Positions 1 through 64,000 of a stretch of 64,000 nt of DNA are shown here, in pieces. Below the pieces are notes generated by a model. That model was given only the letters and a program-made list of their open reading frames with translations. It was not told the DNA's origin and did no database searches. The DNA comes from Chloroflexota bacterium (GTDB taxonomy: Bacteria; Chloroflexota; Anaerolineae; Anaerolineales; Villigracilaceae). Location: the NCBI GenBank assembly GCA_026390015.1, contig JAPLGS010000139.1:186001-250000 (forward strand). The letters run 5' to 3'. The position numbers and the translations under genes were made by a program. Numbering within the stretch: position 1 is the stretch's first letter; each line of letters begins with the position of its first letter.

Positions 1-303
1 CACTGCGAATGCGAGGGTGGCAAGTGTACTTGTCCAGCGTACCCAGCCTTCGTTCAAATGTTGTACCGTGGCCGACACTGCCGGGATCATCGCAAGTGCA
101 AAGACAGCTCCCAAGGTATATGCCCAGTATTGAGTCATGAGCAGTCCCAGGTTTTCTTTCAAATACATAAAAGGAGACTGAACGTCGTGTGCGTAGGTCA
201 GAGCAGTCGGTAGGAGAAGGCCGGTGAGGGCAATCACTACATACGAAATGCCCACGAGCATGGAACTGATACCGCCAAGTTTATAGAGTGAATTGTCTTT
301 CAT
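1..303 (-). CDS. Membrane protein of unknown function, N-terminal part
   Basis: The reading frame begins at an ATG at 303 preceded by a good ribosome site (AAGGAGATCAAC) and runs off the left edge, so only about 101 residues are visible. Two hydrophobic segments are seen, around residues 10-35 (GGISSMLVGISYVVIALTG) and 56-75 (YWAYTLGAVFALAMIP), so it is an integral membrane protein. It is the last gene of a minus-strand row whose junctions carry a shared tag; tag copy A lies 44 bases upstream of its start. The family is not recognised and no function can be assigned. Confidence 0.7.
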   Translation of the reverse strand, partial: MKDNSLYKLGGISSMLVGISYVVIALTGLLLPTALTYAHDVQSPFMYLKENLGLLMTQYWAYTLGAVFALAMIPAVSATVQHLNEGWVRWTSTLATLAFAV

Positions 304-346
304 GTTGATCTCCTTGTTACAAATAAGTGTGATCTTGGTTTAGATA

Positions 347-382
347 CTAACTCAACGCCAACTGGATCGCCTGCTCGATCAT
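347..382 (-). repeat. Tag copy A: remnant of cyclase gene 3' end
   Basis: Read on the minus strand these bases encode MMIEQAIQLALS followed by a stop, matching the last residues of the cyclase/ATPase gene ending at 3522 (MTMERAIQLALS). It lies between the GNAT gene ending at 391 and the membrane-protein gene starting at 303. The core GGAGCAGGCGATCCAGTTGG is shared with copies B and C, apart from the first base here. Confidence 0.85.
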
Positions 383-390
383 CATGGCGA

Positions 391-1215
391 TTAATCCTTC
401 TCCAGGTTATAAATACCGATCTTGTTGGCGACCTCGTGAAAACCTATTTTTTCATAAACTGGATAACCCATCCTCGTAGCAAATAAGACTGCAAAACGAA
501 ATCCCTCAGTGCGGGCATCCAATAGTGGCTTCATCGTGATTGCGGTTCCAATTCCCCTGTTCCGTGCTTTTAGTAATGTGCCAACGCCATATATTCCTGC
601 AACACCAGCACCCTTGAATAGAATACTAGTGGCTACTGGTGCGCCTTCCAAATATCCAACATACATTTGCCAAGGCGCATTTTCTCCTCCGATGGAAAGG
701 ATTGCATCAACCCAGGCCTGTGCGCCTGATAATGGCATTTCAAATGCGGTGGCGAAAACTTCTCGCCAATCTTTCAGGGTGGTTTGATCGACAGCCTGCA
801 CAATAGTATATCCATCAGGCGTGCTCACTTCTTTCAAGGAATGTAAATCCATTGCCATGCCGGGATCGCCTTCCAAATTCCCATCAAAGCCGTGCTTCAA
901 TAAACGCTCAGCCAGGTCACCAGGTTGGGTTTGAGAGTCGGTCCACCAAAAGAAATATGGCGCTTCGTGCTGGTTGAACCAACTGACGGCTTTGCTGATT
1001 TCAGTTTCAATTTCTTCATCGGACAACCGTGTTCTCCAAATTCCTTTGAACATTGGATTGGTTGGGAAAGCATGATGATAACTGAGCTTGTCGCTTTCCA
1101 CTAACTCGCAACCCGGCAAGACTTGCATTGACCGAAACAATGCATACAAGTTTTCGTGAACGGCAAAGGTCAAATATTCTTCGGTTGCCTGGGTAAGAAT
1201 GGGTTGTAACTTCAA
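391..1215 (-). CDS. GNAT family N-acetyltransferase
   Basis: A 274-residue protein whose C-terminal half (about residues 130-274) carries a GNAT fold with the acetyl-CoA motif in KARNRGIGTAITMKPL. The N-terminal half resembles the extra domain of two-domain GNAT proteins. The substrate is unknown. The start is a TTG at 1215 with GAGG about eight bases upstream; no in-frame ATG gives a better choice, since the ATG at 1226 is out of frame and soon meets a stop. Tag copy B precedes it and tag copy A follows its stop. Confidence 0.85.
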   Translation of the reverse strand: MKLQPILTQATEEYLTFAVHENLYALFRSMQVLPGCELVESDKLSYHHAFPTNPMFKGIWRTRLSDEEIETEISKAVSWFNQHEAPYFFWWTDSQTQPGDLAERLLKHGFDGNLEGDPGMAMDLHSLKEVSTPDGYTIVQAVDQTTLKDWREVFATAFEMPLSGAQAWVDAILSIGGENAPWQMYVGYLEGAPVATSILFKGAGVAGIYGVGTLLKARNRGIGTAITMKPLLDARTEGFRFAVLFATRMGYPVYEKIGFHEVANKIGIYNLEKD

Positions 1216-1233
1216 CAGTGCCTCATATATTGC

Positions 1234-1269
1234 TCAACTCAACGCCAACTGGATCGCCTGCTCCAGCAT
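1234..1269 (-). repeat. Tag copy B: remnant of cyclase gene 3' end
   Basis: Minus-strand reading gives MLEQAIQLALS and a stop, the same ending as the cyclase/ATPase protein. It occupies the junction between the GNAT gene ending at 1312 and the GNAT gene starting at 1215. Similarity to the cyclase ending is lost upstream of the MLEQ codons, so only the last dozen codons remain. Confidence 0.85.
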
Positions 1270-1311
1270 CAAGACAAAGTGTCGAATGAAAAGTGTTTTC
1301 GAGGCTGTTAT

Positions 1312-1812
1312 TCATTTCTTGAATTTATTTCTTGCCATCGCGTACACATCGACATATTCTCCAGCGCGGAAGGCATAGCCTTTCAGCGTCCCTTCGACTT
1401 CGAAGTCAAATTTCTTGTAGAGGCGAACTGCTGGTTCGTTGTCACAATAAACTTCCAATTCAAGTCGCTCGAGATTAAGCCAGTTGTCCGCAAGGTCTGT
1501 GACGGCTTGCATCAGTGCTGTGCCAACACCCTGACCCTGAAAGTCATCCCGCACGGACATACCGATCTGCCCTGCGTGTTTACGCCTAGGATGGTTGGGT
1601 GAGGTGAATAAATCCAATTGCCCCGCCATCTCCATTCCCGCCATGGCTGCGAGTCGGAACATATCGTTGGGCACGTCTGCGATGCGGTTGCGCCAGATTT
1701 CGATAGACGGGAAAGGGAGTTGAAGGGTCCCCCAAACCACTTTTCGCCCAGCGAAGATCTTTTGCATGGCTTCGTAATCATTCGGTTCCAATCGGCGAAT
1801 CGTGATGTCCAT
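1312..1812 (-). CDS. GNAT family N-acetyltransferase, RimI/YhhY-like
   Basis: A 166-residue single-domain acetyltransferase beginning MDITIRRLEPNDYEAM. The acetyl-CoA loop is visible as QGQGVGTALMQAV near residue 95, followed by LERLELEVYCDNEPAVRLY, typical of RimI/YhhY-type enzymes that act on amino groups of proteins or small molecules. The ATG at 1812 follows AAAGGAAATTAAAA. Tag copy C overlaps its ribosome site. The acceptor cannot be told from sequence. Confidence 0.88.
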   Translation of the reverse strand: MDITIRRLEPNDYEAMQKIFAGRKVVWGTLQLPFPSIEIWRNRIADVPNDMFRLAAMAGMEMAGQLDLFTSPNHPRRKHAGQIGMSVRDDFQGQGVGTALMQAVTDLADNWLNLERLELEVYCDNEPAVRLYKKFDFEVEGTLKGYAFRAGEYVDVYAMARNKFKK

Positions 1813-1814
1813 TT

Positions 1815-1925
1815 TTAATTTCCTTTAGTTATTAAATTGTTATTGTTCACCGCCAACTGGATCGCCTGCTCCGTCGTCATTGACTTGCCGTCAGCCCAGA
1901 GTGCGGTGAATTTTGCATCCATCAT
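1815..1925 (-). repeat. Tag copy C: longer remnant of cyclase gene 3' end
   Basis: A 36-codon minus-strand frame running from 1925 to a TAA at 1815. Its middle reads ALWADGKSMTTEQAIQLAV, matching KLWADGKSMTMERAIQLAL at the end of the cyclase/ATPase gene. This is the longest of the three detached copies. The original stop has been lost and the frame reads a further ten codons into the ribosome site of the next gene. It could be translated as a short peptide, but a relic is more likely. Confidence 0.8.
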
Positions 1926-1928
1926 AAT

Positions 1929-3485
1929 TTAGGCTTTTCTGAATATTGCACGCAGCATCAATAAGATCCTTATGGTTCCCCAGCCGATTGTGAACAGGAG
2001 AACCAGAACAATTAATAAACCAATATCTGGAGCCCCACGAAGCGTACCCATTACTGTGGACTTGGCTTGTGGAAGTTCTTTCGCCAGCAGAAACCATGCC
2101 AGAAGCAAATCGATTGCAATTGGAACCACAACATAACCGAATAACTTCCGCCAGTGAGGCGTACTTGCCATTGGTCGTCGACGCCAACCCTTCAATTTAC
2201 GAAGAAACCGTATGAAACTTGCCAGTAGTAAGATATTGATTACAACAAATATTACACGGGCATGTTGACGGATGTAATCCTCGCTTGGAGGATAGTACGA
2301 TGGTTGATTGCCAAGATACATCGACAATACGTCCCAGCCCACTGAACCAAAAACTGACTCGATCGCTGGGTCATTGGTGTTCATCAAAAGCACAACACCG
2401 ATTTTCTTTTGAGGGACCATCATAACAATCGAGCGAAAATTTGCCCACGAGCCCTCATGTGATAATGCAATTGGCGCCGTGTAACTGGTTTGATCGTGGT
2501 ATGCGATGTCGAAATCGGGACCAACCGACCAACCCATGGCATAACCAGACCATTTATCAATCTTGATGCCAGAGTTGTGAAGTTCGGCGATTCCTTTCGG
2601 GGAAAGAAGCGAGTTTTCCCCATATTTCCCTTCGTTCTGGTGCGCGATCATATAATGCCCCATATCTTCGGCGCTTGAAAAGAGTCCAGCCCAGGAAGTC
2701 ATGGCACGCGAATAAGACATCAAATTATCATAGACAATAGGCGTGCCAAAAAAAGGATAAAAACCACTGGACGCTCCGTTCGATTTCGCATCAGACAGTG
2801 AAGTGAAGGAATGTTTCATATCCAGCGGAGTAAATATATTTTGCTGAATATAAGTTTCATATGATTGCCCTGAAACGGTTTCGACAATAGTACCTAGCAG
2901 CCCGTAATTGATATTCGAATATTCAAAGGCGGTGCCAGGTATGTTGATCAATTGTGTTGAATCCAATTGCTTCATGCTGGCGATCAAAGCATCGTCAGCC
3001 GTGCTGGAAACCAGGTTCATTTTATTTCCGTCTGTTTCAGAAAACCCGCTGGTTTGATTGAGCAGTTGGCGGACTGTGATTTCTGCCGATGCTTCTTTAT
3101 CGGCGATTTGAAACCAGGTTAAATATTTCTGGACAGGTGCATCTAAATCCAGTTTGCCCTCTTCAGCAAGCTGCATGATGGCAAGTGCGGTGAATGATTT
3201 GCTCACCGAAGCCAGCATAAACGGCGTTTGCGGTGTTACGGCGCGTCCAGTTGGGTCGGCAATTCCATATCCCTGCAAACATTCGATTTGATCGCCTTTC
3301 ACGATGGCTAATGCCGCGCCAGGGATTTTGAGCGTTTGCATTCGTTCTTTTACGTAATCATCAATTGCAGCATATGTCGCTGTATCAGAATGGGAAGCTG
3401 CTTTTGCAAAGTGGATGCCGTTTCCTGCTAATACCAACAAAAGAATCTGCAGAAACACTACGGCTTTAAATGGTTTGTTTTTCAT
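1929..3485 (-). CDS. Membrane-anchored serine hydrolase, beta-lactamase/class C family
   Basis: A 518-residue protein with a signal peptide (residues 1-30). The beta-lactamase/D-aminopeptidase-like domain covers about residues 35-380, with the nucleophile motif SVSK at 93-96, the YSN motif at 189-191, and a late HEGSW taking the place of the KTG box. Three membrane segments follow (about 410-430, 450-470 and 490-515), so the catalytic domain faces outside while the protein is anchored. Members of the family are peptidases or esterases; true beta-lactamase activity is not implied. The ATG at 3485 has GGAGATAAAG upstream. Tag C lies just beyond its stop. Confidence 0.88.
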   Translation of the reverse strand: MKNKPFKAVVFLQILLLVLAGNGIHFAKAASHSDTATYAAIDDYVKERMQTLKIPGAALAIVKGDQIECLQGYGIADPTGRAVTPQTPFMLASVSKSFTALAIMQLAEEGKLDLDAPVQKYLTWFQIADKEASAEITVRQLLNQTSGFSETDGNKMNLVSSTADDALIASMKQLDSTQLINIPGTAFEYSNINYGLLGTIVETVSGQSYETYIQQNIFTPLDMKHSFTSLSDAKSNGASSGFYPFFGTPIVYDNLMSYSRAMTSWAGLFSSAEDMGHYMIAHQNEGKYGENSLLSPKGIAELHNSGIKIDKWSGYAMGWSVGPDFDIAYHDQTSYTAPIALSHEGSWANFRSIVMMVPQKKIGVVLLMNTNDPAIESVFGSVGWDVLSMYLGNQPSYYPPSEDYIRQHARVIFVVINILLLASFIRFLRKLKGWRRRPMASTPHWRKLFGYVVVPIAIDLLLAWFLLAKELPQAKSTVMGTLRGAPDIGLLIVLVLLFTIGWGTIRILLMLRAIFRKA

Positions 3486-3521
3486 TCTTTATCTCCGTCA
3501 ATAAAGTTTGATATATAAATT

Positions 3522-6251
3522 TCAACTCAACGCCAGCTGGATCGCCCGCTCCATCGTCATGGACTTGCCGTCAGCCCAGAGTTTATTGAACTCCGTTTCA
3601 ACGAGCATGGCGCGCAATTGAGCAACTTCCTTGTCGTATGCCATTACTTCATAGTTTGCCATCGGTGAACCGATTTTCTCGCGCAAGGCTTCTGCCGCGC
3701 CAAGGAGTTTTAGCGCGCGCTGGGGCTCTTCCTCTGTAATGGCGATAAATGCAAAACATTCCAGTTGATTTGCGATGGCTGGGCGATGGCCTAGATCCTG
3801 CCAGCCTATAATAGTTTCGTTATAAATTTTCTTTGCCTGATTTAGATCCCTTGTATCGCGGGCAATGTGACCGAGTTCGCTCATCATTACCAGTTGAAAA
3901 TTCTTGTTTCGTAAGCGCTTAAAAATATTCAACGCGTCTTCAAACAATGTTTTTGCAGTTCCGTAGTTACCTTGACGACTCTCGGCTATGCCCATGCCCA
4001 TGAAAATTAGTCCAGTCTGAAACGACACGGGTAATTCGCCTATCAATCCCTTGAGTTTTTCAGAATATTTTTGCTTTTCTTTTAAATCGCCTTTGCTTGC
4101 GGCAACTCTTGCCATGTTTGCATAAGCCATGCCCAGCCCAAACTTGTCATCAACCTCGTCAGCAAATATGCTTAACCCTTCCTGTGCGGCTTCTGCTCCA
4201 CCAGGCGCGTTAGAGAATGTTGAGGCCGTAAAGTACATTTCCAGGCTAAAGCCCAGGATGAGTTTGTCGCCTGTGAAGCGTGAGATGGTGATCGCTTCCT
4301 GTAAAGCCTGTATGACCAACGGCAAGTTTCCCTGCCCCAAAGCAACCAGGCTTTCGGCATATAGTGCCCTGGCAATAAATTTTTGGCGCTGAACATGAGC
4401 GCTTCCATTCAAAGGCGGTAAGGACTTGGTTTGTTCAATGGCTATTTTGACCAATGCAAGACCCTCGGTTTGATTGCTCATCCAGCCTGTGATGATACAA
4501 AAATTCCCAGCTAAATGGACGGCATTTTCAACATGCTTTTCCAGCCCCCATTCCAAGGCAGCGCGGAGATTCTCAAGTTCGTCATCGACTCGGTCTCGCC
4601 AGTCAAACAAATCGGGCAAACGGAATCCATTCCACATTTTTTCCGAAAGGTCGTCGAAGTAGACGAAGTGCCGATCACGCATCGCCGACGATTGCTTCGC
4701 CTCGAATAGCTTTTCCCTCGCGTATTGCCTGATCGTCTCCAACAGGAAATAGCGCATTTCGCTGCCACGCTCTTCGGTCACCACCAATGATTTGTTGATG
4801 AGTCCTTCGAGATTTTCAATGGCATTCGGGTCTTCTGAGATTGCTTCAAGTGCATCCAAAGTCCAGCCGCCAATGAATACAGAAGCGGTGCAAAGTAGTT
4901 GCTTCTCTTCTTCTGAGAGTAAGTCATAACTCCAATCGATCAACGCCCGCAGAGTCTGTTGACGCGGCAACGCGGTGCGACTTCCACCCACAAGCAAACG
5001 AAACAAGTCATCGAGCCGCGCGGCAATCTGGTCGGGGGAAAGCAATTTCGTCCGCGCGGCGGCGAGTTCGATCGCCAAAGGAATGCCGTCGAGACGGTGG
5101 CAGATTTGAGCAACGGAAGAAGCGTTTGAGTCGGTGAGAGAAAATTTTGAATTGGCAGCGCGGGCACGGTCCACGAACAGGCTGGCTGATTCGGAATCCG
5201 CAAGCGAAGGAGTCCGATACGCCATTTCGCCCGCGATACCCAACGCTTCACGACTGCTGGCAAGGATTCTGAGTCCCGCGCATTGATGCAAAAGATCGTT
5301 GGCGAGTTTTGCGCAGGCGGCGATGAGATGCTCGCAGTTATCGAGAATGAGTAGAAGCTTTTTGTCGCGCAGATAATCAGTGACGAGATTTACCAACGGA
5401 TTGAATGGCAGTTCTTGTAAACCAAAAGCTTGGGCGAGGGCAGGGATAATTTGCGATTCATCGCTGAGCGGAGCGAGCTCGATCATCGACACACCATTGG
5501 AAAAATTAGGGAGCAATTGCGTGCCGACTTCAATTGAAAGACGGGTCTTGCCAGTGCCGCCTGAACCCGTGAGAGTGGCGAGACGTGATGAAGAAAGAGC
5601 TGCTTTGATCTCGGCGATCTCTTTTTCGCGGCCAATAAAAGATGTCAGTTGAGCGGGGAGGTTGTTCGGTTGTGTATCAAGCGATTTGATCGCGGGAAAA
5701 TCTTTTGGTAGATCAGGCACATTGACTTGATAGAGTCGCAAAGGCGCACGCAAATCTTTGAGACGATGTTCGCCCATATCCTGCAAGGTCACATCGCTGG
5801 GCAAAGCATTTTGCAACAAGTCGTATGTTGTCTGTGTGAGAAGCGTTTGTCCACCGTGCGCAGCGGACATCACACGCTGCGTGGAAGCAATGGTGGCATA
5901 GCCTTCGTATTTGCCATCGGGCAATATTTCGGCTGTGCCAGTGTGCAATCCCATGCGGGCGCGTATTGCGACCGAGACCTCCGAGTTCTTTAAGAACTCG
6001 GAGGTCTGAAGTCCTCGCTGCGCTGTCAATACAGCGCGCAATCCATCAATGGCATTATGGAACGCCGCGCTGAACGAATCACCTACGATCTGAAAGACGT
6101 AGCCATGATTGGATTCAATCACGTCACGCAAAATTTCATCATGCCGCGCGTGTGAGATCGCCATCGCTTCGGGCTGTTCCTGCCATAAGCGGGTACTGCC
6201 TTCAATGTCAGTAAACAGAAATGTTACGGTGCCAGACGGAAGTTCGCTCAT
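3522..6251 (-). CDS. Class III adenylate/guanylate cyclase with NB-ARC-type ATPase and TPR domains
   Basis: A 909-residue regulator. Residues 1-165 form a class III nucleotide cyclase domain with the metal Asp in FTDIEGST (Asp15) and a second in IVGDSF. An ATPase of the STAND/NB-ARC type follows, with a P-loop GSGGTGKTR near residue 230 and Walker B LLLILDNCEHL near 300, and then a helical TPR region from about 560. Such proteins likely couple ligand sensing by the repeats to cNMP synthesis. A perfect palindrome (5975-6007) lies in frame inside the cyclase domain. It is divergent from a cNMP-binding protein gene, which suggests a signalling pair. Confidence 0.9.
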   Translation of the reverse strand: MSELPSGTVTFLFTDIEGSTRLWQEQPEAMAISHARHDEILRDVIESNHGYVFQIVGDSFSAAFHNAIDGLRAVLTAQRGLQTSEFLKNSEVSVAIRARMGLHTGTAEILPDGKYEGYATIASTQRVMSAAHGGQTLLTQTTYDLLQNALPSDVTLQDMGEHRLKDLRAPLRLYQVNVPDLPKDFPAIKSLDTQPNNLPAQLTSFIGREKEIAEIKAALSSSRLATLTGSGGTGKTRLSIEVGTQLLPNFSNGVSMIELAPLSDESQIIPALAQAFGLQELPFNPLVNLVTDYLRDKKLLLILDNCEHLIAACAKLANDLLHQCAGLRILASSREALGIAGEMAYRTPSLADSESASLFVDRARAANSKFSLTDSNASSVAQICHRLDGIPLAIELAAARTKLLSPDQIAARLDDLFRLLVGGSRTALPRQQTLRALIDWSYDLLSEEEKQLLCTASVFIGGWTLDALEAISEDPNAIENLEGLINKSLVVTEERGSEMRYFLLETIRQYAREKLFEAKQSSAMRDRHFVYFDDLSEKMWNGFRLPDLFDWRDRVDDELENLRAALEWGLEKHVENAVHLAGNFCIITGWMSNQTEGLALVKIAIEQTKSLPPLNGSAHVQRQKFIARALYAESLVALGQGNLPLVIQALQEAITISRFTGDKLILGFSLEMYFTASTFSNAPGGAEAAQEGLSIFADEVDDKFGLGMAYANMARVAASKGDLKEKQKYSEKLKGLIGELPVSFQTGLIFMGMGIAESRQGNYGTAKTLFEDALNIFKRLRNKNFQLVMMSELGHIARDTRDLNQAKKIYNETIIGWQDLGHRPAIANQLECFAFIAITEEEPQRALKLLGAAEALREKIGSPMANYEVMAYDKEVAQLRAMLVETEFNKLWADGKSMTMERAIQLALS
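5975..6007. repeat. Perfect palindrome inside cyclase coding sequence
   Basis: Two 16-base arms (AGACCTCCGAGTTCTT and its exact complement) are separated by one base. The element is read in frame as TSEFLKNSEVS, about residues 82-92 of the cyclase, between the metal-binding loops and the MGLHTG strand. The core CCTCCGAGTT/AACTCGGAGG recurs in the intergenic hairpin at 37584-37620. Confidence 0.9.
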
Positions 6252-6317
6252 AAATGATCCAGTTCTTTTAGCGGCACATACGGATTAAATTCAAAAGATG
6301 ATACAGAAACAGTTCAG

Positions 6318-6371
6318 ACCATTTTAGTCTATATTCTGTAAGTAAAATTATCAAATTGAGACTAAAATGGT
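6318..6371. promoter_or_regulatory. Spaced 13-bp inverted repeat between divergent genes
   Basis: ACCATTTTAGTCT (6318-6330) and its exact complement AGACTAAAATGGT (6359-6371) are separated by 28 AT-rich bases. The pair lies between the divergent cyclase (start 6251) and the transporter/cNMP-binding gene (start 6399). A TTGATA and a TATAGA can be seen on the minus strand between or over the arms, but the spacing is not ideal. A two-site operator is the simplest reading; a small insertion relic is possible. Confidence 0.5.
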
Positions 6372-6398
6372 GGGGATTGATTTAACATTGAAAACCTC

Positions 6399-7358
6399 AT
6401 GAATCGTATTCTCGAAACCTTCAAGATCAAACCTGGCGAAGAGTGCATGTCTGCGCTGCTGGTTGGGTTGATGTTATTCACCTCGGCAGGCGCGGCCATC
6501 GGAGGAAATGCCACCGAGGCTTTGTTCTTTGCCCGCTTCGGTGTTGAATTCCTGCCGGGCATGTATGTGATATTGGGTCTGTTTACATTCGTCACATCCA
6601 TGGCGATCACGATCGTGATGGGGCGTTTTTCGAAACAGAGATTATTTATCGCTTTGCCATTGATCATCGGCTTTGCGCTGATCGCAGAGCGCATGATCCT
6701 CCTGCTCAATATCAAATGGTTCTTTGCGGTGATGTGGCTGGTGATGAACGTGATCGGTGGCCTGCAAGGTTTGCTCATATGGGGACTGGCAGGCGCGGCT
6801 TGTGATACACGTCAAGCGAAACGGTTATTCCCACTTTTTAGCGCAGGTAGTATTTTAGGAACAGTCCTCGGCGGCTTGTTGACGCAGCCGATGGCGCGCT
6901 GGCTTCATTCAGAAAATTTATTACTTGTTTGGGCTGGCACGTTATTTATCGCATTTTTCCTTAGCCGTTCATTGATCGGAAAAACAACGCCTGCCATGGG
7001 AGCATCCTCCTACAAAAAGCAACCGAGTATTTTTATTGAAATGCAGCGCGGCTATAAATTTGTACGTCAATCGCCGATCATGCAGTGGGTTTCTAACAGC
7101 GCAATTTTATTTTCAGTCTGTTATTTTTCATTGGCGCTGCCATTCTCGCGCGGTGTGACGGCGCAATTCCCAGATGCAGACCGCCTCGCTGGGTTTCTCG
7201 GTTTGTTTCAAAGTATCACCACCATCGTCGCTTTGATCGCCTCATTGTTTTTTGCCAATCGTCTTTTTGCCCGTTTTGGCATCATGCCCATGCTCCTGCT
7301 TTTCCCGATCATTTATTTCATCGGATTCAGTGTGCTGTCATTTGCTTTATGCAAATGA
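6399..7358 (+). pseudogene. Major-facilitator/NTT-like membrane protein, 5' part of a frameshifted gene
   Basis: This frame encodes 319 residues with about eight to nine hydrophobic helices, starting MNRILETFKIKPGEECM. It resembles the N-terminal transport-like domain of proteins that fuse an MFS/ADP-ATP-carrier-like module to HEAT repeats and a cyclic-nucleotide domain. It stops at 7358 in ALCK, exactly where the downstream frame (from 7349) continues the membrane domain with WMQGIAGTAWQALFNVV. The two frames differ by one base, so this is a broken or mis-sequenced single gene, or a split gene with a 10-base overlap. Confidence 0.7.
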
Positions 7359-9433
7359 TGTGGATGCAGGGCATCGCGGGCACTGCCTGGCAGGCGCTCT
7401 TCAATGTCGTCCCTTACGAACAGCGCGATCAAGTCCGCGCATTTATCAGCGGTGTGCCTGAGCAAGCAGGAACTTTTATTGCAGGTTTAATTCTTGTAGT
7501 AGGTGAGCAGGCATTGAATCCGGGGCAACTGTATATTATTGGTCTCACTGCCGCCGCGCTTTTGGTTTATATCATTTGGCGCGCCAGCAAGGCCTATGCA
7601 AACGCTTTAGTCGAAGCGCTGCGTGCGGGTCAGCCGCAAATGTTCGTGAGTGAAGAAGAACCCTTCGGAGGATTTCACACTGACGCCGCGGCAGTCTCTG
7701 TTGCCATCAAGGGCATGAATGATTCAGATATGGCAACCCGCCTCGTTTCAATTGAGATTCTGGGCAATCTATCTCTTCCCGAAGTAACGAATAATCTAGT
7801 TACCGCACTTGCGGATGACGATGCGCTGATTCGTTCTGCTGCCCTGCGAGGACTTGCCCGCGCCAAGGCATCTTCTGCTTTATTGGATATTGCCGCGAGT
7901 CTTTCCGACCCTGAGCCTGATGTGCGACTACAGGCAGTGGATTCCATTCGGCAGTTGTCTCGCTATTCGCGCGGAGTCTCCGTGCAGATTGAGTCGTTGC
8001 TTGTTGATCAAGATCCTCAGGTGCGTGCCCGTTCCGCACAAACCTTATTGAGTTTCGGCGCTCATCCCAAAGCGAAGAATATTCTGCACGGAATGGCTGC
8101 CGACTCAGATCCTATAATAAGAGTCTATGCCTTGAATGCCTTGGCAGAATGTGGGGATGACTCTGCGTTTGAGTTGGGATTATCCGCCCTTGAGGATGCA
8201 AATCCTGTTGTGCGAAAGACCGCACCTGCTATGTTGATCGGCATTGACCCACAACGCGCTATGGATATACTCATCCGACATCTAAACGATGATGATAGTT
8301 ATGTCCGCAGGGCATTGGCGGATGCACTCGGAAAAATTGGAATCCCCGCGCTTGATTCATTAGTAATTGCATTAGCCAACCCAAGCTATGAAGATGGCGC
8401 ATTGATGGCGCTTGAATTATTACCTGCGCAGAAAGCAAGTCTGCAAATTCGCGCACATGCAATTGGTACAGCAAAATCTGCGCTGCACTATCATCAACTG
8501 GCGCTTGGACTTGCTCAAAAATTTGGGTGGACCGTTTCAGGTGACGGACGAAATCAACTCTTGACCGAGTCACTGCACGACAAAGCCCGTCGCAGCGGAA
8601 TCAATTCCTTGCGGGCAATTGGTTTGATCAAATGCCGCGATGCTGTGGCAGTTGCAATTGAAAACTTGCGCAGCCGTGAAGCCTCTCAAAGGGCGAATGC
8701 GCTTGAAGTCCTTGAATCAATTGGCGAGGTGGAAATTATCCGCCCGCTGTTGGCGTTATGGGAATCTGGAGAGTCAACATCCGCACCCTTGCCTGAACAC
8801 TGGCTTTTGGAATTGCTGCACGATCCTTATTCCTGGCTGCGCGCTTGTGCTGTCTTGGTCGCCGCCAGTTCGAAAGATCAGGAAATTATTTCCGCCCTTC
8901 AAATTCTTTCCCATTCAGACCCCGATTCAATTGTTCGTGATGTTGCAGAAAAAGCACTTTTAGGAGATCGACTTATGGATACTCTTGCCACCATACCACT
9001 CATGGAACGCATCCTCTTTCTGCGGCGTGTACTCACCTTCGCAGACCTCTCGCCTGCGGATTTGAAACAGGTGGCGGCGATCACAGCCGAAGCGGTCTTT
9101 GCGGATGGCGATATTCTTGCTCACCAAGGCGAGCCTGGTGATGAAATGTATATCGTTGTTTCGGGAGATGTGAGGGTGATGATGACTTCTGGTGATCAGA
9201 AGGAAGCCCGTGAAGTAGCCAGAAGATCTTCGGGTGATTACGTGGGAGAGATGGCGATCATCAACCGCGAGCCGCGTATTGCCACGCTTGTTGCTTCGGG
9301 CACGGTGCGTACATTGTGCATCGAACAAAAAAAGTTTGAAGGCATCCTGCGCGAACGACCAGAGATCAGTCTGGCGATGATGCGTGTATTATGTAGAAGG
9401 CTAAAAGAAGCCAATGAACAAGCGATAAAATAG
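7349..9433 (+). pseudogene. HEAT-repeat and cyclic-nucleotide-binding protein, 3' part of the frameshifted gene
   Basis: A 694-residue frame that opens with the remaining membrane helices (about residues 1-85), then about 400 residues of HEAT-like repeats (ALRGLARAKASSALLDIA and similar) and a C-terminal cNMP-binding domain from about 560. The phosphate-binding cassette is intact (GEMAIINREPRIATLV, with the Arg that contacts the cyclic phosphate). If the halves are joined, the protein would be a membrane-embedded cNMP receptor of about 1010 residues. The ATG at 7349 overlaps the upstream stop, so re-initiation is possible. Beside the divergent cyclase gene it is a natural effector candidate. 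Confidence 0.75.
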
Positions 9434-9670
9434 CGGCTGTTTATTTTTGACAGAGTCTATATGGATCATGATGTAAATCCGAATTTCAGGTATATCTCGG
9501 CTAACGAACAAGTAACGGATTGTGACTATACCAATATATCTGTTTCCAAATTATTGACTCGCTGAAAATTCCGACCCAATTGCTGCGCGCTGGTATATTT
9601 TATTTGTTAAAAGTCGAGACAAATTTCCACTTCTGTTCATTCGTGCCACAATGGAAATACTTCTACTTCA

Positions 9671-9705
9671 AAAATCTGAGCGGATGGCCCAAGTAGCCAG
9701 TACAA
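9671..9705 (+). repeat. Dispersed GGATG...CAAGTAGCCAG repeat, copy 1
   Basis: Core GGATGGCCCAAGTAGCCAGT. The other copies are at 9752-9788, 10471-10504 (inverted), 10558-10592 and 18021-18054. About 60 bases upstream lies a second shared motif, GTCGAGACAAAT, which copy 5 also has at similar spacing. Confidence 0.7.
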
Positions 9706-9751
9706 CCATTGACTTCCCCTTTCATCTGTGTGCACGCTTTGTTATTGAGAT

Positions 9752-9788
9752 TCAATTTGGGTGGATGAACGAAGTAGTCAGTACTAGG
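9752..9788 (+). repeat. Dispersed repeat, copy 2
   Basis: Core GGATGAACGAAGTAGTCAGT, preceded by CAATTTGGGT. It lies just downstream of higA, in direct orientation to copy 1. Confidence 0.65.
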
Positions 9789-9827
9789 CAACACAGTAAT
9801 CTCTGAGTATGTCACCTTTAATGCCTT

Positions 9828-10127
9828 TTACTCAACAGCGTAAATATGGACTTCTTTTTCTAGCCTATTTTCCAACTTATCCTTTTCCACTTCGATATCA
9901 TAACGAGATTGCAGGTTTATCCAGAAACGTTCTGAGAGGCCAAAGAATAAGGATAGACGAAGAGCCGTATCAGGTGTGATCGCGCGCTTACCCAGCACGA
10001 TCTCATTGATGCGTCGCGGCGGTACGCTAATATCCTTGGCAAGCCTATACTGGCTGATGCTCATCGGCTCCAGAAATTCTTCGAGCAGGATTTCACCCGG
10101 GTGAATAGGTGGTAATTTATTAGCCAT
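9828..10127 (-). CDS. higA: HigA family antitoxin, XRE-type
   Basis: A 99-residue protein starting MANKLPPIHPGEIL, the typical opening of HigA antitoxins, with an HTH around residues 20-60 (SQYRLAKDISVPPRRINEI) and the ending ALRLSLFFGLSERFWINLQ characteristic of the family. It neutralises HigB and represses the shared promoter. The start is the ATG at 10127 with AAGGAGATTAAC upstream; a longer reading to 10178 would run into the toxin gene and lacks a ribosome site. The toxin gene stops 11 bases upstream. Confidence 0.93.
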   Translation of the reverse strand: MANKLPPIHPGEILLEEFLEPMSISQYRLAKDISVPPRRINEIVLGKRAITPDTALRLSLFFGLSERFWINLQSRYDIEVEKDKLENRLEKEVHIYAVE

Positions 10128-10137
10128 GTTAATCTCC

Positions 10138-10419
10138 TTAGTGATAATCTGCGATTGCCACATCGTAACAATCGCCATTCTTCCATCGAAAACAAATTCG
10201 CCATTGCTGGTTGATGCGGATACTGTGTTGACCTTCGCGGTCGCCGCTCAATTTCTCCAATCGGTTTCCATGTGGGACTTTTAAATCATCCACCTTTTCC
10301 GCCGCGTCGAGAATCTCCAACTTCATTCGTGCCTTGCGTTGAATATCAGCTGGCAGGGAACGGGATCTCTGGCGTTGAAAGAGTTTTTCCGTCTCTTTAT
10401 CAGCGAAGGTTTTTATCAT
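10138..10419 (-). CDS. higB: HigB family toxin, RelE-type mRNA interferase
   Basis: A 93-residue RelE/HigB-fold protein, beginning MIKTFADKETEKLFQ and carrying the family strand HSIRINQQWRICFRW near its C-terminus. HigB toxins cut mRNA on the ribosome. The order toxin then antitoxin is usual for higBA. The ATG lies only seven to eight bases after a consensus -10 box and has no ribosome site, so the message is probably leaderless. Confidence 0.93.
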   Translation of the reverse strand: MIKTFADKETEKLFQRQRSRSLPADIQRKARMKLEILDAAEKVDDLKVPHGNRLEKLSGDREGQHSIRINQQWRICFRWKNGDCYDVAIADYH

Positions 10420-10426
10420 TGGCTAG

Positions 10427-10455
10427 ATAATAACGCGTAGCGTTATTATTGTCAA
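10427..10455 (-). promoter_or_regulatory. higBA promoter with overlapping palindromic operator
   Basis: On the minus strand TTGACA (10450-10455) and TATTAT (10427-10432) are separated by exactly 17 bases. A perfect palindrome ATAATAACGC-GTA-GCGTTATTAT (10427-10449) fills the spacer and the -10 box, as expected for a HigA operator. Transcription should begin at about 10420, at or one base before the higB ATG. Confidence 0.8.
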
Positions 10456-10470
10456 GATTCTTGCCTTGTT

Positions 10471-10504
10471 TGGTTATTTCGGTCATCCACCCGAATTTGT
10501 GGGG
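10471..10504 (-). repeat. Dispersed repeat, copy 3 (inverted)
   Basis: Read on the minus strand it gives AAATTCGGGTGGATGACCGA then AATAACCA, a diverged match to copy 2. It lies upstream of the higBA promoter and faces copies 1 and 2. Confidence 0.5.
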
Positions 10505-10557
10505 TAAAACGAATTGGACGCCTTGATTGCCTGACGAAATTCTTGCCTAAAATCCCA

Positions 10558-10592
10558 AGAAAATCGGCGGATGAGTCAAGTAGCTAGCACAG
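10558..10592 (+). repeat. Dispersed repeat, copy 4
   Basis: Core GGATGAGTCAAGTAGCTAGC, preceded by AAATCGGC. With copies 1-3 it brackets the higBA module. Confidence 0.65.
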
Positions 10593-10627
10593 GTCTGGAA
10601 ATTAAGTATTCACTTGCCATAATTAAC

Positions 10628-10689
10628 TTGACAAACTGGGCGAGAAGGATATAATCTGACTAACTTTATTCAGTGAATAAAGTTAGTCA
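10628..10689 (+). promoter_or_regulatory. Promoter and 33-bp perfect operator of the ROK gene
   Basis: TTGACA (10628-10633) and TATAAT (10650-10655) are 16 bases apart. Directly downstream a perfect palindrome occupies 10657-10689: TGACTAACTTTATTCA, one central G, then the exact complement. Transcription would start inside it, at about 10662, so a bound repressor would block initiation. The ROK start codon follows three bases after the palindrome. Confidence 0.85.
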
Positions 10690-10691
10690 AT

Positions 10692-11903
10692 ATGACCCAC
10701 CCTACTGGAAACCGCGAACTAATCAGAGCGATCAACCGCTCACATGTCTTGAATGCAATCAAGACATATGGCCCGGTTGGACGGGCTGACATCGCGCGCC
10801 GCACTGGCTTAAGCCCGGCCACAGTCACGTCCATCTCCGCGAAGTTGATCTCCCAGAACCTCGTCTTTGAAAAGTCTGCCGGGGATTCCAGCGGCGGGCG
10901 TCCTCCCATATTGCTGGTCATTAATCCAAGGGGTGGATATGTGGTCGGCATAAAATTAACTGAGGTCAACGCGGTCTGCGCATTGACCGACCTGGAAGCC
11001 ACTGTGATCGCAAAGGCCTCCATGCCGCTCTCCGGCCACAACCCAATACGGGTCGTGGAGGATCTGGCACACATGGTCACCATCTTTATACGTGAACAGA
11101 AGATATCCAAGAAACAATTGCTTGGTGTCGGCGTGGGTGTGGCTGGCATTGTCGATGCCGATGAAGGCATCCTGCGCCAATCCCCCATCTACGGCTGGGA
11201 CAACGTTCCTCTCCGTCAAATGCTGCAAAGCAAATTGAATGTTCCTATTTATATTGAAAATGATGTGAATACACTGACCCTTACCGAGAGGTGGTTTGGC
11301 CCTGGTCAGGGCGTGGACAATTTCCTAACCGTCACGGTCGGACGCGGAGTCGGTCTGGGAATTGTCGTGAACGGACAATTCTATCGCGGCCAGAACGGCG
11401 GCGCTGGTGAATTGGGGCACACCACCATTGACCCGAAGGGACCTTTGTGTGCCTGCGGTAAACATGGATGCCTGGAGGCCTATGTGGGCGATCCTGGCTT
11501 GGTCCGTGCAGCCAATGAAGAATATGAACGTGGACATCTCTCCGTGAAAGTTGATACGATTGAGGAATTACTGCAGCTGGCTCAAAGTGGCGACTCATCT
11601 GCAATAAAGATTTTCAAAAAAGCCGGCACCATTCTCGGAATCGCAATTGCAAATCTGATCAACCTGTTCAACCCAAAGAAGATCATCATCAGCGGAGAGG
11701 GAACCCGCGAAGGCGACTATCTTTTCATTTCCATGAAGGAGTCCATCCAGCAGAACACCATGCCTGGATTATTTGATCCGAAGATCGTTGAGATCATCCC
11801 ATGGGGTGACGATGTCTGGGCACGCGGCGCGGCCGGTCTGGTGCTGCGCGAATTATTCGAGTCACCCATCCATAAACAGATCCCGACTGCAGCAACCATG
11901 TAA
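10692..11903 (+). CDS. ROK family transcriptional repressor
   Basis: A 403-residue protein with an N-terminal winged helix (about 15-70, including GRADIARRTGLSPATVTSIS) and a ROK sugar-kinase-like domain (about 80-395) with the zinc motif CACGKHGCLE near residue 254. ROK repressors of this XylR/NagC type bind sugars or sugar phosphates and control transport and catabolic genes. The palindrome directly before it, and a half-matching site before the ABC genes (11919-11943), suggest it represses itself and the downstream operon. The inducer is probably an isomalto-oligosaccharide product or glucose derivative (inference). Confidence 0.9.
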   Translation: MTHPTGNRELIRAINRSHVLNAIKTYGPVGRADIARRTGLSPATVTSISAKLISQNLVFEKSAGDSSGGRPPILLVINPRGGYVVGIKLTEVNAVCALTDLEATVIAKASMPLSGHNPIRVVEDLAHMVTIFIREQKISKKQLLGVGVGVAGIVDADEGILRQSPIYGWDNVPLRQMLQSKLNVPIYIENDVNTLTLTERWFGPGQGVDNFLTVTVGRGVGLGIVVNGQFYRGQNGGAGELGHTTIDPKGPLCACGKHGCLEAYVGDPGLVRAANEEYERGHLSVKVDTIEELLQLAQSGDSSAIKIFKKAGTILGIAIANLINLFNPKKIIISGEGTREGDYLFISMKESIQQNTMPGLFDPKIVEIIPWGDDVWARGAAGLVLRELFESPIHKQIPTAATM

Positions 11904-11918
11904 TTTTTTTGCCCTGAG

Positions 11919-11943
11919 TTATTTTACTCAGCGAATAAAGTAG
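11919..11943 (+). promoter_or_regulatory. Second, imperfect ROK operator before the sugar ABC operon
   Basis: The right half CAGCGAATAAAGTA matches CAGTGAATAAAGTT of the palindrome at 10657-10689; the left half TTATTTTACT is diverged. It lies 15 bases after the ROK stop and about 80 bases before the binding-protein start. No clear separate -35/-10 pair was seen, so the operon may be transcribed from both the ROK promoter and a weaker local one. Confidence 0.55.
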
Positions 11944-12024
11944 GAGGCACAAGCCATCTGACAAACAAAAACATCCTAATTTGACCGTCCTCAAAACTCA
12001 AAACCATTAAGGAGAAATAGAGAA

Positions 12025-13347
12025 ATGAAATCCAATCGTATCGCAATCCTGATATTTAGTTTGATCATCATCACGGCTACCATCCTGGCAGCCTGCGCAC
12101 CTGCTGCAACCCCAACAGAATCACCGGCTGTGGCAGTGACAGAAGCCCCCGTTGTTGCTACTGAAGCCCCGACCGAAGCGCCAGTTGTAGAACCTGTCAC
12201 CCTTCAGTACTGGCACACCCACAGCGATGCTGAAGCTGCCCAATTAGATCAGGTCATTGCGGCGTTCGAAGCCGCCAACCCTGGCATCAAAGTTGAGTCC
12301 ACGCGCTATGCCTACAGTGATTACAAAACCGCACTTCTCACCGCGATTTCAAGCGGCGCAGTTCCCGATGCAGCACGCCTTGACATTGCCTGGGTTTCTG
12401 AATTTGCCGACCAGGGTGCGCTCACCCAGCTAGATGGAAATCTTCCTGATTTCGAAGCCATCATTGCAGATACTTTCCCCGGCCCGCTATCCACAAACGT
12501 CTGGCAGGATCACTATTACGGTATGCCGTTGGATACCAATACCCAGGTATTGCTCTGGAACAAGAGTGTATTCGAAGCGGCCGGTCTCACCGCCGCCCCT
12601 ACTACAATGGAAGAATTTGCAGCAGTAACTTGCCAGCTGACTGATGCAGCCAAGAAAACGTACGGCTACGCAGAAGGCGGCACATATTTCTGGGCTCCCG
12701 CGCCTGTCTTTTATGCAATGGGCGGCAAGATCACAGACGAAAAGATCACCACAGCAACCGGTTACGTTAATGGCGCTGATAGCGTCGCAGCCTTCACCAT
12801 GCTCAAGGATCTATACGATCAGGGCTGCTTGTCTCCGAATCTTCTTGGCGGTGGTATCGCAACCGACGCCGGCCATGCCGAAGGCACCTATGCCATGATC
12901 ATTGACGGCCCCTGGATGGTCGATATTTACAAGGGCAACTATCCAAACTTTGAAGTCAACTTTGCCCCCGTCCCCAGCGGCCCTCAGGGAACCACCAGTT
13001 CAGTCGTCGGTGGAGAAGATGTGGTTGTGCTTGCAGATTCAAAAAATCAGGAAGCCGCCATGAAGTGGGCAGCCTACCTGCTTAGCCCTGATGCTCAGAA
13101 GATGATGGCCTCAGTGGGTCAAATGCCAACCCTCGCTTCCCTGGTTGGAGATCCTGCCATGCCCGCATACTTCGCCGTCTTCCAGGAACAATTAAAGACC
13201 GCCCAGGCGCGCGTTCCACATCCCAAGTGGTCTGATATGGACAACGCCATCAATAATGCCTACCAACGCATGTTGAAAGGCGACCAGACTCCTCAGGAAG
13301 CACTCGATCAGGCCGCCACTGAGATCGATGCCCTGCTTGGGAAGTAA
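12025..13347 (+). CDS. ABC transporter sugar-binding lipoprotein, family 1
   Basis: A 440-residue extracellular solute-binding protein. A lipoprotein signal ends in the lipobox ILAAC (Cys near residue 23), followed by a Pro/Thr/Glu-rich tether to about residue 55. The mature part (LQYWHTHSDAEAAQLDQVI onward) is the MalE/UgpB-type fold that captures oligosaccharides and passes them to the two permeases downstream. The ATG at 12025 has AAGGAG ten bases upstream. Context points to alpha-1,6-linked gluco-oligosaccharides as ligand. Confidence 0.92.
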   Translation: MKSNRIAILIFSLIIITATILAACAPAATPTESPAVAVTEAPVVATEAPTEAPVVEPVTLQYWHTHSDAEAAQLDQVIAAFEAANPGIKVESTRYAYSDYKTALLTAISSGAVPDAARLDIAWVSEFADQGALTQLDGNLPDFEAIIADTFPGPLSTNVWQDHYYGMPLDTNTQVLLWNKSVFEAAGLTAAPTTMEEFAAVTCQLTDAAKKTYGYAEGGTYFWAPAPVFYAMGGKITDEKITTATGYVNGADSVAAFTMLKDLYDQGCLSPNLLGGGIATDAGHAEGTYAMIIDGPWMVDIYKGNYPNFEVNFAPVPSGPQGTTSSVVGGEDVVVLADSKNQEAAMKWAAYLLSPDAQKMMASVGQMPTLASLVGDPAMPAYFAVFQEQLKTAQARVPHPKWSDMDNAINNAYQRMLKGDQTPQEALDQAATEIDALLGK

Positions 13348-13362
13348 AATAGATTATCATCG

Positions 13363-13432
13363 TCAAGCCCTTGCTATGGCAGGGGCTTGACCGAAACCAG
13401 AAAGGCTGCGGGTGGACACCCGCCCGCAGCCT
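13363..13432 (+). promoter_or_regulatory. Two RNA hairpins between binding protein and permease genes
   Basis: Hairpin one pairs CAAGCCCTTGC with GCAGGGGCTTG around TATG (one G-U). Hairpin two pairs GGCTGCGGG (from about 13405) with CCCGCAGCC (to about 13432) around a ten-base loop. Neither has a U-tract. Such structures often protect the upstream message and lower permease expression relative to the binding protein. Confidence 0.6.
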
Positions 13433-13440
13433 TCCAAACC

Positions 13441-14334
13441 ATGCGCAACAAAAGCCGTCATTCCGACATCATTCCAGCAATGATCTTCCTGCTGCCCGGG
13501 TTGATCCTGTTTGCCTTGTTCTTTCTTGGCCCAATGGCCTATTCCCTGCGAATCAGCTTCTTCGAATGGAAGATCGTTCACCCGGAACGATCCATTTTTG
13601 TGGGATTTGAAAATTATCAACACGCATTATCCGATCCAATTTTTCAACGCGCAGTCCTGAATACACTTGCATACACGGTCATCACGGTGGTAGTAAAAAT
13701 GATCCTGGGGCTCTCCGTGGCCTTGCTACTTAACCAACAACTGCCAGGACGGACCTTCTTCCGCGTGGCATATTACCTGCCGGTGATCACATCCTGGGTA
13801 ATTGTCAGCCTGCTGTTTGAATATATGTTCAACGGTCAGGCCGGTCTGGTGAATTATATCCTCAAGGATTTCCTGCACCTTATCCCCAAGGACATCCTCT
13901 GGTTCGCCGATGAATACCTGACGCTCGTCCCCATCATTCTGCTCGACATCTGGAAAGGGATCGGATGGGCCGCAATCATTTTCCTGGCCGGACTGCAGGC
14001 TATTCCCGCAGAATTGTATGAAGCCGCGCGCGTGGACGGCGCTGATTCAACCACCCAGTTACGCTATATCACCTGGCCATTGCTCGGTCCAACCACTGTC
14101 TTTCTGGTAGTGGTTCTGGTGATCGGCGGGTTGAATGCCTACGTTCCATTTCAATTAATGACCAACGGTGGAGATCCACTTGATCTGACGCACTCCGTTC
14201 TGACATTAATGTACGAGGCCACCTTTGGCCGACTTGACTTTGGCTATGGCGCGGCCATCAGCTATTTGTTGACAGGATTTGTTTTCGTTATCAGTCTGAT
14301 CGAACTTCGTTTGATGAGACAGCGGGCAGATTAG
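13441..14334 (+). CDS. Sugar ABC transporter permease, MalF/UgpA type
   Basis: About 297 residues with six membrane helices and the permease loop EAARVDGADSTTQLRYITWP, which contacts the ATPase. The ATG at 13441 is chosen because the longer reading from a TTG at 13387 would translate through the second hairpin; neither start has a strong ribosome site, so the start is uncertain. It follows the binding protein and precedes the second permease by one base. No ATP-binding subunit is encoded nearby, so a shared MsmK/MalK-type ATPase elsewhere is expected. Confidence 0.9.
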   Translation: MRNKSRHSDIIPAMIFLLPGLILFALFFLGPMAYSLRISFFEWKIVHPERSIFVGFENYQHALSDPIFQRAVLNTLAYTVITVVVKMILGLSVALLLNQQLPGRTFFRVAYYLPVITSWVIVSLLFEYMFNGQAGLVNYILKDFLHLIPKDILWFADEYLTLVPIILLDIWKGIGWAAIIFLAGLQAIPAELYEAARVDGADSTTQLRYITWPLLGPTTVFLVVVLVIGGLNAYVPFQLMTNGGDPLDLTHSVLTLMYEATFGRLDFGYGAAISYLLTGFVFVISLIELRLMRQRAD

Positions 14335-14335
14335 C

Positions 14336-15172
14336 ATGAACCGAAAATCACAGCGAAATTTTGATAAAGTTGTTAAACTCACTGTCCTGGCCCTGGGATT
14401 GGGACTTGTGCTGCTCCCCATCTGGTATATGATCATCACCTCGTTCAAACCCCAAACAATGATCTTCGAACTTCCCCCGCGTCTATGGCCGCAGGTTTGG
14501 ACATTAAAGAACTACATTGCTGCGCTTGGCAAGGACAAGTTCGGCTTGTATTTTCTAAACAGCGCCAAAGTGGCGGTCATCAGCACGCTGCTAACCGTCC
14601 TGATCTCCTCCATGCTGGCTTTTGTTTTTGCCCGCCTGCGTTTTCGCGGCAAGGAAACTTTATTTTATATTTTCCTGCTCGGCATGATGGTTCCGCCGGT
14701 CATGCTCATCATCCCGCAATTCATTGTTGCAAAGTGGCTGAATCTGTTCAACCATACTGGTCTGATTCTGGTGTACACCGCGATGAACATCTCCATGCAG
14801 ACCTTCCTGCTGCGTGGCGTTTTTGAAAATGTACCACGCGATCTCGAGGAAGCAGCCCTGATCGATGGCGGCAGCCCGTGGACAATTTTCTGGCGCATCA
14901 TCCTGCCCCTATCATGGCCCGGCATTTCAGTGGTGATCATAAATACCTTTCTATACAGCTGGGAGGAATTCGCCTGGGCTAATGTTGCCATTAAGAATTC
15001 CAGCCAGCGTACCCTGCCCATCGCCATCGCGCTTTTTCAAAGCGAACATTTGACCGAATGGGGACAGGTCTTTGCAGCCTCATTGGTTGCACTTGTCCCG
15101 GTATTGATTATTTTCATCATCTTCCAGCGCCATTTTGTGCAAGGCATCTCCACGACCGGTCTAAAAGGTTAA
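14336..15172 (+). CDS. Carbohydrate ABC transporter permease, MalG/UgpE type
   Basis: A 278-residue membrane protein with six helices and the EAA loop LEEAALIDGGSPWTIFWRII. It pairs with the upstream MalF-type permease to form the channel. Its ATG at 14336 follows the preceding stop by one base, and the GH66 gene starts one base after its own stop, so the genes are tightly coupled. Confidence 0.93.
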   Translation: MNRKSQRNFDKVVKLTVLALGLGLVLLPIWYMIITSFKPQTMIFELPPRLWPQVWTLKNYIAALGKDKFGLYFLNSAKVAVISTLLTVLISSMLAFVFARLRFRGKETLFYIFLLGMMVPPVMLIIPQFIVAKWLNLFNHTGLILVYTAMNISMQTFLLRGVFENVPRDLEEAALIDGGSPWTIFWRIILPLSWPGISVVIINTFLYSWEEFAWANVAIKNSSQRTLPIAIALFQSEHLTEWGQVFAASLVALVPVLIIFIIFQRHFVQGISTTGLKG

Positions 15173-15173
15173 T

Positions 15174-16766
15174 ATGCGTATCGTTGATTTTTATCCCTCG
15201 CAGGGAAGTTATTCACCCGGCGAAATTGTCACGTTGTTCATTGAAGTTGAAACACCTGCTCCCAAAAACCTCTCACTCCGAATTTTCATTCAACATCTCG
15301 CCGAACAATCCATCGTTCTCGAACATCAATGTCAAATTAAATCTGGATCTCAAACAATTCAAATTGAATGGGAACCTCCTAAAACACCTGCGGGATATTC
15401 GGCACGTTTGTCGATCGATCCTGACATTCAGGCTTCCACGGCATTCGATGTACTCAAGAGTTGGGCCGATTTTCCCCGCTACGGATTTCTCTCTGACTTT
15501 AGCGCGTCTCGTTCAGATCCTGATGCTACCCTGAAAAAACTGATGCCTTTCCATATAAACGGGCTGCAGTTCTACGACTGGCAATATCGTCACGATCAAC
15601 TATTGGCTCCCACGGAAGAATATATTGACCCGCTCGGGCGCGCCATGTCGCTTGCCATTGTTCGAAAGTTGGTGGACACAGCCCACAGATACGGCATGGC
15701 GGCCATGCCGTATCTCGCAATCTATGCAGCCTCCGCTGATTTTTGGCGTGCGCATCCTGATTGGGCGCTGTATGATGAAGCAGGGAAACCCATTGCCTTT
15801 GGGGAGAATTTCCTCGGCCTGATGGATCCATCAGCCGGCAGTTCCTGGAGTCGTCACCTGCTAAATGAAGGAACCCGCACGTTGAAAGGAATTCCCTTCG
15901 ATGGTCTACATATCGATCAATATGGTGACCCAAAAAAGGCATGGAATGCTGAGCATGAGGGTGTGGATCTACCGCGCGCATTTGCTGGTTTCATCCAATC
16001 CGCTTCTGATCAACATACTGATAAAACGATCCTGTTCAACGCGGTCGGCAACTGGCCGATCGAAACCCTGACGGAATCGGCAGTTGACTTCATGTATATT
16101 GAGGTCTGGCCGCCTGATCTCGAGTATCGCCGTCTTGCTGAGATCGTAGTGAACGCGGTTCGCTTATCCCATGGCAAGGCGGTTGTGATCGCCCATTATC
16201 TACCGGCCGATCGCCCGGCAAATAATCTTTTGGTAGACGCGGTCATCTTAGCCTGCGGCGGTACGCGTATTGAATTGGGCGAGAATGCGCGGCTGCTGTC
16301 CGACCCCTACTTCCCCAAGCATGAAGAACTCTCAGAAGACCTGTATGCAAATTTGAGATTGCTTGCAGATTTCGCTGTCCGCAATGGAGAATGGATAAGA
16401 CCATACACATTATCAGCAGCTGAGAAGGAAGCGTGGTCGAATGGCGAATTAAATCCAAAATTCATATCCATTGACGAAACCATTTTGCCCCTGTTGAGGC
16501 GTCAACCAAACCTGCTGATCCTTCATATGGTTAATTTTTCCAATCTCGATCTCCATCAGCAATGGGATGTGGTTCATTCCGCGCCAACACTACGCCAAAA
16601 TGTTGAAGTAAAGATTAAAATGCAGCGCTCGCCTTCTAAAGTCCTTTGGGATTGCCCCGAACAGCTTGAAGGAACACAAATTATAAATTTTGAATACTCC
16701 GATGGAGTGTTGACTTTCAATATTCCTCAAATCCATATCACAGGGTTGGTTGCCATCCATGAATAA
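15174..16766 (+). CDS. Glycoside hydrolase family 66, dextranase/CITase-like, cytoplasmic
   Basis: A 530-residue protein with an N-terminal beta-sandwich (about 1-95) and a GH66-type barrel beginning at RYGFLSDF. The expected nucleophile Asp is in FDGLHIDQYGD (near 248) and the acid/base Glu in FMYIEVWPPD (near 310). GH66 enzymes cleave or cyclise alpha-1,6-glucan (dextran). There is no signal peptide, whereas family members are usually secreted, so it probably acts on imported isomalto-oligosaccharides. The ATG at 15174 has AAAGG upstream. It overlaps the GH15 gene by eight bases. Confidence 0.85.
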   Translation: MRIVDFYPSQGSYSPGEIVTLFIEVETPAPKNLSLRIFIQHLAEQSIVLEHQCQIKSGSQTIQIEWEPPKTPAGYSARLSIDPDIQASTAFDVLKSWADFPRYGFLSDFSASRSDPDATLKKLMPFHINGLQFYDWQYRHDQLLAPTEEYIDPLGRAMSLAIVRKLVDTAHRYGMAAMPYLAIYAASADFWRAHPDWALYDEAGKPIAFGENFLGLMDPSAGSSWSRHLLNEGTRTLKGIPFDGLHIDQYGDPKKAWNAEHEGVDLPRAFAGFIQSASDQHTDKTILFNAVGNWPIETLTESAVDFMYIEVWPPDLEYRRLAEIVVNAVRLSHGKAVVIAHYLPADRPANNLLVDAVILACGGTRIELGENARLLSDPYFPKHEELSEDLYANLRLLADFAVRNGEWIRPYTLSAAEKEAWSNGELNPKFISIDETILPLLRRQPNLLILHMVNFSNLDLHQQWDVVHSAPTLRQNVEVKIKMQRSPSKVLWDCPEQLEGTQIINFEYSDGVLTFNIPQIHITGLVAIHE

Positions 16767-17883
16767 CCTATATCAACGCAGTATCGAAATTATTCTTGAA
16801 AATCAATCAGAGAGTGGCGGCTATATCGCCAGCCCAAATTTTCCGACCTATCACTATTGCTGGTTCCGCGATGGCTCTTTCATTGCCTATGCAATGGATC
16901 TGGCTGAGCAACACGAAAGCGCGCGTCGTTTTCATCAATGGGTGGCTGATCGCGTAAACGAACGCAGAGATCTGGTGCGCGCCAGCATCCTCAAAGTGCG
17001 TGCTGGCGAAAAATTGAATGAAGCGGACATCCTGCATACCCGCTATCGACTGGATGGTACCGATGGTGAACCCGGCAACTGGCCGAACTTTCAACTGGAT
17101 GGCTTTGGCACATGGCTTTGGGCGCTCAATGAACATCAAAAACAAAACCCTGCAATAAGGCTATCACAAGAGCTACTATCCGCAGCCGATCTTGCGGCTG
17201 ATTATTTAAGCGAACTCTGGATACTCCCCTGCTATGATTGCTGGGAGGAATTCCCAGACAATATTCATCCGCACACGATTGCCGCGATCTACGGCGGACT
17301 TATGGCATATTCCGAATTAACCGGTAAGAGCCATCCATTGGTGACGGATGCCATTCGAGATCAATTGCTTGTCGGTGCGAAACCATTCGGCCACTTTGTG
17401 AAATTTTCTGATTCCTCCGCCGTGGACGCAAGCCTGCTGGCGTTGGCAGTCCCATATGGTGTTGTAGCTCCCGACGATCCGATCATGCTCAAAACCGTGG
17501 AGCAGATTGAAGCGACTATCCTACACGGTGGAGGTCTTCACCGTTACGCCAAGGATTCTTACTACGGCGGTGGAGCCTGGATCCTGCTGACCGCCTGGCT
17601 GGGCTGGTACTACGCGGAATTATCGGCGGCGCGTCCTGACCTGGAAGCAGGGCTCAAACAAAAAATACGAACCTGCCAGACATGGATTGAATCAAGGGCA
17701 GATATGTTGTTTTTACCCGAGCAGATCTCTGAAAATCTTAATTTCCCCACTTATTTTTCAACCTGGATGGATCGCTGGGGCGAGGTTGCTTCGCCATTAT
17801 TATGGTCACATGCCAAATATATAATTTTGCAAGTTAGGACACTGCCTAGGTATTTAAATCCGCAAGATAAAAACATACAATAA
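16759..17883 (+). CDS. Glycoside hydrolase family 15, isomalto-oligosaccharide glucohydrolase-like
   Basis: About 374 residues forming an (alpha/alpha)6-type enzyme. The substrate motif YHYCWFRDGSF is near residue 30, the general acid Glu is in CYDCWEEFPD (near 160), and the general base Glu in FLPEQIS (near 320). The lack of a signal peptide and of an N-terminal domain resembles intracellular GH15 enzymes acting on short alpha-1,6-glucosides. The ATG at 16759 overlaps the GH66 stop; an upstream TTG at 16750 is less likely. It would release glucose from GH66 products. Confidence 0.85.
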   Translation: MNNLYQRSIEIILENQSESGGYIASPNFPTYHYCWFRDGSFIAYAMDLAEQHESARRFHQWVADRVNERRDLVRASILKVRAGEKLNEADILHTRYRLDGTDGEPGNWPNFQLDGFGTWLWALNEHQKQNPAIRLSQELLSAADLAADYLSELWILPCYDCWEEFPDNIHPHTIAAIYGGLMAYSELTGKSHPLVTDAIRDQLLVGAKPFGHFVKFSDSSAVDASLLALAVPYGVVAPDDPIMLKTVEQIEATILHGGGLHRYAKDSYYGGGAWILLTAWLGWYYAELSAARPDLEAGLKQKIRTCQTWIESRADMLFLPEQISENLNFPTYFSTWMDRWGEVASPLLWSHAKYIILQVRTLPRYLNPQDKNIQ

Positions 17884-18125
17884 CTCAAGTTTAATATTAA
17901 GTAATACATACTTGTGCTGACTATTGGTTCATCCGTTCTGTAACAAATTAAACTGCGTACTCACGCTTGAAACAAAGTCGAGACAAATGCCCACTCGCGT
18001 CACAAAAAGAATTGTTTACCTTCTATTTGCCGATGAGCCAAGTCGCCAGCAAAGGCGGATAGCTGTCGCTCCTACCTGGACTGATGAAATGAGGCTCAGG
18101 CAGGAACTGGAAACTGATCTCATTT
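17884..18125. other. Noncoding decayed mobile DNA
   Basis: No gene is seen. The stretch holds AAAGTCGAGACAAAT then CCCACT (17974-17994, also at 9610-9632) and the fifth copy of the dispersed repeat at 18021-18054. It separates the GH15 gene from the transposase remnant. Confidence 0.6.
18021..18054 (+). repeat. Dispersed repeat, copy 5
   Basis: Core GATGAGCCAAGTCGCCAGCA, preceded by TATTTGCC. It lies next to the transposase remnant and, like copy 1, has GTCGAGACAAAT about 45-60 bases upstream. Confidence 0.65.
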
Positions 18126-18850
18126 TTATTCCTGCAATTTAGCGAAGGCGAACACTTGGCGACGCTTGGATTGAACCGTCTCTCCGAGCGTTTCCTGGCA
18201 CCAAAGCTCAACTTGTTTTGTGGGAACAGTTTCCAGGGCCGTTTGGATCACTGCGTTGGTGGTAGGCAGAATTTTTCGACACCTGCGTTCAAATCCGTCC
18301 CATGATCGCTGAGGATTGCGCGCGGAATACCCGTTTTGGCTGCTGCCTGTTCCAGTTGCTGATAAAACACCTCGCCGTTGGATTTTTTGACCGGCGCCAG
18401 TTCAATCGGTTCCACATCCGCCGATGACTGATACAGTCATCGGCGGATGGCAAATCACATAAGCGCGCACCCAAAATCACCAGACACTTGTCATCTCCCC
18501 ATTGCCCCGTGTGATCCACGATCCAGACCCAATCCTTTGCCTGAACTTTGGGACGCATCAATTTGTAATATCCCAGCTGTGGCAACCATAAGCGACCCGC
18601 AAACCAACTCGGACAAGCTTGTGGTATATGGAGTGCGTCGAAAATAACTTGCATCGATCAACGCGTACCTCGGTCGGTTCCGATACGCCACCTAGCCGAC
18701 AAATCTCCTGATGTGCTATCCCCTGGCTTTTGAGATAGAGCGCCTCCATCTTTTTTTGGACTTTGGGTTCTGGGTGATGATTGCGTTCATATTCAAGTGC
18801 ATCAATTTCTTCGGGCGTGAATTCGATTTTAATTATTGTAAGCCTCTCAG
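18126..18850 (-). pseudogene. Decayed transposase, several frames
   Basis: Fragments on the minus strand spell a broken transposase. An IS630-like HTH start (FTPEEIDALEYERNH, about 18830-18710) is followed in another frame by AKDWVWIVDHTGQWG and CLVILGARLCDLP (about 18540-18460), then VFYQQLEQA and AILSDHGTDLNAG (about 18380-18280), and finally VELWCQETLGETV to a stop at 18126. Catalytic-type Asp residues are visible in WIVDHT and LSDHGTD. Stops, frameshifts and at least one internal deletion make it non-functional. The HTH and the DDE part may come from different elements. Confidence 0.8.
18415..18449. repeat. 15-bp perfect inverted repeat within the transposase remnant
   Basis: CATCCGCCGATGACT, five bases GATAC, then the exact complement AGTCATCGGCGGATG. 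It interrupts the transposase reading between CDLPSAD and DVEPIEL, probably as a local inverted duplication. Confidence 0.85.
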
Positions 18851-19072
18851 CGATTGAATACTTCAAAGCCAGAATATCCGAATTCAGCCAAAAATAAAAG
18901 TAAATAAACCACTTTTGCAGAGATGACAACTGACCAGCAAACAAAAAATGGGAGCACATACTTACCATCTGACTCTGGAAAAGATTAGCAAAGTGGAGTC
19001 AGACACACGGTTGCACAATAAAAATCAACCTTCCACGGGCTATTTCGTTTATCACGTACTTGAAAAATATTC

Positions 19073-19813
19073 TTAATGAGAAGATTTGTTATTTTTCCCT
19101 CTTAACAGATACGTTGTTGTGAAAACATAAAAGTACCAACGCAAATAAGCAGGTGCCCATCGAAGCACTCGAAAGCGACTGACCCCCTTATTACGTTCAA
19201 ACCACTTCGCTGGCAATTCTGTCACCTGCAAACCCAAACGATGACATTTAGCCAGTAATTCAAGGCTGTACGTAAACCCATCTTTTGAATCAATATTAAC
19301 TTGTCTTAGCAATTTCCGCGAGAATAAACGAAAAGCATTTGTTGCGTCATGAGAGGGTAATCGAGCAAAATGATAAAGTGAAAACGACACCGCCCGAACA
19401 AGAATAGCCTTGGGCCACGGACAATTGACCATTGAACCACCGTGAATGAAACGACTGGCGCATACTATTTCGTTTCCCTGCCAAAACAAATCCACCATTT
19501 TATCAATTACCCCTGCGTTGTAATCATCATCAGCCATATAGGAAATCACAGCTGGGGCATCGCTATAATTAAAACCAGTCATTACGGCGCCATGAGCAAA
19601 TCTGCCTTTATTTTTTACGCGTACGATCTCAAAACGGCTTTGGATATTATCCAAAACACGTAGTGTTTCATCTTCATCATAATCATAGCAAATTAATATA
19701 CGAATGCGAGTCTGCACCTCGCGTTCAAATACTTCAAGCAGGTGAACGATATTTTCACCCTCGTTATAGACCGGAATTACGACATCTATATATTGTTCTG
19801 TAAAAATAGTCAT
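19073..19813 (-). CDS. Glycosyltransferase family 2
   Basis: About 246 residues starting MTIFTEQYIDVVIPVYNEGE, a GT-A fold with the nucleotide-binding YNEGE loop and a metal motif in MADDDYNAG near residue 100. It ends with a basic, weakly hydrophobic tail. It probably adds a sugar to a lipid carrier or a growing glycan. The ATG at 19813 overlaps the stop of the upstream methyltransferase (TAATG); a longer reading to 19861 would extend into that gene. It is the last gene of a four-gene operon. Confidence 0.88.
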   Translation of the reverse strand: MTIFTEQYIDVVIPVYNEGENIVHLLEVFEREVQTRIRILICYDYDEDETLRVLDNIQSRFEIVRVKNKGRFAHGAVMTGFNYSDAPAVISYMADDDYNAGVIDKMVDLFWQGNEIVCASRFIHGGSMVNCPWPKAILVRAVSFSLYHFARLPSHDATNAFRLFSRKLLRQVNIDSKDGFTYSLELLAKCHRLGLQVTELPAKWFERNKGVSRFRVLRWAPAYLRWYFYVFTTTYLLRGKNNKSSH

Positions 19814-20460
19814 TATGGTTTTTGACTTAGAATAAAAGACTGTTGCCCAAATAAGCGCCAAACTAATCTGAGGCGTAAATACAACTGGATTAAGAAAAGC
19901 GATTTTGGCAAACGGCTTTTAGTAGTGTATGGGAGAAAACGATCAATGACTTCCAGTATTTCAAACCCGTTGATCTCCAGTCCTTCAACAAAGGCACGAT
20001 CATCAATAGGAGTTATGTGATCAAAGAACATCCAGTAGTCCCCGGCGCAAAAACGGATGTTGGGTTGTAAAACCATAAACCTGCCATTGGGTACCAATAT
20101 CCGGTATACCTCACCAAAGGTTGCGATAATTTCATTGCGAGTGAGGTGTTCAAATAAATTACTGGCAAAGACCAAATCTACTGAGCCATCAGGAACAGCG
20201 CTCATCAAACTGACGCTGCTTAGCACTATATTGATATCTGGGGCGGCATAGTCCTTGATATCCGGGTTGATATCCAATGCTGTTTTGCGTTCTGCCCGAA
20301 TGTTATTGATGAATTCGCAATACCCAGCGCCTAATTCGAGCACATGACAACTGCTGGCAACATATCTTTGAAAGAAGTTTCGGCATAAAATTTTCCACAT
20401 CTCATTGCGAAAATGTAAATCGGGGGTAAAACGGCGGGCATAAATGCTTTGTACATCCAT
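19813..20460 (-). CDS. Class I SAM-dependent methyltransferase
   Basis: A 215-residue Rossmann methyltransferase with motif I VLELGAGYCEF near residue 42, an acidic ALDINPDIKDY loop and DLVFASNLFEHL, as in UbiE/type 11 methyltransferases. Within a nucleotide-sugar/glycosyltransferase operon it probably methylates a sugar or a lipid-linked intermediate (inference). Its ATG overlaps the epimerase stop by one base (TAATG), and its own stop overlaps the glycosyltransferase start. Confidence 0.85.
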   Translation of the reverse strand: MDVQSIYARRFTPDLHFRNEMWKILCRNFFQRYVASSCHVLELGAGYCEFINNIRAERKTALDINPDIKDYAAPDINIVLSSVSLMSAVPDGSVDLVFASNLFEHLTRNEIIATFGEVYRILVPNGRFMVLQPNIRFCAGDYWMFFDHITPIDDRAFVEGLEINGFEILEVIDRFLPYTTKSRLPKSLFLIQLYLRLRLVWRLFGQQSFILSQKP

Positions 20461-21479
20461 TAAATACCTCCATTTTCAATTTGCTCTTTTACCCATGGGA
20501 TAATTTCATCAAGCGCATCGCTCAGGGAAGTCTTGGCTTCAAAACCTAATAATTGTTTTGCTTTCTCAACAGAGGGTACACGCTTCCCAACATCATACTT
20601 AAAAGGAGGATCGCTGATATAACGAAATAGGAGAGGCCCGTTAACTTTTCTCCAGATAAGTTCGGCTAATTCAAGCACGGTGGTCGAAACGGAGGTTGAA
20701 AGATTGAAATCTTCGTTATAACCCTTTTCACTTTCTAAACAAATTCGAATTCCCTCTGCCAGATCGCCGCCATATGTATAGTGGCGAATCTGACTTCCGT
20801 TACCCAAAATGTGTAGCGGATTCTGACCTTTAACTATTTTTTGGACAAGATCAGGAACAACATGGCTCATGGCAAGATTGACATTTCCTGAAAGGATCAC
20901 TTTATCGCTAACAGCGCGTTTTTCACCGACCCCAATACAATTAAATGGGCGAATAATCGTATAAGGAAGTTGATATTGTTCCCATGCTCCTTTCGCAAAA
21001 TATTCTGTTGCCAATTTCTGAAATCCGTATGTTGAAAGCGGTGACGGATATTTGAGTTGATCGCCCTCTTCCGTGGGAAAGTGATCCACACATTCAAAAA
21101 CCATCGAAGAAGAAATAACGTTTATCTTCTTTAGGTGCTTTTTTTTGAATGCCCAAATAGCGGCGTCAAATGTAGATGCTGTGATCCGTTCGTTTTCGGC
21201 CAGTAAATCATAGGCGTATTCATGAAACATGGAAATTCCACCAATGATAGCCGCAAGCGCAATGACCTGATCGCAATCTTCAATAATATCCTTCATCAAA
21301 CCAATATCTTTAGCGTCACCCTCCACAAAATGATAATTAGGATGATGATCGTAGCTTTTTACAACCCTGCCATATTTGGAATAATTATCAATCCCATAGA
21401 CAATATGTCCTCGGTTAAGCATTTCTTCAACAAGATAACCGGCGATAAAACCAGCTGAACCGGTAATTAGAATTTTCAT
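20460..21479 (-). CDS. NAD-dependent epimerase/dehydratase, extended SDR
   Basis: A 339-residue extended short-chain dehydrogenase with the NAD motif GSAGFIAGYLVE at the N-terminus and the catalytic pair in YGFQKLATEYF (Tyr and Lys). It acts on a nucleotide sugar, most likely epimerising or modifying a UDP- or GDP-hexose. Upstream lies a nucleotide-sugar 6-dehydrogenase, so the product may be a uronic-acid-derived sugar. The exact substrate is not clear. Confidence 0.88.
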   Translation of the reverse strand: MKILITGSAGFIAGYLVEEMLNRGHIVYGIDNYSKYGRVVKSYDHHPNYHFVEGDAKDIGLMKDIIEDCDQVIALAAIIGGISMFHEYAYDLLAENERITASTFDAAIWAFKKKHLKKINVISSSMVFECVDHFPTEEGDQLKYPSPLSTYGFQKLATEYFAKGAWEQYQLPYTIIRPFNCIGVGEKRAVSDKVILSGNVNLAMSHVVPDLVQKIVKGQNPLHILGNGSQIRHYTYGGDLAEGIRICLESEKGYNEDFNLSTSVSTTVLELAELIWRKVNGPLLFRYISDPPFKYDVGKRVPSVEKAKQLLGFEAKTSLSDALDEIIPWVKEQIENGGI

Positions 21480-21490
21480 TTTATGATTCC

Positions 21491-22690
21491 TTAAAAAAGC
21501 GTCCCATTACCCAGAAAGCCCCAAATATCTACAATTGGCTTCCCTTTTGTTTCAAGGTGTTCATATTGTTTATGAGGTACACATAATATCAATACATCAC
21601 TTTGGTCGACAACTTCAGCCAGCGGCATCAAATCATGATCAGAGGTTACATATGGGTCTGTTGTAATTACTTTTTTTGCCTTGAATGTCAATACTTTTTT
21701 CATTTTATAACTAAGCGAAGCGCGGGCATCATCATTATTAGGTTTAAATGCCATGCCCAACAGGCCAATCGTCGTGTTCTTTAAATCATATTTCGACCCC
21801 AATCGATCAGTAATGAAAAGAACGAGTCCCTCATTCACATTCATGGCGGCCTGACCAAGAAAAAATTCGTTCTTTGCAAAAGAATTTAACTGCATTGTAT
21901 CCTTAAACAAGCATGGGCCTGCGGAAAATCCGGCGCCGACCAGCCCATCAAGGCGTGGGTAATGATATTTGACCCCATCCATTACACGCTCATAATCTAC
22001 TCCAGCAGATGTCGTGATCATATAGAATTGGTTGGCAATGGCAAATGTGATGTAACGATAGGCATTTGAAAACAATTTAGAAAACTCGCCCTCCAATGGT
22101 GTAAGACGGACAATTTCAACGCCGATGAGATTGAATAAATCAGATGCCGCCTGTTCAGCTTCAGGGGTTATTCCGCAGACGATCTGCGGAAGGTTTAATA
22201 TTTCCTCGATTGCTTTGCCCTGTACTACCCGTTCAGGGCAAAATGAAATTAATGGTATTTTGCCCTTCGATTTCAGCCATTGTGCAAGCCAATCCGTTGT
22301 GCCAGGGAAAACTGTCGAGCGTAAGATAAGAAGTTGATCTTCATTCAAAAAGGGAAGAATTTTTTCGAATGCGGCGGTGATTATTTTGAATTCCGGATTC
22401 AAAAACTCATCCACTGGCGTACCGATCGTGATGACGATATTCTTTGATTGTGAAACAATCTGCGCATCGTTGGAAAGAGTTAGTTTTTTGGCTGCCAATG
22501 CCTTTTTTAGTAAAAGCTCCGCCCCATCTTCCATAAACGGGACAATGCCTTTTCCGATTGTGTCCAACGCGACCTGGTTAATATCATAGACGGCCACATT
22601 AAATCCTTTTTCAGCAAAAACCAAAGCAAAGGGCAATCCAATGTGCCCTGCCCCGCCTACTACACATATATCATGAATAAAATCTTTCAT
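21491..22690 (-). CDS. Nucleotide-sugar 6-dehydrogenase (UDP-Glc/UDP-ManNAc type)
   Basis: About 399 residues: N-terminal NAD domain (ICVVGGAGHIGLPFALVF), the central helix region, catalytic Cys in GAGFSAGPCLFKDT near residue 259, and the C-terminal UDP-binding domain. It performs the double oxidation of a nucleotide hexose to the uronate. The ATG at 22690 follows GTGAGGAAAGTA, a better start than the GTG at 22702. It is the first gene of the minus-strand glycan operon. Confidence 0.88.
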   Translation of the reverse strand: MKDFIHDICVVGGAGHIGLPFALVFAEKGFNVAVYDINQVALDTIGKGIVPFMEDGAELLLKKALAAKKLTLSNDAQIVSQSKNIVITIGTPVDEFLNPEFKIITAAFEKILPFLNEDQLLILRSTVFPGTTDWLAQWLKSKGKIPLISFCPERVVQGKAIEEILNLPQIVCGITPEAEQAASDLFNLIGVEIVRLTPLEGEFSKLFSNAYRYITFAIANQFYMITTSAGVDYERVMDGVKYHYPRLDGLVGAGFSAGPCLFKDTMQLNSFAKNEFFLGQAAMNVNEGLVLFITDRLGSKYDLKNTTIGLLGMAFKPNNDDARASLSYKMKKVLTFKAKKVITTDPYVTSDHDLMPLAEVVDQSDVLILCVPHKQYEHLETKGKPIVDIWGFLGNGTLF

Positions 22691-22930
22691 TACTTTCCTC
22701 ACTCAATGTTAAATTTGATAAACAGCCGTCGTGACTTCTGCGTTGAATATAATCCAGCGAGAATCTACACTTGTCCTTATAAGTAATTTGAAACTTGCCC
22801 GAACGCCCATGTGTTGAATAAGGCTTCGACACAGTGAATCGCAAATCCGGCCAAACTGATTATAACAAGGTACGACTTCCATCACTCCAAGCGTTATAAT
22901 CTTGAGCATCAACTGAATTGGAGATCACAA

Positions 22931-24100
22931 ATGACAGAACTTCCCATTTACCCTCTTACAGACGAACATAAAATGCTGCGTGACGCGGCGCGTGATTTCG
23001 CTCAAAAAGAGATCGCGCCTATTGCGGCTGAGCTGGATGAAAGCGGAGAATTTCCACACGCAACGATGAAAAAAATGGGAACGCTTGGCTTCATGGGAAT
23101 CGAAGTCCCCGAAGATTATGGCGGCGCCGGCATGGATGCTCTCTCCTATGTCCTGGCTTTGGAAGAGATCTGCAAAGTGGATGCCTCACACGGCGTGATC
23201 ATGTCTGTCAACAACTCGTTGTATTGTCACGGCATTTTGAAATTCGGGACGGAGGAACAGAAGAAAAAATTCATCACCCCGATCGCAACCGGAAAATCCA
23301 TCGGCGGATATTCGCTAACCGAACCGCAAAGCGGATCAGACGCGGGAACCATGAAAAGTAAAGCCACACGCGACGGCGATTTTTATATCTTGAACGGGCG
23401 CAAGTCCTGGGTCACCAGCGGCCCGGTGGCTGATTACTTCGTCGTCTTTATGATGACCGATCCCGACAAAAAACAAAAAGGCGTCAGCGCGTTTCTGGTG
23501 GAAGGAAATACAAAAGGATTAACTCGCGGGAAGAAGGAACCCAAACTCGGCATCCGCGCTTCCTCAACGAGTGAATTATTATTTGAAGACTGCCGCATCC
23601 CGGTTGAGAATCGACTCGGCGCGGATGGCGATGGCTTCAAGATCGCCATGACCGTTTTGGATGCAGGCCGCATCGGAATTGCAACGCAAGCGCTCGGAAT
23701 TGCCGAAGCGGCTTACGAAGCGGCGCGCCAATATGCGGGTCAGCGCGAAGCATTTGGTCAACCGATCGGCGCATTCCAGGGGACAGGTTTCAAGATCGCA
23801 GATATGAAGACGCGCATCGAAGCATCACGTCTGTTAATTTACAATGCCGCCATTGCAAAAGAAAATTCAAAAACAACGGGCGGACGTTATTCGCTGGAAG
23901 CATCGATGGCAAAATTATTCGCCTCTGAAACCGCCATGTTCGTTACACATCAATCTGTGCAAATTCACGGCGGTATGGGCTACAGCAAGGAATTGCCCGT
24001 GGAAAGGTATTTCCGCGATGCAAAAATTACGGAAATTTATGAGGGCACAAGTGAAATACAGCGGCTGGTAATCTCGCGCAGTGAATTGGGAATGAAATAA
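22931..24100 (+). CDS. Acyl-CoA dehydrogenase, short-chain/butyryl-CoA type
   Basis: A 389-residue flavoprotein with the signatures GGYSLTEPQSGSDAGTM and the C-terminal QIHGGMGYSKELPVERYF. The catalytic Glu is in ITEIYEGTSEIQR. It oxidises a short or branched acyl-CoA to the enoyl-CoA in fatty-acid or branched-amino-acid breakdown. The ATG has TTGGAGATCACAA upstream, and a TATAAT lies at 22895-22900. The next gene begins immediately after its stop even though the products look unrelated. Confidence 0.95.
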   Translation: MTELPIYPLTDEHKMLRDAARDFAQKEIAPIAAELDESGEFPHATMKKMGTLGFMGIEVPEDYGGAGMDALSYVLALEEICKVDASHGVIMSVNNSLYCHGILKFGTEEQKKKFITPIATGKSIGGYSLTEPQSGSDAGTMKSKATRDGDFYILNGRKSWVTSGPVADYFVVFMMTDPDKKQKGVSAFLVEGNTKGLTRGKKEPKLGIRASSTSELLFEDCRIPVENRLGADGDGFKIAMTVLDAGRIGIATQALGIAEAAYEAARQYAGQREAFGQPIGAFQGTGFKIADMKTRIEASRLLIYNAAIAKENSKTTGGRYSLEASMAKLFASETAMFVTHQSVQIHGGMGYSKELPVERYFRDAKITEIYEGTSEIQRLVISRSELGMK

Positions 24101-27100
24101 ATGACGATCGGTTCCAAAAGCCCGGTCTTTCAACCTCAGCCTGGAAGGTTGAACTGGCTGAAAATTCGATGGGCTATCATTTTTTTGGGTGTGCTTTTGA
24201 TCGTAAGTGGTCAATGGCACATCAACAGACAAACTGTTCCTGAATCGCCTCCTACTGAACTTGGTATTTGGCTCAACAAAGATTTATTTCTTGCCGACGC
24301 GGGCGTCGATAACATCCTGAATGCGTTGCTTTTGTTTATACCAGGGGGTATTTTACTCGCAATAGGCCTGCGGGGAATTCCGCTATTACCAGGGATTCGT
24401 ATTGCTTTTGAGTATAAGGCGGCGAGCATACTTCGTCTGCTTTCACAGTGGCCCTGGTTACTGATTGCAAGCGGAGCATTCGGTCTACTAATGTTACGAG
24501 TCAATTCAGATAACTTTAGCGGCATTCTAGTCCCCATCTGGATGACCAGTCTGATACTTTTCGCAGTTGTCATGGGAAAATGGGATCATCAGCGGCTGGT
24601 GGATTTATCACCGCATCTACGGCGCAGCGACTTGTTATGGATGATCGGATTGATGTTTGCAGCCATCCTCGTCGGAGTCTATCGCCTGCAAGGCTGGCCT
24701 GACCAATTAATGGGCGACGAAGGCAATTTCTGGACGATTGGGCGGGATCTCGCCAAAGGTATTTTCAAGCCTTCCATATTTGCGCCTGGGGTTTATACAT
24801 TCCCGATATTCAGTTCCATTATTCAAAGTTGGTTTTTACGGCTCTTTGGTGTAGATCTGTGGGGCTGGCGCTTCGGATCAGTTATGATGGGGGTCATCAC
24901 CATTCCACCTTTGTACCTGCTCACACGAGAGACTTACGGTCACAAGATGGCGGTCGTTTCATCGATTGTAATGGCCACCAATCCTTACTTCATTGACTTT
25001 TCGCGCATCGGATACCCCACCATCCAATCGTTGTTCTTCACAACTTTTACACTTTACTGGCTATATATCGGTGTCCATCGCAAGAGTTTTTTTTATATTT
25101 TTCTAGCAGGCGTGATGGCTGGGTTGGGGTTTTATACCTTTTTTGCGGCAAGGATGAGTATTGTCATTTCCCTGGCGTTTATCGTTGCAATCTGGGTTAC
25201 CAAAAAAATAAGTTTTAAAGAATTGTTATTATTCGTGGTGGTGCTGGGATTGGGTTTTACAATTGCCGCTGCGCCTTATATTGCTTATGGTTCCAAAGTA
25301 GACCCACAGGGAATGAGTTATAAGGTATGGGAAAGTGTATTCTTCAACTCCTTCAATGGATTACAATTTTATACAGAAAAGGAACTATATTCAGCAGCGC
25401 CGCCGATCAGCATAAACGGCAATATTTTATTTTACAATCCGCAGATTTACCTGGTTCTGATAACGCGTGGATTGGCGCGTACATTGCTCGCGCTCCAGCG
25501 TGATCAGTATATTTCCGAACATTATGTGGCCTTTCCTCTTACCGGCTCCATCGGAGCTCTGTTCTATCTGATCGGGATTACGCTCACATTCAGCAGAATG
25601 AAACAACCGCGCAGTCTGCTTTTGCTCTTGTGGTTCTTCGCCAATGTTCTCGGACTAAGCGCACTCAATACTGTTCCACCTCGTCACACACACATGCCTA
25701 CGATCATCCCAGTACTGGCGATCTTTACCGGCATAGGTATATATGCGTTTGCGCTTGGCATGGCAGCTGTGCACCGCAAGCTAAAAAAGTTTGAAGTATT
25801 ATTTATTGCATTAATCGCTATTCTGGTGGCTGCAGGAGGCATAAATGACTTCTTTGGCCGGGCACCAACCCGATATCAAGCATTCCCCGATCAGGTAATG
25901 TCATGGGCAGGATTAATTTCAAAAGACGAGGTTTTCATCTACCTCTACACCAACCCAGTTGAAAAAAATTTCAAGCCCTATGTAATGCAAGAATTTCGTA
26001 ATGACATTCCTTATGAGGCGATCTCGGCCCAAGAAGTTCTGAATGGAAATAAAATATTCACTCATCAGCCAACTGTTATTTTTTATCCAATTGAATCGGC
26101 CACACAAATAGACCCTATTTTGAAGAGGCAATGGGGAAAATTATTTATAAGCAGAGTGTTTTTCAGCACTGGCGGAACACCCGTGCTGGCCGCTGGGATG
26201 AATACCCCATTTGTCTTCGAACGGGATAAAACCTTCCTATCCGTTCTTCTCGACTCATATGGAAGACGCTCGCTATGGAGTCTGCTTATTTTACTGACGG
26301 TTTGCTTCTCAGCTTTTGCCTTCTTTCCGTCTAAATGGATTCTAATATTCCCAGCGAAGTTCAGGCGCTGGACAGACTGGGTCAACACGCCAGAACAGGA
26401 GTTGGTACCAGCTCGAGCAGACAGTGATGCGGATTTGAGCGAAGAAATCCAAACGGCCTCCATCACAATGGAAGAACAAATAAACGAGCCGCCAGAATGG
26501 GCGCAAGAACTGGAAGGCATCTCCCCCATAAATCTGCCCTCATCAATAGCGCGGATTCAAACTCGTTATAAATCCGTCCGCACTGAAAACTCCACGGATT
26601 ATTATTTCCAGTTACATCTACCGAATATAAAATTCCTGAGTTTTTTATCGCCCTGGCTTAACCAATCGCGAAATTTGAAAGAAGCCATCAACCTGCCGCA
26701 TATTGATATTCCTGACGTAGCGTTGATCATACTACCTATACTAACGGCAATTATTGCTCAAATCTTGATCCTAAACCAAATGATATGGATTGGCGTGTTA
26801 ATGTATACAGCCAGTGTCATCAGCTTATCCATTTGGGCGTACTATAACCAAAAGTGGAGGAATGTCTTCGCCAACCAACTGCAATTGAATCGGTATGGCG
26901 AAAAATTTCTACTTCTTTTGACCATCCTTCTTACAATTTGGACCCGTTTCCTGGATATAAATACTCGCGTCTACGGACTTGAATTAAACGAAACTAAATG
27001 GACGGTACAATCTTGGTACTCCACCATCTTGCGGACAAACACTGGTGAATTTGCCTCTACATATTACAATTATTTTCCATTGGACTTTTGGGTGCGCTCA

Positions 27101-29224
27101 ATCTTCATTCGTATCTTTGGCGTCAACTTCATTTCAGCACGCATAGAAAGCGCAGTTCTCAGCTTGATTGCAGTAGTATTTCTTTATTTACTGGTGCGCG
27201 TCCTGACTTCCAACCCGTCCGTAGCATTACTCACTTCATTACTTTACAGCTTTTCTTATATTGAAATTAACGCAGCTCACCAGGCATTACATAATATTCA
27301 CTCGGAAGTATGGATATTTATATCTTTATTCTTTCTATTCCTAGCAATTCGCGATCGAAAACTTTGGCAATTCCAGACCGCTGGAATTTTATTAGGGCTG
27401 GGGATGCTCACTTCCGAAACTTTTTATCCGTGCTGCATTGCAGCGCTCACCTATATTTTCGCACTGGCAATTTACGAATTCAAAAATAAGCACGCTTCCA
27501 TACGTACCTGGGCCAAAAACCTCACGTTGGTCATTTGGCCCATCACCATTGCCTATATCGGATTTACGAGTGGCTACCTCACTGAGCACCATTACAATCT
27601 GTTAGGTTTATTTCAAGACCCTGCAAACAGCACGCAAGGATTATCAGATTCCTTTCACTTCATCTGGAAAAATTCGCGGAATGTCTTAACCCTCATCTTT
27701 TCACATAACATCTGGACTGACCCTTTATTCAACTGGAGCGGACCACTTCTCAACCCATTGTTGCTTCCATTTATTATTATTGGACTGATTTATAACCTGT
27801 GGAATATTCGCCGTTCGTACTTTGCCTTCATTCCACTTTGGTTCATCTTCTATACCGTTCCTGCCCCAACCTTATTTGAGTCGGCCTGGCCAAGAATTAT
27901 GTTTTTTGCCATAGCACCGCTTATTACATGGAGCGCGTTCGGCTTGTGGGTCAGCCTGGCTGCCCTGCGTGCTATATTCAAAAATCAGGGATTGCGTACA
28001 ACGATTACCACCTTCGGATTCATACTGACAGTAATACTTATCAACGATTACCGCATCTTTAAAAACGAACTAATAGATACCCAAGAAAACCAAAAACGCC
28101 GTGAACTTTCTGATCTGGTGATGGTCTCCGCGAAGAACACATCTTTAATTCTTTTTCCCTACCTGGCGAATCAATATGATTTTGTAGAAACAGAAACCCA
28201 CATTCTACAGTATTCCATTGCCGGTACACGCGGCCTTGGATTGGACGCAACAGATCACTTCAAACAGATCGAAATGAATTTACTTTTGCCCAATCTGTGG
28301 CAATTCAAAAATACCGATGGCTTGGACATTATTTTCGATAAAACAGCGAACGGCTTCACGGAAGAACGCAAACAATATCTGCAGGTGGCCTTATCTTGTT
28401 ATCCACAAGCCGAGGCATCCCAAAAAGGCAAGTTTTTTGATGTATATCACATCAACTCTCAAGCGCTCCAAATCCCACATTGCTATTCCGCGATTCCTCC
28501 GCTAGCTATCGCCCCCAAAGAACGCATTCAAGCATCTGGTATATATCCGATCACATTTCAATGGGATGTAAACAACTTGCCGATCGACAGCTTTACCTTC
28601 AAGCTTGAACGCAAAAAAGACAATATTTTCTGGATTGAAGTTGAAGACTTCTTCCAGGGAGCGGGTTGGTATCCGGAAAATAAATTTGTCAACAACTTCA
28701 ACGGTACCGGCTTCCTTCTTGATGACTGGCAAGCTGGAGAAGCATCCTACAGCTTTTCCCCCCCTCGATCAGATCAATATCGCATATGGATTCGGTATTA
28801 TAAACGCCTCGAGAACGACCAGCAAAACTTTATAAGTGTAAACGGACAAGCCACAGAATATGCAGAAAACGGCAGCCCGCTCAACGAATGGGTTTGGAAA
28901 GATATTGGCTCCTTTGAATTCCAAACTGAGCCCACTCCTATTTCGCTATCACGCTCTTATGGTAAAGACGAACAATACAGCATATTCATTGATACAATTG
29001 TCATTACACCCAATTTGAAATTCCAACCCGACCGTGAAGACGATATCTGGCAAAGCGTCATCTCCACTAACGAAATTACTTCCAACAGCAACCAGTACAG
29101 TTTGATGGATATCCTCCCTGGAGAATACCGCTGGAGAGTTCGAATCTACGATGGAAATAAACTGGTGGACTTAACCAACAAACGAGGCATCGAAAGCAAA
29201 TCTGCGTTCTTTATCGTTCCTTGA
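24101..29224 (+). CDS. Giant membrane protein with two GT-C glycosyltransferase modules and a C-terminal beta domain
   Basis: A 1707-residue protein. Residues about 20-780 hold a PMT/ArnT-type GT-C module with a first-loop acidic motif LMGDEGNFW near 205. An acidic soluble linker (about 780-890) follows, then a second GT-C module (about 900-1330) whose loop reads LELNETKWT near 961, lacking the paired acid. A soluble tail (1340-1707) contains a CBM6-like segment (WIEVEDFFQGAGWYP). GT-C enzymes move sugars from polyprenyl-phosphate donors to outer-surface acceptors. The tandem fusion is unusual; the second module may be a non-catalytic partner. It starts directly after the acyl-CoA dehydrogenase stop. 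Confidence 0.82.
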   Translation: MTIGSKSPVFQPQPGRLNWLKIRWAIIFLGVLLIVSGQWHINRQTVPESPPTELGIWLNKDLFLADAGVDNILNALLLFIPGGILLAIGLRGIPLLPGIRIAFEYKAASILRLLSQWPWLLIASGAFGLLMLRVNSDNFSGILVPIWMTSLILFAVVMGKWDHQRLVDLSPHLRRSDLLWMIGLMFAAILVGVYRLQGWPDQLMGDEGNFWTIGRDLAKGIFKPSIFAPGVYTFPIFSSIIQSWFLRLFGVDLWGWRFGSVMMGVITIPPLYLLTRETYGHKMAVVSSIVMATNPYFIDFSRIGYPTIQSLFFTTFTLYWLYIGVHRKSFFYIFLAGVMAGLGFYTFFAARMSIVISLAFIVAIWVTKKISFKELLLFVVVLGLGFTIAAAPYIAYGSKVDPQGMSYKVWESVFFNSFNGLQFYTEKELYSAAPPISINGNILFYNPQIYLVLITRGLARTLLALQRDQYISEHYVAFPLTGSIGALFYLIGITLTFSRMKQPRSLLLLLWFFANVLGLSALNTVPPRHTHMPTIIPVLAIFTGIGIYAFALGMAAVHRKLKKFEVLFIALIAILVAAGGINDFFGRAPTRYQAFPDQVMSWAGLISKDEVFIYLYTNPVEKNFKPYVMQEFRNDIPYEAISAQEVLNGNKIFTHQPTVIFYPIESATQIDPILKRQWGKLFISRVFFSTGGTPVLAAGMNTPFVFERDKTFLSVLLDSYGRRSLWSLLILLTVCFSAFAFFPSKWILIFPAKFRRWTDWVNTPEQELVPARADSDADLSEEIQTASITMEEQINEPPEWAQELEGISPINLPSSIARIQTRYKSVRTENSTDYYFQLHLPNIKFLSFLSPWLNQSRNLKEAINLPHIDIPDVALIILPILTAIIAQILILNQMIWIGVLMYTASVISLSIWAYYNQKWRNVFANQLQLNRYGEKFLLLLTILLTIWTRFLDINTRVYGLELNETKWTVQSWYSTILRTNTGEFASTYYNYFPLDFWVRSIFIRIFGVNFISARIESAVLSLIAVVFLYLLVRVLTSNPSVALLTSLLYSFSYIEINAAHQALHNIHSEVWIFISLFFLFLAIRDRKLWQFQTAGILLGLGMLTSETFYPCCIAALTYIFALAIYEFKNKHASIRTWAKNLTLVIWPITIAYIGFTSGYLTEHHYNLLGLFQDPANSTQGLSDSFHFIWKNSRNVLTLIFSHNIWTDPLFNWSGPLLNPLLLPFIIIGLIYNLWNIRRSYFAFIPLWFIFYTVPAPTLFESAWPRIMFFAIAPLITWSAFGLWVSLAALRAIFKNQGLRTTITTFGFILTVILINDYRIFKNELIDTQENQKRRELSDLVMVSAKNTSLILFPYLANQYDFVETETHILQYSIAGTRGLGLDATDHFKQIEMNLLLPNLWQFKNTDGLDIIFDKTANGFTEERKQYLQVALSCYPQAEASQKGKFFDVYHINSQALQIPHCYSAIPPLAIAPKERIQASGIYPITFQWDVNNLPIDSFTFKLERKKDNIFWIEVEDFFQGAGWYPENKFVNNFNGTGFLLDDWQAGEASYSFSPPRSDQYRIWIRYYKRLENDQQNFISVNGQATEYAENGSPLNEWVWKDIGSFEFQTEPTPISLSRSYGKDEQYSIFIDTIVITPNLKFQPDREDDIWQSVISTNEITSNSNQYSLMDILPGEYRWRVRIYDGNKLVDLTNKRGIESKSAFFIVP

Positions 29225-29433
29225 TCAAATACCCCGCTCCAGGAATAATCTGGGCATGTGACCGATCAACAATTGCGTGGCTATCTGATCACTGACGACA
29301 GCAGTTTTTTACCTAACATAAAATATATATAGATCTCTTATTCGAATCATTCTGCTGTTTGCTGAATAAGTATTTTTGCACCTCCCATAGGCCCAAAAAA
29401 AACTCAAATATCGTATAAAATGAATAATACACC

Positions 29434-30462
29434 ATGAAAACCATTCTATTCCACCAACATGGCGGCACTGAAGTCCTTGAATATTTAGACTTCCCCACTC
29501 CTCAACCAAAAACTGGCGAAGTATTGATTCGCTTACGCGCGGCAGCCCTCAACCGCATGGATGTAATCGTCCGAAATGGCTGGCCTGGGCTGAAGCTTGA
29601 GATGCCCCACATCAACGGCGCTGATGGCGCTGGTGAGATCATTTCGTGCAGCGCGGATATAGTTGAATTCAAGATTGGGGATCGGGTTGCCATCAACCCA
29701 AATTTAGGATGCGGGCAATGTGAATATTGTCTGAATGGACAGGATAATCTATGCCAAAAGTGGCATCTACTTGGTGAAACCATTCGAGGGACGTATGCTG
29801 AATATATTTGTCTACCAGTTCGCCAACTCTATAAACTACCAGCTGACTTTGATTTCCATGCATCAGCCGCGGCGGCATTAGTGTATCAGACCGCGTGGCA
29901 TTCGATGGTCAAGCGTGGGGGTTTAAAGGCTGGCGAAACAGTAGCAATTGTCGGCGCGGGTGGAGGCGTGAATTCTGCCAGCATCCGGATCGCAAAATAT
30001 CTTGGTGCACGCGTCGTGGTTATCGGATCAAATTCCAAGAAATTGAAAGAAGCTGAATCGCTCGGCGCGGATATATTAATTGACCGTTCAAAAGAAGAAG
30101 ATTGGTCAAAAGCTGTTTTCATCGCCACCGAGAAACTTGGTGTAGATGTGGTGGTGGATAACGTCGGAACCACCTTTCCACTCAGTTTACGCGCGTTGAA
30201 AAAAGGCGGACGTTTGCTCACAGTTGGCAATAGCGGCGCACCTCGTTTTGAAATTGACAATCGTTTTATTTTTGCAAAGCATCTTTCGATCATCGGCTCG
30301 ACCATGAGCACTCGAGCTGACTTCAGCGAAGTGATGGATCTGGTCGTCGCTGGAAAACTCAAGGCTGTAATTGATAGCACCTTTCCCCTAAAAGAAGCCG
30401 CCGCCGCGCAGGAACGATTGTGGAATGGTGAAAACTTCGGCAAAATCACTCTCGATGTTTAA
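29434..30462 (+). CDS. Zinc-containing alcohol dehydrogenase/quinone oxidoreductase family (MDR)
   Basis: A 342-residue medium-chain dehydrogenase. The structural-zinc cysteines are present (CGQCEYC then DNLC, about 92-105), and the nucleotide motif GAGGGVNSASI is near residue 173. It oxidises or reduces an alcohol or carbonyl with NAD(P)H; the substrate is unknown. The ATG at 29434 has no clear ribosome site, though TATAAA lies about 20 bases upstream, so a short or leaderless message is possible. The next gene overlaps its end. Confidence 0.9.
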   Translation: MKTILFHQHGGTEVLEYLDFPTPQPKTGEVLIRLRAAALNRMDVIVRNGWPGLKLEMPHINGADGAGEIISCSADIVEFKIGDRVAINPNLGCGQCEYCLNGQDNLCQKWHLLGETIRGTYAEYICLPVRQLYKLPADFDFHASAAAALVYQTAWHSMVKRGGLKAGETVAIVGAGGGVNSASIRIAKYLGARVVVIGSNSKKLKEAESLGADILIDRSKEEDWSKAVFIATEKLGVDVVVDNVGTTFPLSLRALKKGGRLLTVGNSGAPRFEIDNRFIFAKHLSIIGSTMSTRADFSEVMDLVVAGKLKAVIDSTFPLKEAAAAQERLWNGENFGKITLDV

Positions 30463-32590
30463 TACACCGCAGAACAAGCTTTCTCTAAAAATGACCTCCA
30501 AAAAGGAACAAGAATTCTTGAAAAAATATTCACTGTTTGAAATATTACTAACAATTACAATCCTTAGTATTCATTTATATGCGGCCTTCTCAGACGCATT
30601 CAATCTGCCGAACTTCTGGTTCATCCGTGACGATGCCTATTACTATTTCAAGGTCGCCCAGAATATCACCCTGGGACTTGGCAGCAGCTTCGATGGGATC
30701 AACCTGACTAACGGCTATCATCCATTATGGATGTTGGTGTGCATCCCCATTTTCTACCTCGCCCGTTTTAACTTAATCCTGCCATTGCGGGTTCTGCTAA
30801 TTGTTATTGGAATGCTCAACGCAGCGACCGCGGTTTTGATCTACCGAATCGTAACGAACACTCTCTCTCGGTCTGTCGGCATGCTCGCCGCCTCTTTTTG
30901 GGCATTTAATTTTTACATCCACGCCGTAGTATACGAGCCCGGATTGGAATCCCCGCTGGCAGCTTTTGCAGTTGCCCTATCCATTTGGAAACTCTCGCAA
31001 TTTGAAAATGAATGGCGCACCAAACAAGTGACACCCCGCCAGATCATGATGCTTGCGGCCATTTCAATGGTTGTCATGTTCAGCCGTCTGGATCTTATCT
31101 TTCTCGCATTCATATCCGGGATCTGGATCATTTTTCGAGGCAAAGCCATCCGTTCCCTATTACCACTGGATGCTGTCATTATCTTTTCAACAATGACAGG
31201 CTCTGCCGCATTGCGGACTGGATTGGTTTCCTATAATAATTTTTACGCCGCGACTGCCACAGAATTGGTCTTTCTCGCGCTTATTATCAAAGTCATTACA
31301 CTTTACTTCTTTGGCGGCTATCAACATCCACGCGAAAATTCAGTTTGGATAACCATACGCAAAACGGTATTGGCGATGAGTGTTAGTACAGTTCTTATAG
31401 CCGCCATATATCTCCTCTTAATTCAATTTGGGCTCGATAGGAACTTCCCCCGCACAGCCTTTGCGATTGATTGGGCCGGCAGCACATTCCTTATTCTCGC
31501 ACTCAGGCTGGCGGCCCGCTTCGCGTGGATCGGCAATGAAAAAAATAAAATCAACACGCAAATAATAGCGCCTCTCGCAGATCTGCAAATGAATTGGAAA
31601 AAATGGCTTACTGAAGGATTTTCCTATTACGGAATTCTGGGTGGAGCGCTTGGGCTTTACATGCTGTTCAACAAGATCATGTTCGGCACGTCCAGCCCGG
31701 TTAGCGGACAGATCAAACGCTGGTGGGGAACGATGGAGACGATCTATGAACGCCCTGCGCTTACGTGGCAGACTTTCTACGGTCTTGGCTACAATGAAGC
31801 CCTCAACGCTTGGCAGCCCGCATCCAATATGTTCCTGTGGTTTGCCAAATATCTGAAACCAATGGTTCCCGGCTCAAACACACTTGACGAGCGTTACTAT
31901 ATTGCCATGCTGCTTTTCGTTTTATTGGCAATAACATTATTAGCTTTCAATACGTGTTATGCCGTGCAAAAAATTACAAAAATGGCTCTGATCCCACTAG
32001 CGGCTGGCTGCGGATTCCAAATCCTCTCTTACACAACCACCGCATACGGAGGCGCCAAAGAATGGTACTGGATAAGTCAAATGGTGCTCGTCACTCTGGG
32101 CGGCAGTTTGCTCATCAACTTGATCATTCAGCCTCTTCAAAAAATAAAGATCGCTCGCATCACGTTTGAACTTGCCTCAATCGCAGTTGCCGTATTTATG
32201 GCTTACGAGTTTGGCAGTTATGTCAAAAATACCATGCTTTACAATATTTACCCAAAAGACCGCCCATATTTTGAAGTTGTTCAATTCCTGCAAGAGAATA
32301 CCCCCCCGGGCAGTGTGATCGGCATGACAGGCGGAGGAGCCGTCGGGTACTTCCTACCAGACCGCACCATCGTCAATATGGATGGATTGATCAATAGCAA
32401 TGAATACTTCCATGCCTTGCAAGACAAGACAGCACCTGAATTCCTGCGTCAGAATGGTGTGTGGATCATCCTTGCCAATATACAGTTGCTAGATTTGCCT
32501 CCTTATTACGGTCAATTCAGGCCGTATCTTGCAAAGTTCGGTGTTTTCGGCGGCAAGAGTCTGGTATATCTTTTGGATTACCCAAAGTAA
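30455..32590 (+). CDS. GT-C type membrane glycosyltransferase
   Basis: About 711 residues with 10-12 membrane helices. The first outer loop carries paired acids in FWFIRDDAYYYFKVAQN, as in polyprenyl-phosphate-sugar-dependent transferases, followed by NGYHPLWML. A soluble C-terminal part begins near residue 600. Start candidates are ATGs at 30425, 30455 (overlapping the ADH stop) and 30492; 30455 is kept because it couples to the upstream stop, but no ribosome site is convincing. With the giant GT-C gene it suggests surface glycan or glycoprotein assembly. Confidence 0.82.
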   Translation: MFNTPQNKLSLKMTSKKEQEFLKKYSLFEILLTITILSIHLYAAFSDAFNLPNFWFIRDDAYYYFKVAQNITLGLGSSFDGINLTNGYHPLWMLVCIPIFYLARFNLILPLRVLLIVIGMLNAATAVLIYRIVTNTLSRSVGMLAASFWAFNFYIHAVVYEPGLESPLAAFAVALSIWKLSQFENEWRTKQVTPRQIMMLAAISMVVMFSRLDLIFLAFISGIWIIFRGKAIRSLLPLDAVIIFSTMTGSAALRTGLVSYNNFYAATATELVFLALIIKVITLYFFGGYQHPRENSVWITIRKTVLAMSVSTVLIAAIYLLLIQFGLDRNFPRTAFAIDWAGSTFLILALRLAARFAWIGNEKNKINTQIIAPLADLQMNWKKWLTEGFSYYGILGGALGLYMLFNKIMFGTSSPVSGQIKRWWGTMETIYERPALTWQTFYGLGYNEALNAWQPASNMFLWFAKYLKPMVPGSNTLDERYYIAMLLFVLLAITLLAFNTCYAVQKITKMALIPLAAGCGFQILSYTTTAYGGAKEWYWISQMVLVTLGGSLLINLIIQPLQKIKIARITFELASIAVAVFMAYEFGSYVKNTMLYNIYPKDRPYFEVVQFLQENTPPGSVIGMTGGGAVGYFLPDRTIVNMDGLINSNEYFHALQDKTAPEFLRQNGVWIILANIQLLDLPPYYGQFRPYLAKFGVFGGKSLVYLLDYPK

Positions 32591-32686
32591 TTGGAATGTC
32601 TTATGCCTTCAGGTTTCGCGTCTTCCCAAAAAAGAGCAACCCGCCGTCCCTTTGCATGTTCCTGTTTTAATAGAAGAATCTAACCG

Positions 32687-33103
32687 ATGAAAAAAAATCC
32701 ATTTCGAGTAACCCTTATGCTATGGCTGGTGTTATCCCTAACAGCTTGGAATGCACTAAGAGCATGGACGTCGCTGGCGTGGCGCGGCGTGCTGGATGAA
32801 TTTTCTTCACTGCCATCTTCCACGGTCACAGCCGTCAGCGGCATGATCTGGATGATGATTGGAATACTGCTCGCGTGGGGTCTTTGGCAGAGAAAATTCT
32901 GGGCGTCGAAATTGCTGCTCGGAGCATCCGCGGGCTACAGCGTCTGGTATTGGAGCGAGCGGCTAATCTGGCAAAGTCCGCATCCAAATTGGCCATTCGC
33001 TGTTATAGTAAATCTGGTTCTATTTGGCTTCATCCTATTCACTGTAAAATTATTGTTGAGAGAGGCGTATGAACAAAAAAACGAAACTCCAAAATCTGAA
33101 TGA
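32687..33103 (+). CDS. Small four-helix membrane protein of unknown function
   Basis: A 138-residue protein with four hydrophobic segments (about 8-25, 45-65, 72-88 and 100-120), for example [16 protein letters not shown]. No family is recognised. It ends 35 bases inside the start of the carboxyltransferase gene, so the two are probably translated from one message. The start ATG follows a run of A and an AGAAGAATC stretch. Confidence 0.7.
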
Positions 33104-34616
33104 TCTCAAAGCCGAATCAATTCTAGGCGGCGGACAGGATCGCATTGACGTGCAGCACAAGAAGGGACGGCTGACCGCGCGCGAACGATTGGATCTTTTA
33201 TTGGACAAAGGCTCGTTCCGCGAAGTTGACCCATTTGTCGTGCACCGCACGCATGACTTTGGGCTTGATAAACAAAAGATCATGAGCGACTCAGTGGTGA
33301 CTGGCTGGGGCACAATTGAGGGACGTCTCGTTTATGTGTACTCGCAGGATTTCACCGTGTTCGGTGGAAGTTTAGGCGAGGTTCACGCAGAAAAAATTTG
33401 CAAGATCATGGACATGGCGATGAAGAACGGCGCGCCCATTATCGGTTTGAATGATTCTGGTGGTGCGCGAATTCAGGAAGGCGTGGTTGCACTCGCAGGT
33501 TATTCAGATATTTTCCTGCGCAACACCATGGCTTCCGGGGTCATCCCACAGATATCCGCGATCATGGGACCATGCGCTGGCGGCGCGGTCTATTCGCCCG
33601 CGTTGACGGATTTTATTTTCATGGCGCGCGATACTTCATATATGTTCGTTACCGGACCTGATGTTGTAAAAGCGGTGACTCATGAAGAGGTAACACAGGA
33701 AGAACTCGGCGGCGCGAGTGTGCATTCTGAAAAATCGGGTGTCTGCCACATTGCCGCGGATAGCGAAGCGGATACGCTGTATCTCATCCGCAAATTGCTG
33801 GGATATTTGCCGCAGAACAATATGGAAGATGCGCCATTCATCCAAACAGATGATCCGCTGCGTATGGATGAAGGATTAAATAATATTATCCCTGATGATG
33901 CAAATAAACCTTACGATATAAAAGAAGTCATCCGCATGATCATGGACAACGGCCATTTCTATGAAATCCATGAGAATTATGCGCAGAACATCGTAGTTGG
34001 TTTTGCGCGCCTCGGCGGGCATTCCATTGGGATTATTGCAAATCAACCGGCGGTGCTGGCTGGTGTTTTGGATATTGACGCGAGCGAAAAAGCGGCGCGT
34101 TTTGTGCGCTTCTGTGATGCGTTCAATATTCCGATCATCACTTTTGAAGATGTACCCGGCTTCCTACCTGGCACTTTTCAGGAACATCATGGAATTATTC
34201 GTTCTGGCGCAAAACTGCTTTATGCATACTGCGAAGCAACTGTGCCAAAATTAACCGTCATTACGCGTAAGGCGTATGGCGGCGCGTACTGCGTAATGTC
34301 GTCCAAGCATATCCGCAGTGACGTGAATCTCGCCTGGCCGACTGCCGAGATCGCCGTGATGGGACCAGACGGCGCGGTCAACATTATCTTCCGCAAGGAA
34401 CTTGAAAAAGCAAAAGATCCTGTAAAGAAGAAAGCGGAGTTGGTTGCGGAGTACAAAGAGAAATTTGCCAGTCCTTACGTGGCCGCACAGCGTGGATATA
34501 TTGACGATGTGATCGAGCCGAAGGAAACCCGTCCGCGCCTGATCAATGCGCTTGAAATGTTGAGCAACAAGCGCGACTCGAATCCTGCCAAAAAGCACGG
34601 GAATATTCCGTTATAG
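33069..34616 (+). CDS. Acyl-CoA carboxylase beta subunit (carboxyltransferase)
   Basis: A 515-residue carboxyltransferase of the PccB/AccD5/methylmalonyl-CoA decarboxylase family, with the two crotonase-like halves and the acyl-CoA/biotin pocket motifs [29 protein letters not shown] and [15 protein letters not shown]. It transfers CO2 from carboxybiotin to acetyl- or propionyl-CoA. The biotin carboxylase and carrier genes follow, giving a three-part enzyme. Confidence 0.94.
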
Positions 34617-34720
34617 CGTCGTCGTTGCAGGCGTATTTTGCCGAAGTACTCTCATCATAACAGGAGACCACTTCGGGGAATAACAAACGAGCCATCGCAA
34701 GGACATCATACGAGGCATAT

Positions 34721-36229
34721 ATGTTTAGTAAAGTATTAGTTGCAAATCGTGGTGAGATCGCAGTTCGCATCATTCGTGCCTGCCGCGAACTTGGTATTGG
34801 AACCGTCGCAGTTTTTTCAGAAGTGGACCGTAACGCGCTGCATGTACGTTATGCGGATGAAGCCTATTTGATCGGTCCCGCACCCTCACGCGAATCCTAT
34901 TTGCGAGCGGATAAAATTTTCGAAGTAGCCAAAAAGTCTGGCGCTGACGCGATCCACCCTGGCTATGGCTTTCTCGCCGAGCGTGAAGATTTTGCCGCGA
35001 AATGCGCAGACTTAGGGATCACTTTCATCGGACCAAAACCCTCGTCCATTGCGGCGATGGGAGATAAGGGCAAGGCACGCGCAACCGTCATCAAAGCAGG
35101 CATACCTGTTGTACCGGGCACGGAAGCCGTGGGCAACATGACGGATGATGATCTGCTCGGTACCGCTGCGTCAATCGGATTCCCATTGCTGATCAAAGCC
35201 ACTGCCGGCGGCGGTGGAAAAGGTATGCGGGAAGTAAAAAATCTGGAGGAAATGCCGACCCTGCTTGCGTCAGCGAGACGCGAAGCGGAATCCTCCTTTG
35301 GCGACGGAAATGTTTATTTGGAAAAATTAGTCGAAGGCGCGCGTCACATCGAATTTCAGATCATGGCTGACTCGTTTGGGAATGTGATCCATCTGGGTGA
35401 ACGTGAATGTTCGATTCAACGACGTCATCAAAAACTATTGGAAGAATCTCCATCCTCATTTCTAGACGATGACCTGCGCGAAAAAATGGGAAGCATCGCC
35501 GTTAAATCCGCGCAGGCTGTGGATTATGTCAACGCTGGTACGATCGAATTTTTAGTGGATAAGGAACGCAATTTTTATTTTCTTGAAATGAACACACGCC
35601 TGCAAGTGGAACATCCCATCACAGAGATGGTCACGGGCGTTGATATTGTTGCCGAACAACTTCGCATCGCGCGCGGAAGACAGTTGAGTTACACACAGGA
35701 ACAGATCAAGCAAAATGGTCACGCAATCGAGTGTCGCATCAACGCTGAAGATCCTTTCAATAATTTCATGCCATCCACAGGACGCATCACGCACAGCCTG
35801 CTCCCCACCGGACCCGGTGTGCGAATTGACACAGGCGTGTTCCCCGGCTTTGAGATCACACCATTCTATGACCCGATGATCGCAAAGCTGATCGTGTGGG
35901 GTGAAACACGCGGACAGGCCATCTTGAGAATGCGCCGCGCACTGGAAGAGTATCGCATCGTGGGCGTGCGGACGAATATTCCCTTCCACCAAACGCTTAT
36001 GGATTCGCATCGCTTCATGGGCGGTCAATTTGACACGCGCTTTGTGGAGGAACGTTTCTCGATGGATGACGCGATCGAATTACGTGCCGCCAATTCGGAG
36101 ATCGCGGCTATTCTCGCAACGTTGGTTGCTCATCAACAAAGTGAATTATCTGCGCAGCGAGTACAACGCAACGAACGCGACACGTCAAATTGGAAGTGGG
36201 TCGGAAGATGGGAACGCATGCATCGGTAA
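34721..36229 (+). CDS. Biotin carboxylase subunit of acyl-CoA carboxylase
   Basis: A 502-residue ATP-grasp enzyme starting MFSKVLVANRGEIAVRIIRA. The glycine-rich loop KATAGGGGKGMR is near residue 158 and the active-site block EMNTRLQVEHPITEM near 289. It carboxylates biotin on the carrier protein encoded 130 bases downstream. The last 45 residues beyond the usual C-terminus are polar and poorly conserved. Confidence 0.95.
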   Translation: MFSKVLVANRGEIAVRIIRACRELGIGTVAVFSEVDRNALHVRYADEAYLIGPAPSRESYLRADKIFEVAKKSGADAIHPGYGFLAEREDFAAKCADLGITFIGPKPSSIAAMGDKGKARATVIKAGIPVVPGTEAVGNMTDDDLLGTAASIGFPLLIKATAGGGGKGMREVKNLEEMPTLLASARREAESSFGDGNVYLEKLVEGARHIEFQIMADSFGNVIHLGERECSIQRRHQKLLEESPSSFLDDDLREKMGSIAVKSAQAVDYVNAGTIEFLVDKERNFYFLEMNTRLQVEHPITEMVTGVDIVAEQLRIARGRQLSYTQEQIKQNGHAIECRINAEDPFNNFMPSTGRITHSLLPTGPGVRIDTGVFPGFEITPFYDPMIAKLIVWGETRGQAILRMRRALEEYRIVGVRTNIPFHQTLMDSHRFMGGQFDTRFVEERFSMDDAIELRAANSEIAAILATLVAHQQSELSAQRVQRNERDTSNWKWVGRWERMHR

Positions 36230-36236
36230 TTTACGA

Positions 36237-36330
36237 TACTTCGACAGGCTCAGTACAAGTTTTAGATTGATGATTTACGATTATTGGTGGTCGAGTAGCC
36301 CGAGTGCTCTTCGAGAGCGTATCGAGACCC
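36237..36330. repeat. Intergenic palindromic repeats (CTTCGACAGGCTCAG and GTCGAGTAGCC...CGAGACC)
   Basis: Between the biotin carboxylase and carrier genes lie TACTTCGACAGGCTCAGTAC (36237-36256) and an imperfect hairpin at 36286-36330 that starts GGTGGTCGAGTAGCC, has GCTCTTCGAGAGC at its centre and ends TATCGAGACC. From memory, closely similar motifs are common intergenic repeats in several high-GC bacterial groups. The element inserts into an operon without breaking a gene. Confidence 0.65.
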
Positions 36331-36359
36331 GGTTTACAATTGGCGAATGAGGTCAAAGC

Positions 36360-36857
36360 ATGAAATATATTACAACAATTGATGATAAAGAATTCGAGAT
36401 CGAAGTCGTGGATGAACATCACATTCGCATCGCTGACCGCCTGCTGCAAGTTGATTTTGAAGCGGTCAGTGGTCAGCCTGTCTTCTCGCTGATCCTTGAT
36501 GGCAAATCTTATGAATCTTTCGTTTACCAGGGCGACGAAGATTGGGAAGTGCTGATTCGTGGTCAGCAGTATCAGGTCAAGATCGAGGATGAGCGTGAAA
36601 AGAGGTTGAGAGCCGCGGCTGGCGGAGGAGTCACCGAAGGCGGCGAATTCCATCTCAAAGCGCCCATGCCCGGGCTAATCGTGGCAGTGTTAATCGAAGA
36701 AGGTCAACCAGTGACAAAGGGACAAGTGATGCTGATCCTCGAATCTATGAAAATGCAGAATGAGCTCAAAGCTCCACGCGATGGTGTGATGGGAAAAATC
36801 CGCGTGAAGGCTGGCGAAAGTGTGGAACAAAAGCAAACTTTATTGAGCGTGCATTAA
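36360..36857 (+). CDS. Biotin carrier protein (biotin/lipoyl attachment domain)
   Basis: A 165-residue protein. The N-terminal 85 residues form a small beta domain, then a Gly-rich link, and the biotinyl domain (about 95-165) with the modified Lys in ESMKMQNELKAP near residue 130. It carries carboxybiotin between the upstream carboxylase and carboxyltransferase. The ATG follows GAGGTCAAAGC. Confidence 0.93.
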   Translation: MKYITTIDDKEFEIEVVDEHHIRIADRLLQVDFEAVSGQPVFSLILDGKSYESFVYQGDEDWEVLIRGQQYQVKIEDEREKRLRAAAGGGVTEGGEFHLKAPMPGLIVAVLIEEGQPVTKGQVMLILESMKMQNELKAPRDGVMGKIRVKAGESVEQKQTLLSVH

Positions 36858-36860
36858 TCC

Positions 36861-37469
36861 ATGAATGGACAGGAAATTGAAGCCAAGTTCCATGTAAGGG
36901 ATTTAAAAAAGATGGAAGTGCGCCTTTTGGAGTTGAAGGCGCACTTGATTCAACCGCGCGTGCATGAAGTCAACCTGCGTTTCGACAGACTGAATAGAGA
37001 ATTAAGAAACAAAAGCCAAGTTCTCCGCTTAAGGCAGGATGACAAAGCCCGATTCACTTTCAAAGGACCAAGCGTCGAAACAACAGGTGGTGTCATGGGG
37101 CGCAAAGAGATCGAGTTTGAAGTCGGGGATTTCGATATCGCCAAACAATTTTTAGAAGCGATCGGTTTTGAAGCCGTCTTATTCTATGAAAAATTTCGCG
37201 CAACATACGAATTAAATAATGTCCATATCATGTTGGACGAATTGCCGTATGGCGAATTCCTCGAGATCGAAGGCGAAAATACCGAAGCAATCCGTAGCAT
37301 TGCAAAGTTGCTCGGTTTAAATTGGAACACCATGATAAAAGCTGGCTATCACGCCTTATTTGAACGTGCCGCTGAAAAGTATGGATTGGATGTTTCAAAT
37401 TTAAGTTTTGAAAATCTTAAGAATATAAAAATAGCCATAGCAGACATGAACATTATCGCGGCGGATTAA
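36861..37469 (+). CDS. CYTH domain protein (class IV adenylate cyclase/triphosphatase)
   Basis: A 202-residue CYTH tunnel-fold protein with the signature EIEAKF at residues 5-10 (ExExK) and basic tunnel strands such as LRLRQDDKARFTFKG. Members hydrolyse triphosphates or make cAMP from ATP (CyaB). Which one cannot be decided from sequence. It starts three bases after the biotin carrier stop and is probably co-transcribed. Confidence 0.88.
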   Translation: MNGQEIEAKFHVRDLKKMEVRLLELKAHLIQPRVHEVNLRFDRLNRELRNKSQVLRLRQDDKARFTFKGPSVETTGGVMGRKEIEFEVGDFDIAKQFLEAIGFEAVLFYEKFRATYELNNVHIMLDELPYGEFLEIEGENTEAIRSIAKLLGLNWNTMIKAGYHALFERAAEKYGLDVSNLSFENLKNIKIAIADMNIIAAD

Positions 37470-37506
37470 CGCGGCGGTATGATCAAAAAATTAAAGGATG
37501 GTCACT

Positions 37507-37587
37507 ATGAACATCAAAGGTATGGACGCGCTCGTTAAATACATACCCGAATTAAATTCAACGGGCATGAAATTACTTCATCCCTAA
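37507..37587 (+). pseudogene. Truncated copy of the start of the downstream methyltransferase gene
   Basis: A 26-codon frame beginning MNIKGMDALVKYIPELNST, nearly identical to the first 19 residues of the gene at 38684 (MNIKGMDALAKHVPELNST). It keeps a ribosome site (AAAGGATGGTCACT) and then breaks off; its stop codon lies within the left arm of the hairpin at 37584. Confidence 0.85.
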
Positions 37588-37620
37588 CCTCCGAGTTATT
37601 TTTTGGAACTCGGAGGTTAG
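37584..37620. repeat. 14-bp perfect hairpin with CCTCCGAGTT core
   Basis: CTAACCTCCGAGTT and its exact complement are separated by ATTTTTTGG. There is no U-tract after the stem, so it is not an obvious terminator. The ten-base core is identical to that of the palindrome inside the cyclase gene (5975-6007). Confidence 0.85.
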
Positions 37621-37675
37621 CATTTAACAAAGCACTACCGTGCTGCTCAAATATATTCTCGCTTATAATTAGTGT

Positions 37676-37987
37676 ATGTCCGCAACAAGAGTTCTACCCA
37701 AGAAGCTTCGTCCTTTTTTTTGGGATTATCCCTTCGCCCGTTTATCCTTTGCAAAGGATAGAGATTTGATCATCCGCCGTTTGCTAACATATGGGTCATG
37801 GGATGCAGTATGTTGGATGCGTAAGCAAATTGGCGATCAGACGCTTCGAGAATGGTTGATTGCCCATAAAGGCAGAGGACTTACCCCGCGTCAACTACGC
37901 TTTTGGGGGGTGGTTTATGAACTTCCTGCACGTCAGATCAACAGCTGGATACGAAATGCACAAAATGGAGTGTGGGAAAATCGATGA
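37676..37987 (+). CDS. Putative antitoxin-like partner of the AbiEii-type gene (DUF6922-like)
   Basis: A 103-residue basic protein starting MSATRVLPKKLRPFFWDYP. Proteins opening with LPxxLRPFFWD and containing a DRDLIIRRLLTYGSWDAVCW segment are, as I recall, regularly encoded before AbiEii-type nucleotidyltransferases. Its stop overlaps the next start (ATGA), which supports a two-gene module. The antitoxin role is inferred from context only. Confidence 0.7.
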   Translation: MSATRVLPKKLRPFFWDYPFARLSFAKDRDLIIRRLLTYGSWDAVCWMRKQIGDQTLREWLIAHKGRGLTPRQLRFWGVVYELPARQINSWIRNAQNGVWENR

Positions 37988-38613
37988 GATATTCCACAGA
38001 TGGCCTACAAAAAAAACAAATCAGCGTTTTGAAATCACTGGGAGTGCAGATGTCTGCCAGGGGATTCTATCTCGCAGGCGGCACTGCGCTTGCCATTCAC
38101 CTTTCACACCGGATCTCTGTGGATTTGGACTGGTTCACCCCTAACTCCATCGCAGATGGGATGATCCTTGCCCAGTCGCTCCGAAATTCAAATATTGATT
38201 TGGATATTGAACAGGTATCGTCTGGCACAGTGCACGGAAGCGTGAAAAAAGTGCGTGTGTCTTTCTTGCAATATCAATATCCACTTCTTAAGCCGCTCGA
38301 GCAGTGGAATGAAATGAGCTGTCCACTCGCTTCGCTGGAAGACCTTGCTTGCATGAAACTCTCTGCAATTGCCCAACGTGGCGCGCGCAAAGACTTTTGT
38401 GATATTTACACATTGGGAAAGAAGGCTTTTTCTCTGTCACACATGCTCGGCTTTTACAAAATAAAATTCGGCATTAAGGATATTGCCTCGGTTTTATACG
38501 GACTTGTTTATTTTGATGATGCAGAAAGCGAGCGAATGCCTAAAATGCTTTTGGATGTCAGTTGGAGTGAGATTAAAAACACCATCCTCAGTTGGGTGAA
38601 GGAGGTTTCGTAA
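37984..38613 (+). CDS. AbiEii/AbiGii-type nucleotidyltransferase, probable toxin
   Basis: About 209 residues with the minimal nucleotidyltransferase motif YLAGGTALAIHLSHRISVD followed by LDWF (near residues 28-50), which supplies the Gly and the metal-binding Asp residues. A conserved DLACMKLSAIAQRGARKDF block follows near 125-145. AbiEii toxins transfer nucleotides, for example to tRNA. The ATG at 37984 overlaps the upstream stop; a start at 37972 is less likely. The module sits between the truncated and complete copies of a methyltransferase gene start. Confidence 0.85.
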   Translation: MRYSTDGLQKKQISVLKSLGVQMSARGFYLAGGTALAIHLSHRISVDLDWFTPNSIADGMILAQSLRNSNIDLDIEQVSSGTVHGSVKKVRVSFLQYQYPLLKPLEQWNEMSCPLASLEDLACMKLSAIAQRGARKDFCDIYTLGKKAFSLSHMLGFYKIKFGIKDIASVLYGLVYFDDAESERMPKMLLDVSWSEIKNTILSWVKEVS

Positions 38614-38683
38614 AGGTGGAGTTCATTCGTCATCACAATTTATCTATGCATCTTATGGGAGATTCTTGCCGCAGGAGGCGAAA

Positions 38684-39451
38684 ATGAACATCAAAGGCAT
38701 GGACGCGCTCGCAAAACATGTTCCTGAATTAAATTCAACGGATGGAAAATTACGAATTACGCTTTACGCAATAGGCTTGTTCACACTGGTCAATATTTAT
38801 TTCATCCTCACAGACAACATCCCCACTTGGAGCATAGATAGCGAGATCATCATCAGCTCGCTGGGGTTTCTACTCCTAAGCTTCTTCTTCTCCCGCAAAC
38901 AAGCATACAAAGAAAAATATAAAGAGCTCGCATATCGCAATGCATTTTCTCATTACGCCATGCCCGGGCTGGGACTTATCTTTGGAGCCATTGTACATGC
39001 TGGTTATATGAATGGCCCGTTCGTGCCCGTTGGTTGGTGGACATTTATCTTCATTGCGCTCGGCTGGTTCATGCTCTGTATTGGAGCAATATTATCGATT
39101 CGCAGTGTCTTCGCTTTTGGCGTGGACAATCTCGCTTTGTTATATGTGTATCATCCCGAAGAAGGCCGCATTATTGACTCGGGCATCTACGGCATCCTGA
39201 GTCATCCGATCTATGCAGGCATCCTACGGGTTTGGATGGGACTTGCTCTGCTGAATGGCAACGCAAATTCGATCATATTTTCCATTTTCATTCCACTCGG
39301 ACTTACAGGCTGGATCCGCCTCGTGGAAGAAAAGGAATTGATCGGACGCTTTGGGCAGATCTATCGTGATTACCGAAAACGTACACCCGCCTTCTTCCCG
39401 AAATTGCGCAATCTTTTATCTTTCTATATTTTTTTGATCACTGGAGGATGA
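38684..39451 (+). CDS. Isoprenylcysteine-carboxyl-methyltransferase-like membrane protein
   Basis: About 255 residues with five to six membrane helices and the C-terminal ICMT-type SAM/substrate motifs GIYGILSHPIYAG and IGRFGQIYRDYRKRTPAFFP. Bacterial members are phospholipid- or isoprenoid-acting methyltransferases of mostly unknown substrate. The ATG at 38684 has CAGGAGGCGAAA upstream, which rules out the longer reading from 38666. Confidence 0.85.
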   Translation: MNIKGMDALAKHVPELNSTDGKLRITLYAIGLFTLVNIYFILTDNIPTWSIDSEIIISSLGFLLLSFFFSRKQAYKEKYKELAYRNAFSHYAMPGLGLIFGAIVHAGYMNGPFVPVGWWTFIFIALGWFMLCIGAILSIRSVFAFGVDNLALLYVYHPEEGRIIDSGIYGILSHPIYAGILRVWMGLALLNGNANSIIFSIFIPLGLTGWIRLVEEKELIGRFGQIYRDYRKRTPAFFPKLRNLLSFYIFLITGG

Positions 39452-39454
39452 CCC

Positions 39455-39937
39455 ATGAATGCCTTTGACAAACAACCCAGCCGATTGCTGAAATTTTTCT
39501 TCAAAGTCCCAGTTTGGCTCCACAAAATGGGACTCGGCGGCTGGGAGCGTTTGGTCGGCGCGCAGTGGATGCTCATCACCACCCAGGGGCGCAAGACAGG
39601 CAAGCCGCGCGATACGATGGTGGATGTGATGGATTACGACAAAATTAGCGACACCTATTACATCGAAGCTGCTTATGGCGCGCGCGCAGATTGGTATAAG
39701 AACATCCAAAGCAATCCGGTCTTTGAGGCGCAAGTCGGACGCAGGAAATTCAAAGCGCACGCGGGCGCATTGACCACCGAAGGCGCAAGTGAAATGCTCG
39801 TTCAATTCTATCGAAGCAAACCCGCTTATACGCGCTCGGTCATGGCATTGGCAGGGATCAAATTCAAAGATGAAGATGAACTGCGCAGCATGGGAAGAAA
39901 TCTAACACTGCTGGCTGTCACACCTGAAAAGGAGTGA
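39455..39937 (+). CDS. Deazaflavin-dependent oxidoreductase-like protein (DDN family)
   Basis: A 160-residue single-domain protein of the F420H2/flavin-binding split-barrel type, with TTQGRKTGKPRDTMVDV near residue 45 and YKNIQSNPVFEAQVG near 90. Members reduce or bind small substrates with coenzyme F420. It begins three bases after the methyltransferase stop and precedes the saccharopine-dehydrogenase-like gene by seven, so these are probably one operon. Confidence 0.88.
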   Translation: MNAFDKQPSRLLKFFFKVPVWLHKMGLGGWERLVGAQWMLITTQGRKTGKPRDTMVDVMDYDKISDTYYIEAAYGARADWYKNIQSNPVFEAQVGRRKFKAHAGALTTEGASEMLVQFYRSKPAYTRSVMALAGIKFKDEDELRSMGRNLTLLAVTPEKE

Positions 39938-39944
39938 AAACAAA

Positions 39945-41048
39945 ATGTCAAAAATATTGATCCTGGGCGGGTATGGATATACTGGCAAATTTCTCGCCAA
40001 ACATTTGCTCGCTCAAACCGATGTGGAAATCATCATCTCAGGCCGCAACATACAAAAAGCAAAAACATTTGCGGATGAGTTGAATGACTCGCGCCTTTCT
40101 GTAAGACAAGTCGACGCTGCCTATTATGATTCTCTCAGACAAGCGGTTCAAGGCGTGACCTTGTGTCTGGTCGCCGCACCAACCACTCAGCACGCTGAGG
40201 CAGTCATCCGCGCATGTATTGACGCGCACGTGGATTATCTCGATGTTCAATACTCGTCGAGAAAACTTGGCGCGTTGTATGCTGCAGAAAAAGAAATCAA
40301 ACAAGCGGGATTATGTTTCATCACAGAAGCCGGCTTTCATCCAGGTCTGCCGGCCGCGATGATCCGCTATGCCGCGACGAAATTGGATGTGGTTGAATCT
40401 GCATTCACAGCTGGATATCTCAACATGCAGGCCATCCCCTACACCGAAGCCGTGGATGAACTCATGGAAGGCTTTATTGATTATCAAGCGCAAGTCTATA
40501 AACATGGTGCGTGGACAAAACCGTCATCATGGGATTCGCGCGCTTTCGACTTTGGCGATGAGATTGGCAAGCGCACAGGTTATTCCATGTTCTTCGAGGA
40601 ACTGCGTAATATTCCAAATATAATTCCATCCATCAAAGATACGGGCTTTTATATTTCAGGTTCCAATTGGTTTACAGATTTCGTTATCACCCCAATTATT
40701 TTTATAGGACTCAAACTCGCGCCAAAACGTGGACTCCGTCCGCTTGGCAAATTGATGTGGTGGGCTATGGGGAAGTCAAAGCCGCCGCATGTGGTCGCGC
40801 TCAAAGTGGAAGCAAAAGGTTTGTTGAATGGCAGGCAGGCCGAGGTCCAGTTGCAGATCGCGCATCCCGATGGTTATGAACTGACGGCGATTCCCATCGT
40901 CGCGTATCTACTTCAATATCTCGATGGCACAGCGCGCCGCGCTGGCGTTCATATGCTGGGACATATCGCCGAGCCGCAGCGCTTGTTCAAGGACATGCAG
41001 AGAATGGGCGCGCAGATCACAGAGTCACTTGAGAATCTTTCCACTTAA
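39945..41048 (+). CDS. Saccharopine dehydrogenase family NAD(P)-binding protein
   Basis: A 367-residue protein with an N-terminal Rossmann domain (ILILGGYGYTGKFLAKHLL) and the VDYLDVQYSSRKLGALY and GFHPGLPAAM segments seen in saccharopine-dehydrogenase/trans-enoyl-reductase-like proteins. The substrate is unknown. Its last 32 bases overlap the 3' end of murI on the other strand. Confidence 0.87.
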   Translation: MSKILILGGYGYTGKFLAKHLLAQTDVEIIISGRNIQKAKTFADELNDSRLSVRQVDAAYYDSLRQAVQGVTLCLVAAPTTQHAEAVIRACIDAHVDYLDVQYSSRKLGALYAAEKEIKQAGLCFITEAGFHPGLPAAMIRYAATKLDVVESAFTAGYLNMQAIPYTEAVDELMEGFIDYQAQVYKHGAWTKPSSWDSRAFDFGDEIGKRTGYSMFFEELRNIPNIIPSIKDTGFYISGSNWFTDFVITPIIFIGLKLAPKRGLRPLGKLMWWAMGKSKPPHVVALKVEAKGLLNGRQAEVQLQIAHPDGYELTAIPIVAYLLQYLDGTARRAGVHMLGHIAEPQRLFKDMQRMGAQITESLENLST

Positions 41049-41838
41049 CCGCTTCTACTTCGCCATCTGTCCCCAACAATAAAGGCAGCAGGGATTCCAT
41101 CGAAGCAGTATCAGCGGAAGTATAGAATCTGACTCTCAAACTTTCTCCTGTCTGATTCATTTTCTCCCCCGCTTCAAGCAGACGTTTGACCTGTCTCGCC
41201 ACCGAGGGAGCGGGGTCTATCACGCGCACATTTCCGCCCGCGATCTGTTCGATGAGCGGAATCACAAATGGATAGTGTGTGCATCCCAATACAACGGTGT
41301 CGATATTTTTTTTCAGCATCGGAAGAAGCGCATCTTCCAAAATTAATCTGGTGGCATTTGAATCCAGTTCACCTTTTTCAATTTGACCGACCAGCCCCGG
41401 GCAAGTGTGTTGAAACAATTCAACATCCGCGCCAAATCTTTCCACAACAGACGCGTACAATGCTCCTTGAAAAGTAGCCGGTGTTGCCAGCACACCTACC
41501 TTGCCAGTCTTTGTTATCTCTGCCGCAGGTTTGACGGCGGGTTCCATGCCCACAAAAGAGAGTTCGGGGAATCGTCCACGCAAATATTTCAAAGCCGCCG
41601 CTGAGGCAGTGTTACAAGCTACAACAATCAACTTGGAATTTTGTTCGAGTAAAAATTTTGTGATCCCCTCTGAAAATTTCTGTATCTCCACCATCGAGCG
41701 CGACCCATAAGGGACATGACCCTGATCGCCAAAGTAGATCATGGACTCATTTGGCATCAGTTCACGCATGGCGCGCAGGACGGACAGCCCGCCTACCCCA
41801 GAGTCAAATACGCCGATTGGAGATTGTCGAGCAGACAT
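41017..41838 (-). CDS. murI: Glutamate racemase
   Basis: A 273-residue cofactor-independent racemase making D-glutamate for peptidoglycan. It starts with IGVFDSGVGGLSVLRAM, and both catalytic cysteines are present, in VVACNTASA (near 74) and LGCTHYPF (near 186). Its 3' end is convergent with and overlaps the saccharopine-dehydrogenase-like gene. The presence of murI fits a cell with peptidoglycan precursors containing D-Glu. Confidence 0.96.
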   Translation of the reverse strand: MSARQSPIGVFDSGVGGLSVLRAMRELMPNESMIYFGDQGHVPYGSRSMVEIQKFSEGITKFLLEQNSKLIVVACNTASAAALKYLRGRFPELSFVGMEPAVKPAAEITKTGKVGVLATPATFQGALYASVVERFGADVELFQHTCPGLVGQIEKGELDSNATRLILEDALLPMLKKNIDTVVLGCTHYPFVIPLIEQIAGGNVRVIDPAPSVARQVKRLLEAGEKMNQTGESLRVRFYTSADTASMESLLPLLLGTDGEVEAVKWKDSQVTL

Positions 41839-41844
41839 AAATCA

Positions 41845-42804
41845 CTAATCTGAGGCGCTTATAAATGCAAGCGCACGTAAAAGCGCGGCATCATATACAG
41901 GTGAATAATCATGCGTCGCACCGGGGACAGTTTCCAGTTCACAGGCAATTCCTGCTGATTTCAATTTTTCAGCCAATGCTCGAACTTCATCTTGAAAAAT
42001 GTCTGTGTCGTTTTCGCCAATAATGAAAAATCCGCGCAATCCGCGCTCACGGGCAGGCGGAAGTAAAGATTCCAATTCATCCTCCGCATCCATAAATGGA
42101 AGCGCGGGACCATTGGCAATAAATCCACGTACATTTATTAAACCGGTCAATGCTATTTGAATCGCAATCAAACCGCCCATAGAATGTCCTGCTAAGACGA
42201 TATGGTTTTCATTAAATGGGAGTTCTTCCTTTAGTTTTATATAAGAAGCATTTACATCTGCAAAAGATTTATCAAGATCATCCCAGGCAAATGCATCTTT
42301 AAACATCGCCTGCGTGGATTGAGGCACCGCCAGCACATATCCCTTCGAAACGGCAGGCTTCCAAAACGGGACTGTGTCGGAAGCCAAACTCTGATTCCCA
42401 TGCAAAGCAATTAATAATGGAGAGTTAGGCGAATGATCTTTTGGAAAATATTTCAACAAAACCGATTCGGATGATGAAGGATCAGACTTCATTGCTTTTT
42501 GCGAAACCACTACAATTCGTTCAAAATCAGGGTCGCCTTGCAATTTCTGAAATGACGGTGTTTGACGCCACATCACTTCACCATACCATAATCCGTCAGC
42601 ATGGAATTTCTCTGCAACTTGATAAACCAAAGCGCGGTTTTCCAGCCTCGCCGCAGAACACATCGTCCAGTAATCCACCATTATGCGCTCAGTAGGAAAT
42701 TGCGAGCCTTCGCTTATTATCAATTCAAGCGCCTGTTGATATTCCTTGTTTTGAAAATGCTCGATTATTTGCTCATTGAGAGCGGAGTATGTTGGAAACG
42801 ACAT
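41845..42804 (-). CDS. Alpha/beta hydrolase with N-terminal helical region
   Basis: About 319 residues. The first 80 residues form a TPR-like helical stretch, then an esterase-type alpha/beta hydrolase with the nucleophile in LAGHSMGGL and the His in GATHDYSPV near the C-terminus. It resembles phospholipase/carboxylesterase-like or predicted peptidase proteins. The ATG at 42804 has CAGGAGACTTCC upstream, so the longer frame to 42888 is rejected. It ends six bases before murI. Confidence 0.85.
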   Translation of the reverse strand: MSFPTYSALNEQIIEHFQNKEYQQALELIISEGSQFPTERIMVDYWTMCSAARLENRALVYQVAEKFHADGLWYGEVMWRQTPSFQKLQGDPDFERIVVVSQKAMKSDPSSSESVLLKYFPKDHSPNSPLLIALHGNQSLASDTVPFWKPAVSKGYVLAVPQSTQAMFKDAFAWDDLDKSFADVNASYIKLKEELPFNENHIVLAGHSMGGLIAIQIALTGLINVRGFIANGPALPFMDAEDELESLLPPARERGLRGFFIIGENDTDIFQDEVRALAEKLKSAGIACELETVPGATHDYSPVYDAALLRALAFISASD

Positions 42805-42821
42805 GGAAGTCTCCTGTGAAT

Positions 42822-43538
42822 TTACTTTCCCGAAGCATTTACAAAAGATTTGAACAATCGCTGCATCGACGGCTGATCTGTCAACCATTCAGGATGCCAT
42901 TGCACAGCGACCGCGTAAGGATGGTCGAGGATTTCGATCACTTCCACCAAACCATCGGGGGCGAAACCTGCGGCACGCAATCCGGGAGCGATGTCTTTCA
43001 AGCCTTGATGGTGCAAACTATTGACATTCAGTAAAGTCTCACCAAAGATCTCGGCGGAACGTGAAGTCTCATCCACGTTGACGGGGTGGACGAGTTCGCG
43101 GCGCAAGTCACCGGGATAGGCGTGATCCAATGCGCCTTTCAGTTGATCGTAGATATGCGTATAAAGTGTTCCGCCTAAAGCAATGTTCATCACCTGTGCG
43201 CCGCGGCAAATTCCTAATATTGGTGTGCCGTCATGGATGGCGGTGCGCATTAAACTGATCTCGGTAAAATCCCGCGCTTCGTCCACTTCACCAATTCTCG
43301 GGTGGGCTGATCCGTTGAAATATTCCAGTGAGACGTCTCCGCCGCCAGTGAAGAGAATGCCTGAGAGACGGGAATACAGATCGAGGAAGTCTTCCTCAGA
43401 AAAAATTGAGGGAATCATAATTGGCAATCCGCCTGCTTGCACAATTGCATTGATATAGGAATGTTGAAGCGCAGTCAGCGGATGTCCGTCAGAGTCTTTG
43501 CCGTTGCGGGTGGTGATTCCAATAAGAGGTTTGGTCAT
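42822..43538 (-). CDS. Class I glutamine-amidotransferase-like gamma-glutamyl hydrolase (peptidase C26/PuuD family)
   Basis: About 238 residues. The catalytic Cys is in ILGICRGAQVMNIALGG and the His/Glu pair in AVQWHPEWL. Family members hydrolyse gamma-glutamyl-GABA or related gamma-glutamyl amides. The ATG at 43538 follows TTTTGGAGTACATC. It lies after the rplS terminator and before the hydrolase gene. Confidence 0.92.
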   Translation of the reverse strand: MTKPLIGITTRNGKDSDGHPLTALQHSYINAIVQAGGLPIMIPSIFSEEDFLDLYSRLSGILFTGGGDVSLEYFNGSAHPRIGEVDEARDFTEISLMRTAIHDGTPILGICRGAQVMNIALGGTLYTHIYDQLKGALDHAYPGDLRRELVHPVNVDETSRSAEIFGETLLNVNSLHHQGLKDIAPGLRAAGFAPDGLVEVIEILDHPYAVAVQWHPEWLTDQPSMQRLFKSFVNASGK

Positions 43539-43555
43539 GATGTACTCCAAAACAA

Positions 43556-43591
43556 AAAGACCCTAAAGGTCTGAGGACCTTTAGGGTCTTT
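43556..43591 (-). terminator. Rho-independent terminator of rplS
   Basis: A perfect 16-bp stem (AAAGACCCTAAAGGTC and its complement) has a four-base loop. On the minus strand it is followed by TTGTTTT, and the stem itself ends in TTT, giving a good U-rich tail. It lies nine bases after the rplS stop. Confidence 0.9.
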
Positions 43592-43600
43592 CCAAAAGCC

Positions 43601-43948
43601 CTAGTCGAATTTTTGTTTAAGACGCGCGCTCTTGCCGGTGCGGTCGCGCATGAAGTACAACTGCGCGCGGCGCACTTTGCCGTGACGCTCAACCACGATC
43701 TTGTCGATGCGCGGAGAGCGGAGAAGGAATGTGCGCTCCACACCGATACCGTTGGTAGCCATGCGGCGCACGGTTACAGACGAATCGTTGCCGCCTTTGC
43801 GGAGGCGAATCACAATTCCTTTGAATTCCTGAATACGCTCGCGATCACCTTCTTTGATCTTGACGTGTACGCTAACGGTGTCACCGGAATTCAATTGGGG
43901 AATTTTTTCATTAATTTTGGCTTCAACAGCCTTGATAAAGTCAGTCAT
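43601..43948 (-). CDS. rplS: 50S ribosomal protein L19
   Basis: A 115-residue ribosomal protein with the conserved core GDTVSVHVKIKEGDRERIQ and FKGIVIRLRKGG, ending YFMRDRTGKSARLKQKF. It bridges the large and small subunits. It has its own promoter and terminator here and is not accompanied by rpsP, rimM or trmD. Confidence 0.98.
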   Translation of the reverse strand: MTDFIKAVEAKINEKIPQLNSGDTVSVHVKIKEGDRERIQEFKGIVIRLRKGGNDSSVTVRRMATNGIGVERTFLLRSPRIDKIVVERHGKVRRAQLYFMRDRTGKSARLKQKFD

Positions 43949-43998
43949 TTTTGCTTTTCCTTACTTATATTTTTTAGTATCCTGAAACGCGACGGCAG

Positions 43999-44027
43999 AG
44001 TATAGCACGCATTTTCTGATAATACAA
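43999..44027 (-). promoter_or_regulatory. rplS promoter
   Basis: On the minus strand TTGTAT (44022-44027) and TATACT (43999-44004) are 17 bases apart, with an extended -10 TGC before TATACT. The leader of about 45 bases contains TAAGGAAAAG just before the start. It begins right after the fabF stop at 44035. Confidence 0.7.
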
Positions 44028-44034
44028 GAAGTTT

Positions 44035-45279
44035 TTACGAGTATTTCCTCAGCGCCAGCACGGCGTTATGTCCGCCAAAACCGAAGGCGTTGCTGATGAC
44101 AAGTGACGTGTTTACTTCACGCGCCTTGTTGGGAATGTAATCAAGATCACATTCCGGGTCGGGTGTTTGATAATGGATCGTGGGAGGCAGGATGCCTTCG
44201 CGTAAAGCCTGCACGCAGAAGATGGCTTCCAACGCGCCTGTTGCACCCATCATGTGCCCGGTCATCGATTTGGTGGATGAGATCGGGATCTTATACGCCC
44301 GGTCGCCAAACGCGGCTTTGATGGCGCGGGTCTCGGATTGATCGTTTAAGAGTGTGCCTGTGCCGTGCGCGTTGATATAGCCAACCTCGTCAAAGTTTGC
44401 CTGCGCTGAAGATAAGGCCATACGAATGGCAGACGCGCCGCCTTCGCCGTATGCGTGCGGAGCGGTCACATGGTAGGCGTCTGCTGTGGCGCCGTAGCCA
44501 GCCAGTTCGGCAAAAATAATCGCGCCGCGCGTTTTTGCATCTGATTCGCGTTCCAGTACCAGTACGGCAGCACCTTCCCCCATCACCAAGCCGTCGCGAT
44601 TTTTATCAAAAGGCTGGGGCGTCATCGAATAATCATCGTTGCTACGAGACATGGCACCCACGCGGTCAAACGCAGCCACGCCTGTGGATGTGATCGTAGA
44701 CTCAGCCGCGCCGGCCAGAGCGGCGTCGATCATACCGATACGCAGCATCATCAAGGCGGTGCCGATGCCGTCCGAGCCAGAGGCGCAGGCTGAGGCGACA
44801 GAAAAACACGGACCTTTTATTCCAAACTCAATCGCGGTCATCCCCGCGCCGCCGTTGGACATCAACATGGGGATCAGGAATGGACTTACTCTACGTGGGC
44901 CTTCGGTATGGTTCGTCAAAACAGCTTCCTGCAATGAATTCAAACCTCCAATTGCAGATGAAATGATCACGCCGATCCGCCCCGCGTTGGCTTCTGTAAC
45001 CTGTAAGCCCGATTGCGCAATTGCCTCTCTGGCAGCGGCGACCGCAAGTTGTTCAAAACGGTCCCGGCGGCGCGCTTCTTTTGCATCCATAAAATTTTCA
45101 GGTTTAAATCCTTTTACTTCCGCGGCAATATGAACCTGCAATGCCGCCGCGTGTGAATCAAACTGTGTGATCAGCCCAACACCAGATATGCCTGCGATCA
45201 AATTTCCCCATGCTTCTTTTACATTTAAACCAAGAGGATTGATAGTTCCCATACCAGTAATGACAATTCGATCTTGCAT
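44035..45279 (-). CDS. fabF: Beta-ketoacyl-ACP synthase II
   Basis: A 414-residue condensing enzyme with an intact Cys-His-His set: VASACASGSD, NAHGTGTLLND and SMTGHMMGATGALEA. It elongates acyl-ACP in fatty acid synthesis. It is one of two FabF genes of equal length in the window (the other at 58534) and is separated from the other fab genes. The substitutions between the two suggest paralogues with different acyl preferences (inference). Confidence 0.95.
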   Translation of the reverse strand: MQDRIVITGMGTINPLGLNVKEAWGNLIAGISGVGLITQFDSHAAALQVHIAAEVKGFKPENFMDAKEARRRDRFEQLAVAAAREAIAQSGLQVTEANAGRIGVIISSAIGGLNSLQEAVLTNHTEGPRRVSPFLIPMLMSNGGAGMTAIEFGIKGPCFSVASACASGSDGIGTALMMLRIGMIDAALAGAAESTITSTGVAAFDRVGAMSRSNDDYSMTPQPFDKNRDGLVMGEGAAVLVLERESDAKTRGAIIFAELAGYGATADAYHVTAPHAYGEGGASAIRMALSSAQANFDEVGYINAHGTGTLLNDQSETRAIKAAFGDRAYKIPISSTKSMTGHMMGATGALEAIFCVQALREGILPPTIHYQTPDPECDLDYIPNKAREVNTSLVISNAFGFGGHNAVLALRKYS

Positions 45280-45391
45280 TTCTCCTCCAGAGATAAATTC
45301 GATATAGATATGAACTTTACATAAAACCCCATTGGATAAAAAACGTGACGCAGGAAAATCCCCGCTCAGATCTGATCATACAACCCAATCA

Positions 45392-45946
45392 TTATCCATC
45401 TTTGAATTTTTCCCGCCACTCGCGTTGTAAAAGGCCATAGTGATATTCACTTGTATAAACGCCATTGATCAGAAAACTTTCAACATAATGCGCTTCACGG
45501 CGAAAGCCAAGCTTCTCCAACGTTCGAAAGGAAGCAATATTATCCACATCACAATCAGCGGCAACCCGATGGATATGCATGTCTACAAAAAGATATTCCA
45601 ACAAACATGGGATCACTTCGCTGATGTAACCCTTGCGCCAATGTTTTGAAGCAAGTGTAAACCCGATCCTGGCTTGTCGTATATCATCTTTTTTTATATG
45701 ACATCCCAGGTCACCGATCAATTCATCTGTGTCTTTTAATGCGATCGCGAACTGGATCCAGTCATTTTCTTTTAAGGCGACCTTCTCCTTCATGGACGAA
45801 ATAAAAGTCTCACCTTTTTCTCGCGGATAGGGAATCCCCCAACCTTGATATTTTGCGACCACAGGATCATTGCGATACGCTAAAAATGATTCAAGATCGC
45901 TGTCGATAAAATTGCGCAAGATCAAACGCGCTGAATGTAAATACAT
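45392..45946 (-). CDS. GNAT family N-acetyltransferase, RimJ/RimL type
   Basis: About 184 residues beginning MYLHSARLILRNFIDSDLES, a RimJ/RimL-type opening. The acetyl-CoA segment is SKHWRKGYISEVIPCLLEY near residue 100, and VDNIASFRTLEKLGF follows. The ATG at 45946 lies one base after the moaE stop, so the longer reading to 45976 is rejected. It probably acetylates a protein N-terminus or a small molecule. Confidence 0.88.
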   Translation of the reverse strand: MYLHSARLILRNFIDSDLESFLAYRNDPVVAKYQGWGIPYPREKGETFISSMKEKVALKENDWIQFAIALKDTDELIGDLGCHIKKDDIRQARIGFTLASKHWRKGYISEVIPCLLEYLFVDMHIHRVAADCDVDNIASFRTLEKLGFRREAHYVESFLINGVYTSEYHYGLLQREWREKFKDG

Positions 45947-45947
45947 T

Positions 45948-46415
45948 CTACTCTCCAGGCTTGGGGATGTAATCACCCTCCACCCATTCTTGGCCAGCGG
46001 GGCCGAACTCCTTCTTCCAGACAGGCACGATCTCTTTCAAACGGTCAATGCCATAACGCGCCGCATCAAAGACGCCCGTGTCACGATGCGCGGCCGTGCA
46101 GGCGATCAATACCGTTGGTGTTTTGGGATACAGTTTTCCGATGCGTTGAACTATGGCTATCCCTTCGATAACAGGCCAACGTTCACGGATCTCATCGGCA
46201 ACTTGTTTCATCTTTTCTTCAGCCATTGGAACATATGCTTCGTACTCAAGATATTCGGTCTCATGCGGATTATCGCGAGAAGTAACTCCGCGTACCATGC
46301 CAGCGAAGATGGCGGCCGCGCCTGTTGAAGTTTGCGTGATCTGCGCCAATAATTCATTCAAGTCAATTTCAGATTCGGTGATGGAGAAGATGGTTGGAAG
46401 ATTGGAAGGCTGCAT
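45948..46415 (-). CDS. moaE: Molybdopterin synthase catalytic subunit MoaE
   Basis: A 155-residue MoaE protein. The conserved stretch AAIFAGMVRGVTS, the LEYEAYVPMAEEKM helix and the KEIVPVWKKEFG segment with catalytic lysines are all present. With MoaD it inserts two sulfurs into precursor Z. It follows moaD by nine bases in a moaC-moaD-moaE run. Confidence 0.95.
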   Translation of the reverse strand: MQPSNLPTIFSITESEIDLNELLAQITQTSTGAAAIFAGMVRGVTSRDNPHETEYLEYEAYVPMAEEKMKQVADEIRERWPVIEGIAIVQRIGKLYPKTPTVLIACTAAHRDTGVFDAARYGIDRLKEIVPVWKKEFGPAGQEWVEGDYIPKPGE

Positions 46416-46424
46416 GTTTGGTGG

Positions 46425-46673
46425 TTATCCTCCAGAAACTGGCGGAAACATGCCGATCTCGGCATTAATCGGCACGATAGAATCGTCAAAGGCGAATTCG
46501 CGATTAATGGTCATCAACACAGATGACATAGACTCTTTCAGGTTCGGAAAATCTGATGACAGTTTATCTTTCAGTCCCAGGATGGTCATGTTAACTGGAA
46601 TATCCAGCTCGATGGATTTCGTCCCAGCCCGGTCGCGGATGGTGGCAAAAAATAGCAATTTTATTTTATTCAT
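46425..46673 (-). CDS. moaD: Molybdopterin synthase sulfur carrier MoaD
   Basis: An 82-residue ubiquitin-like protein ending in the Gly-Gly tail (MFPPVSGG) that becomes a thiocarboxylate. The IKLLFFATIRDRAGTKSIEL opening is typical. It supplies sulfur to MoaE, encoded next. Confidence 0.95.
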   Translation of the reverse strand: MNKIKLLFFATIRDRAGTKSIELDIPVNMTILGLKDKLSSDFPNLKESMSSVLMTINREFAFDDSIVPINAEIGMFPPVSGG

Positions 46674-46684
46674 CTTTTCCTGTT

Positions 46685-47161
46685 TTACTCGTTGACCACA
46701 TCGCCAGACTGTCCGCCATGTTTTTCGATCAGACGAATATTTTGAATCTTCATCGTTTTTTCTGCGGCTTTGGCCATATCATAAACAGTTAACGCGGCGA
46801 CAGCGACCGCGGTCAACGCTTCCATTTCGACTCCAGTTTTGCCAGTCACTTTTGCAGTGGCAGTGATGACAACTCCAGGCAGAGATTCGTCAAGCACGAG
46901 ATCTACATCCACTTTTGAAAGGAAGAGCGGATGACATAACGGGATCAGCTCCGAGGTCCGCTTTGAGGCGCTGATCCCTGCGATCTGTGCCACAGTTAAG
47001 ACATCCCCTTTTTTGATCTGACCCGCGCGAATCAAATCAAATGTCTCTCTTTTCATAAGGACTTCGCCGCGCGCAGCCGCAGTTCTTTCGGTGTCGGGCT
47101 TCGCGCCAACGTCCACCATGTGGGCACGGCCGTGTTCATCGAGATGAGTTAGTTTTGACAT
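46685..47161 (-). CDS. moaC: Cyclic pyranopterin monophosphate synthase MoaC
   Basis: About 158 residues starting [20 protein letters not shown], with the family blocks [35 protein letters not shown] and the catalytic region YDMAKA. It makes the pyranopterin of the molybdenum cofactor. The ATG at 47161 lies about seven bases after a TATAAT box and has no ribosome site, so the transcript is probably leaderless; the longer frame to 47203 would cross the promoter. Confidence 0.94.
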
Positions 47162-47168
47162 TGGCAGG

Positions 47169-47186
47169 ATTATACACTGGTATAAT
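47169..47186. promoter_or_regulatory. Overlapping divergent promoters for leaderless moaC and scpA
   Basis: Two -10 boxes face away from each other in 18 bases: TATAAT at 47181-47186 (plus, extended TGG before it) and TATAAT at 47169-47174 (minus). The scpA ATG begins nine bases after the first and the moaC ATG seven bases after the second, so both transcripts should start at or within a few bases of their ATG. Confidence 0.7.
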
Positions 47187-47195
47187 TCGCGCGCT

Positions 47196-47969
47196 ATGGA
47201 CAACCTGTTGGGAAATCAAATCACCGGTTACAAGGTACAGACCCCCGTGTACGAGGGACCGCTCGATCTTTTACTCAGCCTGATCGAACGCTCTGAATTA
47301 AATATTACCGCCATTTCACTTGCAACGGTGACGGATCAATACCTGTCGTATTTGCACGGACTTGAACAGATGAAGCCCGATGAAATTTCATCGTTCCTTG
47401 TGATCGCGGCAAAACTGGTACAGATCAAATCGGAGGCGCTATTGCCGCGCCCCATTGAACGCGAACCCGGCGAAGAAGACCCCGGGGTTGAACTGGTTGA
47501 GTTATTAATTTTATACAAACGCTATAAAGAAATCGCGGGCTGGCTGGTGGAGCGGCAGGAGAATAATTTACGCACACACTTGCGCGTTGCCCCGCCGCCC
47601 AAAATGGAAGCGAAACTGGATCTCTCGAGTCTCACACTTGAAGGTTTACTTACCGCCGCAGAATCAGCTTTTTCAAAAGGCAAGGATAAGCAGGCGCTCG
47701 GCACAATTATTTCAGCGCCGCGGGTTACCATCCGCGAGAAAATTGAATACATCACGAAGACCATGAAGAATATTCAGCGCATGACCTTTAGCGGATTGAT
47801 CACTGATAAATCCACGCGCATTGAAATTGTGGTTACTTTTTTAGCCATGCTTGAATTGATCAAACGCTATCGCATTTCCGCGGTGCAATATGAATTGTTC
47901 GGTGACATTGAATTCGAAAAAATGGACGAATGGAAAGAAGACGAAGAGCTCGAAATTGAATTTGAGTGA
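47196..47969 (+). CDS. scpA: Segregation and condensation protein A
   Basis: A 257-residue kleisin of the SMC complex, opening with [20 protein letters not shown] and ending in the winged-helix C-terminal domain ([16 protein letters not shown]). It links SMC heads during chromosome condensation. scpB, the usual neighbour, is not in this window. The start fits a leaderless message, and a strong bidirectional terminator follows. Confidence 0.94.
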
Positions 47970-48017
47970 AGCGCAGTAATTCATCATTAAAAAGTAAAAG
48001 GCGAAATGGAAAAGCAA

Positions 48018-48052
48018 AAAACGAGTGTGATGATTAACATCACACTCGTTTT
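48018..48052. terminator. Bidirectional terminator between scpA and amine oxidase genes
   Basis: A perfect 15-bp stem (AAAACGAGTGTGATG and its complement, loop ATTAA) is flanked by an A-run on the left and TTTTATTT on the right. It serves the convergent scpA and amine oxidase genes. Confidence 0.9.
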
Positions 48053-48076
48053 ATTTCTCGCCTCATTCCCATTCAC

Positions 48077-49540
48077 TTACCCGATCTCCCCCGCCGCCGC
48101 GACTCCTGATAAATACGCTCCATGCACAGTGGCGGGATATTTGCGGCTTGTGGCTTCCCCGGCAAAATATAAAACATTATCCACAGGTTTGAAGAGCGCG
48201 TCATAATCGTCGCCGCTGGCAAAAGGCGGGATGTGTGAATATGAACCGAACGAGAGCGGGTCTTTTCCCCAGCGTGTAATAAGGAATCCATCAGGCTCTG
48301 GAATTGCATCGCCATAGATCACGCGCAGTGTTTTCATCGCGCCCGCGATAATCTCTGTGTCTGATAGTTCCTCGATCGCAAATCCTTTTGCGCCGCCGTG
48401 AAACGCCATCAACACAGGCTCTTTGATATACGGCACAAAATTTAGCCAGTCACACCACTCACCCGTGCGTTCACCTACGTATGAAATTTCTTCAAACGTT
48501 TCATCCCAAAAAACATTGGGGAATTTCAAATAGACTTTATTTAATACTCCCATATCAAGGCGATCAATTGCAGACTGTTTCCAGACTGGAAGCGGCGGAT
48601 CAAACTTAACTGCGGCCTGCTTCAACACCCCAAGCGGAAACGTGACGATAGCCTTATCTGCCACAAACGAGCCTGACGAAGTTTCCATAGCCACTCCATT
48701 TGCGCCATAACTTATCGAGTCCACTTTTGTAGCGAGACGAATATCCAGCTCATTTGCGAGTCCATCTGTGATCTGGCTATAGCCTTTTGGAAAGACAACA
48801 TCTACACCGCTGAACTCTTCATCTTGGTCCCACTCCCATAAGGAAAGGTGGTCAGGGTCGGCGCCCAGTTCCAACGCATATTCGCCTTCAATCACGAACT
48901 GCAATTTATGCAATTGATCGTCAGAGAGAGTTTGATTTTTGAGCACCCGCTCGAAAGCTTGCTGCAAAGACATATCGATCTCTTCCTGTTCCTGCATCAC
49001 TTCCACTTGAGCATAAATCGACTCGAATAAACTCTCTGCAGCTTTATATTCTTTATCAGATATTTCGCGCCCATCAAAATCATACACAATGCCATTATCG
49101 TAATCAGTCGCAGAAGTTTCAACGCCAAATTCGTCGGCAAGTTTTGTGATCGGATTCCCCTTAATGCCATGAATCCAGGATGCTCCGAGGTCAAGCGGCA
49201 GGCCGAGCGAGGTATCAGTCCACAGGCGGCCTCCGATCCGGTGACGTGCTTCGAGGAGGATCACGCTTAGGCCTTCGTCTACAAGAGTGCGGGCGGCAGC
49301 AAGGCCTGCAATACCAGCGCCCAAGACGAGTACATCCGCTTCACGCGGACGGGTATCTGCAGTCGCGGATTGAGAAACTTGCGCTGTCGCGGTTGGCGCG
49401 TCAGTCAGAGTAGGCTGGCGTAATATCGCTGGCAAGGTGGGCGACGCATCTTCAATCACCCCGCACGAAATCGCAATTGCAGATGCTATCGCGATGGAGG
49501 CTGCTTTCAAAAAGTCACGGCGGGGCATTATTTTTTTCAT
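48077..49540 (-). CDS. Flavin monoamine oxidase, Tat-exported lipoprotein
   Basis: About 487 residues. The N-terminus [14 protein letters not shown] is a twin-arginine signal followed by a lipobox-like AISCG, so the enzyme is probably exported folded and anchored to the membrane. The FAD domain starts with [17 protein letters not shown], and [20 protein letters not shown] near the end is the flavin-binding C-terminal motif. It oxidises primary or secondary amines, possibly polyamines. The ATG at 49540 has TTGGAG upstream and overlaps the vanZ-like gene by 26 bases. A tatA gene is present at 57189. Confidence 0.9.
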
Positions 49541-49904
49541 TTTTTCTCCAAGACATAAAATATAAGCCGAGCATAATAAGAGCGCCAATATTGTCAAATA
49601 TCAATACGTCTACAATCGATGAATTGCGCCCAGGCACGAACGACTGGTGAAATTCATCGCTTGCGGCATAGGCTAAAGCCATAAGCCAGGCGAGCCAAAG
49701 TTGGTTTTTATTGTATTTCAAAAGATGAAAATAAGACAATGCGAGCAAGCCATAACCAATGGCATGACCCAGCTTTTTGATGAGATAATCCCAACCTCGA
49801 AAGCTTGGCAGGTTATCACCAGGCTGTGACGAGAACACAAAGATCACAATCATAATGAAAAGCGCGGGAAACCAGCGAGGTACAATTGATAAAAATTTTT
49901 TCAT
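49515..49904 (-). CDS. VanZ-like membrane protein
   Basis: About 129 residues with four membrane helices and the VanZ-family motifs [28 protein letters not shown] and [19 protein letters not shown]. The family includes the teicoplanin-resistance accessory VanZ, but most members are of unknown role, so resistance is not implied. The ATG at 49904 is 13 bases from the divergent pabB start. Its 3' end overlaps the amine oxidase start. Confidence 0.88.
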
Positions 49905-49916
49905 GTTGAGGCGACC

Positions 49917-51638
49917 TTGATCAGAAAAGATGAAGTTCTGTTGAAGAATAATAACGAGTGGCTGCATTTTACAAATCCGCACCACATTATAAGCGCTGCG
50001 CGACTTGACGATGTGCGCCGCGCGCTGCAGGAAGTTGAAAAACTTGTAAACTCAAACAACTGGCACGCGGCGGGATTTGTCAGCTATGAAGCCGCGCCTG
50101 CTTTTGATGACGCACTGCAAGTCGTGAGCTCAGGTGTTTTCCCATTGTTATGGTTCGGGCTATATTCTGAACCTCAAATTTTGCAAAACTCCGAGATCTT
50201 ACGAGCCCTCGGAAACCTGCCCGAATTAACCTGGCAGGCGGGCATTGAACGAGAAAGTTATAACGCTGCAATTGAAAAAGTAAAAGATTACATCGCGCTG
50301 GGAAAAACATATCAAGTCAACTACACGATGCGGTTGAATTCAGAATTCAGCGGAACGACATGGGATTTCTTTTTAGCTCTTGCGCAAACCCAGAATAAAT
50401 ACGCGGCTTATATAGACACAGGCCGCTATGTGATCTGTTCTGCTTCGCCGGAATTATTTTTCAAATTAGAAGGGAATCAAATTTACAGCAATCCCATGAA
50501 AGGCACCGCCAAACGCGGGCGCACAACTCTCGAAGATAAGGAACAAGCCGAGTGGCTTTATCACTCCATTAAAAATCGCGCCGAAAATGTGATGATCGTG
50601 GATATGATCCGCAACGATCTGGGGCGTATCGCAGAAATTGGCAGTGTGCGGGTGCCTGAATTATTTACGATCGAAAAGTACCCAACCCTCTTCCAAATGA
50701 CATCAACGATTCAGGCGACAACGAACGCATCTTATGATGAAATTTTTTCGGCACTCTTCCCATGCGCATCCATTACAGGCACACCGAAAGTCAGCACCAT
50801 GAAAATCATCGCGGAGTTGGAAACAACAGCGCGCAAGATCTACACGGGCAGTATCGGATATATTGCGCCAAATCGCAAAGCACAATTCAGCGTGGCTATT
50901 CGAACTGCGCTGATTGACACGGAAACGAATATAGCTGAGTACGGGATCGGCGGCGGCATCGTCTGGGATTCTACCAGCGCAGATGAATACAACGAAGCTC
51001 TGCTCAAAGCGCGTGTGCTGACAGACCCGCCAATTCAATTTTCTCTGCTCGAAACCATTTTATGGACCCCGCAGGATGGATACTTCCTGTTAGAGAAACA
51101 CATCGAGCGAATGCGGGATTCGGCTGGCTATTTCAACTTTTCTTTTTCGAGTGAATATCTAGAATTGCATCTCAAGAATTTATCCGCTGAATTTAACTCC
51201 CCGAAACGAATACGGCTATTATTGAACAAAGCTGGTGAAATCAGCACGCAGACAAGGGCTTTTCAAATCCTTGAAAAGCCGTTCAAAGTTAATCTGGCGG
51301 AACAGCAAATTAATTCAGATGATATTTTTTTATTTCACAAGACCACGAATCGGAAAGCCTATCCATCTTCCACAAAAGGAGTGGATGATGTTTTGCTCTA
51401 CAACGAAAAAAACGAGCTGACTGAATTCACCATCGGGAATCTTGTGGTGGAAATGAACAGCACATTATTCACTCCCCCCATTTCCTGCGGACTTTTAGCA
51501 GGCACGTTTCGAGAACATTTATTGGAAACACAGCAGATCAAAGAGCGCATTATAAGCAAGGATGAATTACAGAAATGCTCAAAAATTTTTCTTGTAAATT
51601 CGGTTAGGAAATGGGTAAATGTTGAAGGTAAAAAATAG
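49917..51638 (+). CDS. pabB: Fused aminodeoxychorismate synthase component I and aminodeoxychorismate lyase
   Basis: A 573-residue fusion. Residues about 1-365 form the chorismate-binding PabB domain, with the diagnostic PabB Lys in NPMKGTAKRGRT and the metal-site motif SITGTPKVSTMK. Residues about 375-573 are a PLP class IV lyase domain (PabC) starting DGYFLLEKHIERM, with FLFHKTTNRKAY. Together they make p-aminobenzoate for folate. The start is a TTG at 49917 preceded by TGAGGCGACC; no in-frame ATG fits the domain start. A separate glutamine amidotransferase subunit is not seen here. Confidence 0.92.
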   Translation: MIRKDEVLLKNNNEWLHFTNPHHIISAARLDDVRRALQEVEKLVNSNNWHAAGFVSYEAAPAFDDALQVVSSGVFPLLWFGLYSEPQILQNSEILRALGNLPELTWQAGIERESYNAAIEKVKDYIALGKTYQVNYTMRLNSEFSGTTWDFFLALAQTQNKYAAYIDTGRYVICSASPELFFKLEGNQIYSNPMKGTAKRGRTTLEDKEQAEWLYHSIKNRAENVMIVDMIRNDLGRIAEIGSVRVPELFTIEKYPTLFQMTSTIQATTNASYDEIFSALFPCASITGTPKVSTMKIIAELETTARKIYTGSIGYIAPNRKAQFSVAIRTALIDTETNIAEYGIGGGIVWDSTSADEYNEALLKARVLTDPPIQFSLLETILWTPQDGYFLLEKHIERMRDSAGYFNFSFSSEYLELHLKNLSAEFNSPKRIRLLLNKAGEISTQTRAFQILEKPFKVNLAEQQINSDDIFLFHKTTNRKAYPSSTKGVDDVLLYNEKNELTEFTIGNLVVEMNSTLFTPPISCGLLAGTFREHLLETQQIKERIISKDELQKCSKIFLVNSVRKWVNVEGKK

Positions 51639-51666
51639 CCGCAGTTTGATGACACAACTGCGGCTA
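51636..51666 (-). terminator. Terminator of the lipoprotein gene, overlapping the pabB stop
   Basis: An 11-bp perfect stem (TAGCCGCAGTT and complement) has a nine-base loop. On the minus strand it is followed by TTTTTT. The left arm includes the stop codon of the convergent pabB gene. Confidence 0.8.
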
Positions 51667-51680
51667 CATAAAAGCTGGAT

Positions 51681-52160
51681 CTAAAAATTCGCCAGCGTGA
51701 TGGAGATGTTGGTCGTGCCATCGCCAAGATCCACGCCTTGAACAGCGATCGCCTTACCGCTCTCGTGGCCATCAAAAACCATGCTAAAAGTGGTGCCAGA
51801 AGTGACCGTAAGACCATCCCGTTCAGTATAGCCTTTTTTACTGAACGATTCCCGATAAAAGTCCATCGCCTCTTTCAGATTCAATTTCGTTTGAAAATTG
51901 ACCACATCATTTCCAAGACCAATTATATTTGTTGCGTCCGCAGGCACGGGGAAATCGGTAGTATTGACAACCGGAGGGATATTATTTTGTTCAGGGCTTA
52001 CAGGCGGAGCGGTTGGAGCTGACGGGTCACTGTTTCCGCCATTATTAAGTTCAGGAATTTCAGTCTGTTTCTCTTCTACGCCTCCACCTACAAGCGTCTG
52101 ACAGGCAAGCGAAGCCAGCGCAAGGACGATCACCGCAAGTAAAATATTATATTTTTTCAT
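51681..52160 (-). CDS. Secreted lipoprotein of unknown function
   Basis: A 159-residue protein with a lipoprotein signal (lipobox LASLAC, Cys near residue 20), a low-complexity Asn/Pro/Ser tether (about 35-65), and a small C-terminal domain containing NLKEAMDFYRESFSKKGY followed by beta strands. Similar short domains occur in other Chloroflexota lipoproteins, to my recollection, without known function. AAGGAGAATCAAA precedes the start. Confidence 0.8.
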   Translation of the reverse strand: MKKYNILLAVIVLALASLACQTLVGGGVEEKQTEIPELNNGGNSDPSAPTAPPVSPEQNNIPPVVNTTDFPVPADATNIIGLGNDVVNFQTKLNLKEAMDFYRESFSKKGYTERDGLTVTSGTTFSMVFDGHESGKAIAVQGVDLGDGTTNISITLANF

Positions 52161-52182
52161 TTTGATTCTCCTTTAATATTTT

Positions 52183-53433
52183 TTAGAACGCCGTGGCGAA
52201 CAGGCATTTTAAATACGTGCCTTCATCAAATTTAATGGGATGGTCAAGCGGATGAGCGGTGCGCTCGATTTCTGTCAGGCGCCGATTGGCCTCTCTGGCT
52301 GTCTGGTGAATGGTATCGAAAAAAGTCTCGGCATCGATGCGGCTGGAACAGGAGGCCTGCACCAATATTCCACCTGTGCGCAAAACGTCCAGCCCCAGTC
52401 GTGTCAATTTACGATAAGCGGATAACCCTGCCGCGATCTGATTCTGGTTTTGGGCAAACATGGGCGGGTCAAGAATGACAAGATCGAACATTTTTTTTTG
52501 CGATCGCATACGCGCCAGAACTTCAAACGCGTCTTCGGATATGGTTTCATGGATCGCAGATCTTTCCGCGGGGATGTGTCGATTATACGAGAAATTACGG
52601 ATCGCGGCTTCAATGGCTGGCGCGCTGCTATCCACGCTGACAATTTCTTTCGCTCCACCGCGCGCCGCGTAGACTGAAAATCCGCCTGTATAGGAAAATA
52701 CATTCAACACCGATTTTCCCTTGGAAAGCTTTTCAACGCGCGCCCGGTTTTCACGTTGATCGAGGAAGAAGCCGGTCTTCTGGCCGCGGAGCGGATCACA
52801 CTCAAAGGTAAGATCATTTTCTCGAAACAGAATCGGTTCTTCGGGAGATTGGCCTGAGAGAGTCTTTCCATCTTCGAGGCCATGCAGAAATTCACTTTGT
52901 TTCATGAGTGATCGACTAAGTCTTAATATCAGCCGCTCAGCCGGGTTGGTTTTCGCTAACGCCGAACATAAATCCTTGAGATGGGGAATCCATATTGGGC
53001 TATAAATTTTTATAACCAGAGTTTCGGCATAACGATCGATCACCAATCCGGGCAGACCATCATTCTCACCATGAACGATCCGATAGCCATCCGTTGATTG
53101 CTGCGCGAGTGGCTTGCGAATCTGATTGGCTGCGATCAGTTTTGATTGATACCAATCTGCATCTATCACTGCAGGCTGACGATGTTGCAGAATTCGCACG
53201 CGGATGAAAGAAGTTGGGTCATACATACCGACCGCAAGAAAGCGGCGGTTGCCATCGAAGATGACGGCCAGGTCACCGGGCGCGCCATCATGGCTTTGTT
53301 GAGTAATTGCCTGATCAAATATCCAGGGATGATTTTGATGTAAGGCGCGTTCGGCGGGCGCGCTGACTCGCAGCGCGATACGCTTTGTGGCTGGGCTGGG
53401 AAGTTTGGATAAGAGTGAATTGAGATTCGTCAT
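52183..53433 (-). CDS. RlmI-like SAM-dependent 23S rRNA methyltransferase
   Basis: A 416-residue protein with an N-terminal PUA-like RNA-binding domain (about 15-95), a middle domain, and a Rossmann methyltransferase with GQKTGFFLDQRENRARVE, VLNVFSYTGGFSVYAARGG and the target-base motif LDPPMFAQ. This arrangement is that of RlmI, which makes m5C in 23S rRNA. The exact target position is assumed by homology only. Confidence 0.9.
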   Translation of the reverse strand: MTNLNSLLSKLPSPATKRIALRVSAPAERALHQNHPWIFDQAITQQSHDGAPGDLAVIFDGNRRFLAVGMYDPTSFIRVRILQHRQPAVIDADWYQSKLIAANQIRKPLAQQSTDGYRIVHGENDGLPGLVIDRYAETLVIKIYSPIWIPHLKDLCSALAKTNPAERLILRLSRSLMKQSEFLHGLEDGKTLSGQSPEEPILFRENDLTFECDPLRGQKTGFFLDQRENRARVEKLSKGKSVLNVFSYTGGFSVYAARGGAKEIVSVDSSAPAIEAAIRNFSYNRHIPAERSAIHETISEDAFEVLARMRSQKKMFDLVILDPPMFAQNQNQIAAGLSAYRKLTRLGLDVLRTGGILVQASCSSRIDAETFFDTIHQTAREANRRLTEIERTAHPLDHPIKFDEGTYLKCLFATAF

Positions 53434-53491
53434 TTAATGAAATTTCTTATGTCGAAGTATAACTCTAATACGAAAACTCTTTTTGCTTCAA

Positions 53492-54049
53492 TCAACGCTT
53501 AACCTGTTTCGACATGATAATATCGGGCTTACCCATCCCATTTGCATCAGGGACAATGCCTGTGATGACAAATCCCATCTTCTGATAAAATTCGTATGGA
53601 TGATTTTTTATATTACGAATATCCCTGACCTTATCCCACAGGTCTTCGTACAGGTCAACATTCGACAAGGATGTCATATTGTCTTCATCGTCTGAGCCCA
53701 GGGTAATGGTCAGCCCTCCCCGCAAACGAATCTGTTTTTCAAAATCTTCGATCAAGATCTTACCAATCCCTTTTCGTTGACGGCTTGGCTGAACGGCCAG
53801 CGGATGAAGCTCCCAGACGTGACCATCATATTGCGGGATCCCGCCGATCACGCCCAGCAAACTTTCAGAAGCATCATCAATTGCCGCACGGCAAATACGA
53901 TTTGATTCAAGCATTTCACGAATTTCACGAAGCCCTTCATCCAAAGACGGCCACGCATCCGGCCAATGTTCGCGGAATGCATCCACAAGTATTTGCGCGG
54001 CTTGCTGAATGAAGCCAATATGATCTTTTGTGAGGGTAATGATTTTCAT
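53492..54049 (-). CDS. GNAT family N-acetyltransferase
   Basis: A 185-residue acetyltransferase with the acetyl-CoA motif VQPSRQRKGIGKILIEDFE near residue 90 and the ending YEFYQKMGFVITGIVPDANG. The last part resembles aminoglycoside 6'-N-acetyltransferase-like GNATs, but this resemblance alone does not establish a resistance role. The start ATG at 54049 has GGAAAGTAAAGCCG upstream. Confidence 0.85.
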   Translation of the reverse strand: MKIITLTKDHIGFIQQAAQILVDAFREHWPDAWPSLDEGLREIREMLESNRICRAAIDDASESLLGVIGGIPQYDGHVWELHPLAVQPSRQRKGIGKILIEDFEKQIRLRGGLTITLGSDDEDNMTSLSNVDLYEDLWDKVRDIRNIKNHPYEFYQKMGFVITGIVPDANGMGKPDIIMSKQVKR

Positions 54050-54213
54050 CGGCTTTACTTTCCAAATACAGTTTTATAAGTCAATCGACCATTATAAAAC
54101 ATACTCATCCAGAAGACACACAATTGTCACAAATTATCGGAGTCAAGTAAAATCAGTCTTGATCAATAAATTCCAGTTTCCCCAACAGAGGTCACTCATG
54201 CCCAGACAATATC

Positions 54214-55068
54214 ATGTTAAAACATATGCCTCGTATATCAGGTATTTATCAGATCAAATGCACATCCAATGGAAAATTCTATATTGGGAGTGCTATTGAT
54301 ATGCATGATCGCTGTGAACATCACCGCAGCAGTTTACGTTGGAAAAATCACATAAATTCACATTTGCAATGTGCCTGGGATAAATATGGCGAAAATAATT
54401 TTGAATTTGCAGTATTAGAACCGGTGGAAAAAAGTCGCTTACTTAAAGCAGAACAAGAATGGCTTGACAAAACCAGATGTTTTGAGAGGGAAATTGGTTT
54501 CAATATTTGCCCCACTGCTGGTTCGCCAGGGGATATAAATGCACAAATTTGGGAGGGATTCATTGACCCCAATGGCAATGAATTAACGATCAAGAACCTG
54601 TTTAACTTTTGCCGTCAAAAAGCACTTGATTTTCCTTCGATGCACAGATTATTTAAAGGAAAAAGCAAACTTAAATCATATAAAGGCTGGACTCACAAAA
54701 ACAGCGTACGCCAGAGAGACTACATAAAAACATATGACGGTTTCATCGATCCAAACGGAAATGCTGCTAGCCTTATCACTAATCTCGCAGCATTTTGTTG
54801 TGAAAATGATTTAGACAACACACACATGGTGGCAGTTGCTCATGGACGGCTACACAGTCACAAAGGATTGACTTACAACAACAGCAGACAGAATTTAGGC
54901 ATAAAAACCTACACTGGTTTCATCAATCCAAATGGAGAACGTGTTGCAATTACGAACTTACAAAACTATTGTCGAGAAAATGAATTAGGCGCAGCGCATA
55001 TGCATGAGATAATCAGCGGCAAACGAAAGAATTATAAAGGTTGGAAATGGGAAATGTTAAATGAGTAA
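54214..55068 (+). CDS. GIY-YIG nuclease with three C-terminal repeats (homing-endonuclease-like)
   Basis: A 284-residue protein. The GIY-YIG domain (about 1-100) shows [23 protein letters not shown] and the catalytic Glu in [11 protein letters not shown]. Three repeats of about 50 residues follow, each with GFIxPNG, an ITNL-like helix, an FC/YC pair and YKGWT-like ends (about 114-168, 175-228 and 232-281). They look like NUMOD-type DNA-recognition modules. It lies alone between unrelated genes and overlaps the yyaL start (ATGAGTAA), so it is probably a free-standing mobile nuclease. Start candidates are 54214 and 54226. Confidence 0.85.
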
Positions 55069-57145
55069 TTCAAATAAAACCCAAAAACCAAATCATCTTG
55101 TATATGAGAGTAGTCCCTATCTACTCCAACATGCCCATAACCCTGTAGATTGGCATCCTTGGAGAGAAGGTACACTGGCAAAAGCAAAAGCAGAAGATAA
55201 ACCAATCTTTCTCAGCATTGGATATTCGGCGTGTCACTGGTGTCACCGCATGAGAGAAGAGACCTTTGAAGACCCTGAAACCGCGGCATTTATGAACGAA
55301 CATTTTATTAATATTAAAGTAGACCGCGAAGAACGCCCCGATATTGACAGCATTTATATGCAGGCCGTGATCGCGATGACGGGTTCGGGCGGCTGGCCCA
55401 TGTCAGTTTTTCTTGCGCCTGATCTCAAACCATTTTATAGCGGCACATACTTTCCACCAGTGCGGCGTTACAACATGCCCGCCTTCAAAGACATCCTTTC
55501 AGGCCTTGCGAACGCATGGGAAACTGATAGAAGCGAAGTTGAAAAAGTGGGCAATCAGATCATCGGTCATTTGCAGAATCAAAACCGAAATGAAAAAAAC
55601 GATCTTCTTCTGCCTGAGCATTTTGAAATCATCGCAAAATCAATTGCTGATTCTTATGATTGGGGCTATGGCGGCTGGGGTTCTGCTCCAAAATTTCCGC
55701 AAGCAATGGCGCTTGAATTTATTCTCAACCACGCGCTGGCAACTAATCAAACGCAACATTACAAACTGATCAATCATTGTTTGCATGCAATGGCGCGCGG
55801 CGGCATGTACGATGTCGTCGGCGGCGGCTTCTCACGGTACAGTACCGATAACTTCTGGCGCGTGCCGCATTTTGAGAAAATGCTCTACGATAACGCGCTC
55901 CTCATCCGCGCTTATTTGCATGTGTGGCAAATTACAAAAGAGCTTGCGTTCAAACGCATCGTTGAAGAAACGCTGAATTTCACCTTGCGCGAAATGACTC
56001 ATGCTCAAGGCGGATTCTATTCTTCACTTGACGCTGATTCCGAAGGCGAAGAAGGCAAATTCTATGTTTGGACTCTCGATGAAATTCGTGAAAACCTAAA
56101 AGAAGATTCTGCATTTTTTGAAGCGGCGTACGGAATCACTGCTGACGGCAACTGGGAAGGAAAGATAGTTCTCCAACGCGCAGAAGATGACGCCACCCTC
56201 GCCACCCGCTTCAAACTTAATGTTAAGACTGTTTCCTTTAAATTAGCAGAATCTCACTCCAAGCTTTTATCGGCCCGCGCTTTACGCATTCGTCCCGCCA
56301 CCGACGACAAGATCCTCACCGCATGGAACGGACTCATGCTAGCAGCATTTGCTGAAGCTGCGATAATAATCCCGAATATGGCGCAGCAAGCTCTGCCACT
56401 CCAGAATGAATACTATAAAGCGGCTACCCGCAACGCAAAATTTATGCTTTCTGCGTTGCGACCCAATGGAAAATTATGCCGAGCTTGGCGCGATGGCACA
56501 ACTTCAAAAGTGGTCTTTCTCGAAGATTATGCCGCTTTGGTTTTGGGATTGCTGGAACTATATCAAACTGATTTTGACAACAAGTGGTTCACGTCTGCTC
56601 ATGAACTGATAGACGAAATGATCGAAAAATTCAGCGACCCAAATGGCGGATTCTTCGATACGCCGCATGATGGCGAGATTTTACTCATCCGCCCAAAAGA
56701 TATTTCAGACAATGCTACGCCATCAGGAAACGCGCTGGCTTGTGAAGCATTAATAAAATTAGCCGCATACACTGATGATGGGAAATATCGTGACCTTGCA
56801 GAACAGGCTCTGGCGATCATGAGTAATTCTGCTTTGCGGTATCCGCTTGGATTTGCGAGATGGCTGTCAGCGGCGGAAAATGCTCAGGGAAACATTAAGC
56901 AGGTTGCAGTGTTGGGTGAAGCGGGTGAAGAAATGTTCGAGCGTATGCTCAAAGTCATTCGAGCAGAATACAGACCGGGCATGGTAGTAGCCGCTTCCTC
57001 CTATCCCCCGCCGAAAGATGCTCCAGTATTATTAATAGATCGTGTTCTTATAAATGGAAAAGCAACTGCCTATGTGTGCGAAGGATTCGTCTGTAAATAT
57101 CCAACGAATGATCCTGAAACATTAACCACACAACTTGGTGCATAA
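55061..57145 (+). CDS. YyaL-type thioredoxin-domain protein (DUF255)
   Basis: A 694-residue protein. The thioredoxin-like N-terminal domain (about 1-170) has the redox motif SACHWCHRM (near 48-56) and is followed by an (alpha/alpha)6 domain related to GlcNAc 2-epimerases (about 190-620). The N-terminal block [20 protein letters not shown] is highly typical. Its function is not settled in any organism known to me. The ATG at 55061 overlaps the end of the GIY-YIG gene. Confidence 0.93.
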
Positions 57146-57181
57146 GAAAAGAAGATCGCCTGGTGGCGACCTTCTTTTCTT
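57144..57181. terminator. Bidirectional terminator between yyaL and tatA
   Basis: A 17-bp stem with one mismatch (AAGAAAAGAAGATCGCC against GGCGACCTTCTTTTCTT, loop TGGT) has A-rich and T-rich flanks. It overlaps the yyaL stop and lies eight bases from the tatA stop. Confidence 0.85.
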
Positions 57182-57188
57182 GATATTA

Positions 57189-57365
57189 TTATTTTTTTTC
57201 TGAGTCTTCATTCTCTTTAGGTTCTTCTTTGGTACCCAAACCATCTTTGAAGTTTTTGATGCCTTTTCCGAGTTCCCCGGCAATCTTGCCGATGCGCCCT
57301 GGGCCAAACAAGAGAACAACTATAACGAGAATAATGATCCATTCCGGTGGGCCTAATCCAAGCAT
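57189..57365 (-). CDS. tatA: Sec-independent translocase protein TatA/TatE
   Basis: A 58-residue protein with one N-terminal helix (PPEWIIILVIVVLLFGPGRI), the FGP hinge, an amphipathic helix (KIAGELGKGIKNFKDGL) and a charged tail. It forms the pore of the twin-arginine system; the amine oxidase at 48077 is a likely substrate. The ATG at 57365 follows AAAAGGAGATAAAA, so the longer frame to 57401 is rejected. tatC is not in the window. Confidence 0.93.
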   Translation of the reverse strand: MLGLGPPEWIIILVIVVLLFGPGRIGKIAGELGKGIKNFKDGLGTKEEPKENEDSEKK

Positions 57366-57419
57366 TTTTATCTCCTTTTTATATTTCCAGTATCGTACCA
57401 CAATTGAACAAAAATATGA

Positions 57420-58523
57420 TTAAAGTTCCTTGCGCGAGAAGAAGCCTTCGATGAAGCGGATGGCACGGCGCACGAATGAGCGCAATCGCGCGAAGCGGCG
57501 ATATTGTTCGGGATGAACATGCTTCTTCGCAGGGATGGGGCCTGTCCACTCGACGACCATGGCACCCCAAGTGAGCCCTCCGCCAAAGCCGACGAATACA
57601 ACTTTGTCTCCAGCTTGAAGCTGTCCTTTTTGAACAGCTTCAACAGTGGCGATCGGAATTGAGGCTGTGGATGTGTTGCCATATCTATCCACGTTGATCA
57701 CGAATTTATCCAATGGCATTTTTAGATATTTAGCGGCGGTTTCGATAATGCGATAATTTGCCTGATGAGGAATGATCCATTGTATATCGTTGGTGGTTAA
57801 TTTTACCTGTTCCAAAGTCTCGACGACAGCGCGCCCCATAACACGTGTGGCAAATCGAAATACCTCTTTTCCGTCCATTTCAATAAAATGTTTACCTTCG
57901 TGGATAGTCAATTCGGATGCGGGATAGCGTGACCCGCCGGCAAGAATAGCCAACGAGTCTGCGCCAGAGCCGTCAGAATGCATTACCGCAGACATCACAC
58001 CACCGGGTATATCACTGGCCTGCAATACGAAGGCGCCGGCGCCGTCGCCGAACAAAATACAGGTATTGCGATCTTTCCAATTCACAAAGCGCGAAAGTAC
58101 TTCTGTACCGACAACCAGCGCGCTTTTGATGGAACCACTGCGAATGGCTTGTGCCGCCATGTTTATTGCAAATATAAATCCAGTGCAGGCGGCCTGCAGG
58201 TCAAATGCGCCTGCCTTGGTTGCGCCGATCTGATCTTGAATTATACAAGCTGTAGCGGGGAAAATATACTCAGGTGATGATGAAGTGCAGATGATCAGAT
58301 CCAATTCAGTGGGAGCGAGATTCGCAATCTGCAACGCTCTGACAGCTGCCTCTACACCCAGCGTGGAAGGGAATTCATTTTCGCGGGCAATATGCCGCTC
58401 ACGAATACCGGTGCGGTCGCGAATCCATTCATCATTGGTATCCACAAGTTTGGAGATATCATCATTAGTAAGGATCGGTTCTGGAACATACATGCCCCAC
58501 CCCGTAATATGCGCGAATGGCAT
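57420..58523 (-). CDS. fabH: Beta-ketoacyl-ACP synthase III
   Basis: A 367-residue condensing enzyme. The catalytic Cys is in LQAACTGFIF, the His in WIIPHQANYRI and the Asn in YGNTSTASIP. It starts fatty acid synthesis from an acyl-CoA and malonyl-ACP. It has an extra basic tail of about 35 residues (FARLRSFVRRAIRFIEGF) beyond the usual end. It follows fabF by ten bases in the same operon. Confidence 0.95.
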   Translation of the reverse strand: MPFAHITGWGMYVPEPILTNDDISKLVDTNDEWIRDRTGIRERHIARENEFPSTLGVEAAVRALQIANLAPTELDLIICTSSSPEYIFPATACIIQDQIGATKAGAFDLQAACTGFIFAINMAAQAIRSGSIKSALVVGTEVLSRFVNWKDRNTCILFGDGAGAFVLQASDIPGGVMSAVMHSDGSGADSLAILAGGSRYPASELTIHEGKHFIEMDGKEVFRFATRVMGRAVVETLEQVKLTTNDIQWIIPHQANYRIIETAAKYLKMPLDKFVINVDRYGNTSTASIPIATVEAVQKGQLQAGDKVVFVGFGGGLTWGAMVVEWTGPIPAKKHVHPEQYRRFARLRSFVRRAIRFIEGFFSRKEL

Positions 58524-58533
58524 TCTTTCTCCT

Positions 58534-59778
58534 TTATTTGTTGTTGAAGCGGCTTAATATTAATGTGGCATTGTGACCGCCAAAACCAAATGAATTGGAC
58601 ATGACATTCCTCGGCTCAGCTTTGCGCGGATGATTGGGAACATAGTCCAGGTCACAAACGGGATCGGGCGTTTCGTAGTTGATGGTGGGAGGCAATATAT
58701 TATCGATGATCGCCATTGAGCTGATAACTGCTTCCACTGCGCCGGACGCACCCAATAAATGGCCGGTCATGGATTTGGTGGATGAAACAGGGATTTTATA
58801 CGCCTGTTCGCCAAATACGGTCTTGATCGCGTTGGTTTCACTTTTGTCGTTCATAGAGGTGGATGTGCCATGCGCGTTGATGTAATCAATATCTTCTTTC
58901 TTAAGATCAGCGCTTTCCATCGCCAGCCGCATGGAATTTGCCGCGCCGGCGCCATCTTCTGCGGGTGCAGAAACATGATGGGCATCATCTGTTGTGCCGT
59001 ACCCCGTAAATTCACACAGAATGTTTGCGCCGCGAGCCTGTGCATATTCAAGTGACTCAAGGATTAAAATACCCGCGCCTTCAGCCATGACAAATCCGTC
59101 ACGATTCTTATCGAACGGACGCGATGCTTTTTGCGGAGCATCATTTCGCGTGGACAGGGCAGTCATTACATTCATGCCTGCCATGGCGATGGCGCTGACT
59201 GCGGCTTCAGATGCGCCGGCAATCATCACATCTGCCGCGCCGCGCCGGACCATTTCAGCGGCTTCGCCCAGCGCGTTCGTGCCTGATGCGCAAGCAGTTG
59301 CAAGCGACATGTTTGGTCCACGCGCACCAATGCGGATGGCAATATTTCCTGCCGCGCCGTCCGAGATCATCATCGGGATCAGAAATGGACTGACACGGTC
59401 AGGCCCACGCTGACGCATGACTTCATACTGCTCGATCAATGTGATCACTCCGCCAATTCCCGTACCAATTAAAATACCAACCCGATCACGATTTGATTCG
59501 TCAATGGCTAAGCCAGATTGAGCAATCGCCTCGAGCGTGGCGGCGGTGGCTAATTGCGTAAAACGATCCATTTTGCGGGCATCGCGCGTACCAAATAATG
59601 CCACAGGATCAAATCCCTTTACTTCTGCGGCAAATTTTGTTTTATGAGCGCTCGCATCAAAAGAAGTGATGGGCGCTGCGCCAGATACGCCAGCCAGTAA
59701 CGCCTGCCACGTATCCATTACATTATTTCCAACCGGGCTTACACAACCCAGGCCTGTTACAACTACACGTTTTCTCAT
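58534..59778 (-). CDS. fabF: Beta-ketoacyl-ACP synthase II
   Basis: A 414-residue condensing enzyme opening MRKRVVVTGLGCVSPVGNNV with the Cys in LATACASGTN, His in INAHGTSTSMND and SMTGHLLGASGAVEA. It elongates acyl-ACP and is paired with fabH. It is paralogous to the fabF at 44035. AAAGGAGAACACGA precedes the start. Confidence 0.96.
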   Translation of the reverse strand: MRKRVVVTGLGCVSPVGNNVMDTWQALLAGVSGAAPITSFDASAHKTKFAAEVKGFDPVALFGTRDARKMDRFTQLATAATLEAIAQSGLAIDESNRDRVGILIGTGIGGVITLIEQYEVMRQRGPDRVSPFLIPMMISDGAAGNIAIRIGARGPNMSLATACASGTNALGEAAEMVRRGAADVMIAGASEAAVSAIAMAGMNVMTALSTRNDAPQKASRPFDKNRDGFVMAEGAGILILESLEYAQARGANILCEFTGYGTTDDAHHVSAPAEDGAGAANSMRLAMESADLKKEDIDYINAHGTSTSMNDKSETNAIKTVFGEQAYKIPVSSTKSMTGHLLGASGAVEAVISSMAIIDNILPPTINYETPDPVCDLDYVPNHPRKAEPRNVMSNSFGFGGHNATLILSRFNNK

Positions 59779-59823
59779 TCGTGTTCTCCTTTAATTTCAA
59801 CAATAATTTTCACATTAATAAAC

Positions 59824-59850
59824 AAGAGACAAGAGGTTAACTTGTCTCTT
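59824..59850 (-). terminator. Possible terminator after the HAD-DinB gene
   Basis: A ten-bp perfect stem (AAGAGACAAG and complement) with a seven-base loop lies between the HAD-DinB stop and the fabF start. The tail on the minus strand (GTTTATT) is only moderately U-rich. Confidence 0.65.
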
Positions 59851-59895
59851 ATTTTGCTTATAACACTACAATGGTATTAAAGACACGCTAAAAAT

Positions 59896-61086
59896 CTACA
59901 TTTTCTTCAGCGTACTCCATGCCTGCTGAATGTGCATTCGGTCGTGATCGGCAATAAAACTGATCACTTCAAGGAAATTGGTTGGCCCAAAAATTGCATG
60001 ACGCGCCTTACGCCCCCACTCTTCCTCCCTAATATTCTTAATCAACTCTAATGTCTCACGCCTGGCGGCATTAAATTCCTTTAGCGCCAGCTTCCCATTT
60101 TCATGCAAATAATCCCTTTGACTTGCCCACACACTCGTATCAGGCCGCGGAATAAACGGTTCATTTTGTTCCTTGAACAACTTGATCTGCATATGGTGTA
60201 TCTCGCGTTCGCTGTCACGCATGTGGCAGATCAATTCAGTCAATGACCAATCATCAGGGGCTGGTTCATGTGACCAGGCGAATGAATCGAGCGGATAAGA
60301 CAATCCATTCAGCGCGGCGGGAGTTGCGGATAAAATTCCCAGCACAGAATCGGCTGATTTGAAAGATGGAGTCAAGGATGCGAGATCGGTGGATTCAAGC
60401 CAGGGGCGCAGATCAGCCAACTTGCCGCGCGCACCCACCTCAGGTGCGGACCTGGTAGCAGATTCCTCATCTATGTGATATGTCGCCAGCCCAAGTTTTT
60501 GCGCCAGTAAAATGTCGCGTTCCATATCATTCCCCACCATGAGTACGGGACCTTCGGTCCAGCCCATACGCCCGAGGATTTCGGCATAATAAGCGGGCTG
60601 TGTTTTCGAAAAATGAAAATGATCGAATGTTGAAACGAGTTCAAATTGCTCAGGTTCAAAACCAGCCCAACGCAAACGATGATAGGTGGCTTTGCGCGGA
60701 AACACCGGATTAGTGGCGATGGCGATCCGAAATCCTTGAGAAAAAGCCCAGTCAACTAAAGGTTTAGCTGCAGGTTTCTGTGATGTTATTCCCGCCAAAG
60801 TCGGAAATACATTATCGTAAAAATTTTCTATGGCAGAGGCAAGCTCTTCACGCGGAATGTTGATCTGAGGATAGAACTCTGCGTTAAATACATCCTCCAA
60901 CGTACGCGAAAAATCTTCGCTCTTGCTCATTAAACCTGTGCCAGAGAAAAGTGCGCGAAACATTTTTTCAGGGGCGATCTGCGGTGTGAGTTCCTTTGCC
61001 AACATCTGAAAATAAGCTGGAATAAAAGAATCTAGATTCGTATTAAGCAGTGTGTCGTCGAGGTCAAGCAGTAGTGTCAGCGTCAT
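59896..61086 (-). CDS. Fusion of HAD hydrolase and DinB-like domain
   Basis: A 396-residue protein. Residues about 1-225 form a HAD phosphatase with the nucleophile motif LLLDLDDTLLNT, a lysine-region KTQPAYYAEIL and the acidic motif MVGNDMERDI. Residues about 245-396 form a DinB/YfiT-like four-helix bundle with likely metal histidines in ELICHMRDSEREIHHMQ and FIADHDRMHIQQAW. HAD enzymes remove phosphate from small molecules; DinB-like proteins are thiol-dependent transferases or of unknown role. I do not know this fusion as a standard architecture. Confidence 0.85.
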   Translation of the reverse strand: MTLTLLLDLDDTLLNTNLDSFIPAYFQMLAKELTPQIAPEKMFRALFSGTGLMSKSEDFSRTLEDVFNAEFYPQINIPREELASAIENFYDNVFPTLAGITSQKPAAKPLVDWAFSQGFRIAIATNPVFPRKATYHRLRWAGFEPEQFELVSTFDHFHFSKTQPAYYAEILGRMGWTEGPVLMVGNDMERDILLAQKLGLATYHIDEESATRSAPEVGARGKLADLRPWLESTDLASLTPSFKSADSVLGILSATPAALNGLSYPLDSFAWSHEPAPDDWSLTELICHMRDSEREIHHMQIKLFKEQNEPFIPRPDTSVWASQRDYLHENGKLALKEFNAARRETLELIKNIREEEWGRKARHAIFGPTNFLEVISFIADHDRMHIQQAWSTLKKM

Positions 61087-61113
61087 ATTTTTTGACTCCC
61101 CCGGAGTCTGTGT

Positions 61114-61443
61114 TTATTCTTTAATCTCGAATTCAAATGGCAGCTCGTGGCATTCACCACAACCGATCTGCGGTTCTGCGACATCGCGTTTGGATTTGTC
61201 ACAAAAAGCGGTCACTTGTACACGGCGTTGAAAAATCGCGGTGAAGGGACGCGCTACCATAACCTTCAATTGCATATTCTGACAGGAATTGGCGCGCGCA
61301 ATATCAGGTACCGGACAAGTCTTGCACAAATCAGGCGACCAGGTCTGGCTGTGAAGTTGAAGTAAACGGCATTCTTCGACATTGCGGCCACGATAGTAAT
61401 CGCCGAAGAAATGTGGGCATTCACGCCCGGCAGGAGTTTTCAT
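61114..61443 (-). CDS. Cys-rich protein of unknown function
   Basis: A 109-residue protein with eight cysteines, arranged as GRECPH, VEECRL, DLCKTCPVP, ANSCQN, TAFCDK and IGCGECHEL. The pairs CxxC suggest zinc or Fe-S binding. No family is recognised. It lies between the HAD-DinB gene and efp on the same strand. Confidence 0.7.
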   Translation of the reverse strand: MKTPAGRECPHFFGDYYRGRNVEECRLLQLHSQTWSPDLCKTCPVPDIARANSCQNMQLKVMVARPFTAIFQRRVQVTAFCDKSKRDVAEPQIGCGECHELPFEFEIKE

Positions 61444-61515
61444 AGAGAAAATAGATTGGCAGACAAGGAAATAAGCAGGTATGAACCTGTCTACTTGATT
61501 CCTGGTTTACACTCT

Positions 61516-62073
61516 TTACACGCGGGTTAGGTATTCGCCAGTGCGCGTGTCCACTCGAATGGTGTCGCCTACAACAACAAAATTCGGGCATTGCACTTGT
61601 ACCCCGGTCTCTGTAGTCACTTTCTTCGTGACGCCTGTAGCCGTGTCGCCGCGGATCGCCATATCGGCTTCGACAACTTTCAAGTCAACAGAGGTGGGGA
61701 TTTCAATATCAATCGCTTCCCCTTTATAAAAAGTGAGTTTAACTTCCATGCCTTCTTTTAGAAACTGGGCACTTTCGCCAAGAGATTCCTTCTTAATGCC
61801 AGGCTGTTCAAATGTCACATTATCCATAAAGTAATAGAGATCTCCGTCATTATATAGATACGAAACATTGGCAAAATCAAGGCTTACATCCTGCACGGAT
61901 TGTCCGGAGCTAAACGTCCGTTCGATGGTGGAACCAGTCAATAAATTGCGGGCCTTGACCTTAATGTTGGCGTTGCCGCGTCCTGTTTTATTATGGCTGT
62001 AATCCAAAACCTTGAGGAGATTACCATCCAATTCAAATGTGACACCCTTACGAAGTTCATTTACATCTATCAT
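61516..62073 (-). CDS. efp: Elongation factor P
   Basis: A 185-residue EF-P with the three beta-barrel domains and the ending GDTIRVDTRTGEYLTRV. It relieves ribosome stalling at polyproline. The loop tip reads KTGRGNAN with Arg at position 32, where many bacteria have a modifiable Lys. The modification enzyme is not encoded nearby. The ATG follows AAGGAAAGTGCAAGC. Confidence 0.97.
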   Translation of the reverse strand: MIDVNELRKGVTFELDGNLLKVLDYSHNKTGRGNANIKVKARNLLTGSTIERTFSSGQSVQDVSLDFANVSYLYNDGDLYYFMDNVTFEQPGIKKESLGESAQFLKEGMEVKLTFYKGEAIDIEIPTSVDLKVVEADMAIRGDTATGVTKKVTTETGVQVQCPNFVVVGDTIRVDTRTGEYLTRV

Positions 62074-62119
62074 GCTTGCACTTTCCTTATTTGTTTGATT
62101 TTTTTACAGAAGCGGGCGG

Positions 62120-62125
62120 ATTATA
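62120..62125 (-). promoter_or_regulatory. efp promoter -10 box
   Basis: TATAAT on the minus strand with an extended TGG before it, about 47 bases upstream of the efp ATG. No good -35 box was seen at 17 bases, which is usual for extended -10 promoters. Confidence 0.6.
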
Positions 62126-62176
62126 CCAACGACTTACAGGTAGTGGATAGGTTGAGGAATGAATACAGACAAAATA

Positions 62177-62668
62177 TTAATGGGACGATTCTGAAGCGGG
62201 ATCGTCTTTTAGCAATTGAACTGCGTGAAAAAGTACCGGTAAGATCGCCTGCAAATTCTCGATAGCACCTTTCGGGCTGCCTGGCAGGTTGACGATGAGC
62301 GTCCGTCCGCGGATGCCGGCTATGGCACGCGAGAGCATGGCGTGCGGAGTTTTCTTCAAACTTTCAGAGCGCATGCTCTCGGCCAGGCCAGGCGCCTCTC
62401 GTTGAATAACGGCGCGCGTGGCTTCGGGGGTCACATCACGCAAAGCAAAACCGGTACCGCCAGTTGTGAGGATAATGTCAAATCTGCCACTGTCGGCCCA
62501 ATCTATCAGCGCGGCGCGGATGGCTGATTCATCGTCTGGGAAGATTGCTTGTTCGGCGACTGACCAGTTTTGAGCGCGGATAAGATCCGCCAGCGCGGGG
62601 CCAGACACATCAGCGCGCTCTCCACGCGCCGAGCGGTCAGACAGAGTTAATATCCCAAAACGGATCAT
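62177..62668 (-). CDS. Molybdopterin adenylyltransferase MogA/MoaB
   Basis: About 163 residues starting MIRFGILTLSDRSARGERAD, with the molybdopterin-binding motif LTTGGTGFALRDVTPEA and NLPGSPKGAIENL. It adenylates molybdopterin before molybdate insertion, and thus complements moaC-moaD-moaE at 45948-47161. The ATG at 62668 overlaps the upstream GNAT stop (TAATG); the longer reading to 62716 is rejected. Confidence 0.93.
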   Translation of the reverse strand: MIRFGILTLSDRSARGERADVSGPALADLIRAQNWSVAEQAIFPDDESAIRAALIDWADSGRFDIILTTGGTGFALRDVTPEATRAVIQREAPGLAESMRSESLKKTPHAMLSRAIAGIRGRTLIVNLPGSPKGAIENLQAILPVLFHAVQLLKDDPASESSH

Positions 62669-63105
62669 TATGATAATTCTTTTCCGAAGATGCGGTCGGC
62701 TTTCATTTCGTACCAATCGCGTTTTATATAAAATTGAGCGGCGTCTTCGTTATCAGCATCGATGAGCAGGTAACATTTTAAACAGCCTTTGGTTTTCAAA
62801 CGCTTCTCGACTTCATTGAGAAGCGAACTTGCGATGCCTTGCTCACGCACGCTCGCATGTACCGCGAGATGATAGATCATGCCGCGGCGGCCGTCATAGC
62901 CCCCAATGATCGTGCCAACGATCTCGTTGTTAATTTCTGCTATTAAAAAAAGATCGGGGTCGCGTTGAAGTTTTTTTATAATTTCTTCAGGCGCATCTGA
63001 TCGACCTACCTGCACGCCCAACTCCATACCACGCCATAATTTTAATGCACCATCATAATCTCTGGGAAAGCTAAATTCAAGGATCTTCACTTGAACATCA
63101 AACAT
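62668..63105 (-). CDS. GNAT family N-acetyltransferase, YpeA-like
   Basis: A 145-residue acetyltransferase with the central strand IVGTIIGGYDGRRGMIYHL, the acetyl-CoA loop SVREQGIASSLLNEVEKRL and an ending typical of YpeA/RimI-like proteins. It overlaps the response regulator gene by eight bases and the mogA start by one, so the genes are translationally coupled. Confidence 0.88.
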   Translation of the reverse strand: MFDVQVKILEFSFPRDYDGALKLWRGMELGVQVGRSDAPEEIIKKLQRDPDLFLIAEINNEIVGTIIGGYDGRRGMIYHLAVHASVREQGIASSLLNEVEKRLKTKGCLKCYLLIDADNEDAAQFYIKRDWYEMKADRIFGKELS

Positions 63106-63463
63106 GTCTAATCGTATTTTTTAATATTGTGATCAATTCATCCGGCATATAAGGCTTGAGTAAAAAACCATCAGCTCCATGTTTCATACATTCATCCTTA
63201 ACGTTTGAGCCGGAAGACATAAGCACGCGTACGCTACTTATATCCTGAGCACTGCGAATCTGATCCAAAATATCCAAACCGTTTTGAGTCGCTAAATGGA
63301 CATCCATTAACAGTATGTCTGGTTTCTCAGAGCGGACCGCGTTGGGGACATCAGAATCCGAAAACAGCGCCACAACATCAAATCCTTCCATGTTTAGTAG
63401 CGTCTTCAACAACGAAACCATGATGACATCATCTTCTGCGAGCAGTATTTTTGGCTTTGACAT
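63098..63463 (-). CDS. Single-domain response regulator (CheY-like)
   Basis: A 121-residue receiver domain: acidic pair in LLAEDDVIM, phosphoacceptor Asp in ILLMDVHLA near residue 53, conserved Ser in VLMSSGS and Lys in FLLKPYMPD. There is no output domain, so it works by protein contacts. Its start lies 35 bases inside the end of lon; no kinase is nearby. Confidence 0.92.
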
Positions 63464-64000
63464 TTTTCTTTACTTTCGCTTGAGTGGATTTTTTCTTGAT
63501 CGGCTTGTTTGGTTGTTTTTTCACTGGCTTTGCTTTTTCCAATGCGGCGTTTAGAACATCCTCAACAGATTCTGCAAAAATAAATTTCATAGATTGCCTG
63601 ATCTCTTCGGGCACATCATCAATATCTTGTTCATTCCGCTTTGGCAGGATAACCGTCGTAAGCCCATTTCGATGCGCCGCCAACACTTTTTCCTTGACGC
63701 CGCCGATCGCCAGAACCTGACCTCTTAATGTGATCTCGCCGGTCATTCCAACCTGAGGCTTAACCTTGCGTCCGGAAATCAACGACATCAAAGAGGTCGC
63801 CATGGCCACGCCCGCAGATGGGCCGTCTTTCGGTTGTGCGCCCGCGGGAATGTGCATGTGCAGATCATATTTTTCAAAGAATTCCTGGGGAATTTTCAAT
63901 GAAGCGGCGCGCGATCGAACATAAGATAAAGCTGCGCGCGCTGATTCCTGCATTACGTTGCCGATCGAGCCAGTCACCTGAAAGCCGCGGCCGCCGGGCA
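63429..64000 (-). CDS. lon: ATP-dependent Lon protease, C-terminal part
   Basis: The gene enters from the right edge, and about 190 residues are visible ([20 protein letters not shown] onward). The Ser-Lys catalytic pair is present in [13 protein letters not shown] and [12 protein letters not shown]. An unusual tail of about 40 residues rich in lysine ([16 protein letters not shown]) follows the protease domain. Lon degrades misfolded and regulatory proteins. Its 3' end overlaps the response regulator gene. Confidence 0.95.

Follow-up and report, generated by a model that had tools for sequence, protein, structure and literature searches.

Results

Organization of the locus

The window analyzed here, a stretch of 64,000 nucleotides from a Chloroflexota bacterium (contig JAPLGS010000139.1, positions 186,001 to 250,000), carries six genes on the plus strand at positions 10692-17883, which encode a ROK-family regulator, a lipoprotein solute-binding protein (SBP), two permeases (TM1 and TM2) and glycoside hydrolases of families GH66 and GH15. 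Family matches confirmed this gene content, which had been proposed in the initial annotation. The features are as follows.

10628..10655, plus strand: sigma-70-type promoter, TTGACA-16-TATAAT, 12 of 12 consensus bases
10657..10689, no strand: palindrome of 33 bases (16-base perfect arms, 1-base center), candidate ROK operator
10692..11903, plus strand: ROK-family regulator (PF00480, 1.6e-63; MarR/HTH matches at the N-terminus)
11921..11941, no strand: another copy of the palindrome, imperfect (3 mismatches in 21), between the ROK and SBP genes
12025..13347, plus strand: lipoprotein SBP, predicted TdCIBP type (PF01547, 3.9e-41)
13387..14334, plus strand: permease 1, MalF/UgpA-like (PF00528, 1.1e-13; MalF model 4.5e-27, below cut-off)
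14336..15172, plus strand: permease 2, MalG/UgpE-like (PF00528, 1.1e-19; MalG model 2.5e-36, below cut-off)
15174..16766, plus strand: GH66, endo-dextranase-like, predicted cytoplasmic, 530 aa (PF13199, 1e-103)
16750..17883, plus strand: GH15, predicted isomaltose-glucohydrolase type, 377 aa (PF00723, 2.1e-24; TTG start, with an ATG three codons on)

The GH66 gene had been described as coupled to its neighbors by overlaps, which holds for GH66/GH15, where 17 bases are shared if the TTG start is used, but not for TM1-TM2 and TM2-GH66, which are each separated by 1 base. The TTG start given for permease 1 is the first in frame and is uncertain. No transporter ATPase gene is present in the operon; one match to the OB_MalK ATPase was found in the genome, on another contig. 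The genome contains one GH66 gene, that of the window, and one GH15 gene, and no GH31 was found, in family counts that covered these three families.

Regulator and palindromes

The ROK protein matches the NagC (3.5e-76) and Mlc (2.1e-67) models, both below their curated cut-offs. It has a ROK domain preceded by a NagC/Mlc-like winged helix at the N-terminus, and a palindromic site lies close to its gene, as expected of a ROK repressor. The 33-base palindrome lies just behind the consensus promoter, which was picked up in a scan whose 11 matches showed no excess over shuffled sequences (mean, 9.5). The palindrome motif outscored all 100 shuffles upstream of the ROK gene in 14 of 18 related loci, and all shuffles upstream of the SBP gene in only 10 of 32, and it is likely the operator of the ROK regulator. 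Its core, with up to 2 mismatches, occurs at six places in the genome, two of which are the operon's own copies, while the reversed pattern, used as a control, matched once forward and once in reverse. The best place outside the operon (1 mismatch), the one whose neighbors were inspected, lies beside DnaJ-like and alanyl-tRNA-synthetase-like ORFs, as judged by eye, and not beside sugar genes; the remaining three have 2 mismatches each. We do not claim a wider regulon.

The sugar-binding protein

The SBP, in which a lipobox (LAAC) can be read by eye, has as by far its closest solved relative TdCIBP of Tepidibacillus decaturensis (9xf5, 6.8e-90; runner-up, 1.8e-42). The two proteins share 40% identity, and 13 of the 15 ligand contacts of TdCIBP are identical, compared with 6 in 4qrz, 6 in 8art and 4 in 3k01, which are other solved sugar SBPs, and 1-4 in six paralogs from the same genome. 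The inner contacts to Glc3 and Glc4 (Glu66, Arg115, Asp117, Asn168, Trp217, Trp290, Glu322 and Arg389) are all eight identical and are invariant across 23 aligned SBPs; more widely, Glu322 is not invariant, being Gln in locus L097. The contacts not kept are Trp275 and Asp403, the former being replaced by Asp in a loop without tryptophan. TdCIBP binds both cyclic and linear α-1,6-glucans (JBC 2026), and assignment of the window SBP to the same type, with cyclic isomaltooligosaccharides (CIs) or isomaltooligosaccharides as the predicted ligand class, is supported by the contacts that are kept.

The GH66 and GH15 enzymes

The GH66 protein matches PF13199 continuously over residues 12-519, scoring 348 bits where the cut-off is 23.7. 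D248 and E310, invariant in 27 aligned GH66 sequences, correspond in the alignment to D312 and E374 of the dextranase from Thermoanaerobacter; the deposited complex of its D312G mutant (5axh) is consistent with D312 being catalytic, and we take E374 to be the acid/base. The full-length match, the Asp nucleophile and the Glu acid/base expected of the family are thus all found. An earlier start, which could have added a signal peptide, is excluded because an in-frame stop at 15162 lies only three codons before the ATG, in agreement with the original reading of the enzyme as one without export signal. The AlphaFold2 model (mean pLDDT, 93.6) has the dextranase 5axg as its best fold match (TM 0.90), and the closeness of dextranase folds suggests that the enzyme would hydrolyze α-1,6-glucan in the endo mode, although identity to characterized enzymes is only 25-30% in the alignments seen.

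The GH15 protein matches isomaltose glucohydrolase (5z3d, 1.7e-68; 43% identity over 346 aligned positions), and all eleven residues of the Kribbella flavida enzyme KfIG (EC 3.2.1.205) that were checked at the catalytic site and subsites, Trp350 included, are kept. The general base is E324, equivalent to Glu335 of KfIG, and both Glu residues at 178/179 are kept, so that the catalytic acids said to be visible in both enzymes were all located. Eight of the residues checked in KfIG are named in PMC12446779; E178, E179 and Y290 are the other three. The window GH15 is predicted to be of the isomaltose-glucohydrolase type.

Related loci

The gene order fits in all 38 loci labeled as Chloroflexota or actinomycete, of which 29 are complete and the other 9 are truncated where their contigs end. 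All six genes are also present in a cultured bacterium, Ornatilinea apprima (L035). A ROK match before the SBP gene was not found in 13 of the complete loci, four of which have short left flanks. In a second Chloroflexota clade the same operon encodes a GH66 with an export signal, which would mean that cutting has changed compartment; the Bacteroidota GH66 relatives in the tree also carry export signals. With signal peptides called by hydropathy (best 11-residue window ≥2.2) rather than by a trained predictor, the tree requires 5 changes of export state under strict labels, or 3 if L075 is counted as exported and L002 and L004 are set aside. The GH66 N-terminus of L075 was read as that of a lipoprotein, and L002 and L004 have an incomplete start or a possible Tat motif. 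Position 91 of the SBP splits cleanly between the clades, being Arg in the window's clade and Pro in that with exported GH66. As a general marker of cytoplasmic GH66, Arg91 together with the S63/D64 pair was rejected because the phylum-mates L098, L099 and L100, in which no GH66 signal peptide was detected, have Thr, Ala or Glu at position 91.

Discussion

We consider it probable that the six genes form a regulated operon through which the cell would use α-1,6-glucan oligosaccharides, importing them whole and cutting them to glucose inside. The ROK repressor would occupy the palindrome that immediately follows its own promoter, and probably the second copy ahead of the SBP gene as well, until the sugar or one of its breakdown products releases it. 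Isomaltooligosaccharides, whether linear or cyclic, would be captured by the lipoprotein SBP from a length of about four residues upward, and the two permeases, presumably powered by a shared ATPase encoded elsewhere, would import them whole; the cytoplasmic GH66 would then cut within the chain or open the ring, and the GH15 would free glucose from isomaltose and short products. Uptake of intact oligosaccharides followed by intracellular opening, as initially suggested, is supported by the combination of a TdCIBP-type SBP, the sole GH66 found in the genome, which is of the endo type and lacks an export signal, and an isomaltose-glucohydrolase-type GH15. The hint taken from the cytoplasmic location thus stands as to import before cutting, but an intracellular GH66 is not new (PMC13084667).

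The operon might instead be specialized on CI7-CI9, with rings made by other bacteria being imported and the GH66 acting chiefly as a ring opener. TdCIBP binds CI7 (KD, 0.045 μM) more tightly than IG7 (0.32 μM); its Asp64, which is bonded to Glc1 in CI8, is among the 13 contacts kept, and a cytoplasmic endo-enzyme would be pointless if only isomaltose entered the cell (PMC13084667 for TdCIBP). On the other hand, the published CIBPs share Trp275, a residue stacking on Glc1/Glc8 (PMC13084667), but it is Asp, Ala or Ser in the window's clade, which makes linear isomaltooligosaccharides no less likely than rings to be the ligand. In addition, the genome has no second GH66 and hence no CITase, and none was seen near the operon in the 38 related loci within the flanks available. 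We therefore regard specialization on rings as rather unlikely, and broader use of α-1,6-glucan oligosaccharides as the better explanation.

That the GH66 is mainly an intracellular transglucosylase, which would build rings or longer chains instead of hydrolyzing, seems very unlikely. CITases (EC 2.4.1.248) are GH66 enzymes and superpose on the model at TM 0.89-0.91. In the characterized members, according to PMC5408701, a CBM35 inserted in the catalytic barrel sets ring size, but the 530-residue window protein has no such insert, and its alignment with CITase ends at residue 343-344. The missing insert does not settle the question because PDB chains of only 576-592 residues are named CITase (9sje-9sjh), although a literature search for such short-chain CITases found nothing; dextranases are, however, the best matches by both sequence and fold, and a hydrolytic GH15 is co-transcribed, judged by position. 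Use of maltodextrin or starch fragments with α-1,6 branches, with a maltodextrin-binding SBP, is scarcely credible. The permeases do come nearest to MalF/MalG/Ugp models, and the SBP belongs to a broadly maltose-binding family, but the two enzymes and the SBP all match α-1,6-specific proteins, and contig 20 has a region (the OB_MalK ATPase, two GH13 matches, and SBP, permease and ROK matches) that is a better maltodextrin candidate.

Import and intracellular cutting of α-1,6-glucan oligosaccharides can be compared with several known systems. The window GH66 resembles the dextranases of Thermoanaerobacter (5axg), Flavobacterium johnsoniae (8iu8) and Streptococcus mutans (3vmn) in fold, full-length match and catalytic positions, but lacks an export signal, while we take those three enzymes to be exported. 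The GH15, which resembles KfIG (5z3a-f), stands beside a GH66, unlike the Kribbella gene, which presumably serves a cyclic tetrasaccharide pathway together with an adjoining GH31 isomaltosidase. The intracellular dextranase of Paenibacillus sp. 598K is, we assume, a GH66 enzyme. That strain takes up CIs and has a CI-inducible dextranase inside the cell (PMC13084667), a likeness to the window by description rather than by sequence, and it also makes CIs outside, unlike the window's host. The same route, for CIs and long isomaltooligosaccharides, has been proposed for the TdCIBP cluster of T. decaturensis (PMC13084667; locus L095), which is ordered GH15-SBP-TM1-TM2 followed by GH66 genes, has no ATPase in the operon, and shares 46% (GH15), 39-40% (SBP) and 44%/47% (permeases) identity with the window proteins. 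T. decaturensis differs in keeping Trp275 and in having further GH66 genes and a large secreted GH66, which is a CITase, a 46GT also being named (PMC13084667). Import with an intracellular GH66 is therefore already published for Bacillota, and the window operon is a variant of that pathway, in its predicted gene functions a consumer-only one from which the ring-making genes are absent, with a single GH66 and no CITase. The proposed pathway thereby extends to a second phylum, in which it is compactly organized as one operon and comes with a candidate operator.

A tentative proposal, to which we give somewhat less than an even chance, is that within one Chloroflexota operon lineage the endo-cut moved across the membrane, so that the window's clade imports and then cuts whereas the other clade, with otherwise the same genes, cuts and then imports. 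The inside-cutters would scavenge dextran fragments or cyclodextrans released by others and keep all of the sugar, and the SBP pocket would have diverged to match. Such natural pairs, with GH66 inside or outside and the same partner genes, would allow private digestion of a polymer to be compared with its public digestion, and the SBPs without Trp275 could show on what a binding protein's preference for rings over chains depends.

Organization of the operon and predicted location of its products

The initial annotation had placed a system for import and intracellular breakdown of alpha-1,6-glucan at window positions 10692-17883, and these coordinates agree exactly with the six genes found.

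10628-10655: promoter, TTGACA-16-TATAAT, 12 of 12 consensus bases
10657-10689: palindrome of 33 bases, both 16-base arms perfect, starting one base after the promoter and ending two bases short of the ROK ATG
10692-17883, + strand: ROK, sugar-binding lipoprotein (SBP), two permeases (TM1 and TM2), GH66 and GH15 genes

The intergenic gaps are, in order, 121, 39, 1 and 1 bases, and the last two genes, GH66 and GH15, share 17. In the GH66 frame, a stop at 15162 is separated from the ATG by three codons, which excludes a signal peptide gained through an earlier start, and the enzyme, annotated as lacking such a peptide, is cytoplasmic as judged by its sequence. In the hydropathy test for export signals, which takes a best 11-residue window of at least 2.2 as positive and is not a trained predictor, the GH15 N-terminus exceeded the limit in none of the 41 loci with a GH15 match, a set that includes one copy of the window and one of another locus; the maximum was 1.92 (L049). 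The N-terminus of SBP is a hydrophobic stretch ending in LAAC and is read as a lipoprotein signal.

A second copy of the palindrome, with 3 mismatches in 21 bases, lies downstream of ROK; shuffled windows gave no match. With the motif derived from the window itself and the tested loci sharing kinship, it scored above all 100 shuffles upstream of ROK in 14 of 18 loci and upstream of SBP in 10 of 32. The promoter and palindromes would suit ROK as a self-regulating repressor.

The host genome (4.31 Mb in 177 contigs, 95.2% complete and 3.9% contaminated) has its nearest named relatives, judged by the operon, in Chloroflexota, mainly Anaerolineae. It contains one GH66, one GH15, five GH13 matches and one OB_MalK match, and a search of it for GH31 found none. 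Contig 20 carries the OB_MalK match and, besides it, two of the five GH13 matches as well as matches to SBP, permease and ROK. An ATPase is also absent from the operon of TdCIBP, the binding protein of Tepidibacillus decaturensis, according to PMC13084667, and the importer most likely borrows the OB_MalK ATPase of contig 20. A GH66 match occurred in 13 of 301 genomes drawn from the phylum and exceeded the cut-off in eight; the seven other genomes of the same genus among those listed in this draw had none.

Ligand specificity suggested by the binding protein and enzymes

The solved relative nearest to the window SBP is TdCIBP (9xf5/9xfu, 6.8e-90; next, 1.8e-42), whose structures contain cycloisomaltooctaose or isomaltoheptaose. 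When the 15 ligand-contact residues named for TdCIBP in PMC13084667 were mapped onto the window SBP, 13 were identical, at 40% overall identity, and the two changes were Trp275 to aspartate and Asp403 to asparagine. The control proteins 4qrz, 8art and 3k01, 27-32% identical to TdCIBP, keep 6, 6 and 4 of the 15 contacts (two positions lie outside the alignment for 3k01), and six SBP paralogues of the same genome keep 1-4, with L018 omitted as too short and L022-L025 as matching chiefly at the N-terminus. Position 275 is D, A or S in the window's clade, W in all Bacillota SBPs compared, and variable in the clade with exported GH66.

The window GH66 matches PF13199 (1e-103), and its AlphaFold2 model, built from 27 sequences, has a mean pLDDT of 93.6; the top Foldseek matches were Thermoanaerobacter dextranase (TM 0.90), Flavobacterium endodextranase and CITases. 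D248 aligns with D312 of 5axg, a position occupied by G in 5axh. The only strong match of the window GH15 is Kribbella isomaltose glucohydrolase (1.7e-68), the next distinct molecule being dextran dextrinase (1.4e-4). After correction of a 20-residue offset in the Kribbella chain, all 11 residues compared are kept (Y48, D56, E178, E179, Y290, Y291, P334, E335, Q336, W350 and A358), including E178, the general acid, and Y290, a second base. Trp350 is described in PMC12446779 as spatially common to this enzyme and the alpha-1,6-specific glucodextranase.

Conservation of the operon and predicted compartment of GH66

A single contig scan with the window GH66 as the query, a method that catches close relatives only, yielded 69 loci, 38 of which are labelled Chloroflexota or actinomycete (L028-L064 and L082). 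The order (ROK)-SBP-TM1-TM2-GH66-GH15 fits all 38; the five-gene core is complete in 29 and cut by a contig end in nine, and ROK precedes the complete core in 16 loci, while no ROK match was found in front of it in the other 13. Among the remaining 31 loci, only GH66 is visible in 23 (19 titled Bacteroidota), SBP-TM1-TM2-GH66 occurs in L065, L075 and L079, GH15-SBP-TM1-TM2-GH66 in L095 (T. decaturensis) and L096, and other arrangements in L083, L084 and L085. Two contigs titled as Actinomycetes MAGs, L043 and L044, carry operons nested among Chloroflexota copies, through either transfer or mis-binning.

The GH66 tree comprised 70 rows, with copies of included rows (L001 and L005), fragments, short sequences or broken frames (L034, L046, L055, L062, L063, L082, L094, L096, L095_1 and L095_3) and a third L065 piece below the score limit omitted. 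In the window's clade, 20 of 20 rows lack an export signal in the hydropathy test, and in a second Chloroflexota clade, which has the same operon, 13 of 13 carry one (support 100/99 for each); the omitted L062 reaches 2.09, slightly below the limit. Exactly one GH66 match was found in 30 of 32 relatives' genomes, Tepidibacillus excluded; the second match is below the cut-off in G308 (20 bits) and is a C-terminal fragment at a contig end in G330. Taken together, the clade-wise signals and the single match per genome lead to the prediction that, in these genomes, the sole GH66 works inside the cell in the window's clade and outside it in the second. Because the branch ordering the inside and outside clades is weak (88/57), no order is inferred between them. 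Compartment changes on the tree number five with strict labels, and three after three rows are relabelled or set aside.

T. decaturensis has four GH66 matches, and at L095:8252-13013 (strain Z9) three GH66 genes are consecutive. One has a hydrophobic N-terminus; another lacks it and is split into two ORFs in the assembly; the remaining one, of 965 residues, has a signal-like N-terminus. The split gene may be the intracellular dextranase described in PMC13084667.

Relation to known pathways

Import followed by cutting is already known in outline: PMC13084667 proposes for T. decaturensis that isomaltooligosaccharides, both cyclic and linear, are taken up and then broken down by an intracellular dextranase and an isomaltose glucohydrolase, and cites uptake and an intracellular dextranase inducible by cyclic isomaltooligosaccharides in Paenibacillus sp. 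598K. Searches of the open-access literature on Chloroflexi and dextranase gave six papers, no title among them about such an operon, and those joining Anaerolineae with isomaltooligosaccharide, or GH66, dextranase and cytoplasmic, found nothing. For Ornatilinea and dextran the one paper obtained concerns microbial mats. The novelty would thus lie in a consumer-only form in another phylum and in a GH66 with a predicted compartment switch between clades.

A third form and possible mobility of the operon

A third form is found in a Chloroflexota genome (G235, contig 41).

L115:2175-14858: ROK, 1510-residue fusion protein, SBP, two permease-like ORFs, GH15 and GH31

In the fusion protein, whose N-terminus includes a hydrophobic stretch, a GH15 part resembling dextran dextrinase (9ju0, 7.6e-80) is joined to a GH66 part (5axg, 4.9e-152), and the N-terminal domain of the GH31 is 1,3-alpha-isomaltosidase-like. 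The fusion protein is apparently secreted, and perhaps it alone both converts starch into alpha-1,6-glucan and cuts the product for uptake.

In blastn, the alignment between the window and L028, its closest relative, is confined to 10626-17822 (L028:5449-12649; 91.8% in 7,209 columns). It begins at the promoter and stops shortly before the end of GH15, and no alignment was obtained in the compared flanks. Identity between the two genomes is 84.9% and 86.7% in their rpoB regions, and the L028 operon adjoins two serine recombinases. For the next relative, L029, the operon (79.4%) and the rpoB regions (78-79%) are alike. The operon is likely a mobile unit, probably transferred whole in the case of L028.

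Neighboring genes in the window

9828-10178, - strand: HigA-family antitoxin (TIGR02607, 5.6e-31), adjoining the operon
6399-9433, + strand: ORF resembling a TLC-type ATP/ADP transporter, which overlaps a second ORF containing HEAT repeats and a cyclic-nucleotide-binding domain
3522-6251, - strand: 909-residue protein with nucleotide-cyclase, AAA/NB-ARC-like and TPR matches

The stretch 6399-9433 had no match in the DNA alignment with L028. The HEAT-repeat ORF starts with membrane-like sequence, and the two overlapping ORFs may therefore be one gene.
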